From a bacterium (GTDB lineage Bacteria; Bacillota; Clostridia; UBA1381), in the NCBI GenBank assembly GCA_030536655.1, contig JAUNPN010000007.1, positions 1 to 47,166 of the forward strand: 47,166 bases of DNA, given 5' to 3'. This document shows, piece by piece, positions 1 through 47,166 of the stretch. Positions within the stretch are counted from its first letter, which is position 1; every line of letters starts with the position of its first letter. Under the pieces are notes generated by a model that did not search any database, had not been told where the DNA came from, and saw only the letters and a list, made by a program, of their open reading frames with translations. Position numbers and translations under genes: made by a program.

Positions 1-155
1 GAAGTGTATTCATATCGGTTTTCCGGAGCTTCATCAGTGCTATTTTCATCATATATATTATTTTCGGGATTTTCAGTTATGTCTGAACTATGTATTTCCG
101 TATCATTGGGAATGTGTTCGTTGGCGCTGCTGCTTTTTGTACTGTTTTCGTTCAT
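1..155 (-). CDS. 5' end of an unidentified protein with acidic, polar N-terminus (partial)
   Basis: Reading leftwards from ATG at 155 there are 51 codons without a stop, running off the window edge. A good ribosome site, GGAGGT, lies 5 bases before the ATG, and a promoter-like element lies further upstream at 195-223, divergent from the next gene. The visible N-terminus is rich in Asn, Ser, Glu and Asp and has no hydrophobic segment, so it looks like a disordered cytoplasmic tail. Clostridial membrane proteins and proteases often carry such tails ahead of a folded domain, but nothing here identifies the family. The coding call rests on the ribosome site and promoter. Confidence 0.6.
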   Translation of the reverse strand, partial: MNENSTKSSSANEHIPNDTEIHSSDITENPENNIYDENSTDEAPENRYEYT

Positions 156-194
156 TTCAGACCTCCTGTATACAGATATAGTAAATATAAAATA

Positions 195-223
195 ATTATA
201 TCATATTTGAGCAAAAAAAGCAA
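195..223 (-). promoter_or_regulatory. Sigma-A-type promoter for the leftward partial gene
   Basis: On the minus strand: TTGCTT, 17-base spacer, TATAAT, ending 40 bases upstream of the ATG at 155. It is divergent from the promoter at 231-259. Confidence 0.6.
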
Positions 224-230
224 TATATTA

Positions 231-259
231 TTGAAAAAATAAATATATCGTGCTATAAT
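231..259 (+). promoter_or_regulatory. Sigma-A-type promoter for the class V aminotransferase
   Basis: TTGAAA, 17-base spacer, TATAAT. The expected transcription start is near 266, about 34 bases before the chosen ATG at 300. This argues against the upstream GTG at 261, which would put the start codon at or before the transcript's 5' end. Confidence 0.7.
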
Positions 260-299
260 TGTGTTACAGTTCATATTAACAGTAAAGCGGGTAAGGCTT

Positions 300-1427
300 A
301 TGAAGATATATTTGGATAACGCTTCAACCTCATTTCCGAAGGCTCCGGGCTTGGGAAAGGCGGTCGGCAATTTTATAGAAAATAACGGAATAAATATAAA
401 ACGGGGAACGGCGGACGGATATGAAGCCGGGACAGTGGTTTCTGAAACACGCGGGCTTATTTGCCGGTTATTTCATTGCAGCGTGCCGGAACGGGCTATA
501 TTTACCTCAGGCGCGACAGCCTCGGTAAATATGCTGCTGCGAGGATTGTTAAAGGACGGCGGACATATTGTAATAAGCTCAATGGAGCATCATGCGGTTA
601 TGCGTCCGCTTAAGCTGCTTGAAGCGGAAGGTGTAACCTATACCGCAGTTCAGGCTGATAAGGAAGGCAATGTTAAGGCTTCTGACTTCGAAGCGGCAAT
701 AACACCTGAAACTAAGCTTATTTTTGTAACTCATGCGTCAAATGTATGCGGTACGGTGCTTCCGGCAGAAGAAATCGGAGAGATTGCACGTAAGCACGGT
801 ATATATTTTGCTCTTGACAGTGCACAGAGCGCGGGAATATTGGATATAGATGCAGCAAAAACGGATTTTTTTGTGTTTTCCGGACACAAGGGCTTAATGG
901 GACCTCAGGGAACGGGCGGATTTATTTTATCCGAGCGGCTTGCGGAGCAGCTATGCCCGCATTTTGCCGGAGGTACAGGAAGCTATTCGCACAGCTATAA
1001 TATGCCGGAACAGCTTCCGGATAGATTTGAAGCGGGAACCCTTAATATTCCCGGAATAGCCGGGCTTAATCATTCACTTAAATATATATTGAATGAGAGC
1101 ATACAGAAAATAAGGCGGCAGGAACGGGAAAGAACAGAGCAACTGCTTGAAGGACTGAAAAATATGCCGGTAAGGATAATAGGAAGGAAGGACACTAAGA
1201 ACAGAACAGGAGTTGTATCATTTATTGCGCCGTATTCCGACAACGGGATTTTAGCGGAAAGGCTGAGTGAGCGCGGAATAGCGCTGAGATATGGACTGCA
1301 CTGCTCGCCGTCAGCCCATGAAACACTCGGTACTCTCAGAACCGGAACAATACGATTGTCTGTCGGATATTTTATATCCGAAACAGATGTTGATTATGCT
1401 TTGAAAGCAATATATGAGCTTGTGTAG
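300..1427 (+). CDS. Cysteine desulfurase family protein (class V aminotransferase)
   Basis: PLP enzyme of 375 residues. Visible landmarks are the N-terminal YLDNAST, DSAQSAG at about 173-179, the Schiff-base lysine in SGHK (K197), and GLHCSPSAH, where C335 is the candidate sulfur-accepting cysteine. The N-terminal and GLHC..H motifs fit the 'cysteine desulfurase family protein' group typical of Clostridia rather than NifS/IscS, and no IscU or other Fe-S assembly gene is adjacent. The likely reaction is removal of sulfur (or selenium) from cysteine, but the substrate is unproven. The start at 300 is preferred because the motif YLDNAST then sits right at the N-terminus, and a promoter ends at 259. 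The gene stands alone, followed by a separately promoted tRNA. Confidence 0.9.
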   Translation: MKIYLDNASTSFPKAPGLGKAVGNFIENNGINIKRGTADGYEAGTVVSETRGLICRLFHCSVPERAIFTSGATASVNMLLRGLLKDGGHIVISSMEHHAVMRPLKLLEAEGVTYTAVQADKEGNVKASDFEAAITPETKLIFVTHASNVCGTVLPAEEIGEIARKHGIYFALDSAQSAGILDIDAAKTDFFVFSGHKGLMGPQGTGGFILSERLAEQLCPHFAGGTGSYSHSYNMPEQLPDRFEAGTLNIPGIAGLNHSLKYILNESIQKIRRQERERTEQLLEGLKNMPVRIIGRKDTKNRTGVVSFIAPYSDNGILAERLSERGIALRYGLHCSPSAHETLGTLRTGTIRLSVGYFISETDVDYALKAIYELV

Positions 1428-1442
1428 AGTAAAATAAAAGTA

Positions 1443-1471
1443 TTGACAAATGCAGAAAATGGTGTTATAAT
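1443..1471 (+). promoter_or_regulatory. Consensus promoter of tRNA-Arg
   Basis: Perfect TTGACA, 17 bases, TATAAT, ending 32 bases before the tRNA. The exact consensus fits a strongly expressed stable RNA. Confidence 0.85.
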
Positions 1472-1503
1472 AAATGCTGTGATAAGCTGATTGTAACAAT
1501 AAT

Positions 1504-1577
1504 GCGTGTGTAGCTCAGTTGGATAGAGCACAAGATTCCGATTCTTGGTGCCGCGGGTTCGAATCCTGTCACGCGCA
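1504..1577 (+). tRNA. tRNA-Arg (anticodon CCG)
   Basis: Complete cloverleaf of 74 bases. The acceptor arm GCGTGTG pairs with CACGCGC. The D arm is GCTC/GAGC. The anticodon stem CAAGA/TCTTG has loop TTCCGAT, giving anticodon CCG, which reads CGG arginine codons. The T arm is GCGGG-TTCGAAT-CCTGT and the discriminator is A. The 3' CCA is not encoded (ACT follows), so it must be added by nucleotidyltransferase. It has its own promoter and terminator. Confidence 0.97.
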
Positions 1578-1586
1578 CTCAGCCTT

Positions 1587-1622
1587 AAATCCCATGAGTA
1601 ACAGCTTATGGGATTTTTTTCT
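1587..1622 (+). terminator. Rho-independent terminator of tRNA-Arg
   Basis: Stem AAATCCCAT / ATGGGATTT with a 12-base loop, running into a T-tract. Confidence 0.85.
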
Positions 1623-1663
1623 TTTACCAAATTGTAAATTTTGAAAAAAATTGCTGTTTTGTG

Positions 1664-1692
1664 TTGCAATTTATGCAGTTTTGATATATACT
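1664..1692 (+). promoter_or_regulatory. Promoter of the DUF5685-DnaJ-prmC-tgt gene run
   Basis: TTGCAA, 17 bases, TATACT, 41 bases upstream of the ATG at 1734. No terminator is evident between here and 6.8 kb, so it may drive the whole run. Confidence 0.65.
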
Positions 1693-1733
1693 TTATAAGG
1701 AGCAGAAAGAATAGGCGTTAATGGGGGGATACA

Positions 1734-2639
1734 ATGTTCGGCTACGTTACAGTGTATGAAAAACTGGTAAGCGAAGCGGATTTTGCGGTTTTTAAGGAAT
1801 ATTACTGCGGATTGTGCAAGGCTATGGGAAGATGCTGCTCACAGCTGACGCGCCTTGGTTTGAGCTATGATATAACCTTTCTCGCACTTGTACTCTCGTC
1901 GCTTATTGACGCGGATTCGGAAAAAGAGCATAAAAGCTGTATAGCGCATCCCTTCAGAAAGCGTGATTATATTGTAAATGATGCGGCGGTTGATTATGCC
2001 GCAGATATGGGAGTGTTGCTTGATTACTACAAGCTGCTTGATGATTGGAAGGATGAGCGCAGCATAAAAGCTTTGGCAGGGCTTCTGCTGTTTCGGCTCG
2101 GCAAAAACAGGGCATTTGCAAGAAACAGGGAAAAAAGTCTGCTGATTAACGAATATCTGAAAAAGCTCAGCGTGCTTGAAGCGGCGGAAAGCGATTCGAT
2201 AGACGAATGTGCCGACTGCTTTGCAAAAATTCTTGAAGCACTGTTTACACCGGAGTTTATAACCGATGAAACACAGATAAAGGTACTTAAATGGTTCGGC
2301 TATAACATTGGACGCTGGATTTATGTTATCGATGCTTTAAACGATATGGAAAAGGATTATAAAAGCCGACAATATAATCCGTTTAACGCGGCATTCGAAG
2401 GCGGAGATTATAAGGAATATGCAAAAAAGCTCCGCTCCGAAAAGAATTTTACTCTGACGTATACCTTAAGCAATGCCGCAGCTGCGTTTGATTTGCTTGA
2501 TATAAAGCGAAATAAATCCCTTATTGAGGGAATTATATACGATTGCCTGAAAACAAAACAATTACAGATTTTAAACAGCGGGGAACAGAATAAGAAAACA
2601 AAAGCCCTGCCGAAAGGAAAAGATAATGAACCCATATGA
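1734..2639 (+). CDS. DUF5685 family protein
   Basis: Protein of 301 residues that I recognise as the DUF5685 family from the N-terminal MFGYV, the cysteine motif YYCGLCK (about 23-29), the [15 protein letters not shown] stretch and the late [19 protein letters not shown] motif. The CxxC and further conserved Cys/His suggest a metal site. The biochemical role is not known. It has no signal peptide and is mostly helical. The ribosome site is a G-rich run before ATG 1734. The stop overlaps the next start by 14 bases, so it is probably translationally coupled to the DnaJ-like protein; the two families often travel together in Clostridia. Confidence 0.85.
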
Positions 2640-3252
2640 GGTATTGGGTGTAGAGCCGGGCGCGGACGAAGAAACCGTCAAAAAGGCATACCGACGTCTT
2701 GCAAAAAAGTATCACCCGGACAGATACGCCAACAGTCCGATGCAGGAAACTGCGGCGGAAAAAATGAAACAGATTAACGAAGCCTATGACATGATAACAA
2801 AGGGGCATACTTCCGGCAGCGGAGGGAACAGCACCGGCAGTTACGGAGGCAGTTATAATACGGGCGGCTACAATACGGGCGGGAACGGCTCCGGCGGCTA
2901 TCAGTACGGTTTTGCACCAAGCTTTCAAGCGGTGCGTATGCTTATAAGCATGGGACAGTACGATGCGGCATTGGGGATGCTGAACTCGCTTCCTCAGGAG
3001 GCGGAGTGGTATTATTTGCGCGGATTAATAAGCTTAAGACGTGGATTTTATGATCAGGCATATGCTGATTTGGAAAAAGCCTCGCGTATGGAGCCGTCAA
3101 ATGTAGAATACCGTTCCGCAATAGAGAATATGAAAAACAGAAACACAACATATACCAATACAGGAAGCTATTCAAGCAACTGCTGTGATTGTATTCCTTG
3201 TATGTGCATTCCGTGCATTTGTCCTTGTGACTGCGGCGGATGTTGTTGCTAA
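2626..3252 (+). CDS. DnaJ-domain protein with cysteine-rich C-terminal tail
   Basis: 208 residues. Residues 1-58 are a J domain with the HPD motif at 30-32, which stimulates Hsp70 ATPase. A Gly/Ser/Tyr/Asn-rich low-complexity linker follows (about 63-93). Next is a short TPR-like helical stretch (about 106-166). The end is a striking tail with 12 cysteines in the last 23 residues, mostly CxC and CxxC pairs. It lacks the DnaJ zinc-finger and C-terminal substrate domains, so it is a specialised J-protein and not DnaJ itself. The tail may bind metal or be lipidated; this is inference. The gene overlaps DUF5685 by 14 bases, suggesting the two work together. Confidence 0.88.
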
Positions 3253-3278
3253 AGATTGTAGATTGAAAGGAAAAATAA

Positions 3279-4259
3279 ATGTCAAATAAACAGGAACATA
3301 TTACCTCAATAGGCGGTCAGGCCGTTATGGAGGGAGTAATGATGAGAGGACCGTATAAAACGGTTACTGCTGTCAGAAAATCAGACGGTGAAATAGTTAA
3401 AAAGGTAGATGAAAACGGAACAAAAACAAGACCTGCAATCTGCAAGGCGCCGATTATACGCGGCTGCGTTAATTTTGTTGACAGCCTTATAATAGGAATG
3501 AAGGCTTTGATGTTCAGTGCGGAATGTGTAGAGCTGGAGGATGATGAAGCTGTCGAGGAGAGCAAGCTTGACCGCTGGCTTGAAGAGAAATTCGGAGATA
3601 AGCTTAAGGATGTTGTGATATATTTTGCCGTTGCTGTTTCGATTGTGTTCAGCGTAGGTATTTTCATGCTCCTGCCCGCATTTGTAACAAGACTGGTTGA
3701 GGCAATACCGGGCATTCAGGCGGTTACGTCCGCTCACGCATTTACGAGCGTTTTTGAGGGAATATTGAGAATGCTGATTTTCCTCGGATATATGATGCTG
3801 GTATCTAATATGAAGGATATCCGCCGTGTGTATGAATATCATGGTGCAGAGCATAAAACCATAGCCTGCTACGAAGCGGGTGAGGAGCTTACGGTTGAAA
3901 ACGTAAAGAAGCATACTCGTTTTCATCCCAGATGCGGAACAAGCTTTTTGCTGTTTGTAATGATAATAAGTATCATTGTATTTGCGCTTCTGCCGAGATT
4001 TGACGGTTTCAATGCGATTGTCGGCACTATTTTCAGACTGCTTTCAAGGCTTGCACTTATGCCGGTGGTTGCTGGACTTTCATATGAGGTAATCAAGTTT
4101 GCCGGAAGAAGCCGTAACAAGTGCGTTGCAATTTTGTCAAAGCCGGGACTGCTGCTTCAGCGGCTGACAACAAGAGAGCCGGATGACTCACAGATAGAGG
4201 TTGCAATAGCCTCAATGCTGCCTTGTATTCCGGATAATAAAGAGGATGACAAATGGTGA
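3279..4259 (+). CDS. DUF1385 family membrane protein
   Basis: 326 residues. Family hallmarks are GGQAVMEGVMMRGP near residues 13-26, EYHGAEHKTIACYEAGEEL in the middle, and FHPRCGTSFLLFVMIIS. Several hydrophobic segments (about 112-138, 160-178, 218-240 and 250-270) mark an integral membrane protein. Function is not established. The family is commonly encoded beside prmC and release-factor genes, as here, where its stop overlaps the prmC start. The ribosome site is GAAAGG before ATG 3279. Confidence 0.9.
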   Translation: MSNKQEHITSIGGQAVMEGVMMRGPYKTVTAVRKSDGEIVKKVDENGTKTRPAICKAPIIRGCVNFVDSLIIGMKALMFSAECVELEDDEAVEESKLDRWLEEKFGDKLKDVVIYFAVAVSIVFSVGIFMLLPAFVTRLVEAIPGIQAVTSAHAFTSVFEGILRMLIFLGYMMLVSNMKDIRRVYEYHGAEHKTIACYEAGEELTVENVKKHTRFHPRCGTSFLLFVMIISIIVFALLPRFDGFNAIVGTIFRLLSRLALMPVVAGLSYEVIKFAGRSRNKCVAILSKPGLLLQRLTTREPDDSQIEVAIASMLPCIPDNKEDDKW

Positions 4260-5074
4260 TAAGAGAGCTCCTGCGGGAGCTTTCCGCTTGCTGCGGGGAA
4301 AACGGTGAGTTTGAGGCAAGAGAGCTGTTTATGCATGCATCCGGGATGACAATGACGGAGGTTGTTTTGAACCGCGGCTCCGAGGTTGACGCTGAAACAG
4401 AGGACAGAGTAAGACAGCTGGTAAAAAGACGTATTTCAGGCGAGCCGCTCCAGTACATAACGGGAACGGCTGAATTTATGGGTTTGGAATTTATGGTGAA
4501 TCAGTATACCTTGATTCCGCGGCAGGATACAGAAACGCTTGTTGAAAAGGTGATGGAGTATGCTGCGGAAGGCGCGAAGATACTTGACATAGGAACAGGC
4601 AGCGGATGTATCGGTATAAGCCTTGCAAAATATGTAAGAAATGCTGAGGTAACTCTTTCTGATATAAGCGTCGGCGCGCTTGACACGGCAAAAAAGAATG
4701 CGGAAAATAACGGTGTAAGCGTAAATTGCGTAAGGCTTGACATATTGAGGGAAATTCCTGAGGGTAAGTTTGATATTGTAGTATCAAATCCGCCGTATAT
4801 TGAAACGGAGATAATCAAGGAGCTTGACGCGAATGTGCGGGATTATGAGCCTTTGAGCGCACTGGACGGGGGAGCGGACGGACTTTTGTTTTACAGAAGG
4901 ATAACCGATATAGCTCCGGGGATATTAAAGGACGGAGGTATGCTTGCGTATGAAATCGGCTATAATCAGGGAGAAGCAGCCGGGAAAATAGTAAGGAAGG
5001 TTTTCGGAAATGCACAGGTGATAAAGGATTTGTGCGGAAATGACAGAGTTATTATAGCGAAAAAAAACGGATAA
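4253..5074 (+). CDS. prmC: Peptide chain release factor N5-glutamine methyltransferase PrmC
   Basis: 273 residues. PrmC methylates the glutamine of the GGQ motif in RF1 and RF2, raising termination efficiency. The helical N-terminal domain (1-80) is followed by a Rossmann methyltransferase with the SAM-binding motif DIGTGSG (112-118) and the catalytic NPPY (179-182). Length is normal. The ATG overlaps the DUF1385 stop by 7 bases, implying coupling. The usual partner prfA is not next; tgt follows after 21 bases. Confidence 0.95.
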   Translation: MVIRELLRELSACCGENGEFEARELFMHASGMTMTEVVLNRGSEVDAETEDRVRQLVKRRISGEPLQYITGTAEFMGLEFMVNQYTLIPRQDTETLVEKVMEYAAEGAKILDIGTGSGCIGISLAKYVRNAEVTLSDISVGALDTAKKNAENNGVSVNCVRLDILREIPEGKFDIVVSNPPYIETEIIKELDANVRDYEPLSALDGGADGLLFYRRITDIAPGILKDGGMLAYEIGYNQGEAAGKIVRKVFGNAQVIKDLCGNDRVIIAKKNG

Positions 5075-5095
5075 GAAAGCAGAATGGAGGATGAG

Positions 5096-6229
5096 ATGTT
5101 TAAGATATTACACACGAACGGAAAAGCAAGAAGGGGAGAATTCCGCACGGTACACGGAGTTGTACAAACACCGGTGTTCCAGAATGTAGGAACGATTGCG
5201 GCAATTAAGGGCGGAGTGTCATCGCTTGACTTAAAAGAATTAGGCTGTCAGGTGGAGCTGTGCAATACTTATCACCTGCATTTAAGACCCGGAGATAAGA
5301 TAGTAAAGCAGCTCGGCGGACTTCACAGGTTTATGAACTGGGACAGACCGATTCTTACTGACAGCGGCGGATTTCAGGTTTTCTCCCTTGCAAAGCTGCG
5401 CAGGATAACGGAGGAGGGAGTAAGCTTTGCCTCGCATATTGACGGACACAGGGTATTTATGGGACCGGAGGAAAGTATGCAGATACAGTCAAATCTCGGC
5501 TCAACAATAGCGATGGCATTTGATGAATGTATAGAGTATCCGTCAACCTATGAATATGTGAAAAACTCGACCGAAAGGACATATCGCTGGCTTGTTAGGT
5601 GCAAGGAGGAAATGAAACGTCTGAATACTCTGCCGGATACTATTAATAGGGAGCAGCTGCTGTTTGGAATAAACCAGGGCGGAGTTTATGATGATTTGAG
5701 AATTGAGCATATGAAGAAAATCTCGGAGCTTGATTTGCCGGGGTACGCTATCGGAGGACTGGCAGTTGGAGAGAGTACGGAAACAATGTATCACATACTT
5801 GATATTGTACTTCCGCACGCGCCGTATGATAAGCCGAGATACCTTATGGGAGTAGGTACTCCTTCAAATATTATTGAGGGAGTTGCAAGGGGAATTGATT
5901 TCTTTGACTGCGTAATGCCTACGCGTAACGCGCGCCATGCCTTCATATTTACAAGGCACGGAACGTTGAACCTTATGAATGCGAAGCACGAGCTCGATAC
6001 AAGACCGATTGATGATGAGTGCGGCTGTCCCGCCTGCCGTAATTTCTCCCGCGCGTATATACGCCATTTGTTCAAGGCAAAGGAAATGCTTGCTCTGCGG
6101 CTTTGCGTTATGCATAATCTGTATTTTTACAATGAGCTTATGGCAATGATAAGAAAGGCAATAGAGGAGGATCGCTTTGAGGAATTCAGAGCGGAGTATT
6201 CACCTGTTCTTGACAGAAGGATTGTCTGA
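5096..6229 (+). CDS. tgt: tRNA-guanine transglycosylase
   Basis: 377 residues. Exchanges guanine 34 for preQ1 in GUN tRNAs, the first tRNA-level step to queuosine. The general acid/base aspartate is in TDSGGFQVFS (D89), the nucleophile is D271 in FFDCVMPTR, and the zinc site is C309-x-C311-x2-C314-x25-H340. I start at 5096 rather than the in-frame ATG at 5084, because GGAGG at 5086-5090 lies 5 bases before it and would be inside the longer frame. No preQ1 synthesis genes or preQ1 riboswitch are seen here. The TGA overlaps the next ATG by one base. Confidence 0.96.
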   Translation: MFKILHTNGKARRGEFRTVHGVVQTPVFQNVGTIAAIKGGVSSLDLKELGCQVELCNTYHLHLRPGDKIVKQLGGLHRFMNWDRPILTDSGGFQVFSLAKLRRITEEGVSFASHIDGHRVFMGPEESMQIQSNLGSTIAMAFDECIEYPSTYEYVKNSTERTYRWLVRCKEEMKRLNTLPDTINREQLLFGINQGGVYDDLRIEHMKKISELDLPGYAIGGLAVGESTETMYHILDIVLPHAPYDKPRYLMGVGTPSNIIEGVARGIDFFDCVMPTRNARHAFIFTRHGTLNLMNAKHELDTRPIDDECGCPACRNFSRAYIRHLFKAKEMLALRLCVMHNLYFYNELMAMIRKAIEEDRFEEFRAEYSPVLDRRIV

Positions 6230-6828
6230 TGTACCGGGTAAAAGAAGCAATAATAGTTGAGGGTGTGTATGACAAGATAAAGCTGTCGCGCTTTATTGAT
6301 GCACCTATACTTACAACCGGCGGATTTTCGGTATACCGCAGCAAGGCAGCTATTGCGACAATACAGAAGCTTGCCGAAACAACCGGAGTGGTAATTTTAA
6401 CGGACAGCGACAGCGCGGGCTTCCGCATACGCAGCTTTGTTAAGCAGAGCATAAAGGGCGGAAGAGTGCTTCATGCATACATTCCGGATATACACGGCAA
6501 GGAAAAGAGGAAGCGTACTCCCGGTAAGGAGGGACTTCTTGGAGTTGAGGGCATGAGAGAGGAGGTAATCCTTGACGCGCTCATAAAATCCGGAGCAACG
6601 GTTGACGGAACAAGTACGGAGCCTAAGCGGGCAAGAGCGATAACAAAGGCGGATATGATGAAAGCCGGGTTATCCGGCGGCGCGGGTTCAAGCGGGCTGA
6701 GGACAAGGCTTTGCGCAGAATTGGGGATACCTATGAAGATTTCAGCGAATATGCTTTTGGATGTGCTGAACCGATTGCTTGATTATAATGAATTTATTCA
6801 AATGGCGACGGAATTAAGGAACCACTGA
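6229..6828 (+). CDS. RNase M5-like TOPRIM/DUF4093 protein
   Basis: 199 residues. The N-terminal TOPRIM domain has the acidic signature IIVEGVYDK (about 8-16) and ILTDSDSAGFRIR (56-68), as in RNase M5, which matures 5S rRNA. The tail resembles DUF4093. Several residues usual in RnmV differ (for example VEGVYDK for VEGKDD), so this may be a paralogue. No 16S methyltransferase RsmA, the frequent RnmV neighbour, is present. The start overlaps the tgt stop (TGATG). The last four codons and stop (LRNH*) are supplied by the left end of a 180-bp repeat at 6814, so the native C-terminus has probably been replaced. Confidence 0.8.
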   Translation: MYRVKEAIIVEGVYDKIKLSRFIDAPILTTGGFSVYRSKAAIATIQKLAETTGVVILTDSDSAGFRIRSFVKQSIKGGRVLHAYIPDIHGKEKRKRTPGKEGLLGVEGMREEVILDALIKSGATVDGTSTEPKRARAITKADMMKAGLSGGAGSSGLRTRLCAELGIPMKISANMLLDVLNRLLDYNEFIQMATELRNH

Positions 6829-6993
6829 TTAATTAACGCCTAACGACTTAGCACGCATTAAACTTGCATATTTTCCGTCATATCATACAAAAATCTCTCG
6901 ACATACGCGAGTATGCTTTCGATCTTTTTATATAATCTGACGAAAAATCTGACTGTGTTCACAGCGTACTATATTTAGTCAGTGCTTCCTTAA
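6814..6993. repeat. 180-bp inverted-repeat element, copy 1 (family 1)
   Basis: One of four copies of exactly 180 bases (also 25919, 35354, 46412). The left end TTAAGGAACCACTGATTAA is an inverted repeat of the right end TTAATCAGTGCTTCCTTAA with one mismatch. The inside is also a long imperfect palindrome, with TTTTCCGTCATAT opposing ATAATCTGACGAAAA and a central CATAC-GCGA-GTATG hairpin, so the whole element can fold as one hairpin. It has no coding capacity. It looks MITE-like (non-autonomous). It begins inside the preceding gene. Confidence 0.9.
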
Positions 6994-6996
6994 AAG

Positions 6997-7042
6997 AAGA
7001 GGCTTTGTAAAGAACCATTGAGTTTTTTACAAAGCCTCTTTT
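6997..7042. terminator. Bidirectional terminator between converging genes
   Basis: Perfect 15-bp stem AAGAGGCTTTGTAAA / TTTACAAAGCCTCTT with a 14-base loop, flanked by short T or A runs. It lies between the rightward tgt run and the leftward esterase. Confidence 0.8.
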
Positions 7043-7052
7043 AGAGAACACT

Positions 7053-7829
7053 CTATTTCCATTCCATCAAATCAAGCCACTTGTCGAGTGAAGCTGACCA
7101 CCGGGCAACGTGCTTGTCTGCCTTTGCAAGTCCCAGTCCGTGACTGCCGTAGGGGTAAATATGAACCTCAAACGGAACCTTTACCTTTGACAGAGCAGAC
7201 GCGTAAAGCAGCGTATTTTCAACCGGAACAGCCTGGTCTGCGGCAGTATGCCAGAGAAATGCCGGCGGGGTGTCAATTGTTACCTGCTTATGCAGCGACA
7301 TAAGCTCCTTGTCGGCATGAAGAGGTCTGCTGCCCAAGAGATTCTGACGTGAACCGTCATGGCGGTATTCAAACATATCAATTACCGAATAGCACAGAAT
7401 TGACGCGTCCGGTCTTGCGCTTTCCGTATCAATTTCATCCGTAGGCTCATATACTCTTTTGGCATAGTGAACGCTTGCACTTCCGGCAAGGTGTCCGCCT
7501 GCGCTGAAGCCCATTACGGCAACCTTATTTTTGTCAAAGCCGAGTGCGCCCGCTCTTGAACGCGCCAAGCGGATTGCACGCTGAACATCACAGAGCATCG
7601 CCGGGTTTTTGTAATCAGGCGCAAGGCGGTACTCAAGAACAAATGCTGTCACACCTATTGTGTTAAGCCATTCGGCGATAATTTTTCCCTCATGCTCGGC
7701 AAGATGACCGTAGCCGCCGCCGGGAAGAACGACAACCGCACCCTTTGAGCCGGCGGGGTATTCGGTAATAACCGGAATCTGATTAGAGTCCGGATTTTCA
7801 TAAGGCATTGTATTTGACCATAAATTCAT
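7053..7829 (-). CDS. Alpha/beta-hydrolase esterase (acetyl-xylan-esterase-like)
   Basis: 258 residues. An oxyanion-hole GGG (LPGGGYGHLA, 36-44), nucleophile elbow GFSAGG (S109), acid D198 in HTAADQAVP and H230 in GSHGLG form a complete triad. The overall pattern (EYRLAP, DVQRAIRLAR) matches the small esterase group that deacetylates or deferuloylates xylan oligomers. The substrate here is inferred. There is no signal peptide, so it acts in the cytosol on imported oligosaccharides. Start 7829 is chosen because the open frame upstream lies inside aspS. AAGGAA overlaps the aspS stop, so it is the third gene of hisS-aspS-esterase. Confidence 0.85.
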   Translation of the reverse strand: MNLWSNTMPYENPDSNQIPVITEYPAGSKGAVVVLPGGGYGHLAEHEGKIIAEWLNTIGVTAFVLEYRLAPDYKNPAMLCDVQRAIRLARSRAGALGFDKNKVAVMGFSAGGHLAGSASVHYAKRVYEPTDEIDTESARPDASILCYSVIDMFEYRHDGSRQNLLGSRPLHADKELMSLHKQVTIDTPPAFLWHTAADQAVPVENTLLYASALSKVKVPFEVHIYPYGSHGLGLAKADKHVARWSASLDKWLDLMEWK

Positions 7830-7836
7830 AGTATTA

Positions 7837-9612
<1,776 letters not shown>

Positions 9613-9625
9613 TTTCAGGTTCTCC

Positions 9626-10870
9626 TTATTTTGTAAAAAATTCCGTAAGCTTATCAAGCTCTGTTTCTGTCTGCTCACCGCTGTCCATGTGCTTCAGATT
9701 TGCTTTTCCGGCTTCAATTTCGTTATCACCGAGAACAAGCGTGTACCGGACCTTAAGTTTATTTGCATATTTCATCTGCGCTCTGAGTCCTCTGCCGACA
9801 TGGTCGGTTTCAACGCTTATGCCGTTCTGTCTTAATGTGTACGCAAGCTTCATTGCATATACATTAGCATTATCGCCGAGCGGAACAATGTATAAGTCAA
9901 CCGGATTTTCTTCGGGTATAACAAAGCCGGTTTCATCAAGGCGGAGCAGCAGCCTTTCAATACCCAAGCCGAAGCCTACCGCCGGAGTGGGATCTCCGCC
10001 GAGCTCCTCAACAAGTCCGTCGTAGCGTCCGCCGCCGCACACGGTCATGCCGCCGGAAATAATCTCAAACACGGTTTTTGAATAGTAATCAAGTCCGCGC
10101 ACAATGCCTTGGTCAATCGTGTATTCAATGCCCATGCCGTCAAGCGCGGCCATGAATTTTTCAAAGTGGCTGCGGCATTCATCACAGATATAGTCGAGCA
10201 GCTTAGGCGCGTCCTTGCCAAGTTCCTGACAAATCGGGGATTTGCAGTCGAGAATACGGAGCGGATTTCTTTCAAATCGGCTCTGACAGGTTCCGCAAAG
10301 CTCATTGAATTTCGGTCTGAAATAATCTCTCAGCGCGTCATTGTACTTTTTACGGCAGGTTTTGCAGCCTATGCTGTTGATATGAACCGTTAAGTCCTTC
10401 AAGCCTGCGCGGTCAAGGAAGGTGAGCGCGAGCGAAATTACCTCCGCGTCCGCAGTAGGCTGTGCGGCTCCGAATACTTCTGTTCCGAACTGGTGAAATT
10501 CGCGGAGACGTCCGTGCTGTGTCTGCTCATAGCGGAAGCAGGGAATATTATAATACATCTTGCATGGCATAGCCTCTGCATAGAGATTGTTCTGTAAAAA
10601 GCTTCTTACAACAGAAGCGGTACCCTCCGGGCGGAGAGTAATTGAACGGTTTGCCTTATCGTTAAATGTGTACATCTGCTTTTCAACTACATCAGTGGTA
10701 TCTCCCACACCGCGCTCAAAAAGCTCCGTATACTCAAAGGTAGGTACGCGTGTTTCTTTGAAATTAAATTCGCGGCAGGTTTCTGCAAAAAGCTTCTCAA
10801 CATAATGCCATTTATAGCTGTCCTGAGGAATTAAATCCTTTGTTCCCTTTGGGGCTGTAGTTATTACCAT
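9626..10870 (-). CDS. hisS: Histidyl-tRNA synthetase
   Basis: 414 residues, class II. Motif 2 region FRYEQTQHGRLREFHQ, the LRPEGTASVVRSF segment, HisA-type RGLDYYSKTVFE and GGGRYDGL are present, followed by the C-terminal anticodon-binding domain. Start ATG 10870 has GAGGAG 12 bases upstream. First gene of the hisS-aspS-esterase operon. Its promoter lies about 145 bases upstream, and an inverted-repeat element fills almost the entire leader. No T-box signature is visible in the leader. Confidence 0.97.
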   Translation of the reverse strand: MVITTAPKGTKDLIPQDSYKWHYVEKLFAETCREFNFKETRVPTFEYTELFERGVGDTTDVVEKQMYTFNDKANRSITLRPEGTASVVRSFLQNNLYAEAMPCKMYYNIPCFRYEQTQHGRLREFHQFGTEVFGAAQPTADAEVISLALTFLDRAGLKDLTVHINSIGCKTCRKKYNDALRDYFRPKFNELCGTCQSRFERNPLRILDCKSPICQELGKDAPKLLDYICDECRSHFEKFMAALDGMGIEYTIDQGIVRGLDYYSKTVFEIISGGMTVCGGGRYDGLVEELGGDPTPAVGFGLGIERLLLRLDETGFVIPEENPVDLYIVPLGDNANVYAMKLAYTLRQNGISVETDHVGRGLRAQMKYANKLKVRYTLVLGDNEIEAGKANLKHMDSGEQTETELDKLTEFFTK

Positions 10871-10894
10871 GGTTATATTTTTCTCCTCTATATA

Positions 10895-11004
10895 TTAAGA
10901 GCCTATACGTAAATTAAGAGCATCTCGATTGCTGATTTTCCGTCATATTGCTGCAAAAATCCGACTTCGCGTCATGCACTGTTTTAATTGCGGACAGACT
11001 CTAA
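10895..11004. repeat. Family 2 inverted-repeat element, copy A, in the hisS leader
   Basis: About 110 bases bounded by TTAAGAGCCTATACGTAAAT on the left and an inverted TTAGAGTCTGTCCGCAATTA on the right. The core contains TTTTCCGTCATAT, shared with the 180-bp family. Other copies are at 19869, 22064, 34308 and 40405. It lies between the hisS promoter and the hisS ribosome site, so it is transcribed as 5' leader. Confidence 0.8.
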
Positions 11005-11015
11005 TCCTATCTTAT

Positions 11016-11044
11016 ATTTTACCTCTAAATCCATGTATTGTCAA
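11016..11044 (-). promoter_or_regulatory. Promoter of hisS-aspS-esterase
   Basis: Minus strand TTGACA, 17 bases, TAAAAT. The predicted start lies near 11009, right at the edge of the repeat element that ends at 11004. Confidence 0.75.
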
Positions 11045-11071
11045 GTCATATTTAATATAAAAGATTAAAAT

Positions 11072-11113
11072 TCAAAAAGAGGCTGCTGCAAAACTGAGCT
11101 TTGCGGCAGCCTC
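11072..11113 (-). terminator. Terminator of the large secreted esterase gene
   Basis: 14-bp stem GAGGCTGCCGCAAA / TTTGCAGCAGCCTC (one mispair) followed by T5 on the minus strand, 10 bases after the stop codon. Confidence 0.85.
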
Positions 11114-11122
11114 ATGATTATA

Positions 11123-14100
11123 TTATTGGTTCATCTCATCTATTCTTGTGAGAATATCCTGTTTTAAAATACTGTACCAGAAATTACCCATCTTGGCATA
11201 TCCGCCCGAATTAGGATGAATACCGTCCTGGAGGTCGGACAATGTAAGCTGTGCGTTTACGTCGGCAAGAGTGATGTTGTCATCAGCAGCTGCAATTTCC
11301 TTTATAGAAGCGTTGTAGCTGTCGATAATTGCGTCAAGCTCAGCCTGTGTTTTTCCGGTTTTGTTGTAGGCTGCATTTTCCGAAATATACGGAATAGTTG
11401 CAAGGTAAATTCTTCCGACTTCGGCAAGATTGTTTTTAATCTTTCCTATAAGAGTTTCGAGCCGCGCCGGAGCCTCGTCCATACGATAAAGGCTGAGAAC
11501 GTCGTTTGTGCCTATCATCAGCAGAACCATATCAGGTTTTGAAGCCGACGTCCATATATCGATATTTTCCGTAAGTCCTTTTCTGCCCCTGCCCTCGATG
11601 TCCTCCGAGCTTGGGACGGCGTCTATCGCCCAGCCTGAATGTCCCTCGTGATCCTTGTCATAGCCTGTGCCGTTTGAACCTGAACCGATAAAGTCGACCG
11701 CCTCGCTCAATCCGTCCGATTCAATAAGGCTGCACAGGGTGTTTCTGTATCCGCCGGCAATCGTATATCCGTCTGTAATTGAGTCGCCGAGCGCCATAAC
11801 CTTTATTGCGTCGCTGCCCTCCGGGATTATAACCTGATCGGATTCAGGCTTGTTTGTGACGCTGATGTGATCGATGGCAAGGCCGCCCCATTTTCCGAGA
11901 CTTACGGTAACCGCGCTTACTCCGCTGTCAAGCTGAATCGATGTGGTGTACCACTTGCCGTATTCGCAGTCAGCCTGAACATTTATTACAGTGGAGCCGA
12001 TTGTGATTTTCTTTTCGGAATCGGCGGCTGACTGAGTTCTGTTTGTGCTGCCGTTATTTGTACATTCCGGCTTAGCATAGCGTATGTTGATGTATTTTCC
12101 TGAGCCTGCCGGTTCGGGAAGGTTAATTACATATGTCGGAACGCCGCTGTTGCCGCCTGCGCCGAGGAATAGATAATATCCCGGCGCCGATAGTGTGTCG
12201 CCTATCGGGAAGTAGCCTGCGCCGCTCTTGTCCGCGCTGCTCATAAGTGCTATGTTTGTATAGTTGCCTGCCGAGGATACACCGGCTGTAAGTCCCTCGT
12301 TTCCGACTGTAATGCCTGAGGCATCGCTTGTGTCAAAGACTTTTGCAAGCTGATATTCATTGAACGAATATGTAATATCTCCGGCCGCTGTAATTGTGAT
12401 GCGGACTTCCGAAGAAACGGTCTTTCCGTTAAATTCCGCAGCAGCGGTTAATGTCAGGACGTCGCCCGCAATCGCGTGAGAGTTGGTTGTAACAACTCCG
12501 TTCGATACAACAGCCTTGATTTCCGGCGTAATGCTCCATGTCCAGACTGCTCCGTTAATAATTCTGCCGTCGGCATCGTAAACCTGTGCGGTAAAGGGCT
12601 TGAGAACCTTTTCGGTCTGAGACTCGCGAACCTCTGTTTCGCCGCCGCTGATTACAACGCTTGCCGGAATCTGAGAATTCTTTTCAAGCGTCAGTTCAAA
12701 GGTTCCGTCCTCTCCGCGGACTGCAAGCTCCGCTGAGGCTGCGGCGTATTCACCCGCCTCTGTGGTTATTATGTAATCGCCGGATTTCAGTATAACGATG
12801 CATTTGCCGTTTTCATCTGCGGTAAATTCCTTTGCCGGATACTGAGTGCTGCGCTTGCCGGAGATAGTCAGCTTTGTGCCGGGAGCGGGAGCGCCGTCTG
12901 CCGATTTTACGGAGATTTCAACGATACGTCCGTACTCAAGTGTAATTTTCGGCGGATTTTCTGATGAAATACCTGCCATTGAACAGTCCGAAGCGTAGTC
13001 GCTGCCGATTCCTATTCCGAAGCTTGTTCCGGCATTTTTTACGAAATCAGTAATATCTATTGAAGAATAGGCTCCGACAGGGAATAAACCGGCTGTGTTT
13101 GTATTAACTGCCGAGATTGTACTTAACGATGAATAATTAAAGGTTGAATACTTTGCTGTGTTGTCCCATTCGGTTCCTATCTCGGAAACAGTTATATTTC
13201 CTGTTCTGTCCTTGCCGATAGCTGTGGTGTAAACATTAAGCGCCGCGCTCTGTAAATGAGCTTTGTCAACAGGCTGTGCCGAAAAGTTGAATTTCATTGC
13301 CGCATTTCCCGCCAATCCCTTATAACCGTTAAGGAACATTTTTGAAGCGTCCGCATTATCATCATCCTGACGGAGATAAGCCGTATCTGCGGCTGTCAGA
13401 CTCACAGGAGCCTCCGGTTCAACCGCGTCGGGGTATTCGGCCTTGACGTTATAGAACGAAAGAACCGAATATCCGGATACCTTATCTGTCAGCGAAGGAA
13501 CAAATCTCTTTCCATAGCAGCAGTCAACTGCAATATTGCCGTTTAGAACATCTGCTGTTGTAAGGATAACCTTATTGTCATCAGTAAGCTCAGCCGAAAG
13601 GATTTCCGATTCCGTACCTTTGCCCTTGTTTGAAGCTGTAAGTATTGTATCGCCGCCCATGCGTACTGTAAATTCCTTCTTGAGGTCGCCAAGCTGAATT
13701 GTTACGAGCCCGTTGGTAATACCAAGACGCTTTGTGTCGGTACGTATATAAAGTCCTTCAGAACCTACATTCTTAAATGTAAGTGTTATTTCATTGTCAC
13801 CTGTAATCTTTGCAGTGTCAAGCGTCGGATGTTCACAGGAAATTTCGGTTTTTCCGTAAACCTTATTCAATGCCATGTCAGCCCATGCTCCTCCTACACG
13901 CAGGTTTGAAGCTGCGCTGTTGTGAATGGTATCTCCGAGGTCGTTAGCTCCTGTTCCGATAACATATACATTTTCGTGCGTTTCCGGATAACGGCGCTGA
14001 ACATCCTTTACATAGCTCCATGCGTCATAGTAACCGAGCTGTCCGGTTGAATCCTGATTTGCATCGTTAATCTGCGTTGTGATAATCGGTACGTTTCCTC

Positions 14101-15523
14101 CGAAGAAGCTGCGGAACTGCGAGAAAATAGTGTCGCAAAGAAATTCATAATTATACGCATAATTCTCCGTCATAGTGTCATTGCAGCCCTGATACCAGAT
14201 TATGCCTTTAATATCGTTGGAAGCCTTGTTGTCAAAGCAGGCTTTTAACGCCCTGCCAAGGCAGCCGTCATTTTCATCTCCCGGTTTTATGCCCTCTGCC
14301 CACTGGTATATGTTTGTTCCGCCGACTGAGGACTGAACAATGCCTATCGGTACGTCAAGCTCTTCTGTAAGCTTGCGCGCAAATGAAGTAACCGGTGAGG
14401 TGCGCATTCCGCTCTTGAAGAAACGGCCTTCGCCTGCCGGGTGAGTCATTTTCTGCCAGGTAACGTCCTCCGGGTAAATAATATGTACCGTATCGGGAAT
14501 CGGATCCTGAGTATTGGGGTCGAAACCGTCTGTAAGCGCGCCCATGTCGGTCATGTTTGACTGACCTGCCGCAACCCATATATCACCTACTCCGAACTGC
14601 TTGATTTCCTTTTCGTAGCTTCCGCAGGTAATTACAGCGTCATAAAGTCCCGGATCCAATTCAGCTGTGAATGAGAAATTGCCGAAGCTGTCAGGAAGTA
14701 CGGTATATGCAGTGTCGTTTATCTTTATTGTCACTGCACTCTGTTCACTGTAGTAGCTGTCTATGGTTATGGCGTCACACACCGGTTCCTGATTATCATT
14801 CCAGACAAGCAGCTTGGAGCCGATAGCAATACTGTCAAACTTAGCGTTTCCGTCCAAAAGTACAGCCTTTTTTACGGATACAAGCCTTCCCTCGCTGTAT
14901 TCGGCATTGTAAACGGTCGAACCGTCAGGTGCGGTCCTTATAAATACAGTGCCGTCATCCGTGACTCCTATAGGCGGCGGCACTGCAATAGGACCGGAGT
15001 TTCCGGCAAAGGTAACCTCCGCCTTGTTGTTTTCACCTCGTTGATAAATCTCATAATCGGACGGGTAATCGGACAAATATACAATATCATCCTCAGTTGA
15101 GCCTAAGCTGCCTGCGAGTGAATCGTTGACAAAAAGCTTAATGCTTTCTGTATTTCGCACGTGGTCAAAATCAATCTGATACTCGGCGGTTCCGGCAGTA
15201 GTCTGTATTTCTTTGGTATCGCTTTTTATCAGCTTCCCCTTTGCATTGTACTGTTCCGCTCGGAGCGTCACTGTTTCTCCCGCTTCTGCTGTGATACTGA
15301 CATATGCGCGGAACACAGGCTTGTTAATACGCATACCGAATACGACGTCGGGAATTTCTGTGATTTCCGTTTCAATGCAGTCAGCGTCCGTATAGCATGA
15401 CTGGCTCCCGTGTACGTTTTGATGCGTAAACTTAACAGATGCTCCGGCAATGTCTGCTGCTTGAGCATGTACTGCGGCAAGCATGAATGCTGCCGCAGCG
15501 ATTGCCGTAAGTTTTTTGTTCAT
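11123..15523 (-). CDS. Secreted multidomain carbohydrate esterase (SASA-type plus SGNH)
   Basis: 1466 residues. Signal peptide about 1-22 (cut near AQA-AD). After a beta-rich region comes a sialate-O-acetylesterase-like/CE6-type domain with the GQSN nucleophile motif at 320-323 and WYQGCND. Then come a DNRLRE-like region (TAYLRQDDDNADASK), a carboxypeptidase-regulatory-like module (TADENGKCIVILKSGDYII), a Big-like module, a probable carbohydrate-binding module, and a C-terminal SGNH hydrolase (about 1240-1460) resembling CE3. That domain has GDSITDG (S1248), GHSGWAID, MIGTND (about 1336-1341) and DGIHP (D1433/H1436). Both esterase domains retain their nucleophile motifs, so it probably removes acetyl groups from xylan or pectin outside the cell. 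No LPxTG, S-layer or dockerin anchor is seen. Single gene with its own promoter and terminator. Confidence 0.85.
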   Translation of the reverse strand: MNKKLTAIAAAAFMLAAVHAQAADIAGASVKFTHQNVHGSQSCYTDADCIETEITEIPDVVFGMRINKPVFRAYVSITAEAGETVTLRAEQYNAKGKLIKSDTKEIQTTAGTAEYQIDFDHVRNTESIKLFVNDSLAGSLGSTEDDIVYLSDYPSDYEIYQRGENNKAEVTFAGNSGPIAVPPPIGVTDDGTVFIRTAPDGSTVYNAEYSEGRLVSVKKAVLLDGNAKFDSIAIGSKLLVWNDNQEPVCDAITIDSYYSEQSAVTIKINDTAYTVLPDSFGNFSFTAELDPGLYDAVITCGSYEKEIKQFGVGDIWVAAGQSNMTDMGALTDGFDPNTQDPIPDTVHIIYPEDVTWQKMTHPAGEGRFFKSGMRTSPVTSFARKLTEELDVPIGIVQSSVGGTNIYQWAEGIKPGDENDGCLGRALKACFDNKASNDIKGIIWYQGCNDTMTENYAYNYEFLCDTIFSQFRSFFGGNVPIITTQINDANQDSTGQLGYYDAWSYVKDVQRRYPETHENVYVIGTGANDLGDTIHNSAASNLRVGGAWADMALNKVYGKTEISCEHPTLDTAKITGDNEITLTFKNVGSEGLYIRTDTKRLGITNGLVTIQLGDLKKEFTVRMGGDTILTASNKGKGTESEILSAELTDDNKVILTTADVLNGNIAVDCCYGKRFVPSLTDKVSGYSVLSFYNVKAEYPDAVEPEAPVSLTAADTAYLRQDDDNADASKMFLNGYKGLAGNAAMKFNFSAQPVDKAHLQSAALNVYTTAIGKDRTGNITVSEIGTEWDNTAKYSTFNYSSLSTISAVNTNTAGLFPVGAYSSIDITDFVKNAGTSFGIGIGSDYASDCSMAGISSENPPKITLEYGRIVEISVKSADGAPAPGTKLTISGKRSTQYPAKEFTADENGKCIVILKSGDYIITTEAGEYAAASAELAVRGEDGTFELTLEKNSQIPASVVISGGETEVRESQTEKVLKPFTAQVYDADGRIINGAVWTWSITPEIKAVVSNGVVTTNSHAIAGDVLTLTAAAEFNGKTVSSEVRITITAAGDITYSFNEYQLAKVFDTSDASGITVGNEGLTAGVSSAGNYTNIALMSSADKSGAGYFPIGDTLSAPGYYLFLGAGGNSGVPTYVINLPEPAGSGKYINIRYAKPECTNNGSTNRTQSAADSEKKITIGSTVINVQADCEYGKWYTTSIQLDSGVSAVTVSLGKWGGLAIDHISVTNKPESDQVIIPEGSDAIKVMALGDSITDGYTIAGGYRNTLCSLIESDGLSEAVDFIGSGSNGTGYDKDHEGHSGWAIDAVPSSEDIEGRGRKGLTENIDIWTSASKPDMVLLMIGTNDVLSLYRMDEAPARLETLIGKIKNNLAEVGRIYLATIPYISENAAYNKTGKTQAELDAIIDSYNASIKEIAAADDNITLADVNAQLTLSDLQDGIHPNSGGYAKMGNFWYSILKQDILTRIDEMNQ

Positions 15524-15562
15524 GATTAGTTCCTCTCTCTCTATTATTTAGAATTTGAATAT

Positions 15563-15591
15563 ATTGTATCATAAAATGCCGGAATTTACAA
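15563..15591 (-). promoter_or_regulatory. Promoter of the secreted esterase
   Basis: Minus strand TTGTAA, 17 bases, TACAAT, about 40 bases before ATG 15523. Confidence 0.6.
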
Positions 15592-15673
15592 GAGGAATTG
15601 TAAGATTTTTATAGAATTTACAGTTATAATAATAAAGTTGCTTAATGGTAACATAAATTATCCGGCAAATATA

Positions 15674-15703
15674 TTGACAAACACTATATATTTTTGGTAA
15701 AAT
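15674..15703 (+). promoter_or_regulatory. Promoter of the hydrogenase operon
   Basis: TTGACA, 18 bases, TAAAAT, 65 bases upstream of the first hydrogenase gene. No clear Rex palindrome is seen here. Confidence 0.65.
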
Positions 15704-15768
15704 ATTGTAGATAATAGTCGAAAGGTCTATAAAAATTCAGAAAAATAAACAAAAACGGAGGTAAAGCC

Positions 15769-16287
15769 ATGAATCCGAATATCGATTCAAATGAATGCGG
15801 CTGCGCTGTATCGGTTACCGATGCTGCCGAAGAAATCATCAGCCGATGCGGCGCAGAGCAGAGAAATCTTATAACAATCCTCCAGGGCATACAGGCGGAA
15901 TATCACTATCTTCCGCGTGAAATCCTGGAATACACTGCAAAGCGCATGGAGATACCGATTGCAAAAATATATTCGGTTGCGACTTTTTATGAGAATTTCT
16001 CGCTTGAGGCAAAGGGAAAGTATGTAATCAAGATCTGCAACGGCACAGCCTGTCATGTAAGAAATTCCATGCCCATATTAAATAAGGTAAGAGAATATTT
16101 GGAGGTAAGCGAGGAAAAACCGACAACCGGGGATAAGCTCTTTACAGTTGAAACTGTTTCATGTCTCGGCGCGTGCGGACTTGCGCCGGTTATGACAATT
16201 AATGATAAGGTATATCCGTCAATGACGCCTGAAGCGGCGGTTGCGTTGATTGACGAGATAAGAGAAAAGGAGACCGAAAATGCTTAA
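15769..16287 (+). CDS. hydC: NuoE-like [2Fe-2S] subunit of the [FeFe] hydrogenase (HydC)
   Basis: 172 residues. Thioredoxin-like ferredoxin fold with the four cluster cysteines C90, C95 (CNGTAC) and C132, C136 (CLGAC). Passes electrons between the flavoprotein and hydrogenase subunits. An 11-base N-terminal Cys pair (CGC, residues 10-12) is outside the known cluster. GGAGG lies before ATG 15769. First gene of hydC-hydB-hydA, overlapping hydB by 8 bases. Confidence 0.92.
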   Translation: MNPNIDSNECGCAVSVTDAAEEIISRCGAEQRNLITILQGIQAEYHYLPREILEYTAKRMEIPIAKIYSVATFYENFSLEAKGKYVIKICNGTACHVRNSMPILNKVREYLEVSEEKPTTGDKLFTVETVSCLGACGLAPVMTINDKVYPSMTPEAAVALIDEIREKETENA

Positions 16288-18163
16288 ATCATATTCAGAG
16301 CTTCAGAGCTACCGAAGCTTATGTGAAACAGCGCTTCATGCGCAGAAAATAAGAGTTCTTGTCTGTGCAGGTACCGGATGCGTTGCGGGAGGCAGCATTG
16401 ATATTTATAACAGGCTTGTCGAGCTGTGCAGAATTCATGGTCTTGATACTCAGATTGAGCTTGAAAAGGAAGTAAATCATGAGGGAATCGGTATTAAGAA
16501 AAGCGGCTGCAACGGCTTCTGTGAGCTTGGCCCGCTTATTAAAATCATGCCTATGGGCTGGCTTTACCTCAAATGCAGAGTCGATGACTGTGAAGAAATA
16601 GTGGAAAAAACCATTATCGGCGGCAAGCCGGTTGACCGTTTGCTTTACCGGGATGATGACGGAAATGTATATATGGAGCAGTTTGACATCCCGTTTTATA
16701 AGAAGCAGACAAGAATAGTTCTTGACGAATGCGGTCAGATAGACGCCGAGTCAATAGATGAATACATAGCACTGGGCGGATACAGGGGTCTTGAAAAGGC
16801 ATTGTTTGAGATGCAGCCGGAGGATATATGCAGTATTGTTGAGGAAAGCGGTCTGCGCGGCAGAGGCGGCGGAGGCTTTCCGGCGGGAAGAAAGTGGAAA
16901 CAAGTGCTTCATCAGACGGAGCCGGTTCATTATGTCGTATGCAACGGAGATGAGGGCGATCCCGGAGCATTTATGGACAGAAGCATCATGGAGGGCAATC
17001 CTCACAGAATGCTTGAAGGTATGCTTATTGCGGGTATAGCAACTCAGTCGCATGAGGCATACATCTATGTCCGCGCAGAATATCCGCTTGCGGTCGAGCG
17101 ATTAAAACGCGCGATTGCGGCAGCTGAGGAAATAGGAATTCTGGGAGATAATGTGCTTGGAACAGGCTTTGAGTTTAAGGTACATATCAATCAAGGCGCG
17201 GGCGCTTTTGTCTGCGGCGAGGGTTCGGCGCTTACCGCATCAATTGAAGGCGACAGAGGCATGCCGCGTGTTAAGCCGCCGAGGACGGTTGAAAAAGGAC
17301 TTTTTGCAAGACCGACGGTGCTGAATAATGTAGAAACCTATGCTAATGTGCCGATGATAATTGTAAACGGTGTTGAATGGTACCGCGCAATAGGAACGGA
17401 AACCAGCCCCGGAACAAAGGCTTTCGCAATAACCGGAAATGTAAAGAATACAGGTCTTATCGAGGTTCCGATGGGAACAACGCTTCGTGAGGTAGTGTTT
17501 GATATAGGCGGAGGAATTAAGAACGGAAAAAAATTCAAGGCTGTACAAATAGGAGGACCATCAGGCGGATGTCTTACCGTTGGAGCGGGTCAGCTTGATT
17601 TGCCGCTTGATTTTGACTCGCTTAAGAAGGTTGGCGCGATGATTGGTTCGGGCGGTCTGGTTGTTATGGACGAGGATACCTGTATGGTAGAGGTTGCGCG
17701 CTTCTTTATGGACTTTACGCAAAACGAATCATGCGGAAAATGCGTTCCCTGCCGTGAGGGTACAAAGCGTATGCTTGAAATTCTTGAAAGGATTGTCGCC
17801 GGAAACGGTACGCCGGAGGATATTGATATTCTTGAGGAAATTGCGGAAACAGTTTCAAAGACTGCTCTCTGCGGTCTTGGAAAATCAGCGGCAAATCCGG
17901 TACTTTCTACCTTGAAGTATTTCCGTGACGAGTATATTTCTCACGTTGTGGATAAGAAATGTCCGGCAGGGCAGTGCAGCGCGCTGAAGGTGTATAGGAT
18001 TGACCCGGATAAATGCAAGGGCTGCTCACTTTGCTCAAGAAAGTGCCCGGCAGGCGCAATTTCGGGACAGCTTAAGAGTCCGTTCTCGATTGACGCGTCA
18101 AAGTGTATCAAGTGCGGCGCTTGTATTGAAAATTGTAAGTTCGGCGCAATTTACTGTGAATGA
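16280..18163 (+). CDS. hydB: NuoF-like NAD(P)H/FMN subunit of the [FeFe] hydrogenase (HydB)
   Basis: 627 residues. An N-terminal [2Fe-2S] thioredoxin-like domain (C29, C34, C77, C81) precedes a NuoF core with the FMN/NADH glycine loop GLRGRGGGGFPAG (191-203) and CNGDEGDPGAF (221-231). A [4Fe-4S] site follows at ESCGKCVPCREG. The C-terminus is a two-cluster ferredoxin domain (CKGCSLCSRKC and CIKCGACIENC). This architecture is that of electron-bifurcating hydrogenases, which couple NADH and reduced ferredoxin oxidation to H2 production; bifurcation itself is inferred from subunit make-up. Confidence 0.93.
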   Translation: MLKSYSELQSYRSLCETALHAQKIRVLVCAGTGCVAGGSIDIYNRLVELCRIHGLDTQIELEKEVNHEGIGIKKSGCNGFCELGPLIKIMPMGWLYLKCRVDDCEEIVEKTIIGGKPVDRLLYRDDDGNVYMEQFDIPFYKKQTRIVLDECGQIDAESIDEYIALGGYRGLEKALFEMQPEDICSIVEESGLRGRGGGGFPAGRKWKQVLHQTEPVHYVVCNGDEGDPGAFMDRSIMEGNPHRMLEGMLIAGIATQSHEAYIYVRAEYPLAVERLKRAIAAAEEIGILGDNVLGTGFEFKVHINQGAGAFVCGEGSALTASIEGDRGMPRVKPPRTVEKGLFARPTVLNNVETYANVPMIIVNGVEWYRAIGTETSPGTKAFAITGNVKNTGLIEVPMGTTLREVVFDIGGGIKNGKKFKAVQIGGPSGGCLTVGAGQLDLPLDFDSLKKVGAMIGSGGLVVMDEDTCMVEVARFFMDFTQNESCGKCVPCREGTKRMLEILERIVAGNGTPEDIDILEEIAETVSKTALCGLGKSAANPVLSTLKYFRDEYISHVVDKKCPAGQCSALKVYRIDPDKCKGCSLCSRKCPAGAISGQLKSPFSIDASKCIKCGACIENCKFGAIYCE

Positions 18164-18179
18164 GGAGGGGAAGACAAAA

Positions 18180-19868
18180 ATGGCTCATATGTATGTTGAC
18201 AATATGAAGGTTGAGATTGAGGGCGAAAAGAATGTCCTTGAGGTTATCCGCAAAGCCGGAATAGATCTTCCGACCTTCTGTTATTATTCGGAATTATCCA
18301 CCTACGGCGCGTGCCGTATGTGCGTTATACAAAATGAAAGAGGCGGTATTGAGGCTGCCTGCTCAACCGTACCGCGTGACGGAATGAGAGTGAGAACGAA
18401 TACACCGGTGCTGCAGAAGCATAGAAAAATGATTCTGGAGCTGCTTCTTGCGGCTCACTGCCGTGACTGTACAACCTGCAGCAAGAGCGGTTCATGCCGA
18501 TTGCAGGAGCTTGCGCTTAGGTTCGGCGTTGAAAAGGTCAGATTTGCCGATAACAGAAAAATCAGCGAAATTGACAATTCATCAACCAGTATTGTAAGAG
18601 ATCCGTCAAAGTGTATTCTCTGCGGCGACTGCGTAAGAATGTGCTCGGAAAAGCAGGGCTTGGGTATTATTGATTTCGCAAAGCGCGGTTCGTCAATGGA
18701 GGTTATGCCGGCGTTTAATATGAAGCTTGCTGAAACCGATTGCGTAAACTGCGGTCAGTGCGCGGCAGTTTGTCCTACGGGCGCTATTACGGTTAAGGAT
18801 GAAACCGACCTTATGTGGGAATACCTTGCGGATCCGTCAAAGCTGGTGGTTGTTCAGATTGCTCCGGCTGTCCGTGTTGCACTGGGCGATGAATTCGGGG
18901 TTGAGCACGGTGAGAATGTTTTGGGTAAAACAGTTCATGCGCTGAGGATGCTTGGCTTTGACAAGATATTTGATACAGTACTTGCCGCGGACTTGACTGT
19001 TATGGAGGAGGCGGCGGAGTTCAGAGACAGGCTTGCAAACGGCGGTCCGTTCCCGATGTTTACCTCATGCTGTCCCGCATGGATTAAGTTCTGTGAGAAT
19101 AAACATCCGGAGCTTATAAATAAGAATGTTTCAAGCTGCAAGTCACCGATGCAGATGTATGGAGCCGTAATCAAGAAATGGCATGAGAAAACCGGCGATG
19201 AAAGAGAGCTTGTTTCTGTTGCAATTATGCCGTGTACCGCGAAAAAGTATGAGGTGTCGCGAAAAGAATTTACCGACGAGAACGGTAAGCGTATTATTGA
19301 GCTGTCTTTGACTACTCAGGAGATTGCAAAAATGATAAGAAACGCGGGTATCCGTTTTGACGAGTTAGAGGGCGAGTATCTGGACGCTCCGTTTGATATG
19401 GGCGGCTCCGGAGCCGGAGTTATATTCGGTGTAACCGGAGGTGTTGCCGAGGCGGTTATAAGAGCGTGCAGTGATGATAAAAGCTCCGGTATAGTTGACA
19501 AGCTTAAGTTCTGCGGTGTAAGAGGCAAGGATAGCCTTAAGGAAGCGGTTATTAACGCAGGCGGCAGGGAACTGAGAATAGGTGTTGTTCATGGTCTGGG
19601 TGAGGCGGAACGTCTTATAAGAGCTATGGAAAAGGGAGAAATGTATTTTGACCTTGTCGAGGTAATGGCATGTCCGGAGGGATGTATAGGCGGAGCGGGA
19701 CAGCCGTTCGCAATGCACCCTGAACGTGACAAGAGAGCAAAGGGACTGTATGCGACGGATAAGAGAATACAGATTAAGTTCCCGGAGAAAAATCCGTCAA
19801 TGGCTGATATTTACGAGCTGCTCGGCGATGAGGTTCATGACGCGCTTCATGTTCATTATACAAAATGA
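18180..19868 (+). CDS. hydA: [FeFe] hydrogenase catalytic subunit HydA
   Basis: 562 residues. N-terminal [2Fe-2S] (C34, C45, C48, C61), a His-Cys [4Fe-4S] site (H93, C97, C100, C106), two ferredoxin clusters (C145/148/151/155 and C188/191/194/198), then the H-cluster domain with all three motifs: TSCCPAW (295-301), MPCTAKK (350-356) and ACPEGC (497-502). The accessory clusters and hydB/hydC partners fit the group A3 (bifurcating) type, but it lacks the extra C-terminal [2Fe-2S] domain of the Thermotoga enzyme. Start 18180 follows GAGGAGG; the open frame back to 18000 overlaps hydB in another frame. The maturases HydE, HydF and HydG are not in this window. Confidence 0.96.
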   Translation: MAHMYVDNMKVEIEGEKNVLEVIRKAGIDLPTFCYYSELSTYGACRMCVIQNERGGIEAACSTVPRDGMRVRTNTPVLQKHRKMILELLLAAHCRDCTTCSKSGSCRLQELALRFGVEKVRFADNRKISEIDNSSTSIVRDPSKCILCGDCVRMCSEKQGLGIIDFAKRGSSMEVMPAFNMKLAETDCVNCGQCAAVCPTGAITVKDETDLMWEYLADPSKLVVVQIAPAVRVALGDEFGVEHGENVLGKTVHALRMLGFDKIFDTVLAADLTVMEEAAEFRDRLANGGPFPMFTSCCPAWIKFCENKHPELINKNVSSCKSPMQMYGAVIKKWHEKTGDERELVSVAIMPCTAKKYEVSRKEFTDENGKRIIELSLTTQEIAKMIRNAGIRFDELEGEYLDAPFDMGGSGAGVIFGVTGGVAEAVIRACSDDKSSGIVDKLKFCGVRGKDSLKEAVINAGGRELRIGVVHGLGEAERLIRAMEKGEMYFDLVEVMACPEGCIGGAGQPFAMHPERDKRAKGLYATDKRIQIKFPEKNPSMADIYELLGDEVHDALHVHYTK

Positions 19869-20010
19869 TTAGAGCATATCCGTAAGCATATCTTGCTTGA
19901 TGATTTCTGTCATATTGTCTCAAAAATTCTTGGCATATGACGGTATGCGTCGGAGTTTTGGAATAATCCGGAGAAAAATCCGGCTTCGCAAGATGCACTT
20001 TTTTAACTTT
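19869..20010. repeat. Family 2 inverted-repeat element, copy B
   Basis: Begins with TTAGAGCATATCCGTAAGC directly after the hydA stop codon. It contains a TTCTGTCATATTGTC core and the GGATAATCC-like and ATCCGGCTTCGCAA segments shared with copy E. The right end is degraded. The copy is more diverged than the others. Confidence 0.65.
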
Positions 20011-20014
20011 TGGT

Positions 20015-20061
20015 AAAAAGAGCGGGCTGTTACTGAAAAACGGTAACAGCCTGCTCTTTTT
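20015..20061 (+). terminator. Terminator of the hydrogenase operon
   Basis: 19-bp stem beginning AAAAAGAGCGGGCTGTTAC, closing with GTAACAGCCTGCTCTTTTT, with one G-U pair and a short loop. About 150 bases downstream of hydA; the repeat copy B lies between. Confidence 0.88.
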
Positions 20062-20188
20062 GGGGAAAATATTTGTTAATTTATTTTCATACTGTAAATT
20101 ATGAACAAAAAATTAACAGCTTATCAGCTTAAGTATAAATATAATACAAGAAGTTACAGCATTCGCGGTAAAAAAGATAAGAAATCTA

Positions 20189-20217
20189 TTGCGCAGTGAA
20201 GAAAAATGTGATATAAT
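20189..20217 (+). promoter_or_regulatory. Promoter of the nucleotide-sugar dehydratase gene
   Basis: TTGCGC, 17 bases, TATAAT, 33 bases before ATG 20250. The rest of 20062-20188 is AT-rich, with no gene seen. Confidence 0.65.
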
Positions 20218-20249
20218 AGTACAGAATAAGTGTATGGGGGATATACGAT

Positions 20250-22067
20250 ATGAACTTTAATAAAAGAACAACGGCTTTAATGGTAATTGACCTGCTGTCC
20301 TTTATATGCAGTGGAATGCTGGCTTTGTTTATGATAAGGACAACTGTGGCGATAACAAATGCAATGTATGCGTCTGTAATAATAGCGGCATTTTTGAATG
20401 TTGCCGGAATGTGGGCGTTTGGTACATACAGAACTATCTGGCGTTATGCAACGCTGATAGAGTTTATAAAGTGTTTTGCCGGAATAATTGCCGGAACAGG
20501 AGTATCTGTTATTGTTTCGCTTGCGTTAGGACATTTTAAGGATATTTTTTATTATCTTTTATTCTTTATGTCAATCTGTTCTGTAACAGCGACAAGGACG
20601 GTTTATCGGTATTTTGTGTCTAAAAATTATCATGACAATGATGTGAAAACAATACGAACAATGATTGTCGGCGGCGGAGATACGGGACGGCGTTTGATTC
20701 AGGAAATGGGAGATCCGCAGTGCAGGTATAATGCAGTGGTGATTGCGGATGATGATCCTTCAAAGCTTTTCCGTGAAGTCATGGGAGTAAAGGTTGCCGG
20801 AACAACCGAAATGATTCCTCAGATGGTCAAGGAGTATAATATTGATAATATTATAGTTGCCGCGCCTTCAGCCGAGAAGGAAGAACAAAAGCGTATTGTA
20901 AATATATGCTCAAAGACAGACTGCAAGGTGAAGGTGCTTCCGTATCTGCATGAGCTTATTGTTGAAACAAGTCTTTTAAGCCAGACAAGAGAAATCAATA
21001 TTACTGATTTGCTGGGACGCGATGAAATTCATTTTGATGAAATGAAGAATAAGAAACTTATTGAGGGCAGAGTATGCATGGTAACCGGCGGAGGCGGTTC
21101 AATCGGATCTGAGCTTTCGAGACAGATTGCAAAGCATCATCCGAAGCAGCTTGTAATTGTTGATATATATGAAAACAACGCCTATGAAATTCAGCAGGAA
21201 CTTAAGCGTATGTATGGGGACAGGCTTAATTTAGAGGTAAGAATTGCTTCTGTACGTGATGAGCATAAGATGGATGCATTGTTTGATGAATTTCGTCCGG
21301 AGCTTGTGTTTCATGCGGCAGCGCATAAGCATGTACCGCTTATGGAGGACAGTCCCGGAGAGGCTATTAAGAATAATATATTTGGTACATTTAATACGGC
21401 AAAGCTTTCAGCAAAGTACGGTGTAAAGAAATTTGTGCTTGTTTCAACTGATAAGGCAGTTAATCCGACTAATGTTATGGGTGCAACAAAGAGATGCTGT
21501 GAAATGATTATTGAATATATGTCACAGACAAAGAAAAATACGGAATTTGCTGCGGTACGTTTCGGAAATGTGCTTGGTTCAAATGGTTCTGTAATCCCCT
21601 TGTTCAGACGTCAGATTGAGGAGGGCGGCCCGGTAACCGTAACTCATCCGGATATTATCAGATATTTTATGACGATTCCGGAGGCAGTTTCGTTAATCTT
21701 GCAGGCGGCGTCATTTGCTCATGGCGGAGAAATATTTGTGCTTGATATGGGTAAGCCGGTTAAGATTACCACGCTTGCCGAGAATCTTATCAGACTTATG
21801 GGCATGGAGCCATATGTGGATATTGATATTGAGTTTACGGGCCTGCGTCCCGGTGAAAAGCTTTTTGAAGAACTGCTCATGGACGAGGAAGGGCTTAAAA
21901 AGACTGAGAATGATAAGATATTTATCGGAAAGCAAATTCAGCTCAACACTGCCGAATTTATGGAAAAGCTCGGAGTTCTTGAATCAGCGGCACACAGTGA
22001 TGTATCTAAAATAGCTGTAGAAGAATTACATAATGTAGTCCCGACCTTCAAGAGGAAGATAGCTTAG
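20250..22067 (+). CDS. Membrane-bound UDP-sugar 4,6-dehydratase (CapD/WbpM/PglF family)
   Basis: 605 residues. Four predicted membrane segments in the first 120 residues, a first nucleotide-binding domain (VGGGDTGRR, about 140-148), then the catalytic SDR domain with TGGGGSIGSEL (279-289), FHAAAHKHVPLMEDSP and the altered triad S399-M410-K414, in which Met replaces the usual Tyr. That SMK arrangement is known from WbpM-type enzymes. The likely reaction is UDP-GlcNAc 4,6-dehydration for capsule or glycan synthesis. No glycosyltransferases are adjacent, so it is a stand-alone gene with its own promoter. Its stop codon lies inside the end of repeat copy C. Confidence 0.92.
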   Translation: MNFNKRTTALMVIDLLSFICSGMLALFMIRTTVAITNAMYASVIIAAFLNVAGMWAFGTYRTIWRYATLIEFIKCFAGIIAGTGVSVIVSLALGHFKDIFYYLLFFMSICSVTATRTVYRYFVSKNYHDNDVKTIRTMIVGGGDTGRRLIQEMGDPQCRYNAVVIADDDPSKLFREVMGVKVAGTTEMIPQMVKEYNIDNIIVAAPSAEKEEQKRIVNICSKTDCKVKVLPYLHELIVETSLLSQTREINITDLLGRDEIHFDEMKNKKLIEGRVCMVTGGGGSIGSELSRQIAKHHPKQLVIVDIYENNAYEIQQELKRMYGDRLNLEVRIASVRDEHKMDALFDEFRPELVFHAAAHKHVPLMEDSPGEAIKNNIFGTFNTAKLSAKYGVKKFVLVSTDKAVNPTNVMGATKRCCEMIIEYMSQTKKNTEFAAVRFGNVLGSNGSVIPLFRRQIEEGGPVTVTHPDIIRYFMTIPEAVSLILQAASFAHGGEIFVLDMGKPVKITTLAENLIRLMGMEPYVDIDIEFTGLRPGEKLFEELLMDEEGLKKTENDKIFIGKQIQLNTAEFMEKLGVLESAAHSDVSKIAVEELHNVVPTFKRKIA

Positions 22068-22110
22068 AGCCTGTCCGTAATTAAAGAAGTGTATATTGCA
22101 AAGTGGGATT
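22064..22110. repeat. Family 2 element, partial copy C
   Basis: TTAGAGCCTGTCCGTAATTA and the following ATATTGCAAAGTGGGATTTT match the inverted right arm of copy E. No opposite end is recognised, so it is a solo end. The first TAG is the stop codon of the dehydratase gene. Confidence 0.65.
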
Positions 22111-22192
22111 TTTACCTTAAATTTGGCAGTTATTTGTGCAGTTTGCCAAATATCATTAGGTTTTTAGAAGTACCCATAAGTAAATTGGTTTT

Positions 22193-22220
22193 CAGGGATT
22201 GCGCCGCGGCGTAATCCCTG
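22193..22220. other. GC-rich nested palindrome in the leader of the stalk-domain gene
   Basis: CAGGGATT and AATCCCTG flank the self-complementary CGCCGCGGCG, giving a 28-base hairpin with one inner mismatch. It ends 21 bases before ATG 22242, just ahead of the ribosome site. No T-tract follows, so it is not a standard terminator. Confidence 0.6.
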
Positions 22221-22241
22221 ATTGGTAAATGGAGAAGGATT

Positions 22242-23810
22242 ATGAAAAAAATATTAATTATGGCAGCGGCAGCAGTAATCACGGTATCAGCGATTGCGTC
22301 GGCTGCTGAAAATGATATAACTGTTACAGTAAACGGAAACAGCGTTGGGTTTGAACAGCCGCCTGTTATTGATAATGACAGAACACTTGTGCCGATGCGC
22401 GCGATTTTTGAAGCATTGGGTGCGGAGGTTGAATGGGATGGAGAAACAAGGACTGTTACATCAACAAGAGGTGAAATAAAAATCAGTCTTGAAATCGACA
22501 GCAATATAATGACAGTCGGTGAAAGGGAGGTAACTCTTGACGTGCCGGCGAAGATTATAAATGACAGGACTATGGTTCCGGTGCGGGCTGTAAGTGAAGC
22601 AATGGAATGTGATGTGGACTGGAACGAAGAAGAAAGACGGGTAATAATAATGTCAACAGAAGAAAGTACGGCGCCGGAGGAAACATTAAATCCGAATTCA
22701 ACGGCAGAGCCGGCAGCGACAGAAGTTCCCGCAGCGACAGCGGCACCTGAAGCAGAGAAGTTTGCAGAGTCTGTAAAAACAGATATTGCAGATGATGTAA
22801 ATATATTTGATACGGAATGGATTATAGCCAAAACTGAAATAACGCCGACAGACGGAAAGGAAAAAGCTAACGAAAAGCTTTGTGCTACCGATTTTATATC
22901 GGTAAACAGCGGAAAGAGCTATTATGCATCGTATTATGATGTGAATAACTTTAAATTTGCGGGCGGATATTGTGTAAATTATGCATTTTACGATGCGGAT
23001 AAGAAATATATAAGCGGTGCGGCGGCAGATATGGCAAAGCCGGTAAAGGCGCCGGAATATGCTTCATATATAAGATATACGATAAAGCTTGAATCAACAG
23101 CCGAAAGAGCAATGATGTATCTTACATTTATGCAGACAGAGAAGGCTCCTGAAAAATTTGTAAAGAGCGAGAAGATAACAGCCTTGGCGGAAACAGAGCA
23201 GTTTAGGGATAAAAAGATATTTATTGTGGGAGATAACCAGGTTCAGAACAGCGGAGTATGGACGAGTATTCTGGATAAAAAACTCGGAGCAGGGGAGGTT
23301 GGAGTAAAAGGTTTTGGCAATATCAGATTTACAGTTAACGATTATTGCTCTTTGTGTATTGATAAAACCACAAACACATTTGCAGCAGATGCGGATTATA
23401 TGATAGTCAGTGTCGGATTTTATGATTGGATGAACAATTATGGAATCGGTACGGATATAAGCAGTAACGGCGGAATATATGACTTTCTTGATTCGGCAAA
23501 GAGCAAGTGGCCGAATACGCAGATTGTTATGATGACGCTTCCTTCGGCAAAGTACGCTGCGGATGGATTTACATCTGCGGGAATTTATAACACGCTTGGA
23601 ATGTCAACTTCCGATTACTCGGAGCAGATTGTTGAGGCCTGTGAGAGTAGGGGGATTCCCGTAATAGACATATCAAAGCTTTGGAATGAGAATGATATGG
23701 GTATATATATGAAGCAGAGTAATTTGAGTTATCTTTACCCGAATGAAGAGGGCGGAAAGCTTATTGCAGATAAAATATATGAAAAGCTTATAGAGTTGGA
23801 AAATAAATAA
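22242..23810 (+). CDS. Secreted stalk-domain protein with degenerate SGNH-like domain
   Basis: 522 residues. A signal peptide covers about 1-22. A copper-amine-oxidase N-terminal 'stalk' domain (25-137) shows two DRTLVPMRA / DRTMVPVRA repeats. A Thr/Pro/Ala linker (138-172), a beta-rich, possibly carbohydrate-binding, region (about 185-300) and a C-terminal SGNH-hydrolase-like fold (about 322-520) follow. In the last, the usual GDS is GDN (330-332), the GxND block reads GFYDW, and the catalytic DxxH is replaced by a YLYPN segment, so it is probably catalytically dead or uses other residues. Ribosome site GGAGAAGG. Likely extracellular. The specific role is unknown. Confidence 0.75.
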   Translation: MKKILIMAAAAVITVSAIASAAENDITVTVNGNSVGFEQPPVIDNDRTLVPMRAIFEALGAEVEWDGETRTVTSTRGEIKISLEIDSNIMTVGEREVTLDVPAKIINDRTMVPVRAVSEAMECDVDWNEEERRVIIMSTEESTAPEETLNPNSTAEPAATEVPAATAAPEAEKFAESVKTDIADDVNIFDTEWIIAKTEITPTDGKEKANEKLCATDFISVNSGKSYYASYYDVNNFKFAGGYCVNYAFYDADKKYISGAAADMAKPVKAPEYASYIRYTIKLESTAERAMMYLTFMQTEKAPEKFVKSEKITALAETEQFRDKKIFIVGDNQVQNSGVWTSILDKKLGAGEVGVKGFGNIRFTVNDYCSLCIDKTTNTFAADADYMIVSVGFYDWMNNYGIGTDISSNGGIYDFLDSAKSKWPNTQIVMMTLPSAKYAADGFTSAGIYNTLGMSTSDYSEQIVEACESRGIPVIDISKLWNENDMGIYMKQSNLSYLYPNEEGGKLIADKIYEKLIELENK

Positions 23811-23897
23811 TGTCAAAACCTCATTTATCTGCATACTATACAATACAGCATGAGGAAAGCTGTGTTGCAGAGTATGCAGAAATGGAGGTTTTATATT

Positions 23898-24227
23898 ATG
23901 GCTGACAGAATTTGTGACAGAGACAGAAGATGCCAGCAGCCGGAATGCGGAACCAATTTCCGCGAGGCTGTATGTATACATACAGATAAGGTTTACGACA
24001 GTTGCCGAGATAAAGATTGTCTCGAAAATATTCGGGTTTACTTAACAAACTCGTGTCAGGATATTGTTGATAGAGCAATCAATGTAAAGTGTACAAAGGC
24101 AGAAATTATATGGGTGTTCTCGGATATTGAGCCGGTACCGTTTAACCGTGGCTTCTATTCGGTAGATTTAAAGTATTTCTTCAAAATCACTTTAGCGGTA
24201 TTAACAGGTGATTTTAGTTATACTTAA
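23898..24227 (+). pseudogene. Truncated conserved clostridial gene, 5' portion only
   Basis: 109 codons with an excellent start (GGAGG 8 bases before ATG 23898). The sequence is cysteine-rich, with REAVCIHTDKVYDSCRDKDC, a LTNSCQDIVDRAI stretch and AEIIWVFSDIEPVPFNRGFY. From memory these belong to a widespread uncharacterised clostridial family about three times longer, whose next segment (a GLATFDK-like motif) is missing. Here it diverges after about residue 104 and stops at 24227, only 5 bases before the end of a convergent serine recombinase gene. I infer that the 3' part was displaced by recombinase-mediated integration. It could still be expressed as a short protein. Confidence 0.6.
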
Positions 24228-24232
24228 AGATG

Positions 24233-25675
24233 CTAAAAAAATTTCCACTTTATAAAGACGTCGTCATTGTCAATCTCTATTTTTGCAATAAGACTGTCTA
24301 TTATATGACGCATCGTGTTGAGGTCGCAAGTGTCAAGACCGCTTCCTATTTCTGCGAGAATTTTTTTTGTTTCCGAAACCGATAATACCGGTGGGATTTC
24401 TTTTACTGCTTCAAGCTTTTCCATGAGCAGACTTTGCTCTGCTTGAAGCTTGCTTAGACGGTCAGATATGATTGATTTGTCTATATTACCGATAAGGTAC
24501 AAGTCCATAACCTTGTCAATTTGCTTTTTGATGTAATTGAGACGGTTATTTAAAGCTGCTTGTTCCGCAGCCTTTGTGTCTGCTGCTCTGTGCTCGGAAA
24601 GCAGCTGTTCTATTGATTCGGGGTGTGAGGTTAACCCTTTTATTTGGGTTATGACCATTAAATCCAACTCTTTACGGTTTACTATCTTGTTACGGCAGTT
24701 TGAGTCTTTGACCATGTGTTTTGCTAAACCATAACGGCTGTAACATATGTATTTCGGGTATTCATATACTTTTTTTCCGTTTGTGTTTCTTCTGGTCATT
24801 GCAAAATAACGACCTCCGCATTGACGGCAGTATAAAAAACCGCCGAGCAAGCTTGTATGCTGAAAGGCGCTCTTTCTATCCGGATTTCTTTTGTCACGTT
24901 CTTTGAGCTTTTCTGTTGCTGCGTCAAGAGTTTCCTGTGAAATTATCGCTTCATGCTGTCCGGGAACAATGTCATTTCCGATATGTGTCCATCCGGCATA
25001 CAGTTCATTATGAAGAATATATCTTATTCTGTTCTCATTATGCTCCCACGTACCGTGCTTATGTGTATAGCCTGCGTCAGTCATTTTTTTGGAGATAGAC
25101 GTTATAGCATCGCCTTCAAGAAAAAGACGGAATATCTCGCGAATCTGCCGGGCTTCGTATTCGTTTATGACTAATTTGCCGTTTTCGTAGTCATAGCCGA
25201 TTGGCAGACTTCCGCCGTGATATAGTCCCTTCTTTGCTCTGGCTTCCTTACCCATTTTTGAGCGTTCACGAAACTGCTCTCGCTCCAGCTGAGCAAATAC
25301 GGACAGAATACCTACCATTGCCCGCCCGAATGGAGTGGAAGTGTCAAAGTTTTCTGTTAAACTGGCAAAATGCACGTTATTTGCAAGAAAAACATCCTCT
25401 ATAAGATACAGTGTATCTTTTTGACTGCGGCTCAAACGGTCAAGTTTATAGACCAGAACAAGATCAATTTTACCGCCTTTAATATCGGCAATCATGCTTT
25501 GCAGACCGGGGCGGATCATAGATGCGCCGGAAAAACCTGCGTCTGTATAGCTCTTATAAACGTCCCAGCCTTTTGCGGCGCAGTATGCCTTCATGCGTTC
25601 GATTTGCTCACCGATACTCCATCCTTCACGAGCTTGTTCCAATGTGCTTACGCGCGGGTATAAAGCTACTTTCAT
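24233..25675 (-). CDS. Large serine recombinase
   Basis: 480 residues. The N-terminal resolvase catalytic domain has the nucleophile Ser10 in YPRVSTLEQ. Then come a Recombinase domain (about 160-260, including SITSISKKMTDAGY-like text), a zinc ribbon beginning CRQCGGRY and a coiled-coil region (about 370-440), the normal large serine integrase plan. Such enzymes join attP and attB without homology; phages, skin-type elements and transposons use them. AAGGAG lies 9 bases before ATG 25675. It converges on the truncated gene, so an attachment site probably lies near 24205-24235. No other phage or conjugation gene is nearby. Confidence 0.94.
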   Translation of the reverse strand: MKVALYPRVSTLEQAREGWSIGEQIERMKAYCAAKGWDVYKSYTDAGFSGASMIRPGLQSMIADIKGGKIDLVLVYKLDRLSRSQKDTLYLIEDVFLANNVHFASLTENFDTSTPFGRAMVGILSVFAQLEREQFRERSKMGKEARAKKGLYHGGSLPIGYDYENGKLVINEYEARQIREIFRLFLEGDAITSISKKMTDAGYTHKHGTWEHNENRIRYILHNELYAGWTHIGNDIVPGQHEAIISQETLDAATEKLKERDKRNPDRKSAFQHTSLLGGFLYCRQCGGRYFAMTRRNTNGKKVYEYPKYICYSRYGLAKHMVKDSNCRNKIVNRKELDLMVITQIKGLTSHPESIEQLLSEHRAADTKAAEQAALNNRLNYIKKQIDKVMDLYLIGNIDKSIISDRLSKLQAEQSLLMEKLEAVKEIPPVLSVSETKKILAEIGSGLDTCDLNTMRHIIDSLIAKIEIDNDDVFIKWKFF

Positions 25676-25918
25676 TTTTATTCACTCCTTGTTGGTCAGT
25701 TTGTGCTGTGAACGACACTCCTCGGCTGATTATGCGCCGAGAAGTTTTTAATTCCATCCTGTTCCGTTATGAAAAGATGCAGGCTCATTGCTTCCTCTGC
25801 CAATGCATTTATAGTATGATAGGAATTATGATATGATGTGCAGAATTTTAAAGCTGCGGAAAGGGTTTGTAATCATTATATTTGCGGTATTTAATGAAAA
25901 TTACTGATACTTAGTTAT
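25676..25918. other. Non-coding stretch upstream of the recombinase
   Basis: Holds the recombinase ribosome site and a 6-bp hairpin CTCGGC / GCCGAG (25721-25741). I recognise no gene and no remainder of the truncated gene. A 24-codon frame at 25833-25907 has a hydrophobic centre but weak support. Confidence 0.5.
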
Positions 25919-26098
25919 TTAAGAAAGCACTGATTAATTAACGCCTAACGGCTTAGCACGCATTGAACTTGCATATTTTCCGTCATATCATACAAAAATC
26001 TCTCGACATACGCGAGTATGCCTTCGATCTTTTTATATAATCTGACGAAAAATCTGACTGTGTTCACTGCGTACTATATTTAATCAGTGCTTCCTTAA
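25919..26098. repeat. 180-bp inverted-repeat element, copy 2 (family 1)
   Basis: Same length and near-identical interior as copy 1. The left end is TTAAGAAAGCACTGATTAA, which makes the two terminal repeats complementary at the position where other copies mismatch. It sits between the recombinase and the BlaI operon. Confidence 0.9.
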
Positions 26099-26201
26099 GA
26101 ATATTGAAATTATAAAAATTACAAAAAGAACGTGCTCGAAAATTTTTTGACAACACAGTAACGGGTTTTATTAAAAAATTTTGTTTTTTAATAAAATAAT
26201 C

Positions 26202-26230
26202 TTGACAAATGTAGCTATATATGCTATACT
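26202..26230 (+). promoter_or_regulatory. Promoter of the BlaI-M56 operon
   Basis: TTGACA, 17 bases, TATACT. An AT-only 10-bp hairpin (26169-26193) precedes it. The transcript would begin near 26237, leaving a leader of about 50 bases. Confidence 0.85.
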
Positions 26231-26252
26231 GTGTTTAGTAGCTACAAGTGTA
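26204..26252 (+). promoter_or_regulatory. Pair of BlaI-type operators around the promoter
   Basis: A perfect TACAAGTGTA at 26243-26252 matches the TACANNTGTA operator of BlaI/MecI/CopY repressors. GACAAATGTA at 26204-26213 matches with one change, imposed by the -35 box it overlaps. Centres are 39 bases apart, flanking the -10 box. This predicts autorepression by the BlaI-type protein encoded next. Confidence 0.75.
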
Positions 26253-26285
26253 ATTACACTGATTATCTGTGAGGAGGAGTTTTTG

Positions 26286-26657
26286 GTGCCTAATTCAAAA
26301 CAAACAATTACCGATTCGGAATATGAGATAATGAAAATATTATGGAATACAAATGAAAAGATGTCCGTAGCTGATGTAGTCACGGAACTTAAGAGTAATG
26401 ATTGGTCCGCCTCAACCGTTTCAACATTCCTTCAAAGACTTTTGAAAAAGGGAGTTGTTTCATGCGAGAAAAAAGGAAAGAGCAATTTATATTATCCGCT
26501 GCTTAAGCAGGAGGACTACAAGCTGAGTGAAACTGAAAGCTTTCTTTCAAAGCTGTACAAGGGTTCTGTAAAAAATCTTGTTGCGGCGCTGCATGAAAAC
26601 AAACGCCTTTCAAAGGAAGATGTATCGGATTTGAAAAAAATGTTTGATTTGGAATAA
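26286..26657 (+). CDS. BlaI/MecI-family transcriptional repressor
   Basis: 123 residues from GTG 26286, chosen because AGGAGG lies 8 bases upstream and the family motif SEYEIMKILW then begins at residue 11. An N-terminal winged helix (ITDSEYEIMKILW, ADVVTELK, TVSTFLQRLLKKG) is followed by a dimerisation helix region. BlaI repressors are inactivated by cleavage when a BlaR1-type M56 protease senses a signal, and that partner gene follows. The target is probably its own operon, given the operators upstream. The inducing signal is unknown, and no beta-lactamase is in the window. Confidence 0.92.
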   Translation: MPNSKQTITDSEYEIMKILWNTNEKMSVADVVTELKSNDWSASTVSTFLQRLLKKGVVSCEKKGKSNLYYPLLKQEDYKLSETESFLSKLYKGSVKNLVAALHENKRLSKEDVSDLKKMFDLE

Positions 26658-26672
26658 AACGGAGATTGCTAT

Positions 26673-26779
26673 GTTTGGAAAAAGATAAGCGGCACATCTC
26701 ACCGTCATTAGGGGCTTGAAGTACAGCGTACGACTGTGCTCCTCATAACGGCAGTCTGCTTGCTTCTCTTTTCCCAAAC
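26673..26779. other. Long imperfect hairpin between the repressor and M56 genes
   Basis: The outer arms GTTTGGAAAAAGATAAGC and GCTTCTCTTTTCCCAAAC pair well. A second tier pairs CCGTCATTAGGGGC (26702-26715) with GCTCCTCATAACGG (26738-26751). There is no coding capacity. It fills most of the 148-base gap between two genes that are normally adjacent or overlapping. It could be a decayed MITE-like element or an RNA structure tuning M56 expression. Confidence 0.6.
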
Positions 26780-26805
26780 GAATTGGTGAAAGGAGTTCGG
26801 ATTAT

Positions 26806-27636
26806 ATGTTTGAAATTTTCAAAACAATCCTTATTCTTAGCGGGCTGGGCTTCGGACTTACTGCTGTATTGCTGTGCCTTAAGCCTATTACGGCAAAGCG
26901 GCTTCCGGCAAAATGGCAGTACTGCGTATGGATAGCAGTCATGCTGTCTATGCTTATTCCGTTTTACAAGTTTATTCCGGCACGAGAGGTGCAGAGGCTT
27001 CCGATAATCACTCAGACAGTTCAGACGGAGCAGCCAGAAACCTCCGGTGAAAATGTCCCTGCGGTTATAATTGAAGATACGCCGATTGAGTATCGGGAAG
27101 TATCGATTACGCCCGGACACAACATAAGACTGCTTGATTTTGCGGCATACATATGGATTTCAGGCGTATGCGTGTTTTTGCTGATTGTATCAATCAGCTA
27201 TGCCGTATATCTTGCCCGAAAACGCCGGGAATCCGTTTTGCTTGAAAGCAGCGATACACTTGAAAGGGTAAAGGAAGAATTAAATATTAAGCGTGTTATC
27301 ATGCTGAAAACCTCACCTGAGGTTATATCACCGATGCTTGTCGGAGTATTTTTCCCGGCAATATACATTCCCTGCCGGGAAATCTCCGATGAGCGTATGC
27401 GTATGATATTCCTGCACGAGCTGACACATTACAAACGCGGTGATTTACTTATCAAATGGCTTTCTGTATTCGTCAATGCGCTGCATTGGTTTAATCCGCT
27501 TGCTTATCTGCTTTGCGCAAATATCAGCGAGTCGTGCGAGGTGTCATGTGATATGTCAGTAACGAGCATACTGTCCGATGAGGAACGGAAAATCTATATG
27601 AAAACGATACTTGACTTGGTAGAAGAAAAGGAGTAA
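26806..27636 (+). CDS. M56-family (BlaR1/MecR1-like) membrane metallopeptidase, short form
   Basis: 276 residues. Membrane segments at about 5-25, 38-54 and 112-136, then a cytoplasmic zinc-protease domain with HELTH (204-208) and ESCEVSCD (242-249) as the likely third-ligand region. In BlaR1-type receptors a fourth membrane helix and an extracellular sensor follow. Here the frame stops at 27636, just after the protease domain. The missing kind of segment (cytoplasmic linker plus membrane helix plus ectodomain) appears as a separate gene starting 4 bases later and again twice more. AAGGAG before ATG 26806. Probably cleaves the BlaI-type repressor on signal, if complemented by one of those partners. 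Confidence 0.88.
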   Translation: MFEIFKTILILSGLGFGLTAVLLCLKPITAKRLPAKWQYCVWIAVMLSMLIPFYKFIPAREVQRLPIITQTVQTEQPETSGENVPAVIIEDTPIEYREVSITPGHNIRLLDFAAYIWISGVCVFLLIVSISYAVYLARKRRESVLLESSDTLERVKEELNIKRVIMLKTSPEVISPMLVGVFFPAIYIPCREISDERMRMIFLHELTHYKRGDLLIKWLSVFVNALHWFNPLAYLLCANISESCEVSCDMSVTSILSDEERKIYMKTILDLVEEKE

Positions 27637-27640
27637 CAAA

Positions 27641-27838
27641 ATGCTTGAAAACCTATACACGACAAAAATGAGCGCCAACAGAAAAACGCTGCAAAACAGG
27701 TTTTCGCAAATCCGTTCGGAAGGCGGACGGTTTTCGAAAATTATGGCGGCCGTTATGTCTGCTGTTGTCGCTGTAACAATGCTCTGCGCGACTGTTGTTA
27801 TGGCGGCTGTCGGCACGGACGGACTGGAGCATTGGGAT
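27641..27838 (+). repeat. Conserved 5' module shared by three tandem genes
   Basis: Bases 27641-27838, 28777-28974 and (shorter) 29912-30076 are near-identical direct repeats encoding the same linker and membrane helix. Copies 2 and 3 also share the upstream AAGGAGGCTGCCGGA. Similarity stops abruptly after the module at DNA level. Confidence 0.85.
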
Positions 27839-28762
27839 GATATGGAGGTTTATTATACCGGCGGGTTAATTTTTGATATTAATATATCCGGGTTAAACGT
27901 GCCTGAGTATGTGAAAAATGAGATTGCCGGAGAAGACGGAAATATCCACTGCTGCTTTGACAAATATGATTTACGTTATCCCGGAGGTATAATTAATGAT
28001 ACCGGCAAGCTGACGCTTTCGGGAAACAGGGGGCAGATGATTTTTGCGCTTATGGATAACTACTGGCCGTTTGCTCCCGACAGTCAACGGGAAGTAAAAC
28101 TGGCGCGGCAAAATGACGCGGAATTTATGACTGGATATATATTTTGTGTATCAGATTCAAAATTTTCGTCTAATGCAATGGACGCCTTTAATATTCCGTT
28201 AGCGGACAGCGAGCATTGGATAAACATTTATTTTGCGATTTCCGACAATAAGCCAAAAAAAATAATCTTCAGCTTTGACGGAGAATATGTACTTTCGGAG
28301 GACTACCGCCGAATTAATATAGGTGAAAATATGGATTGCCCGGAGGTTCAGAATGTGAAGTTTTTGGGAGATTTAAAAGATGTAGTACCTTATTTTAATA
28401 AAATGGTCCGAGGAGGAAGAGTGTTTAATGCTTATGAGCAAAAATATTATCAAAATATAAAAACAGATGATTTTATAATAACCTTGGCAAGCGCGGACGA
28501 AAACAGCGTCAGCCTGATAAACCGTATCAATTACAGCGGTGAGAGCATAGATTTTGCTCTCGTACAGATTTATGATGAAAATAATATTATGGTTTTTGAC
28601 AACGACGTTCGTTATCCCGATCTCAATGGATTAATGAAAATCAGCGCGCCAAATGATGAAAGGCTTGAGCACGGCAGGACTTATCGTGTAGAAACCTCGT
28701 ATTGGCATGGTTCTATGGATAATCTTATTTATCGCCGATTGGATTATGTTACAATTCGTTAA
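27641..28762 (+). CDS. Membrane-anchored ectodomain protein 1 (tandem paralogue; M56 receptor C-terminal-like)
   Basis: 373 residues. Residues 1-32 are basic and cytoplasmic (KMSANRKTLQNRFSQIR), 33-57 form one membrane helix, and the remainder is predicted outside. The first 66 codons are nearly identical to the next paralogue. The ectodomain then resembles it only at protein level (NISGLNVPEYVKNEIAG versus NISGKEVPQWLKDDIAG). The start module resembles the segment that follows the protease domain in full-length M56 receptors. Its ribosome site AAGGAG lies in the last codons of the M56 gene, so translation is coupled. The ectodomain has no family I recognise. Confidence 0.7.
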   Translation: MLENLYTTKMSANRKTLQNRFSQIRSEGGRFSKIMAAVMSAVVAVTMLCATVVMAAVGTDGLEHWDDMEVYYTGGLIFDINISGLNVPEYVKNEIAGEDGNIHCCFDKYDLRYPGGIINDTGKLTLSGNRGQMIFALMDNYWPFAPDSQREVKLARQNDAEFMTGYIFCVSDSKFSSNAMDAFNIPLADSEHWINIYFAISDNKPKKIIFSFDGEYVLSEDYRRINIGENMDCPEVQNVKFLGDLKDVVPYFNKMVRGGRVFNAYEQKYYQNIKTDDFIITLASADENSVSLINRINYSGESIDFALVQIYDENNIMVFDNDVRYPDLNGLMKISAPNDERLEHGRTYRVETSYWHGSMDNLIYRRLDYVTIR

Positions 28763-28776
28763 AGGAGGCTGCCGGA

Positions 28777-29898
28777 ATGCTTGAGAATTTATACACAACA
28801 AAAATGAGCTCCAACAGAAAAACGCTGCAAAACAGGTTTTCAAAAATCCGTTCGGAAGGCGGACGGTTTTCAAAAATCATGGCGGCTGTTATGTCTGCGG
28901 TTGTCGCTGTAACAATGCTCTGCGCGACTGTTGTTATGGCGGCTGTCGGCGCGGACGGACTGGAGCATTGGGATAAAACTGAAATATATTTCCGTGACGG
29001 AATTGATTTCAGTATGAATATAAGCGGTAAAGAAGTACCGCAGTGGCTGAAAGACGACATAGCCGGAAACGGTGATACAGTAAGCTTTAAGCTCAGAAAT
29101 TATGAAGTCAGATTTCCCAACGGGCTTGTAAATTACGGCGGTTTAGCGGAAGTATCAGGTGTAAACGGCACATTTGTATATCCGTGTGAAGTTAATATCG
29201 GTATCCCGGATGGAATCGGAAGTAGTAGGTATGATAAACGTGATTTAAACATATTATACAGAGAGACAGGAGCTTCATATTTTACCGGATTATCCTATGA
29301 AAAAAGAGGTTTCGGCGGAAGCGGTCATATTATAGCATCCAGAGCAGCTGCGGATAAATACGCAGCCGACAATAATCTGGAAATCGGCACAAGGGATAAC
29401 TTTGATATCTTGTTCGGCTTTTCTGAAGCCGATGAGTTAATTTCAGTTAGTTTTACAGCTTATTATAATGTTCCGAAATTCTATCATATTCAGGCGGAGC
29501 TTGCTTCCGTAAAAATGATAGGAGGCATTGAAAACAGAATTACAAATGAATGGGAGCTGGCGCCTACAGGGGGAGCATTTGCTTCTTTTGAAGAAAACTA
29601 TGAAAATATTTCTACAGAATATGCGGATATTTCTGTTATATCAGCTGACACTCAAAAAATTGCTTTAAAAACTGAGATTAAATTTGAAGGAAACAACCTT
29701 ATTTATGCAGATGTTTATAAGGGCAAAGAGCGCATCGGTACTATACGCGGAGAACCGCATTACGGCAATATTATCATAAATATTGATAAAACAGTCGATT
29801 CAGGCGACAAATGCAGAATTGATTTATATATAATGAATGATTATAACAGTAACCAACGCATTATTTACCGCTGGCAAAAGTATATAAGATTACAATAA
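28777..29898 (+). CDS. Membrane-anchored ectodomain protein 2 (tandem paralogue)
   Basis: 373 residues, the same length as paralogue 1. The same cytoplasmic linker (KMSSNRKTLQNRFSKIR) and membrane helix (about 33-57), then an ectodomain homologous to, but strongly diverged from, that of paralogue 1. Recognisable shared positions include EIYFRDG, NISGKEVPQWLKDDIAG and NYEVRFPNGLVN. Preceded by AAGGAGG, 14 bases after the previous stop. Being a duplicate of 1 with a conserved inner and a divergent outer part, it may sense a different ligand. Function unproven. Confidence 0.7.
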   Translation: MLENLYTTKMSSNRKTLQNRFSKIRSEGGRFSKIMAAVMSAVVAVTMLCATVVMAAVGADGLEHWDKTEIYFRDGIDFSMNISGKEVPQWLKDDIAGNGDTVSFKLRNYEVRFPNGLVNYGGLAEVSGVNGTFVYPCEVNIGIPDGIGSSRYDKRDLNILYRETGASYFTGLSYEKRGFGGSGHIIASRAAADKYAADNNLEIGTRDNFDILFGFSEADELISVSFTAYYNVPKFYHIQAELASVKMIGGIENRITNEWELAPTGGAFASFEENYENISTEYADISVISADTQKIALKTEIKFEGNNLIYADVYKGKERIGTIRGEPHYGNIIINIDKTVDSGDKCRIDLYIMNDYNSNQRIIYRWQKYIRLQ

Positions 29899-29911
29899 GG
29901 AGGCTGCCGGA

Positions 29912-30859
29912 ATGCTTGAGAATTTATACACAACGAAAATGAGCGCCAACAGAAAAACGCTGCAAAACAGGTTTTCGAAAATCCGTTCGGAAAGCGGACG
30001 GTTTTCGAAAATCATGGCGGCTGTTATGTCTGCTGTTGTCGCTGTAACAATGCTATGCGCTACTATCGTTATGGCGTCGATAGAATCGGAAAATGAAATA
30101 GTATATGAAGTTTATAACGGCAATACAAAAATAAATCTTCAAAATTCACCTTTTATTTATAACGATAACTATTATCTGCCCTTACGTGAAACTTTAAATG
30201 CTTTTGGTATAAATGATATAGAATATGACAACGGAACAATCAAAATCACAATGCCGGACGCTCAGCGCAGACGCTGGGCTTGGGCAAACTATTGCGAAAT
30301 ATCATTGACAAGCGACGAGGTTATATATAAAAACGGTAATGCCGGAACTTCAAGCATGGACAAACCCCCGGTTCTAAAAAACGGAACCGTTTATGTAACG
30401 GAGCATTTTTTCTCCGACTTAATAAGAGCCGGTCAAATTCCCGGCTTCCGTTTTAAGGTTATCAGAGATTTATCGCCGGAAAGCTATTATAATATAGGCG
30501 AGGAAGTCTTTATAGGTACGTTGGAGGAACAGGAGCGGTTTGAGCCTGATGGGGATAATTTTGTAAAAAGAATCATTGTCGATGAAAACAGAAACACTGT
30601 AGCGGTAATTCCGGTAGAAAATCAAATGCCGGATAAAGTACACTCTGTTGAACGAAACGGCAATTGTTTCAGCGCCGATAACTATACAGGGTTATTTCAG
30701 GGATGTTTTTACAATATGAGTTCCGCCGGAAAGGCGGTATACAAAAACAGCGGAATTGTAGTCTATCAGTCAAATAACCCCGCCGCCTTCATTCCTGCTG
30801 TATGGCAGATTAATATTCCTCAGCCGGATTTGTCGGCGCTTGACGAGGTTATTCAGTAA
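29912..30859 (+). CDS. Membrane-anchored ectodomain protein 3 with stalk-like domain (tandem paralogue)
   Basis: 315 residues. Linker and membrane helix as in paralogues 1 and 2 (residues 1-55), but the ectodomain is unrelated to theirs. It begins with a copper-amine-oxidase-N-like segment (YLPLRETLNAFGINDIEYD, then GTIKITMP), similar to the wall-associated 'stalk' domains elsewhere in this window. So the same anchor carries a different outer domain, which suggests domain shuffling behind a fixed module. Ribosome site AAGGAGG, 13 bases after the previous stop. Last gene of the BlaI operon; a UUCG terminator follows. Confidence 0.7.
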   Translation: MLENLYTTKMSANRKTLQNRFSKIRSESGRFSKIMAAVMSAVVAVTMLCATIVMASIESENEIVYEVYNGNTKINLQNSPFIYNDNYYLPLRETLNAFGINDIEYDNGTIKITMPDAQRRRWAWANYCEISLTSDEVIYKNGNAGTSSMDKPPVLKNGTVYVTEHFFSDLIRAGQIPGFRFKVIRDLSPESYYNIGEEVFIGTLEEQERFEPDGDNFVKRIIVDENRNTVAVIPVENQMPDKVHSVERNGNCFSADNYTGLFQGCFYNMSSAGKAVYKNSGIVVYQSNNPAAFIPAVWQINIPQPDLSALDEVIQ

Positions 30860-30863
30860 CAGC

Positions 30864-30893
30864 TTAAAGAGGCTGCTTCGGCGGCCTCTTTAA
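30864..30893. terminator. UUCG-capped terminator, probably bidirectional
   Basis: 13-bp stem TTAAAGAGGCTGC / GCGGCCTCTTTAA with one G-U pair and a TTCG tetraloop, between converging genes. Confidence 0.85.
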
Positions 30894-30900
30894 AATACTT

Positions 30901-31413
30901 TTATACTCTGTATATATAATTATCCTTGCGCGGTTTCAGCGGAGCCTTTTCGCCGTAACCGAGTACGCAGTGACCGATTCCCTCGTAATCGCCTTCGATT
31001 CCCCACTGCTTAAGCAGAGCCTTACCTTCCGCACTCTCAAATTCCTCCTTCGCGCGGTGTATCCAGCAGGACTGAACACCTAACGCTTCGGCGGCATTCA
31101 TCAGATTACCCATGACCAACGAACCGTCATACAGATATGTTGGTATATTTTTATCTGCAAGCACTATGATTACTGTTGCAGCGCCGTAAAACGGATCGGT
31201 ATCTGAGCCCATAATTGACGCGTTCATCCTTGACAGCCGGGAAATTGTTTCCTCATCCTGTACCGCTACCATAATAGGGGACTGCCTGCCCATTCCGGTA
31301 GGCGCGTACATTCCCGCATCGATAATTATATTAAGCTGTTCCTCAGCCACCGGTCTGCCGTCAAACTTCTTGCATGAACGGCGTGATTTTAATGTGTTGA
31401 TTGTGTCCGTCAT
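30901..31413 (-). CDS. Nitroreductase family protein
   Basis: 170 residues. FMN-dependent NAD(P)H oxidoreductase fold with the RRSCKKFDGRPV phosphate-binding N-terminus, APTGMGRQSP, and GNLMNAAEALGVQSCWIHRA. Usual length for the short nitroreductase group. Physiological substrate unknown. GGAGGAATT precedes ATG 31413. Monocistronic, divergent from adhE. Confidence 0.9.
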   Translation of the reverse strand: MTDTINTLKSRRSCKKFDGRPVAEEQLNIIIDAGMYAPTGMGRQSPIMVAVQDEETISRLSRMNASIMGSDTDPFYGAATVIIVLADKNIPTYLYDGSLVMGNLMNAAEALGVQSCWIHRAKEEFESAEGKALLKQWGIEGDYEGIGHCVLGYGEKAPLKPRKDNYIYRV

Positions 31414-31451
31414 TTTAAAATTCCTCCGATAATTATTAGTTTTATAATATA

Positions 31452-31480
31452 ATTATACCACATACTGTCCGATATATCAA
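31452..31480 (-). promoter_or_regulatory. Promoter of the nitroreductase gene
   Basis: Minus strand TTGATA, 17 bases, TATAAT. Confidence 0.75.
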
Positions 31481-31618
31481 CAAAAAAATCTAAATATTTC
31501 AATATAAACTGCGTATAATAAATATAATTACTTATAATTGTGTAAAAAATTTTTTGCTGCTGTGCAAACCTTACAAAGCGCACGCAGATTGATAAAAAAA
31601 TATCATGCATATTTGTAA

Positions 31619-31636
31619 TTGACAAACTATTAACAA
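31619..31636 (+). promoter_or_regulatory. Probable Rex operator over the adhE -35 box
   Basis: TTGACAA-ACTA-TTAACAA matches the clostridial Rex site TTGTTAANNNNTTAACAA except for two bases in the left half, where the -35 box overlaps. Rex represses adhE in several Clostridia when NADH is low. Confidence 0.65.
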
Positions 31637-31647
31637 TGTGCTATACT
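31619..31647 (+). promoter_or_regulatory. Promoter of adhE
   Basis: TTGACA, 17 bases, TATACT, leaving a leader of about 55 bases before ATG 31708. Confidence 0.85.
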
Positions 31648-31707
31648 ATTATCAAGTCAAGATTGACAACAATTTATCAAGCATATATAAAGAAAGGACG
31701 CTTAATT

Positions 31708-34305
31708 ATGGAAAAGTATTTGGTAGACAGTGTTGAAATGCTCGAAAAAAAGCTCGCTGACGTCCGCAAGGCTCAGAGAGAATTTGCAACATTCTCACAG
31801 GAAAAGGTTGATAAGATTTTTAAAGCTGCCGCTGTTGCTGCTAACCAGGCACGTATCCCGCTTTCAAAAATGGCTGTTGAAGAAACAGGCATGGGTATTG
31901 TTGAGGATAAGGTTATCAAAAACAATTATGCAGCTGAATATATTTATAATAAGTACAAGAATGAGAAAACCTGCGGTATCATTGAGCAGGATGACGCCTT
32001 CGGCATAAAGAAGATTGCGGATCCGCTTGGAGTTATAGCCGCGGTTATTCCGACAACAAACCCGACTTCAACAGCTATCTTTAAGACATTAATCTGCTTA
32101 AAGACAAGAAACGGTATCATCATCAGTCCTCATCCGAGAGCTAAAAAGTGTACCGTTGAGGCTGCAAGAATCGTATTGGAGGCTGCTGTTGCGGCAGGCG
32201 CTCCGGAGAACATTATCGGCTGGATTGACGTTCCGTCACTTGATATGACAAACCTCGTCATGAAAGAAGCTGACTGCATTCTCGCAACAGGCGGTCCCGG
32301 AATGGTTAAGGCTGCTTACTCATCAGGCAAGCCGGCTTTGGGCGTTGGTGCAGGAAACACACCGGCGATTATCGATGACTCTGCTGACATTTTACAGGCG
32401 GTTAACTCGATTATTCACTCAAAAACATTTGATAACGGTATGATCTGCGCATCTGAGCAGAGCGTTATCGTTAATAAGAATATCTATGATGAGGTTAAGA
32501 AGGAATTCCTCTACAGAGGCTGCTACTTCTTAAAGGAAGACGAGATTGAAAAGGTAAGAAAGACTATTATTATCAACGGCTCGCTCAATGCGAAGATTGT
32601 GGGTCAGAAGCCGGTTACAATTGCCGCACTCGCAGGCGTAACTGTTCCGGAGGAAACAAAGATTCTTATCGGTGAGGTTGAAAGCGTTGACATTAGTGAG
32701 GAATTTGCTCATGAGAAGCTTTCACCGGTTCTCGCTATGTATAAGGCGGAAGATTTTGCAGATTCATTATCAAAGGCTGAGCAGTTAATCGCTGACGGCG
32801 GTTATGGTCATACTGCTTCAATCTACCTCAACCCGGTAACTGAAACAGAAAAAATCAACGAATTTGCAGAAAGAATGAAAACCTGCCGTATTCTGATAAA
32901 TACCCCTTCATCACACGGCGGCATAGGCGACCTCTACAACTTTAAGCTTGCTCCGTCGCTTACACTCGGCTGCGGCTCATGGGGCGGCAACTCGGTTTCG
33001 GAGAACGTAGGTATCAAACACTTATTGAATATCAAGACAGTTGCAGAGAGGAGAGAAAACATGCTTTGGTTCAGAGCGCCTGAAAAGGTTTATATAAAGA
33101 AGGGCTGCCTCCCCGTTGCACTTGATGAGTTAAAGAATGTACTTGGCAAGAAGAAGGCATTTATCGTAACAGACGAGTTCTTATATAAGAGCGGTATGTC
33201 AAAGAGAATTACCGATAAGCTTGACGAAATGGGCATTATGCACAAGACCTTCTTCAACGTTGCTCCGGATCCGTCACTTGCGTGCGCTAAAGCCGGAGCT
33301 AAGGAAATGGCTGATTTTGAGCCGGATGTAATAATCGCGCTCGGCGGCGGCTCGGCTATGGACGCAGGTAAAATTATGTGGGTTCTTTATGAGCATCCGG
33401 AGGCTGACTTCATGGATATGGCTATGCGCTTCATTGATATAAGAAAGCGTGTTTACACATTCCCGCACATGGGTGACAAGGCTATGTTTATTGCCGTTCC
33501 GACTTCGGCAGGTACAGGTTCGGAGGTTACTCCGTTTGCGGTTATTACAGACGAATCGACAGGTATTAAGTATCCGCTTGCCGATTACGAGTTAATGCCG
33601 GATATGGCTATTGTTGACGCTGACCTCATGATGAGTATGCCGAAGGGACTTACCTCAGCATCGGGTATTGACGCTCTGACACACGCATTAGAGGCTTATG
33701 CGTCCGTTATGGCTACAGAGTTTACAGACGGTATCGCATTAAAGGCTATTCAGACAATCTTCGACTACCTCCCGGCTGCTTATAATAACGGCGCGTCAGA
33801 CCCGAAGGCAAGAGAAAAGATGGCTCACGCTTCATGCATGGCAGGTATGGCATTTGCAAACGCATTCCTTGGTGTATGCCACTCAATGGCTCACAAGCTC
33901 GGCGCTTACCACCACCTTCCGCACGGAGTTGCAAACGCGCTCCTTATCACGGATATTTTACGCTATAATGCAGCAGAGGCTCCGTCAAAGATGGGAACCT
34001 TCCCGCAGTATGAGCATCCGCACACACTTGCGCGCTATGCTGAAATTGCAGACTTCCTCCACCTCGGCGGAAACACAGATGAGGAAAAGCTTGACCTCTT
34101 ATGCGCTAAGATTGAGGAATTAAAGAAGGCTGTCGGAATTAAGGGCTCAATTAAGGAATACGGCATTGAGGAGGATAAGTTCCTTGAAACACTCGATGAA
34201 ATGACAGAAATGGCATTCGATGACCAGTGTACGGGAGCTAATCCGAGATACCCGCTCATGAGCGAAATGAAGGATATTTACCTCAAGTGCTATTACGGAG
34301 AATAA
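31708..34305 (+). CDS. adhE: Bifunctional acetaldehyde-CoA/alcohol dehydrogenase AdhE
   Basis: 865 residues. The N-terminal CoA-acylating aldehyde dehydrogenase domain has catalytic C247 in FDNGMICASEQS. The C-terminal iron-dependent alcohol dehydrogenase (from about 450) has GGGSAMDAGK and the metal-binding HALEAY and CHSMAHKLGAYHHLPHG segments. Reduces acetyl-CoA to ethanol, re-oxidising two NADH; works as filaments (spirosomes). Start 31708 is chosen because AAAGGA precedes it and the family N-terminus begins there; the ATG at 31636 lies on the promoter. Complements the hydrogenase as the second electron sink in the window. Confidence 0.97.
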   Translation: MEKYLVDSVEMLEKKLADVRKAQREFATFSQEKVDKIFKAAAVAANQARIPLSKMAVEETGMGIVEDKVIKNNYAAEYIYNKYKNEKTCGIIEQDDAFGIKKIADPLGVIAAVIPTTNPTSTAIFKTLICLKTRNGIIISPHPRAKKCTVEAARIVLEAAVAAGAPENIIGWIDVPSLDMTNLVMKEADCILATGGPGMVKAAYSSGKPALGVGAGNTPAIIDDSADILQAVNSIIHSKTFDNGMICASEQSVIVNKNIYDEVKKEFLYRGCYFLKEDEIEKVRKTIIINGSLNAKIVGQKPVTIAALAGVTVPEETKILIGEVESVDISEEFAHEKLSPVLAMYKAEDFADSLSKAEQLIADGGYGHTASIYLNPVTETEKINEFAERMKTCRILINTPSSHGGIGDLYNFKLAPSLTLGCGSWGGNSVSENVGIKHLLNIKTVAERRENMLWFRAPEKVYIKKGCLPVALDELKNVLGKKKAFIVTDEFLYKSGMSKRITDKLDEMGIMHKTFFNVAPDPSLACAKAGAKEMADFEPDVIIALGGGSAMDAGKIMWVLYEHPEADFMDMAMRFIDIRKRVYTFPHMGDKAMFIAVPTSAGTGSEVTPFAVITDESTGIKYPLADYELMPDMAIVDADLMMSMPKGLTSASGIDALTHALEAYASVMATEFTDGIALKAIQTIFDYLPAAYNNGASDPKAREKMAHASCMAGMAFANAFLGVCHSMAHKLGAYHHLPHGVANALLITDILRYNAAEAPSKMGTFPQYEHPHTLARYAEIADFLHLGGNTDEEKLDLLCAKIEELKKAVGIKGSIKEYGIEEDKFLETLDEMTEMAFDDQCTGANPRYPLMSEMKDIYLKCYYGE

Positions 34306-34307
34306 TT

Positions 34308-34419
34308 TTAGAGTCTGTCCGTAATTAAAGAAGCGCATTAGCGCATGCCGAGGCTTTTTGAGGAAATATGACGGAAAATCAGCAGGCAGGACGCGCTTAA
34401 TTTACGGATAGGTTCTTAA
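34308..34419. repeat. Family 2 inverted-repeat element, copy D
   Basis: 112 bases. The left end TTAGAGTCTGTCCGTAATTA and the inverted right end TTAAGAACCTATCCGTAAAT are the two end types seen in copies A and E, but swapped, so D is in reverse orientation. The core ATATGACGGAAAATCAGCA is the complement of the A core. Starts 2 bases after the adhE stop. Confidence 0.85.
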
Positions 34420-34481
34420 TATGCGGGGGACGTAAGGTCTTCCGCATATAAATTATATTTCAATAAGGAAGGAATGAGATT

Positions 34482-35231
34482 ATGAATTTGGACACAATCA
34501 TTGCTGAACGCAAAGACAAAAAGATATACCGTGACGGTAATCTTTCGATCAAGGTTTTTGATGAAACCTATAACACTGCGGCAGTTCTGAATGAGGCATT
34601 AAACACTGCCCGTATCGAGGAAACAGGTCTTAACATACCGAAAATCCATGAGGTAACAAAGATTGACGGTAAGTGGGCTATTGTTACAGACTTTATCGAG
34701 GGAGAAACTCTTGCTTCGCTGATGGAGAAGAATCCGGACAAAGAGGACGAATATCTCGAATTATTCGTTGACACACAGCTCAATATTCAGAACAAGTCCT
34801 GTCCGCTTCTGACAAAAATTCATGACAAGATGAACAGAAAAATCAGCGAGTCAAAGCTTGACGCGACAACGCGCTATGAGCTTCACACACGTCTTGGCGG
34901 CATGAAGAAGCATACAAAGGTATGCCACGGCGATTACAATCCGTCAAATGTAATCATTACCGCTGACGGTACACCGTATGTTCTGGACTGGGCTCACGCA
35001 ACACAGGGCAATGCTTCGGAGGACGTTGCGAGAACATATCTCCTCTTTAAGCTTGCAAAGAAGGACGCTCTTGCCGAAAAGTACTTAAAGCTGTTCTGCA
35101 AGAAGAGCGATACGGCTATTCAGTACGTTCAGTCATGGCTCCCGATTGTAGCTGCTTCACAGCTTGTTAAGGGCAAGCCGGAGGAAAAGGATTTCCTTGA
35201 AAGCTGGATTAACGTTGTTGAATACGAATAA
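34482..35231 (+). CDS. APH/choline-kinase-like phosphotransferase
   Basis: 249 residues. Small-molecule kinase fold: catalytic loop HGDYNPSN (149-156) and metal-binding DWAHA (D169). N-lobe hinge around VTDFIEGETLAS. Could phosphorylate an aminoglycoside, sugar or fructosamine-type substrate; nothing shows a resistance role. Ribosome site AAGGAAGG. Separated from adhE by repeat copy D; may be read from the adhE promoter, as no terminator hairpin with a T-tract lies between. Confidence 0.82.
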   Translation: MNLDTIIAERKDKKIYRDGNLSIKVFDETYNTAAVLNEALNTARIEETGLNIPKIHEVTKIDGKWAIVTDFIEGETLASLMEKNPDKEDEYLELFVDTQLNIQNKSCPLLTKIHDKMNRKISESKLDATTRYELHTRLGGMKKHTKVCHGDYNPSNVIITADGTPYVLDWAHATQGNASEDVARTYLLFKLAKKDALAEKYLKLFCKKSDTAIQYVQSWLPIVAASQLVKGKPEEKDFLESWINVVEYE

Positions 35232-35242
35232 TTTATTGCTTT

Positions 35243-35286
35243 AAAAATAGCTATACCGCTGATATTCCGGCGGTATAGCTATTTTG
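35243..35286 (+). terminator. Rho-independent terminator after the phosphotransferase gene
   Basis: Perfect 16-bp stem AAAATAGCTATACCGC / GCGGTATAGCTATTTT with a 10-base loop. Confidence 0.88.
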
Positions 35287-35353
35287 TTATAATTGTTTAT
35301 AGCAGCTTAGACCTTGAAATAATCAGTGATGTATGTTAAAATAAAAATATAAG

Positions 35354-35533
35354 TTAAGGAACCACTGATTAATTAACGCCTAACGGCTTAGCACGTATTG
35401 AACTTGCATATTTTCCGTCATATCATACAAAAATCTCTCGACATACGTGAGTATGCCTTCGATCTTTTTATATAATCTGACGAAAAATCTGACTGTGTTC
35501 ACTGCGTACTATATTTAATCAGTGCTTCCTTAA
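35354..35533. repeat. 180-bp inverted-repeat element, copy 3 (family 1)
   Basis: 180 bases, with the same ends as copy 1. Its central hairpin reads CATACGTGAGTATG, where others read CATACGCGAGTATG, so only the loop changed. The remainder of 35287-35618 holds only the ribosome site of the next gene; no promoter is evident. Confidence 0.9.
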
Positions 35534-35618
35534 ATCAATGCTGCAAAAGCTGATCAAAAAGATATGGGATATTGGAAGGGCAGCAACCCCGTGAATACCC
35601 GGAGAAAGGAAAATATAA

Positions 35619-36296
35619 ATGAAAATACTGATAATTGAAGATGATTTAAGCTTAATAAACGGTTTGTCATTTGCCATTAAAAAGCATGGATATGAATTGG
35701 ACATTGCCCGTACAAGCAGTGAGGCGGATGTGGTATTGTCGGAAGGAAAATATGACTTGGTGCTTTTGGATGTATCACTTCCCGATGGCTCCGGCTTTGA
35801 TATATGTAAAAAAATCAGGCTGACGTCAAAGGTGCCTATTATTTTTCTCACAGCCGCAGATGAGGAAACGGATATAATAATGGGACTTGATATCGGCGGC
35901 GATGATTATATAACAAAGCCCTTTAAGCTGGCAGTGCTTATGGCGAGAATAAATGCAATTCTGCGAAGAAGCAGTAATTTCAGCGAAACAGATGCGGAGC
36001 TTAGCTCAAACGGCATAACGGTACAGCGGCTGAAAGGAAGGGTATATAAAAACGGACGGCAAATTGATTTAACCGCAAGTGAATATAAGCTGCTGTGTAT
36101 GTTTATGGAGAATCCTGATATTGTACTTTCTGCGGAACAGATTCTAAGCAGATTATGGGACTGCAATGAAAACTATGTTGACAATAACACTCTTACCGTG
36201 TATATCCGCAGACTTCGGGCAAAAATAGAGGATAATCCGAGCAGGCCCGAAAGAATAATGACCATCAGGGGCATGGGATATAAGTGGCGGGTGTAA
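35619..36296 (+). CDS. OmpR/PhoB-family response regulator
   Basis: 225 residues. Receiver domain with acidic pair E7-D8-D9, phosphorylation site D51 (LLLDVSLPDGSG) and DYITKPF lysine, then a C-terminal winged helix (YKLLCMFMENP through GYKWRV). First gene of a regulator-kinase-ABC transporter set that resembles BceRS-BceAB-type antimicrobial peptide sensing and efflux modules. AAAGG lies before ATG 35619. One base separates its stop from the kinase start. Confidence 0.94.
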   Translation: MKILIIEDDLSLINGLSFAIKKHGYELDIARTSSEADVVLSEGKYDLVLLDVSLPDGSGFDICKKIRLTSKVPIIFLTAADEETDIIMGLDIGGDDYITKPFKLAVLMARINAILRRSSNFSETDAELSSNGITVQRLKGRVYKNGRQIDLTASEYKLLCMFMENPDIVLSAEQILSRLWDCNENYVDNNTLTVYIRRLRAKIEDNPSRPERIMTIRGMGYKWRV

Positions 36297-36297
36297 T

Positions 36298-37335
36298 ATG
36301 AAAATATTGATGAATAAAAATATAAAATCCCTTTTCAGAGCGGTATGGGTATGTATCTTTATATTTGTATTAATTTGCACGGTCTTAATAATTTTTGAAG
36401 TGAAAAATGCCGCAGTTTATATTTTGGTATGCACTTTGTGCTTGTTTTTTGCGATATTGGCGTACTTATATAAATACTTTACCGAACAGAATAAAATTAT
36501 CGAAGCCGCTGAAGCAAAGCTTACCGAATACATTTCCGGCAATTGTGACGCACGGATTGAATGTGATGATGAGGGAGAATTATATAAACTGTTTCATAAG
36601 GTAAATATGCTTGCCGGGGTTTTGAATGCTCACGCTGAAAATGAATTAAAATCCAAGGAGTTTTTGAAAAATACCATATCTGACATTTCACATCAGCTTA
36701 AGACTCCTCTTGCGGCGCTTAATATCTATAACGGCATTATACAGGATGAAGCGGAAGCCTCATCTGAAATCAAGGAATTTACTGAGCTTAGCGAACAGGA
36801 ACTTGACCGTATAGAAATACTGGTACAGAACCTTTTGAAAATTACTAAGTTTGATGCGGGTGCAATAACGATTGAGAAAGCTCCGGAGAATGTTTCCGAA
36901 ATGATGAAAAACGTAAAAAAGCATTTCTTATTTCGCGCCGAACGGGAGAAAAAGCAAATTATCTTAACAGGTGAAGAAAATATCGCCTTATTATGCGATA
37001 GAGAGTGGCTTATGCAAGCAATAGACAATATTGTTAAAAATGCACTTGACCACACATCAGAGGGCGGAATAATCAGTATTGAGTGGAAGATGTTTGCATC
37101 GGTTGTACAGATTATAATAAAAGATAACGGAAGCGGAATACATCCCGAAGATTTGCATCATATATTCAAAAGATTTTACCGCAGCAGATTTTCAAAAGAT
37201 ACACAAGGCGTCGGGCTGGGGTTATCGCTTGCAAAAACCATTGTTGAATTAAATAACGGCACAATTGAGGTTGACAGCGAGCTTGGCAGAGGAACAACAT
37301 TTGTTATTAATTTTTTGATTCCTACAAAATTGTAG
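36298..37335 (+). CDS. Sensor histidine kinase with minimal external loop
   Basis: 345 residues. Two membrane helices (about 14-34 and 38-58) are joined by only a few residues, so there is no external sensor domain. This is the plan of intramembrane-sensing (BceS-like) kinases, which detect the state of a partner ABC transporter. Then a coiled linker, H-box DISHQLKTPLAA (H132), N-box DNIVKNALDH, and G-boxes DNGSGI and GVGLGLSLAK. The stop codon lies in a small palindrome (CCTACA-AAAT-TGTAGG). Confidence 0.92.
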   Translation: MKILMNKNIKSLFRAVWVCIFIFVLICTVLIIFEVKNAAVYILVCTLCLFFAILAYLYKYFTEQNKIIEAAEAKLTEYISGNCDARIECDDEGELYKLFHKVNMLAGVLNAHAENELKSKEFLKNTISDISHQLKTPLAALNIYNGIIQDEAEASSEIKEFTELSEQELDRIEILVQNLLKITKFDAGAITIEKAPENVSEMMKNVKKHFLFRAEREKKQIILTGEENIALLCDREWLMQAIDNIVKNALDHTSEGGIISIEWKMFASVVQIIIKDNGSGIHPEDLHHIFKRFYRSRFSKDTQGVGLGLSLAKTIVELNNGTIEVDSELGRGTTFVINFLIPTKL

Positions 37336-37342
37336 GGTTAAA

Positions 37343-37362
37343 GTAAGATTACGGTAGGATTT
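37343..37362 (+). promoter_or_regulatory. Candidate response-regulator direct repeats before the ABC genes
   Basis: GTAAGATTA and GTAGGATTT are repeated at an 11-base period, about one helical turn, as OmpR-type regulators bind. They sit about where a -35 box would be for an AT-rich TATTAT near 37370, upstream of the transporter genes. Confidence 0.5.
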
Positions 37363-37405
37363 GCGTGTTATTATTAAAGCACACAAAATAAAAGAGGTGT
37401 TTTAT

Positions 37406-38089
37406 ATGAATTTATTAGAGGTCAAACAACTAAGCAAAACCTACGGCAGCGGTGAAACGTCTGTGCATGCATTAAAGGACGTCAGCTTTTCTGTACCTAA
37501 AGGCGAATTTGTTGCAGTAATCGGAGAATCGGGAAGCGGAAAATCAACGCTTCTCAATATGATAGGCGCGCTTGATACTCCCACATCAGGTAAGGTGATT
37601 ATTGACGGCAAGGATATTTTTTCAATGAAAGACAGTAATCTGACAATATTTCGGCGCAGAAATATAGGTTTTATTTTTCAGGCATTTAATCTTATTCCGG
37701 AGCTGACGGTCGAACAAAATATAATATTTCCTGTTCTGCTTGACTATCAAAAGCCGGATAAAAGGTATTTAGAAGAATTGTTAACGGTACTGAGTCTGAA
37801 AGAACGCCGTCATCATCTGCCGCGTCAATTGTCAGGCGGACAGCAGCAGAGGGTGGCAATAGGCCGCGCGTTGATTACGCGTCCATCACTTATACTTGCG
37901 GATGAACCGACAGGAAATCTTGATACGCAAAACAGCAGCGAGGTAATCTCAATGTTGAAGGAAGCGTCAAAGAAATATGAGCAGACCATTATAATGATTA
38001 CGCATAACCGCTCTATTGCGCAGGCTGCGGACCGCGTATTGCAGGTGTCGGACGGAATTATGACCGATTTTGGGAGGTGCCGCGAATGA
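37406..38089 (+). CDS. ABC transporter ATP-binding protein (MacB/BceA-like)
   Basis: 227 residues. Walker A GESGSGKS (40-47), Q-loop in FIFQAFNLIP, signature LSGGQQQRVAIGRAL, Walker B LILADEPTGNLD, H-loop MITHN. Group of LolD/MacB/BceA ATPases that power extracytoplasmic or efflux functions with FtsX-type permeases. Start 37406 is chosen because AGAGGTG precedes it and the fold begins there; the GTG at 37361 overlaps the probable regulatory region. Its TGA overlaps the permease ATG (ATGA). Confidence 0.95.
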   Translation: MNLLEVKQLSKTYGSGETSVHALKDVSFSVPKGEFVAVIGESGSGKSTLLNMIGALDTPTSGKVIIDGKDIFSMKDSNLTIFRRRNIGFIFQAFNLIPELTVEQNIIFPVLLDYQKPDKRYLEELLTVLSLKERRHHLPRQLSGGQQQRVAIGRALITRPSLILADEPTGNLDTQNSSEVISMLKEASKKYEQTIIMITHNRSIAQAADRVLQVSDGIMTDFGRCRE

Positions 38090-40407
38090 AAAGCTATCTC
38101 AGTCTTATACCGATTTCCGCAAAGGTGAGGAAAAAACAAAACAGAATGACAATAATCTGTATCGTGCTTGCGGTATTTCTTGTTAGTGCGGTATTTTCTA
38201 TGGCAGATATGGGCGTCCGGGCAGAAAAAGTAAATATGATTAACAAGCATGGGAACTGGCACATAAAGCTTCATGGGGTAAGCGAAGATACAGCTAAGCA
38301 TATATGCAGTGAACCTGAAATTTCAGCCTCGTCTTGGTATGACGCAATAAACTATAAGATAGACAAGGATTATTATATTAACGGCAAAAAAACAGCATTG
38401 GCAGGTATTGAAGAAGCTTATATTAATAATATATTTGTTTCTGAAATCGATGGAAATTTTCCGCAGAATGAGAAAGATGTAATGCTTACTTCAAACGCAA
38501 GAGATATTCTCGGCATAAGCATAGGCGACAATATCACAGTCAACACTCCCGGCGGAGAGATGAATTATACTGTATCCGGCTTCAAGTATGACGAATCAGC
38601 TGTATTTTATGACGCGGTCGTTGCGTTTATGAATAAGAAAGGTTTTAATGAGGCTTGCAATTTTACAGGCAGCATAGACTCCTATCCTGAGTATTATATT
38701 AGATTTAATAAGCGCATCAATGTACAGAAAGCAATTGCGCAAATAAAGGAGGAATATGGACTTACGGACGAAAATATATCTGAAAATGCCGCTATTATGG
38801 GACTTGAGGGCTTTAGCAGTAATTCATATATTAATGGCTTTTATGGGATTGCGGCAGTGTTGGTATTGCTCGTTCTGATTGCCGGTGTTCTTATGATTTC
38901 GAGCAGCATGAACAGTAATGTTGCGCAGCGGACACAGTTTTTCGGAATGTTAAGGTGTATAGGAGCAAGCAAAAAGCAAATTGCACGCTTTGTTCGTCTT
39001 GAAGCGCTGAATTGGTGCAAAACAGCCATTCCGGCGGGCATAGCCATTGCAGTGATTATAACTTGGGGGCTGTGCGGGTTGCTGAAGTTTGTTATAGGCG
39101 GTGAATTTTCTGATATTCCGCTTTTTGCCTTAAGTCCGGTTGGAATTATATTCGGAATTGTCATTGGAATAGTAACCGTTCTGATAGCGGCGCAGTCGCC
39201 GGCAAAACGAGCTGCGAAAACTTCGCCTGTTGCGGCGGTGACAGGAAATGCGGGCAGTTCAAACAATATTTGTCGAGGAGTATATACTTATTTCGGAAAA
39301 ATCGAAACCTTGCTCGGTATTCATCATGCTGCCGCCTCAAAGAAAAATCTTGTGCTTATGACGCTTTCGTTTGCGGTAAGCATCATAATGTTTTTGGTTT
39401 TTTCCTCAATGCTTGGGTTTGTAGAACACGCTTTGCCTTCGCTTCGGTCATATACTCCCGATGTATCAATAGCAAACGCAGATGGGAATTGTTCAATAGA
39501 CAGAGGGTTATATAATGAAATCTATGGCAGGCAAGGGGTGAAGAATGTTTACGGAAGTATGTTTAATCTTCATACTCCCGTATTATCCGGCAAGACTGAT
39601 GAGGTTGATTTGATTTCATATGACGATTATATGCTTAACTGGTCAGAAAACAACGCTTTGCTTGACGGGGATTTATCGAAAATTTTAGGAGACAGTAAGT
39701 ATGCTTTTACAATTCATAATAAAACAAGTATTCTAAAAAAGGGCGATAAAATACAAATAGGTGATGAAGAAATTGAGATTGCGGGTGAACTGTCAACAGG
39801 AATATGGTCGGATGGTGAAGCTACGGTTGTTTGTTCCGAAGAAACCTTTACACGCCTTACAGGCAAAAACAATTACACGACTTTATGTATTAAGCTTGAC
39901 GGGGATGCGGCTGAAAGCGATGTAGCGGCTCTGCGCAATTTGGCGGGCGAAAATTCGTTTACTGATTTTCGGAAAAGCAATCGTCAAAACAGAAGCACAT
40001 ATTGGCTGTTTAGTATTTTAGTATACGGATTCCTGGCTGTTATAGCTTTGATTACTGTGTTTAATATAATGAACAATATTTCAATGAGTGTATCGGCAAA
40101 AATTACACAGTACGGAGCAATGCGCGCAATCGGTATGGATGCGGGGCAGCTTACAAAAATGATTGCGGCTGAAGCGGCAACATATGCTGTGCTTGGCTGC
40201 ATTATAGGAATTGCTGTGGGACTGCCGATGAATAAAGCGTTTTTTGAAACAATGGTAACATCTCATTTCGGAGAACCGTGGGAATTTCCTGTTTTGGCAA
40301 TAGCGGTAATTCTCGCAGTAGTTATTGCTTCATGTGCCGCGGCGGTATACGCGCCGTCAAAGAGGATTAAGGGCATAGCAATAACCGAAACGATAAATGA
40401 ATTGTAA
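38086..40407 (+). CDS. FtsX-like ABC transporter permease
   Basis: 773 residues. N-terminal membrane helix (about 20-40), an external MacB-like domain, three helices around 250-380 forming the first FtsX domain, a helix near 430, a second external region, and a final FtsX domain with three helices ending in YAPSKRIKGI. Acts with the ATPase just upstream. Total length and two FtsX units fit lipoprotein or peptide-handling transporters (YxdM/BceB-like). The ATG at 38086 is preferred over GTG 38077 because GGGAGGTG lies just before it and the two genes share ATGA. The TAA stop is inside repeat copy E. Confidence 0.9.
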   Translation: MKSYLSLIPISAKVRKKQNRMTIICIVLAVFLVSAVFSMADMGVRAEKVNMINKHGNWHIKLHGVSEDTAKHICSEPEISASSWYDAINYKIDKDYYINGKKTALAGIEEAYINNIFVSEIDGNFPQNEKDVMLTSNARDILGISIGDNITVNTPGGEMNYTVSGFKYDESAVFYDAVVAFMNKKGFNEACNFTGSIDSYPEYYIRFNKRINVQKAIAQIKEEYGLTDENISENAAIMGLEGFSSNSYINGFYGIAAVLVLLVLIAGVLMISSSMNSNVAQRTQFFGMLRCIGASKKQIARFVRLEALNWCKTAIPAGIAIAVIITWGLCGLLKFVIGGEFSDIPLFALSPVGIIFGIVIGIVTVLIAAQSPAKRAAKTSPVAAVTGNAGSSNNICRGVYTYFGKIETLLGIHHAAASKKNLVLMTLSFAVSIIMFLVFSSMLGFVEHALPSLRSYTPDVSIANADGNCSIDRGLYNEIYGRQGVKNVYGSMFNLHTPVLSGKTDEVDLISYDDYMLNWSENNALLDGDLSKILGDSKYAFTIHNKTSILKKGDKIQIGDEEIEIAGELSTGIWSDGEATVVCSEETFTRLTGKNNYTTLCIKLDGDAAESDVAALRNLAGENSFTDFRKSNRQNRSTYWLFSILVYGFLAVIALITVFNIMNNISMSVSAKITQYGAMRAIGMDAGQLTKMIAAEAATYAVLGCIIGIAVGLPMNKAFFETMVTSHFGEPWEFPVLAIAVILAVVIASCAAAVYAPSKRIKGIAITETINEL

Positions 40408-40544
40408 GAGCCTATCCGTAAATTAAGCGCATCCTGCATACCGGTTTTCCGTTATATTGTCCCGAAAACCGGTATGCGTCAGATTTTTGGGATAATCCGG
40501 CGGAAAATCCGGCTTCGCAATATGCGCCTCTTTAATTACGGATA
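40405..40544. repeat. Family 2 inverted-repeat element, copy E
   Basis: 140 bases: the left end TAAGAGCCTATCCGTAAATT is inverted at the right as CTTTAATTACGGATA. An added perfect 14-bp internal hairpin GCATACCGGTTTTC / GAAAACCGGTATGC makes it longer than A and D. The first three bases are the stop codon of the permease gene. Confidence 0.85.
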
Positions 40545-40552
40545 AAAGTATT

Positions 40553-40595
40553 GACCGCTCGTTTGAAGGTGAAGCTAACGGGCGGCCGTTTTTTA
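40553..40595. terminator. Terminator between converging operons
   Basis: Stem CCGCTCGTT / AACGGGCGG, then a CCGTTTTTT run on the plus strand. It ends on the stop codon of the leftward gene. Confidence 0.75.
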
Positions 40596-41258
40596 TTCAA
40601 TATTTTTTAGTCTTTCCACATTTCCGCCGTACATGGCTTTTCTGTGAATATTCATGAAACCGTGCTTAAAGCTTTCGCAGTATTTATCCATCGCGTCCAT
40701 GACAGTTTCCGGCTTCAGATTATATGCGCTTCCTACGCTTATGAGCATTTCAAGTGTAAGCACTCCGTTTTCGTCCGAAATTTTTTTAATATCAAATATA
40801 TGAGGACGAATATCACTGTCCCTGACGCCGCTCTTGGTTTTCTTTGGAACTGTAAGCTCTTTATTTGAAAGAAATGCTTCAATATCCGCCTTGCCCTCAT
40901 ACTCCGTTTCAACAACATACAATGCCTTGTCAATCTTGGTTATGTCAATCTCCTTTGCATTGAGCTTGAAGCAGCTGTATGCCTTAAAGCCGGGGGGGAA
41001 GGCTTTATTCAGGATTTCAACAATTTCTCTCGGCTTGAAGCCGTCCTCAAAGCCTACCTTCATAAATTCACATTCTGACGTAACCCCAACGGACATAGGC
41101 TGAGCAATTGTCATTACCGGATGCGGGTTGAAGCCCTGTGAAAATATGAACTGTAAATCTGTGCGTCTTACTGTGCGGTGAAAACAGCGCATGAAATCAA
41201 GGTGAGAAATATACTTCACACGGTCATCTCTGCCGTATTTGAGTATGTAGTTACTCAT
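40593..41258 (-). CDS. TIGR03936-type radical-SAM-linked protein (DUF2344)
   Basis: 221 residues. Family hallmarks are KYISHLDFMRCFHRTVRR (about 15-32) and SQGFNPHPVMTIAQPMSVG. Uncharacterised, and almost always encoded next to, or fused with, the radical SAM protein found immediately upstream here. A tRNA or RNA modification role is often suspected but unproven. Start 41258 follows GAGGTG by 6 bases and overlaps the preceding stop by 8 bases. Last gene of the leftward operon. Confidence 0.9.
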   Translation of the reverse strand: MSNYILKYGRDDRVKYISHLDFMRCFHRTVRRTDLQFIFSQGFNPHPVMTIAQPMSVGVTSECEFMKVGFEDGFKPREIVEILNKAFPPGFKAYSCFKLNAKEIDITKIDKALYVVETEYEGKADIEAFLSNKELTVPKKTKSGVRDSDIRPHIFDIKKISDENGVLTLEMLISVGSAYNLKPETVMDAMDKYCESFKHGFMNIHRKAMYGGNVERLKNIE

Positions 41259-43113
41259 TGCTCTCACCTCGTTTCTCAAAGCATACTCCTGTGCCGAAGG
41301 AGGCTATGCCGCAGCCGGCGCATTTCTCGCGGCAGTTTGGAGTAGTAACCGCCTGTTTTGCTCTTTCATTTTCCCGGATAAAAAATTGCTTTGTAACTCC
41401 GATGTCAATATGATCCCACGGCAGAACCTCCTCATAGGAGCGTTCTCTTGCACTGTAAAAATCCGGATCAATGCCAAGCTCATCAAAGGTTTCCATCCAC
41501 TTGTCAAAATCAAAGTAATCCGTCCAGCCGTCAAACTTGCAGCCCTTTTCAACTGCGCGGATAATCACGCTGCACAACCTCCTGTCACCGCGCGCAAAAA
41601 CACCTTCGAGATAGCTTGTCTTGTTATCGTGATAGTTGTATTTTATCCTTCTTGTTTTGATATTGTCCAGTATAATGTGCTGCTTGTGAATAAGCTGTTC
41701 GCGGGTATTCTGTCCGACCCACTGAAATGCGGTAAACGGTTTGGGAACAAAGCTTGATGAGCTTACCGTTATATTGATATTTTTTGCGCGCTCCTCCTTC
41801 GGAATTGCGAAATACACATCAAGAACCTTATGGGCAAGCTCTGCGATGCCCTTAACATCATCGAGAGTTTCGAACGGCAGACCTATCATGAAATACAGCT
41901 TGACATTGCTCCAGCCGCCTCTGAACAGTAAATTCGTTGAATGAAGTATGTTCTCCTCCGTAATATTTTTATTGATAACATCACGCATTCTCTGAGTACC
42001 GGCTTCCGGGGCAAAGGTAATGCCTGTTTTTCTGACCTTCTGAACCTTTTCCATTAAATCAAGCGAAAAATTGTCGATTCTCAGCGACGGCAGTGAAAGA
42101 CCGATTTTCTTCCTTTCCGTAATATCAAGCAGTCCGTCTGTCAGATCCGGAAGTCCGCTGAAATCGCTTGTGGAAAGTGAGGACAAGGAAATTTCGTCAT
42201 AACCGCTGCATTCGAGAAGCGTCTCGGCAAGATTCATAAGGGTATCCGGCTTCCGCTCTCTTAACGGTCTGTAGATATATCCCGCCTGGCAGAAACGGCA
42301 GCCGCGCAGACAGCCGCGCATAACCTCCAGCATAACTCTGTCATGCACAACATCGCCGTAGGGGACGATTATGGAATCCGGAGCCTTTGCTGCGTTGAAG
42401 TCCTTCATAATGCGTTTTCTGATTTTAGATTTTGCATTTGGATTGTTTGGAGTAATGCTCTTTACGGTGTTGTCCTCGTTGTAGCAGATGTCATAGAAGG
42501 ACGGAACATATATTCCGTCCAGCCGCGCGATTGTTTCAAGATAATCCTTTTTATTCTGCTTGCCGCTTTTTTTCCATTTCACGTATTCATCAGTGACCTC
42601 GTGAATCATTTCTTCGCCTTCACCGAGCATTACAAAGTCAAATATATCCGCAATAGGCTCACAGTTGTAGGCAACCGGTCCTCCTGCGCATATAATAGGG
42701 AAGCTTTCATCTCTGTCCTTTGCAAGAACAGGTACTTCCGCAAGATTAAGCATATGCACGATATTTGAATATGCCAGCTCATACTGAAGGGTAAAGCCGA
42801 GTATGTCAAAGTGAGTAACCTCATCTCCGGATTCAAGGGCAAAAAGCTTCATTCCGTGAAGCTTCATCTGCTCCTCCATATCTGTCCAAGGAGTGAAAAC
42901 TCTTTCACACCATGTATCCTCGCGCTCATTAAGCGTATGATAAAGAATCTTCAGTCCCAGATGTGACATGGCAATTTCGTAGGTATCCGCAAAACAGAAG
43001 CCCCAGCGGACGTCAACCCTGTTCGGATTTTTCATAACCGAATTAAGTTCGCCTCCGGTGTACCTTGTCGGCTTTGTTACTCCCGCAAGTATTTTATCCC
43101 TCGTTGTTATCAT
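41251..43113 (-). CDS. TIGR03960-type radical SAM protein with B12-binding-like domain
   Basis: 620 residues. The N-terminal half (about 40-200) has a cobalamin-binding-like alpha/beta domain. The radical SAM core holds the cluster motif C-x3-C-x2-C (CLRGCRFC, in MRGCLRGCRFCQAGYIYRP). A C-terminal cysteine set (CREKCAGCG ... GVCF) may bind a second cluster. Reaction unknown. Start 43113 is chosen because GGAGA lies upstream and the family N-terminus ITTRDKIL begins there; it overlaps the end of ytfJ by 20 bases. Confidence 0.9.
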   Translation of the reverse strand: MITTRDKILAGVTKPTRYTGGELNSVMKNPNRVDVRWGFCFADTYEIAMSHLGLKILYHTLNEREDTWCERVFTPWTDMEEQMKLHGMKLFALESGDEVTHFDILGFTLQYELAYSNIVHMLNLAEVPVLAKDRDESFPIICAGGPVAYNCEPIADIFDFVMLGEGEEMIHEVTDEYVKWKKSGKQNKKDYLETIARLDGIYVPSFYDICYNEDNTVKSITPNNPNAKSKIRKRIMKDFNAAKAPDSIIVPYGDVVHDRVMLEVMRGCLRGCRFCQAGYIYRPLRERKPDTLMNLAETLLECSGYDEISLSSLSTSDFSGLPDLTDGLLDITERKKIGLSLPSLRIDNFSLDLMEKVQKVRKTGITFAPEAGTQRMRDVINKNITEENILHSTNLLFRGGWSNVKLYFMIGLPFETLDDVKGIAELAHKVLDVYFAIPKEERAKNINITVSSSSFVPKPFTAFQWVGQNTREQLIHKQHIILDNIKTRRIKYNYHDNKTSYLEGVFARGDRRLCSVIIRAVEKGCKFDGWTDYFDFDKWMETFDELGIDPDFYSARERSYEEVLPWDHIDIGVTKQFFIRENERAKQAVTTPNCREKCAGCGIASFGTGVCFEKRGESNE

Positions 43114-43516
43114 TTTTCGTTTCTCCGTTTTTGTCTGAATTTTTTCTGCGGCTTTCAATAAGCTCGTTTACCTTGGAAATTGCGCCGGGAACCATATCGA
43201 TTATACGGTCAACCGGCGAGGAGCCGCCGTCCATTGAAATTAAGCGTACATTGCCGCTGTTAATAACCAGAAATGCCTCCGCCTTAATGCTTGCGCCGCC
43301 GCCGATTCCGCCGGCAAAGGTTCCGTCAGAGCTGCCGTTGTTCTTCGCGGTAAAATCACCGCCGCCGCCGCCGAAGCCGTAGGATACTCGTGTAATCGGA
43401 ATAACAATTGTTCCGTCCTCGGCCGTTACGGGACTTCCGATAATTGAATCGGCGTCAAATGTCGCTTTGATGTTTGATATAGCGCTTTCAAGCATTTCTT
43501 GTACCTTGTTAGCCAT
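43094..43516 (-). CDS. ytfJ: Spore-associated protein YtfJ (GerW family)
   Basis: 140 residues. The glycine-rich centre (SYGFGGGGGDF, FAGGIGGGASIKAEAFLVI) is diagnostic. In Bacillus the homologue GerW/YtfJ is made in the forespore and is needed for germination, so the lineage is probably endospore-forming. Found with DUF2953 and scpAB in many Firmicutes, as here. The acidic/polar tail after about residue 122 is variable. Confidence 0.92.
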   Translation of the reverse strand: MANKVQEMLESAISNIKATFDADSIIGSPVTAEDGTIVIPITRVSYGFGGGGGDFTAKNNGSSDGTFAGGIGGGASIKAEAFLVINSGNVRLISMDGGSSPVDRIIDMVPGAISKVNELIESRRKNSDKNGETKNDNNEG

Positions 43517-43520
43517 AATA

Positions 43521-44138
43521 TTAATCCTCTCTTAACAGTTTTCTTGCCTTAAAAAGTGCTGAAACAAGCGCAGGAATAAGCCCCGCAATATTAAATATAT
43601 TTGTATAGAGTTTAATATACGCGCCTGCGTCAATAAGCCTGTTGTTCCAGTCCGGCTCAATGCTGACGGAAAATTGTTTCAGCTTCATGTATCCGTCCAT
43701 AAGTCCGATAAGACTGTAAATAAATCCGTTCGCCGCACCGACAGTCATACCTGTAAACATTGCGTCTTCGGTACCGATACGCGCCTCAACCGCAAAATTT
43801 TTGATTTCTATAGTGCGTGATACAAGCCTTGAAACGATTTCTGAAATATCCTTGCTCATGCCTGTAAGTAAACGGTACATTTTTCTTATGGATTTGATCA
43901 TGTTTACTTTGTTTTTTTCTATGGTGTTTTTTTCGTCGGTCTGTTCCGGTTTTTCCGGCTTTTGTTCGGCTTTTTTTGCTTTTGGGAAAACGGGTATTTT
44001 TATAAAAAGAAATTTTACAAAAAGCTCAATCCCCTCAAGCCCGTCCGAATATGAAACGGTAAAGACCGCATTAATCGGAATAAGCGAGATTATTAGCAGG
44101 AATATGAGAACAGCTGCGATAATCCAAACAGCAAGCAT
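43521..44138 (-). CDS. DUF2953 domain-containing membrane-anchored protein
   Basis: 205 residues. One N-terminal membrane helix (2-22), a charged insert rich in Lys/Glu (about 55-80), then a hydrophobic conserved C-terminal part. Recognised by context and pattern as the DUF2953 gene that precedes ytfJ in many Clostridia and Bacilli. Function unknown, sometimes thought sporulation-linked. Its ATG overlaps the last base of scpB. Confidence 0.82.
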   Translation of the reverse strand: MLAVWIIAAVLIFLLIISLIPINAVFTVSYSDGLEGIELFVKFLFIKIPVFPKAKKAEQKPEKPEQTDEKNTIEKNKVNMIKSIRKMYRLLTGMSKDISEIVSRLVSRTIEIKNFAVEARIGTEDAMFTGMTVGAANGFIYSLIGLMDGYMKLKQFSVSIEPDWNNRLIDAGAYIKLYTNIFNIAGLIPALVSALFKARKLLRED

Positions 44139-44881
44139 TATTTTTCCTCACAATTATTTTCATTCTCAGCCTGCGCGGTATCATCTGCGGCGCTGATTTC
44201 TCCGCTGCTGACGTTTTCCGAAATGCCGCCGGTCTCGGCGGCGCTGCCATTCCCGGAAGCGGTGCGGCTGCTTTCCGCAGAACTGTCACTTCCGGCAGAA
44301 TTGAATTCATCTGCGGCGAGGTCATCAACACTTATTTGGTCGGGATGAACGTCATTCATTGCGCTGAGTCCGAGATTATTAAAATCAATTTCAGGAAGCT
44401 CCTGCGGCGATGACAGTCCGAAGCAGCGCAGAAATGTATCCGTTGTCTTGTAAAGTATCGGACGGCCGGGCGCGTCAAGCCTGCCGCATTCGTCAATAAG
44501 TCCTCGCTCGTAAAGTCTGTTCACGCATCCGTCCGAGTTCACGCCGCGTATTTTTTCAATCATTCCGCGCGTTATCGGCTGCTTGTAGGCAATGATTGCC
44601 AGAGCTTCCATTGCCGCGTTTGATAACGGCTGATTCCTCTGTTCTCCTAATATTTCCTGAATGTAAGCATAATATTCAGGACGTGAGCAAATTTGATAGC
44701 CATCGTTTATATCAATGATATTGAAGCCGCGCCTGTTGAGGTTATATTCCGCCTTCAAATCGGTTACAGCATTTCTGACCGCGTTTATGTCGGTGTCAAG
44801 CACAACGGCAAGCTTAGCAGCCTTGACCGGCTCTCCCGCGGCAAAAAGTATGCCTTCAATTGCGTATTTTATATTTTCCAT
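44138..44881 (-). CDS. scpB: Segregation and condensation protein B
   Basis: 247 residues. Two winged-helix domains in the first about 175 residues (IEGILFAAGEPV, LSNAAMEALAIIAYKQPITRGMIEKIRGVNSD, GRPILYKTTDTFLRCFGL). Forms the kleisin-accessory part of the SMC condensin with ScpA. A Ser/Glu/Ala-rich tail of about 60 residues makes it longer than usual. Its ATG follows the scpA stop without a gap. Confidence 0.96.
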   Translation of the reverse strand: MENIKYAIEGILFAAGEPVKAAKLAVVLDTDINAVRNAVTDLKAEYNLNRRGFNIIDINDGYQICSRPEYYAYIQEILGEQRNQPLSNAAMEALAIIAYKQPITRGMIEKIRGVNSDGCVNRLYERGLIDECGRLDAPGRPILYKTTDTFLRCFGLSSPQELPEIDFNNLGLSAMNDVHPDQISVDDLAADEFNSAGSDSSAESSRTASGNGSAAETGGISENVSSGEISAADDTAQAENENNCEEK

Positions 44882-45613
44882 TTAATTCTCCGTTTTTGTT
44901 GATGCGGTGAGGATAAAGTCGCCTTCCTCGTCACTGTAGGAAGCAAACAGCTTGTTTCCTTTTATCATCTCAAGCACCGCAAGAAAGGTTGCAATCATTT
45001 CCGGTCTTGAATCGGTGGGGAGAAAGAGCGTTTTGAAATTAATCCGCTTCTTTTTGTATATCCGTGTACAGATTTTTTCGACCATATCGTCAACGGAAAC
45101 CTTTTCCCTTCCGACAATGCCGGAAAACGCGCGCTTTGTCGGCTCCTGCTTCCGTATCTGACGCTGCAATATTGAATTGAACGCATCGAGCAGAGCCTGA
45201 ACCTCATGGTGACGGTCATACTCAGGCACCGGAAATTTAATCTTTTCCTCCTGACGGAATACCATGTATCGGGAGGAAAATTCACTCTTGCGCAGTTCAA
45301 GGGACGCTTCCTTAAATTTCTGATACTCGGCAAGTCTTTGGGCAAGCTCCTCGCGCGGATCCTCCTCGTCCTCCTTTTCGGGCTTTGGGAGCAGCATTCT
45401 TGATTTTATGTATAGAAGCTGAGACGCCATGACAACAAACTCGCCGGTGTTGTCAAGCGCCGATTCTTCAATGTCCTGTATCGCTTCAAGGTATTGGTCG
45501 GTAATTTCCACAATAGGAATATCATAAATGCTTACCTTGTTTTTTTGAATAAGAGTAAGCAGGAGATCGAGAGGACCGTCGAAGCATTCAAGATGGTATT
45601 TTATTTCCGGCAT
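44882..45613 (-). CDS. scpA: Segregation and condensation protein A
   Basis: 243 residues. Kleisin bridging the SMC heads: the N-terminal FDGPLDLLLTLIQKNKVSIYDIPI is the family signature, and the C-terminal winged helix ends in SYSDEEGDFILT. Normal length. Its ATG follows directly after the M50 protease stop, and its stop directly precedes scpB, so three genes are tightly coupled. Confidence 0.97.
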   Translation of the reverse strand: MPEIKYHLECFDGPLDLLLTLIQKNKVSIYDIPIVEITDQYLEAIQDIEESALDNTGEFVVMASQLLYIKSRMLLPKPEKEDEEDPREELAQRLAEYQKFKEASLELRKSEFSSRYMVFRQEEKIKFPVPEYDRHHEVQALLDAFNSILQRQIRKQEPTKRAFSGIVGREKVSVDDMVEKICTRIYKKKRINFKTLFLPTDSRPEMIATFLAVLEMIKGNKLFASYSDEEGDFILTASTKTEN

Positions 45614-46285
45614 TTATATCACCATCTGCAATATATGCATAATAGGCGTCCAGATAGCATTGACGGCTATATTGACGCCTGTGCCGATAATTGTGCTGAA
45701 TGCGCCGCTTAATGAAAGAAGCATGATAAGGAGCATACTGTAGCGTTCATAGCGGAGCATTGTGTAATAAGCCCTGTCCGGGATAAGCACGCCCAAAACC
45801 TTAGAGCCGTCAAGCGGCGGAATTGGAATAAAGTTAAATACCATGAAGCAGAGATTTCTTACCGCAAAGGTAATGACGAAGGACTGCACCGCGGATATAA
45901 CCGAGGCATTAACGAGTCCGGTTTTATATACAACGATAATGAACAGCGCGTAAAGCACGAACATTATAATTGACATAAGCAGATTTGCCAATGGTCCTGC
46001 GGCAGCGGTAAGGGCAGTTCCCTTTTTTACGTTTTTATAGTACATTGGATTTATTCCGACAGGCTTTGCCCAGCCGAAGCCTGTGAGTATCATAAGTATG
46101 GTTCCTACAGGGTCAAGATGAGCGAGCGGATTTATAGTAAGCCTTCCCTGCATACGCGGGGTAGGGTCACCGAGCTTTGTTGAAACCCAGGCATGCGCAA
46201 GCTCATGTCCCGTCAAAGCGATTAAGGTAATAGCCGCGTTAATCAGCAGCCTGATAGGCGATTCTATTAAATTCTGTAAAAACAT
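45614..46285 (-). CDS. Site-2 protease family (M50) membrane metalloprotease
   Basis: 223 residues. Zinc motif HELAH (27-31) in the first helix pair and the later NFIPIPPLDGSKVL with the third ligand aspartate. Five to six membrane helices. YwhC-type short S2P without PDZ or CBS domains. Substrate unknown. Frequently encoded upstream of scpAB in Firmicutes. AAGGAG before ATG 46285. First gene of the seven-gene leftward operon. Confidence 0.93.
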   Translation of the reverse strand: MFLQNLIESPIRLLINAAITLIALTGHELAHAWVSTKLGDPTPRMQGRLTINPLAHLDPVGTILMILTGFGWAKPVGINPMYYKNVKKGTALTAAAGPLANLLMSIIMFVLYALFIIVVYKTGLVNASVISAVQSFVITFAVRNLCFMVFNFIPIPPLDGSKVLGVLIPDRAYYTMLRYERYSMLLIMLLSLSGAFSTIIGTGVNIAVNAIWTPIMHILQMVI

Positions 46286-46317
46286 ACCATCATTCTCCTT
46301 GATATAAATATATACTC

Positions 46318-46346
46318 ATTATACTATAAATCAATTTAAAAATCAA
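46318..46346 (-). promoter_or_regulatory. Promoter of the M50-scpAB-ytfJ operon
   Basis: Minus strand TTGATT, 17 bases, TATAAT, 32 bases before ATG 46285. Confidence 0.75.
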
Positions 46347-46411
46347 TACCTAAAATGCCCATAAATTCAATATTTATTATTTTCTTCTTATCCTTTTTCA
46401 AAAAGCTGCAT

Positions 46412-46591
46412 TTAAGGAACCGCTGATTAATTAACGCCTAACGGCTTAGTACGCATTGAACTTGCATATTTTCCGTCATATCATACAAAAATCTCTCGAT
46501 ATACGCGAGTATGCCTTCGATCTTTTTATATAATCTGACGAAAAATCTGACTGTGTTCACTGCGTACTATATTTAATCAGTGCTTCCTTAA
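46412..46591. repeat. 180-bp inverted-repeat element, copy 4 (family 1)
   Basis: 180 bases with left end TTAAGGAACCGCTGATTAA. Followed directly by a short hairpin AATCCGG-CAAA-CCGGATT whose first bases are the element's end. Lies upstream of the M50 operon promoter. Bases 46610-46669 show nothing further. Confidence 0.9.
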
Positions 46592-46669
46592 TCCGGCAAA
46601 CCGGATTTTACTTTGTCAATTGACCGGAGGTAATCATTGAGGCATATGTTTAGGCTTATAAATGCAAAG

Positions 46670-46704
46670 AACAGGAACGATAAAGCATGATTATCGTTCC
46701 TGTT
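46670..46704 (-). terminator. Hairpin terminator of the right-edge stalk-domain gene
   Basis: Perfect 14-bp stem AACAGGAACGATAA / TTATCGTTCCTGTT with a 7-base loop, 42 bases after the stop on the minus strand. The T-tract is weak (CTTTGCATTT). Confidence 0.6.
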
Positions 46705-46746
46705 AACTCTACCATTTTTAAAATATACTTTTATCCGTTTTTTTTA

Positions 46747-47166
46747 TCAGTTCTGATTTGTATCCGTAAGATAATCCACCTCAAACCCGAGAGCTTCCGC
46801 GACAAATCTCACGGGGATATATGTGCGGTCATCAACGATACGCGCGGCGGTATCCATTTTTACTGTTTCGCCGTTCACGTCCATGTTTTCATCTCCTATA
46901 CGCAGCACTATGTTTTCATCACTGCCGTCAATTGATACCGTTTGTGACGCGGCATCGTACTCTACCTTGCAGCCTATGCTTTCTGCTACGGCTCGTATGG
47001 GAATCTGCGTGCGGCTGTTTTCATCAATAAACGGCTGTGCGTCCGGGAATGTAACCTCACTTCCGTCCGCGTTAATTTTTATCTTACCGCCATCGTTCAT
47101 AACATTTAATACGTAAGCGTAAAATAATACAGCGGATTGAATTAATCTCCATCTTATGTGAAAATA
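46747..47166 (-). CDS. Copper-amine-oxidase-N (stalk) domain protein, 5' end beyond window
   Basis: The frame is open from the window edge to the stop at 46747. Residues following the ATG at 47100 form one complete stalk domain with the paired motifs IDENSRTQIPIRAVAESIG and DDRTYIPVRFVAEALGFEVDY, ending the protein. No ribosome site precedes the ATG at 47100 and the frame continues open for 22 more codons, so the real start is probably outside the window. A secreted or wall-associated protein is expected from the family. The domain is related to that in the gene at 22242. Confidence 0.75.
   Translation of the reverse strand, partial: YFHIRWRLIQSAVLFYAYVLNVMNDGGKIKINADGSEVTFPDAQPFIDENSRTQIPIRAVAESIGCKVEYDAASQTVSIDGSDENIVLRIGDENMDVNGETVKMDTAARIVDDRTYIPVRFVAEALGFEVDYLTDTNQN

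Follow-up and report, generated by a model that had tools for sequence, protein, structure and literature searches.

The window, meaning the whole stretch of 47,166 nucleotides that we analyzed, belongs to the UBA1381 lineage, an order of the Clostridia (Bacillota), and carries an operon in which a promoter is followed by blaI, the gene of an M56 metalloprotease, three tandem anchor genes and a terminator hairpin. We use the word anchor for a stand-alone gene coding for a linker, one membrane helix and an ectodomain. The carriers of this divided receptor form an uncultured family of gut Clostridia. The features of the operon are presented in Table 1. The genes lying within 26806-30859, the interval given by the first-pass annotation, were confirmed, but the operon extends beyond it since blaI, the promoter and operators (26202-26260) and the hairpin belong to it as well. 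The spacing of four bases reported between the M56 gene and the first anchor was exact, the TAA stop codon being followed by CAAA and by an ATG at 27641.

Table 1. Features of the blaI-M56-anchor operon, with positions in the window.
Feature	Position	Strand	Support
Sigma-70-type promoter, TTGACA-17-TATACT with TG extension	26202-26230	+	11/12 consensus matches
BlaI-like operator element TGTAGCTATA, inside the promoter spacer	26210-26219	+	Read from sequence; putative
BlaI-like operator element TAGTAGCTACAAGTGTAATTACACT, just 3' of the -10 box	26236-26260	+	Read from sequence; putative
blaI, BlaI/MecI-type repressor, GTG start preceded by GAGGAGG	26286-26657	+	PF03965, E 8.2e-34
M56 metalloprotease subunit, 276 aa	26806-27636	+	PF05569, E 1.9e-49
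Anchor 1, 373 aa: linker, one helix, all-beta ectodomain, C-terminal FnIII-like domain	27641-28762	+	
Anchor 1 plug-in cassette (linker and helix, layout as in the other copies)	27641-27838	+	
Anchor 1 codons of Tyr6-Met10	27656-27670	+	
Anchor 1 codon of Arg20	27698-27700	+	
Anchor 2, 373 aa: common linker and helix, ectodomain belonging to the anchor 1 family	28777-29898	+	
Anchor 2 plug-in cassette, including the ribosome-binding stretch AAGGAGGCTGCCGGA at 28762-28776	28762-28974	+	
Anchor 3, 315 aa: common linker and helix, Cu_amine_oxidN1 ectodomain	29912-30859	+	PF07833, E 1.6e-10
Anchor 3 plug-in cassette, including AAGGAGGCTGCCGGA at 29897-29911	29897-30076	+	
Terminator-like hairpin at the operon end, 13 pairs	30864-30893	+	

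The M56 gene was described at first reading as stopping right after its protease domain. Its product covers positions 14-268 of the 296 positions of the PF05569 profile. The subunit aligned to residues 4-269 of S. aureus BlaR1 and possesses the zinc gluzincin motifs HExxH and ExxxD and the catalytic tyrosine of BlaR1-type receptors (HELTH, EVSCD and Tyr264 in the window); H204, E205, H208, E245, D249 and Y264 were invariant in the 48 aligned M56 rows. In BlaR1, the autocleavage loop covers residues 271-289, is cut at Ser283/Phe284 with Leu280 as the P4 residue, and occupies the active site, where it acts as an inhibitory substrate; a domain-swapped helix carries Arg294, the partner of Asp246, and mutating Arg293/Arg294 causes a severe loss of activity and cripples signalling (PMC9834060). 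The M56 chain of the window ends at the start of this loop, and lacks both the cleavage segment and the equivalent of Arg294.

Both elements were found on the anchors, which are separate chains. The register was obtained through L005, a one-piece M56 receptor of the same genome that aligned to BlaR1 with no gap (LTTQ/MAGSKRVLKRR against LSHS/FNGKKSLLKRR); the anchors read YTTK/MSANRKTLQNR from residue 6, which aligns Met10 with Phe284, Tyr6 with Leu280 and Arg20 with Arg294. Thr8, Arg20 and Phe21 were invariant in 76 of 76 anchors. When the anchor N-terminus was appended to the M56 subunit, the PF05569 score rose from 168.9 to 175.7 bits and the match extended to profile position 296. In addition, an HMM of anchor N-termini matched one-piece receptors directly 3' of their M56 domain (best E 2e-8), with matches starting at HMM position 7. 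It had been proposed that the idea of a divided receptor would fail if the linker-helix segment never followed an M56 domain; we observed it in exactly this position in one-piece receptors encoded by the same genomes. Taken together, the profile extension and the HMM matches indicate that the anchors supply, with their linker and helix, the portion of the receptor that the M56 chain lacks. The alignments place the gene boundary inside the autocleavage loop, 5' of the cleavage segment. A comparable break exists in autocleaved BlaR1, where the protease and sensor halves also end up on two chains (the Ser283/Phe284 fragments) with the same loop broken. However, that break is proteolytic and falls after P4-P1, whereas the break in the divided system is genetic and precedes P4-P1, so that the sensor subunit keeps the entire cleavage segment.

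The survey of relatives that had been suggested for the order BlaI, short M56 and linker-helix genes showed this order to be recurrent. Among the relatives searched and the loci inspected, we counted 51 loci with 1-3 anchors, located in genomes of the order and on seven GenBank metagenome contigs (L013, L018, L019, L020, L022, L023 and L024). In the window and in these 51 loci, the linker, the fourth helix and the sensor are encoded by genes separate from M56. A single anchor was present in 33 loci, two in 14 and three in 4; since 33 of the 51 have one anchor only, the use of several sensors is not general. By our own count, stand-alone anchors occur in 32 of the 95 genomes of the order, and 7 more match solely via one-piece receptors. 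No other genome of a 398-genome phylum sample contained a stand-alone anchor, the single additional match being fused, and among 149 sampled genomes the highest-scoring M56 matches elsewhere were mostly on longer open reading frames reaching the profile end. Relatives of anchor 1 were not found in a plasmid collection, nor relatives of the anchor N-terminus in viral contigs. One locus (G008:C65) carries BlaI and an anchor with no adjoining M56, and the matches in G008 did not include an M56 of the corresponding type.

The chain ends are constant as well. In the set compared, the split M56 proteins terminate at -4 to +5 residues relative to the end of the window's own protein, with the exception of L085 (+10). 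When 54 M56 domains were placed in a tree, 25 of the split type formed one clade (support 100/99), with the split M56s of L083 and L085 outside it; given the starred branches, a minimum of two changes is needed, and three in the best tree. Values of dN/dS of about 0.05-0.3 were obtained for BlaI, M56, the linker and most ectodomain comparisons, indicating that all the parts are under purifying selection. Because the 25 M56s form one well-supported clade, the split is old and inherited here rather than a recent break.

These results bear directly on two other explanations. Both halves, M56 and anchor, have their homologue in a single continuous protein, as would be expected if a frameshift or an assembly error had split a one-piece gene whose tail was then duplicated. 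This reading is almost certainly wrong: the split recurs in 51 loci from many assemblies with all three relative frames in use (21/15/15), the M56-anchor junction measures mostly -44 to +39 bp but 201-263 bp in five loci and 1751 bp in one, the 25-member clade is well supported, and every part is under purifying selection. A frameshift or pseudogene origin is refuted by this conservation and by the mixed frames, and with it the simple sequencing frameshift at 27634-27641 that had been set against a conserved split. Alternatively, a programmed frameshift or stop read-through could join M56 and anchor 1 into a one-piece receptor, the two genes being close together and 15 of the 51 junctions in frame. 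We consider this highly improbable, as every anchor starts at an ATG preceded by a ribosome-binding stretch of its own, and M56 does not lie directly 5' of anchors 2 and 3; moreover, the varied junction lengths and the three frames rule out a shared frameshift or read-through.

We then compared the outer domains. Each of the three tandem genes was said to carry a different one, which holds for anchor 3; anchors 1 and 2 belong to one family with 41% local identity, and neither gave a significant Pfam match. The predicted fold of anchor 1 is confident, with an all-beta ectodomain whose end resembles fibronectin type III; a fold search returned FnIII-like parts alone and no match over the whole length, which is not evidence of a new fold. 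Among the 76 anchors, Pfam (E 0.001) identified Cu_amine_oxidN1 in 25, Peptidase_M23 in 5 and DUF4829 in 3, and a transpeptidase or beta-lactamase family in 0. The penicillin-binding, transpeptidase-like sensor domain of BlaR1-type receptors is absent from the anchors at this threshold and, on this evidence, the ectodomains are not beta-lactam sensors. Several of them were homologous to the outer domains of one-piece M56 receptors: that of anchor 3 matched L095 (E 1.5e-17) and L010 of its own genome (E 2.3e-12), that of L062_1 matched L075 (4e-40) and that of L020_2 matched L097 (5e-29). These homologies identify the anchors, at the level of sequence, as receptor sensor halves.

As expected for a BlaR1-type system, a BlaI/MecI-type repressor gene adjoins M56 and a predicted dyad operator is present at the promoter. 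The promoter spacer reads TGTAGCTA(CA) and the stretch 3' of the -10 box GTAGCTACAAGTGTAATTACACT. At about 14 loci this promoter and operator layout was kept 5' of blaI; the dyad of a second M56 subclade is different. A search of the 95 genomes with the operator pattern (up to 3 mismatches) gave 10 matches, with one copy in the window's own genome. Eight are 5' of blaI in split loci, including the G008 locus devoid of M56, and one precedes an orphan anchor (L058) on a separate contig of genome G006, with no protease alongside. The last lies inside a transporter gene and was not retained as a further regulated gene. Apart from the operons and the one orphan anchor, no other operator-bearing target was detected by this pattern search of the 95 genomes. 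The G006 orphan, placed under the same putative operator, is the best natural argument for an action in trans.

The same regulon could be read in another way, with the anchors being mainly outputs: surface proteins whose linker is a processing tag, cut or released by M56, with BlaI merely autoregulating the operon. The sole visible regulon does consist of anchors. The Peptidase_M23 domains, together with the HxGxD and HLH motifs that can be read in L017_3, suggest that some anchors may act on the wall, and the anchor helix ends in an AxA-like, signal-peptide-like motif at which a signal-peptidase cut is possible. We nevertheless regard this explanation as unlikely, since the linker keeps the register of BlaR1 with an invariant arginine that is an active-site residue in BlaR1, and since the outer domains are homologous to those found at the sensor position of one-piece receptors.

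The 5' ends of the three anchor genes are almost the same. The basic linker and single helix that had been noted as common to the tandem genes were 93-96% identical in amino acids and 91-93% in nucleotides over 56 codons, the DNA identity of 91-93% covering the first 165-198 bases, and the similarity falls off sharply at the helix end. The 15 bases 5' of the start codon are likewise common to anchors 2 and 3, and the AAGGAGGCTGCCGGA copy at 28762-28776 overlaps the 3' end of the anchor 1 gene. We observed 6-9 synonymous differences per 46-48 codons between the cassettes of the window, compared to 13-25 per 26-39 codons between genomes. The ectodomains follow another history. Between anchors 2 of L129 and L019, the linker and helix were 87-92% identical and most of the ectodomain 97-100%, with dS values of 0.46 and 0.05, respectively. 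Conversely, anchors 1 of L135 and L138 have linkers 80-98% identical and ectodomains unrelated at that level, and a mosaic of similar kind, linker against ectodomain, was found between L063 and L064. These pairs come from metagenome assemblies, in which a chimeric contig is possible for any single pair, yet the pattern repeats. It indicates that ectodomains have been exchanged between loci onto the local linker and move independently of it. The proposal of a multiplied and exchangeable sensor half was further supported by the homogenised 5' cassette, the ectodomain swaps and the orphan anchor under the same operator.

Alternatively, the first anchor alone might be the receptor partner, the later copies being decoys, antagonists or drifting duplicates. 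Most loci have a single anchor, and in many loci the first differs in helix and linker (L015, L017 and L019, for example, with 48-59% N-terminal identity). This possibility seems quite remote, less likely still than the anchors being outputs, because the later anchors are under purifying selection with Thr8, Arg20 and Phe21 kept, the N-termini of all three anchors of the window are nearly identical, and the orphan anchor retains its operator.

M56 and linker distances were correlated (0.887, and 0.61 once BlaI distances were removed, with 0 of 2000 permutations); this is supportive and not decisive, because the three are encoded side by side in the same operon and part of the correlation reflects common descent. 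Overall, we consider it probable that the operon encodes a split BlaR1-type receptor, made of a separate protease and interchangeable sensors that gate and catalytically complete it in trans. The sequences themselves show the split and the homology with its register, the residues that do not vary, the operators, the homogenisation of the cassette and the exchange of ectodomains; assembly, gating, BlaI cleavage and sensing by the ectodomains are what we infer. Each anchor would contribute the latter half of the BlaR1 autocleavage loop together with alpha-9 on the cytoplasmic side, the fourth membrane helix and an outer domain. In the resting state, the YTTK/M segment would occupy the active site of the protease, acting as plug or substrate, and Arg20 would pair with Asp249 of the protease, as Arg294 does with Asp246 in BlaR1. 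Since Arg20 is on the anchor, the protease alone is devoid of that active-site arginine; by analogy with BlaR1, each anchor may both plug and complete the protease. A cue at the outer domain would cause the linker to shift or to be cleaved, the protease would then cut BlaI, and the operon would be derepressed together with other anchor genes bearing the same operator. Any anchor with a matching linker could serve, one protease and one repressor could answer several cues, and new cues could be gained by recombining an outer domain onto a linker. The broader proposal, that a catalytically incomplete M56 protease is completed and gated in trans by any of several sensors, each bringing both the plug and the active-site arginine, evolving by swaps of outer domains onto a homogenised linker and in some cases encoded far from the protease, giving one BlaI circuit for many cues, is made more tentatively, and we judge it slightly less likely to be right than wrong.

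BlaR1 and MecR1 are the textbook path from a beta-lactam outside the cell to resistance-gene expression, and there is still debate on the way in which their outer domain acts on the protease inside. S. aureus BlaR1/BlaI and MecR1/MecI share with the system of the window the M56 gluzincin fold and motifs, the adjoining BlaI-type repressor, the autocleavage-loop segment, the alpha-9 arginine and the fourth membrane helix with its outer domain. However, BlaR1 is one chain with a penicillin-binding sensor, and the window system is divided inside the autocleavage loop and has 1-3 sensors. The one-piece M56 receptors of the same genomes (such as L005, L010 and L095) have a homologous protease, linker and helix and several of the same ectodomain families, and differ in being single chains of 500-850 aa with one sensor per protease. 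The BlaR homologue of M. tuberculosis is an M56 protease with no equivalent sensor domain on its chain (PMC9834060); no partner sensor subunit has been described for it, whereas the window system encodes its partners directly downstream. In the open-licence literature we found BlaR1 work and no published split or multi-sensor M56 receptor, which is weak evidence. If the proposed reading is true, separate swappable proteins carry the sensor, the gating element and the active-site arginine, and each can be tested singly; M56/BlaI signalling would be a general modular input system and not a beta-lactam detector, and a plug-in sensor platform would be on offer. With near-identical plug-in ends and different outer domains, one switch may answer several outside signals.

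To evaluate the fit of the two chains, we modelled the M56 and anchor of L057, which are in one frame, as a single chain with the stop read as a residue. The read-through model superposed on BlaR1 with a Z of 20.5 and an rmsd of 3.5 over 241 aligned residues, which speaks for compatibility and not for binding, since read-through had made the two parts one chain and fusion favours contact. The superposition spanned residues 6-298 of the model and 1-289 of the BlaR1 chain, and anchor Met10 stayed at Phe284 in the model. The predicted structure also superposed on ZMPSTE24 via the linker helix (Z 10.8, rmsd 4.0, 171 residues).

We observed that the split M56 genes of two compared loci, L083 and L085, were placed outside the main split clade, and this position suggests that the same cut of the M56 gene has arisen more than once. 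At L134 (G082:C51), the M56 gene was found to be interrupted, giving two reading frames of 190 and 120 aa, with an intact anchor gene (BlaR1-like linker, one membrane helix and outer domain) downstream. In another family of the phylum, an M56 match (G104:C52:24195-24959) presented a 349 aa frame reading through one TAG; this may be a further case of splitting or a disrupted gene.

Anchor genes were also detected without an adjoining protease gene. At L065 (5854-7517, G008:C65), a BlaI gene and an anchor gene are separated by 131 bp, with M56 absent from this gap, and the pair carries the same operator as the window-type loci. No matching split-type M56 was found among the M56 matches of this genome. 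An orphan anchor gene at L058 (5742-6824, G006:C17), far from every M56 and blaI gene, possesses its own promoter with a BlaI-type operator.

As presented in the table, three anchors end in a Peptidase_M23 domain, so that in these proteins a BlaR1-type linker holds an outer domain predicted to cut or bind the wall. Cu_amine_oxidN1 is common to anchor 3 of the window and a protein encoded upstream of the operon.

Features of the related loci and of the window upstream of the operon
Locus	Coordinates	Feature	Position or strand
L056	6314-7351	Anchor with C-terminal Peptidase_M23 domain	
L062	4914-5957	Anchor with C-terminal Peptidase_M23 domain	
L066	5483-6874	Anchor with C-terminal Peptidase_M23 domain	
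Window	24233-25675	Large serine recombinase gene	Just upstream of operon, opposite strand
Window	22242-23810	Protein with strong Cu_amine_oxidN1 domain (E 4.9e-41)	2.5 kb upstream of operon

Concerning gene spacing, 148 bp (26658-26805) separate blaI from the M56 gene in the window; in many related loci the two genes abut or overlap. The split M56 gene of L150 (G023:C150) is followed after 1751 bp by two anchors, and the two anchors of L062 lie 620 bp apart. Finally, the genome containing the window (G000) possesses seven further M56 receptors, all one-piece (L005-L011), with varied outer domains.
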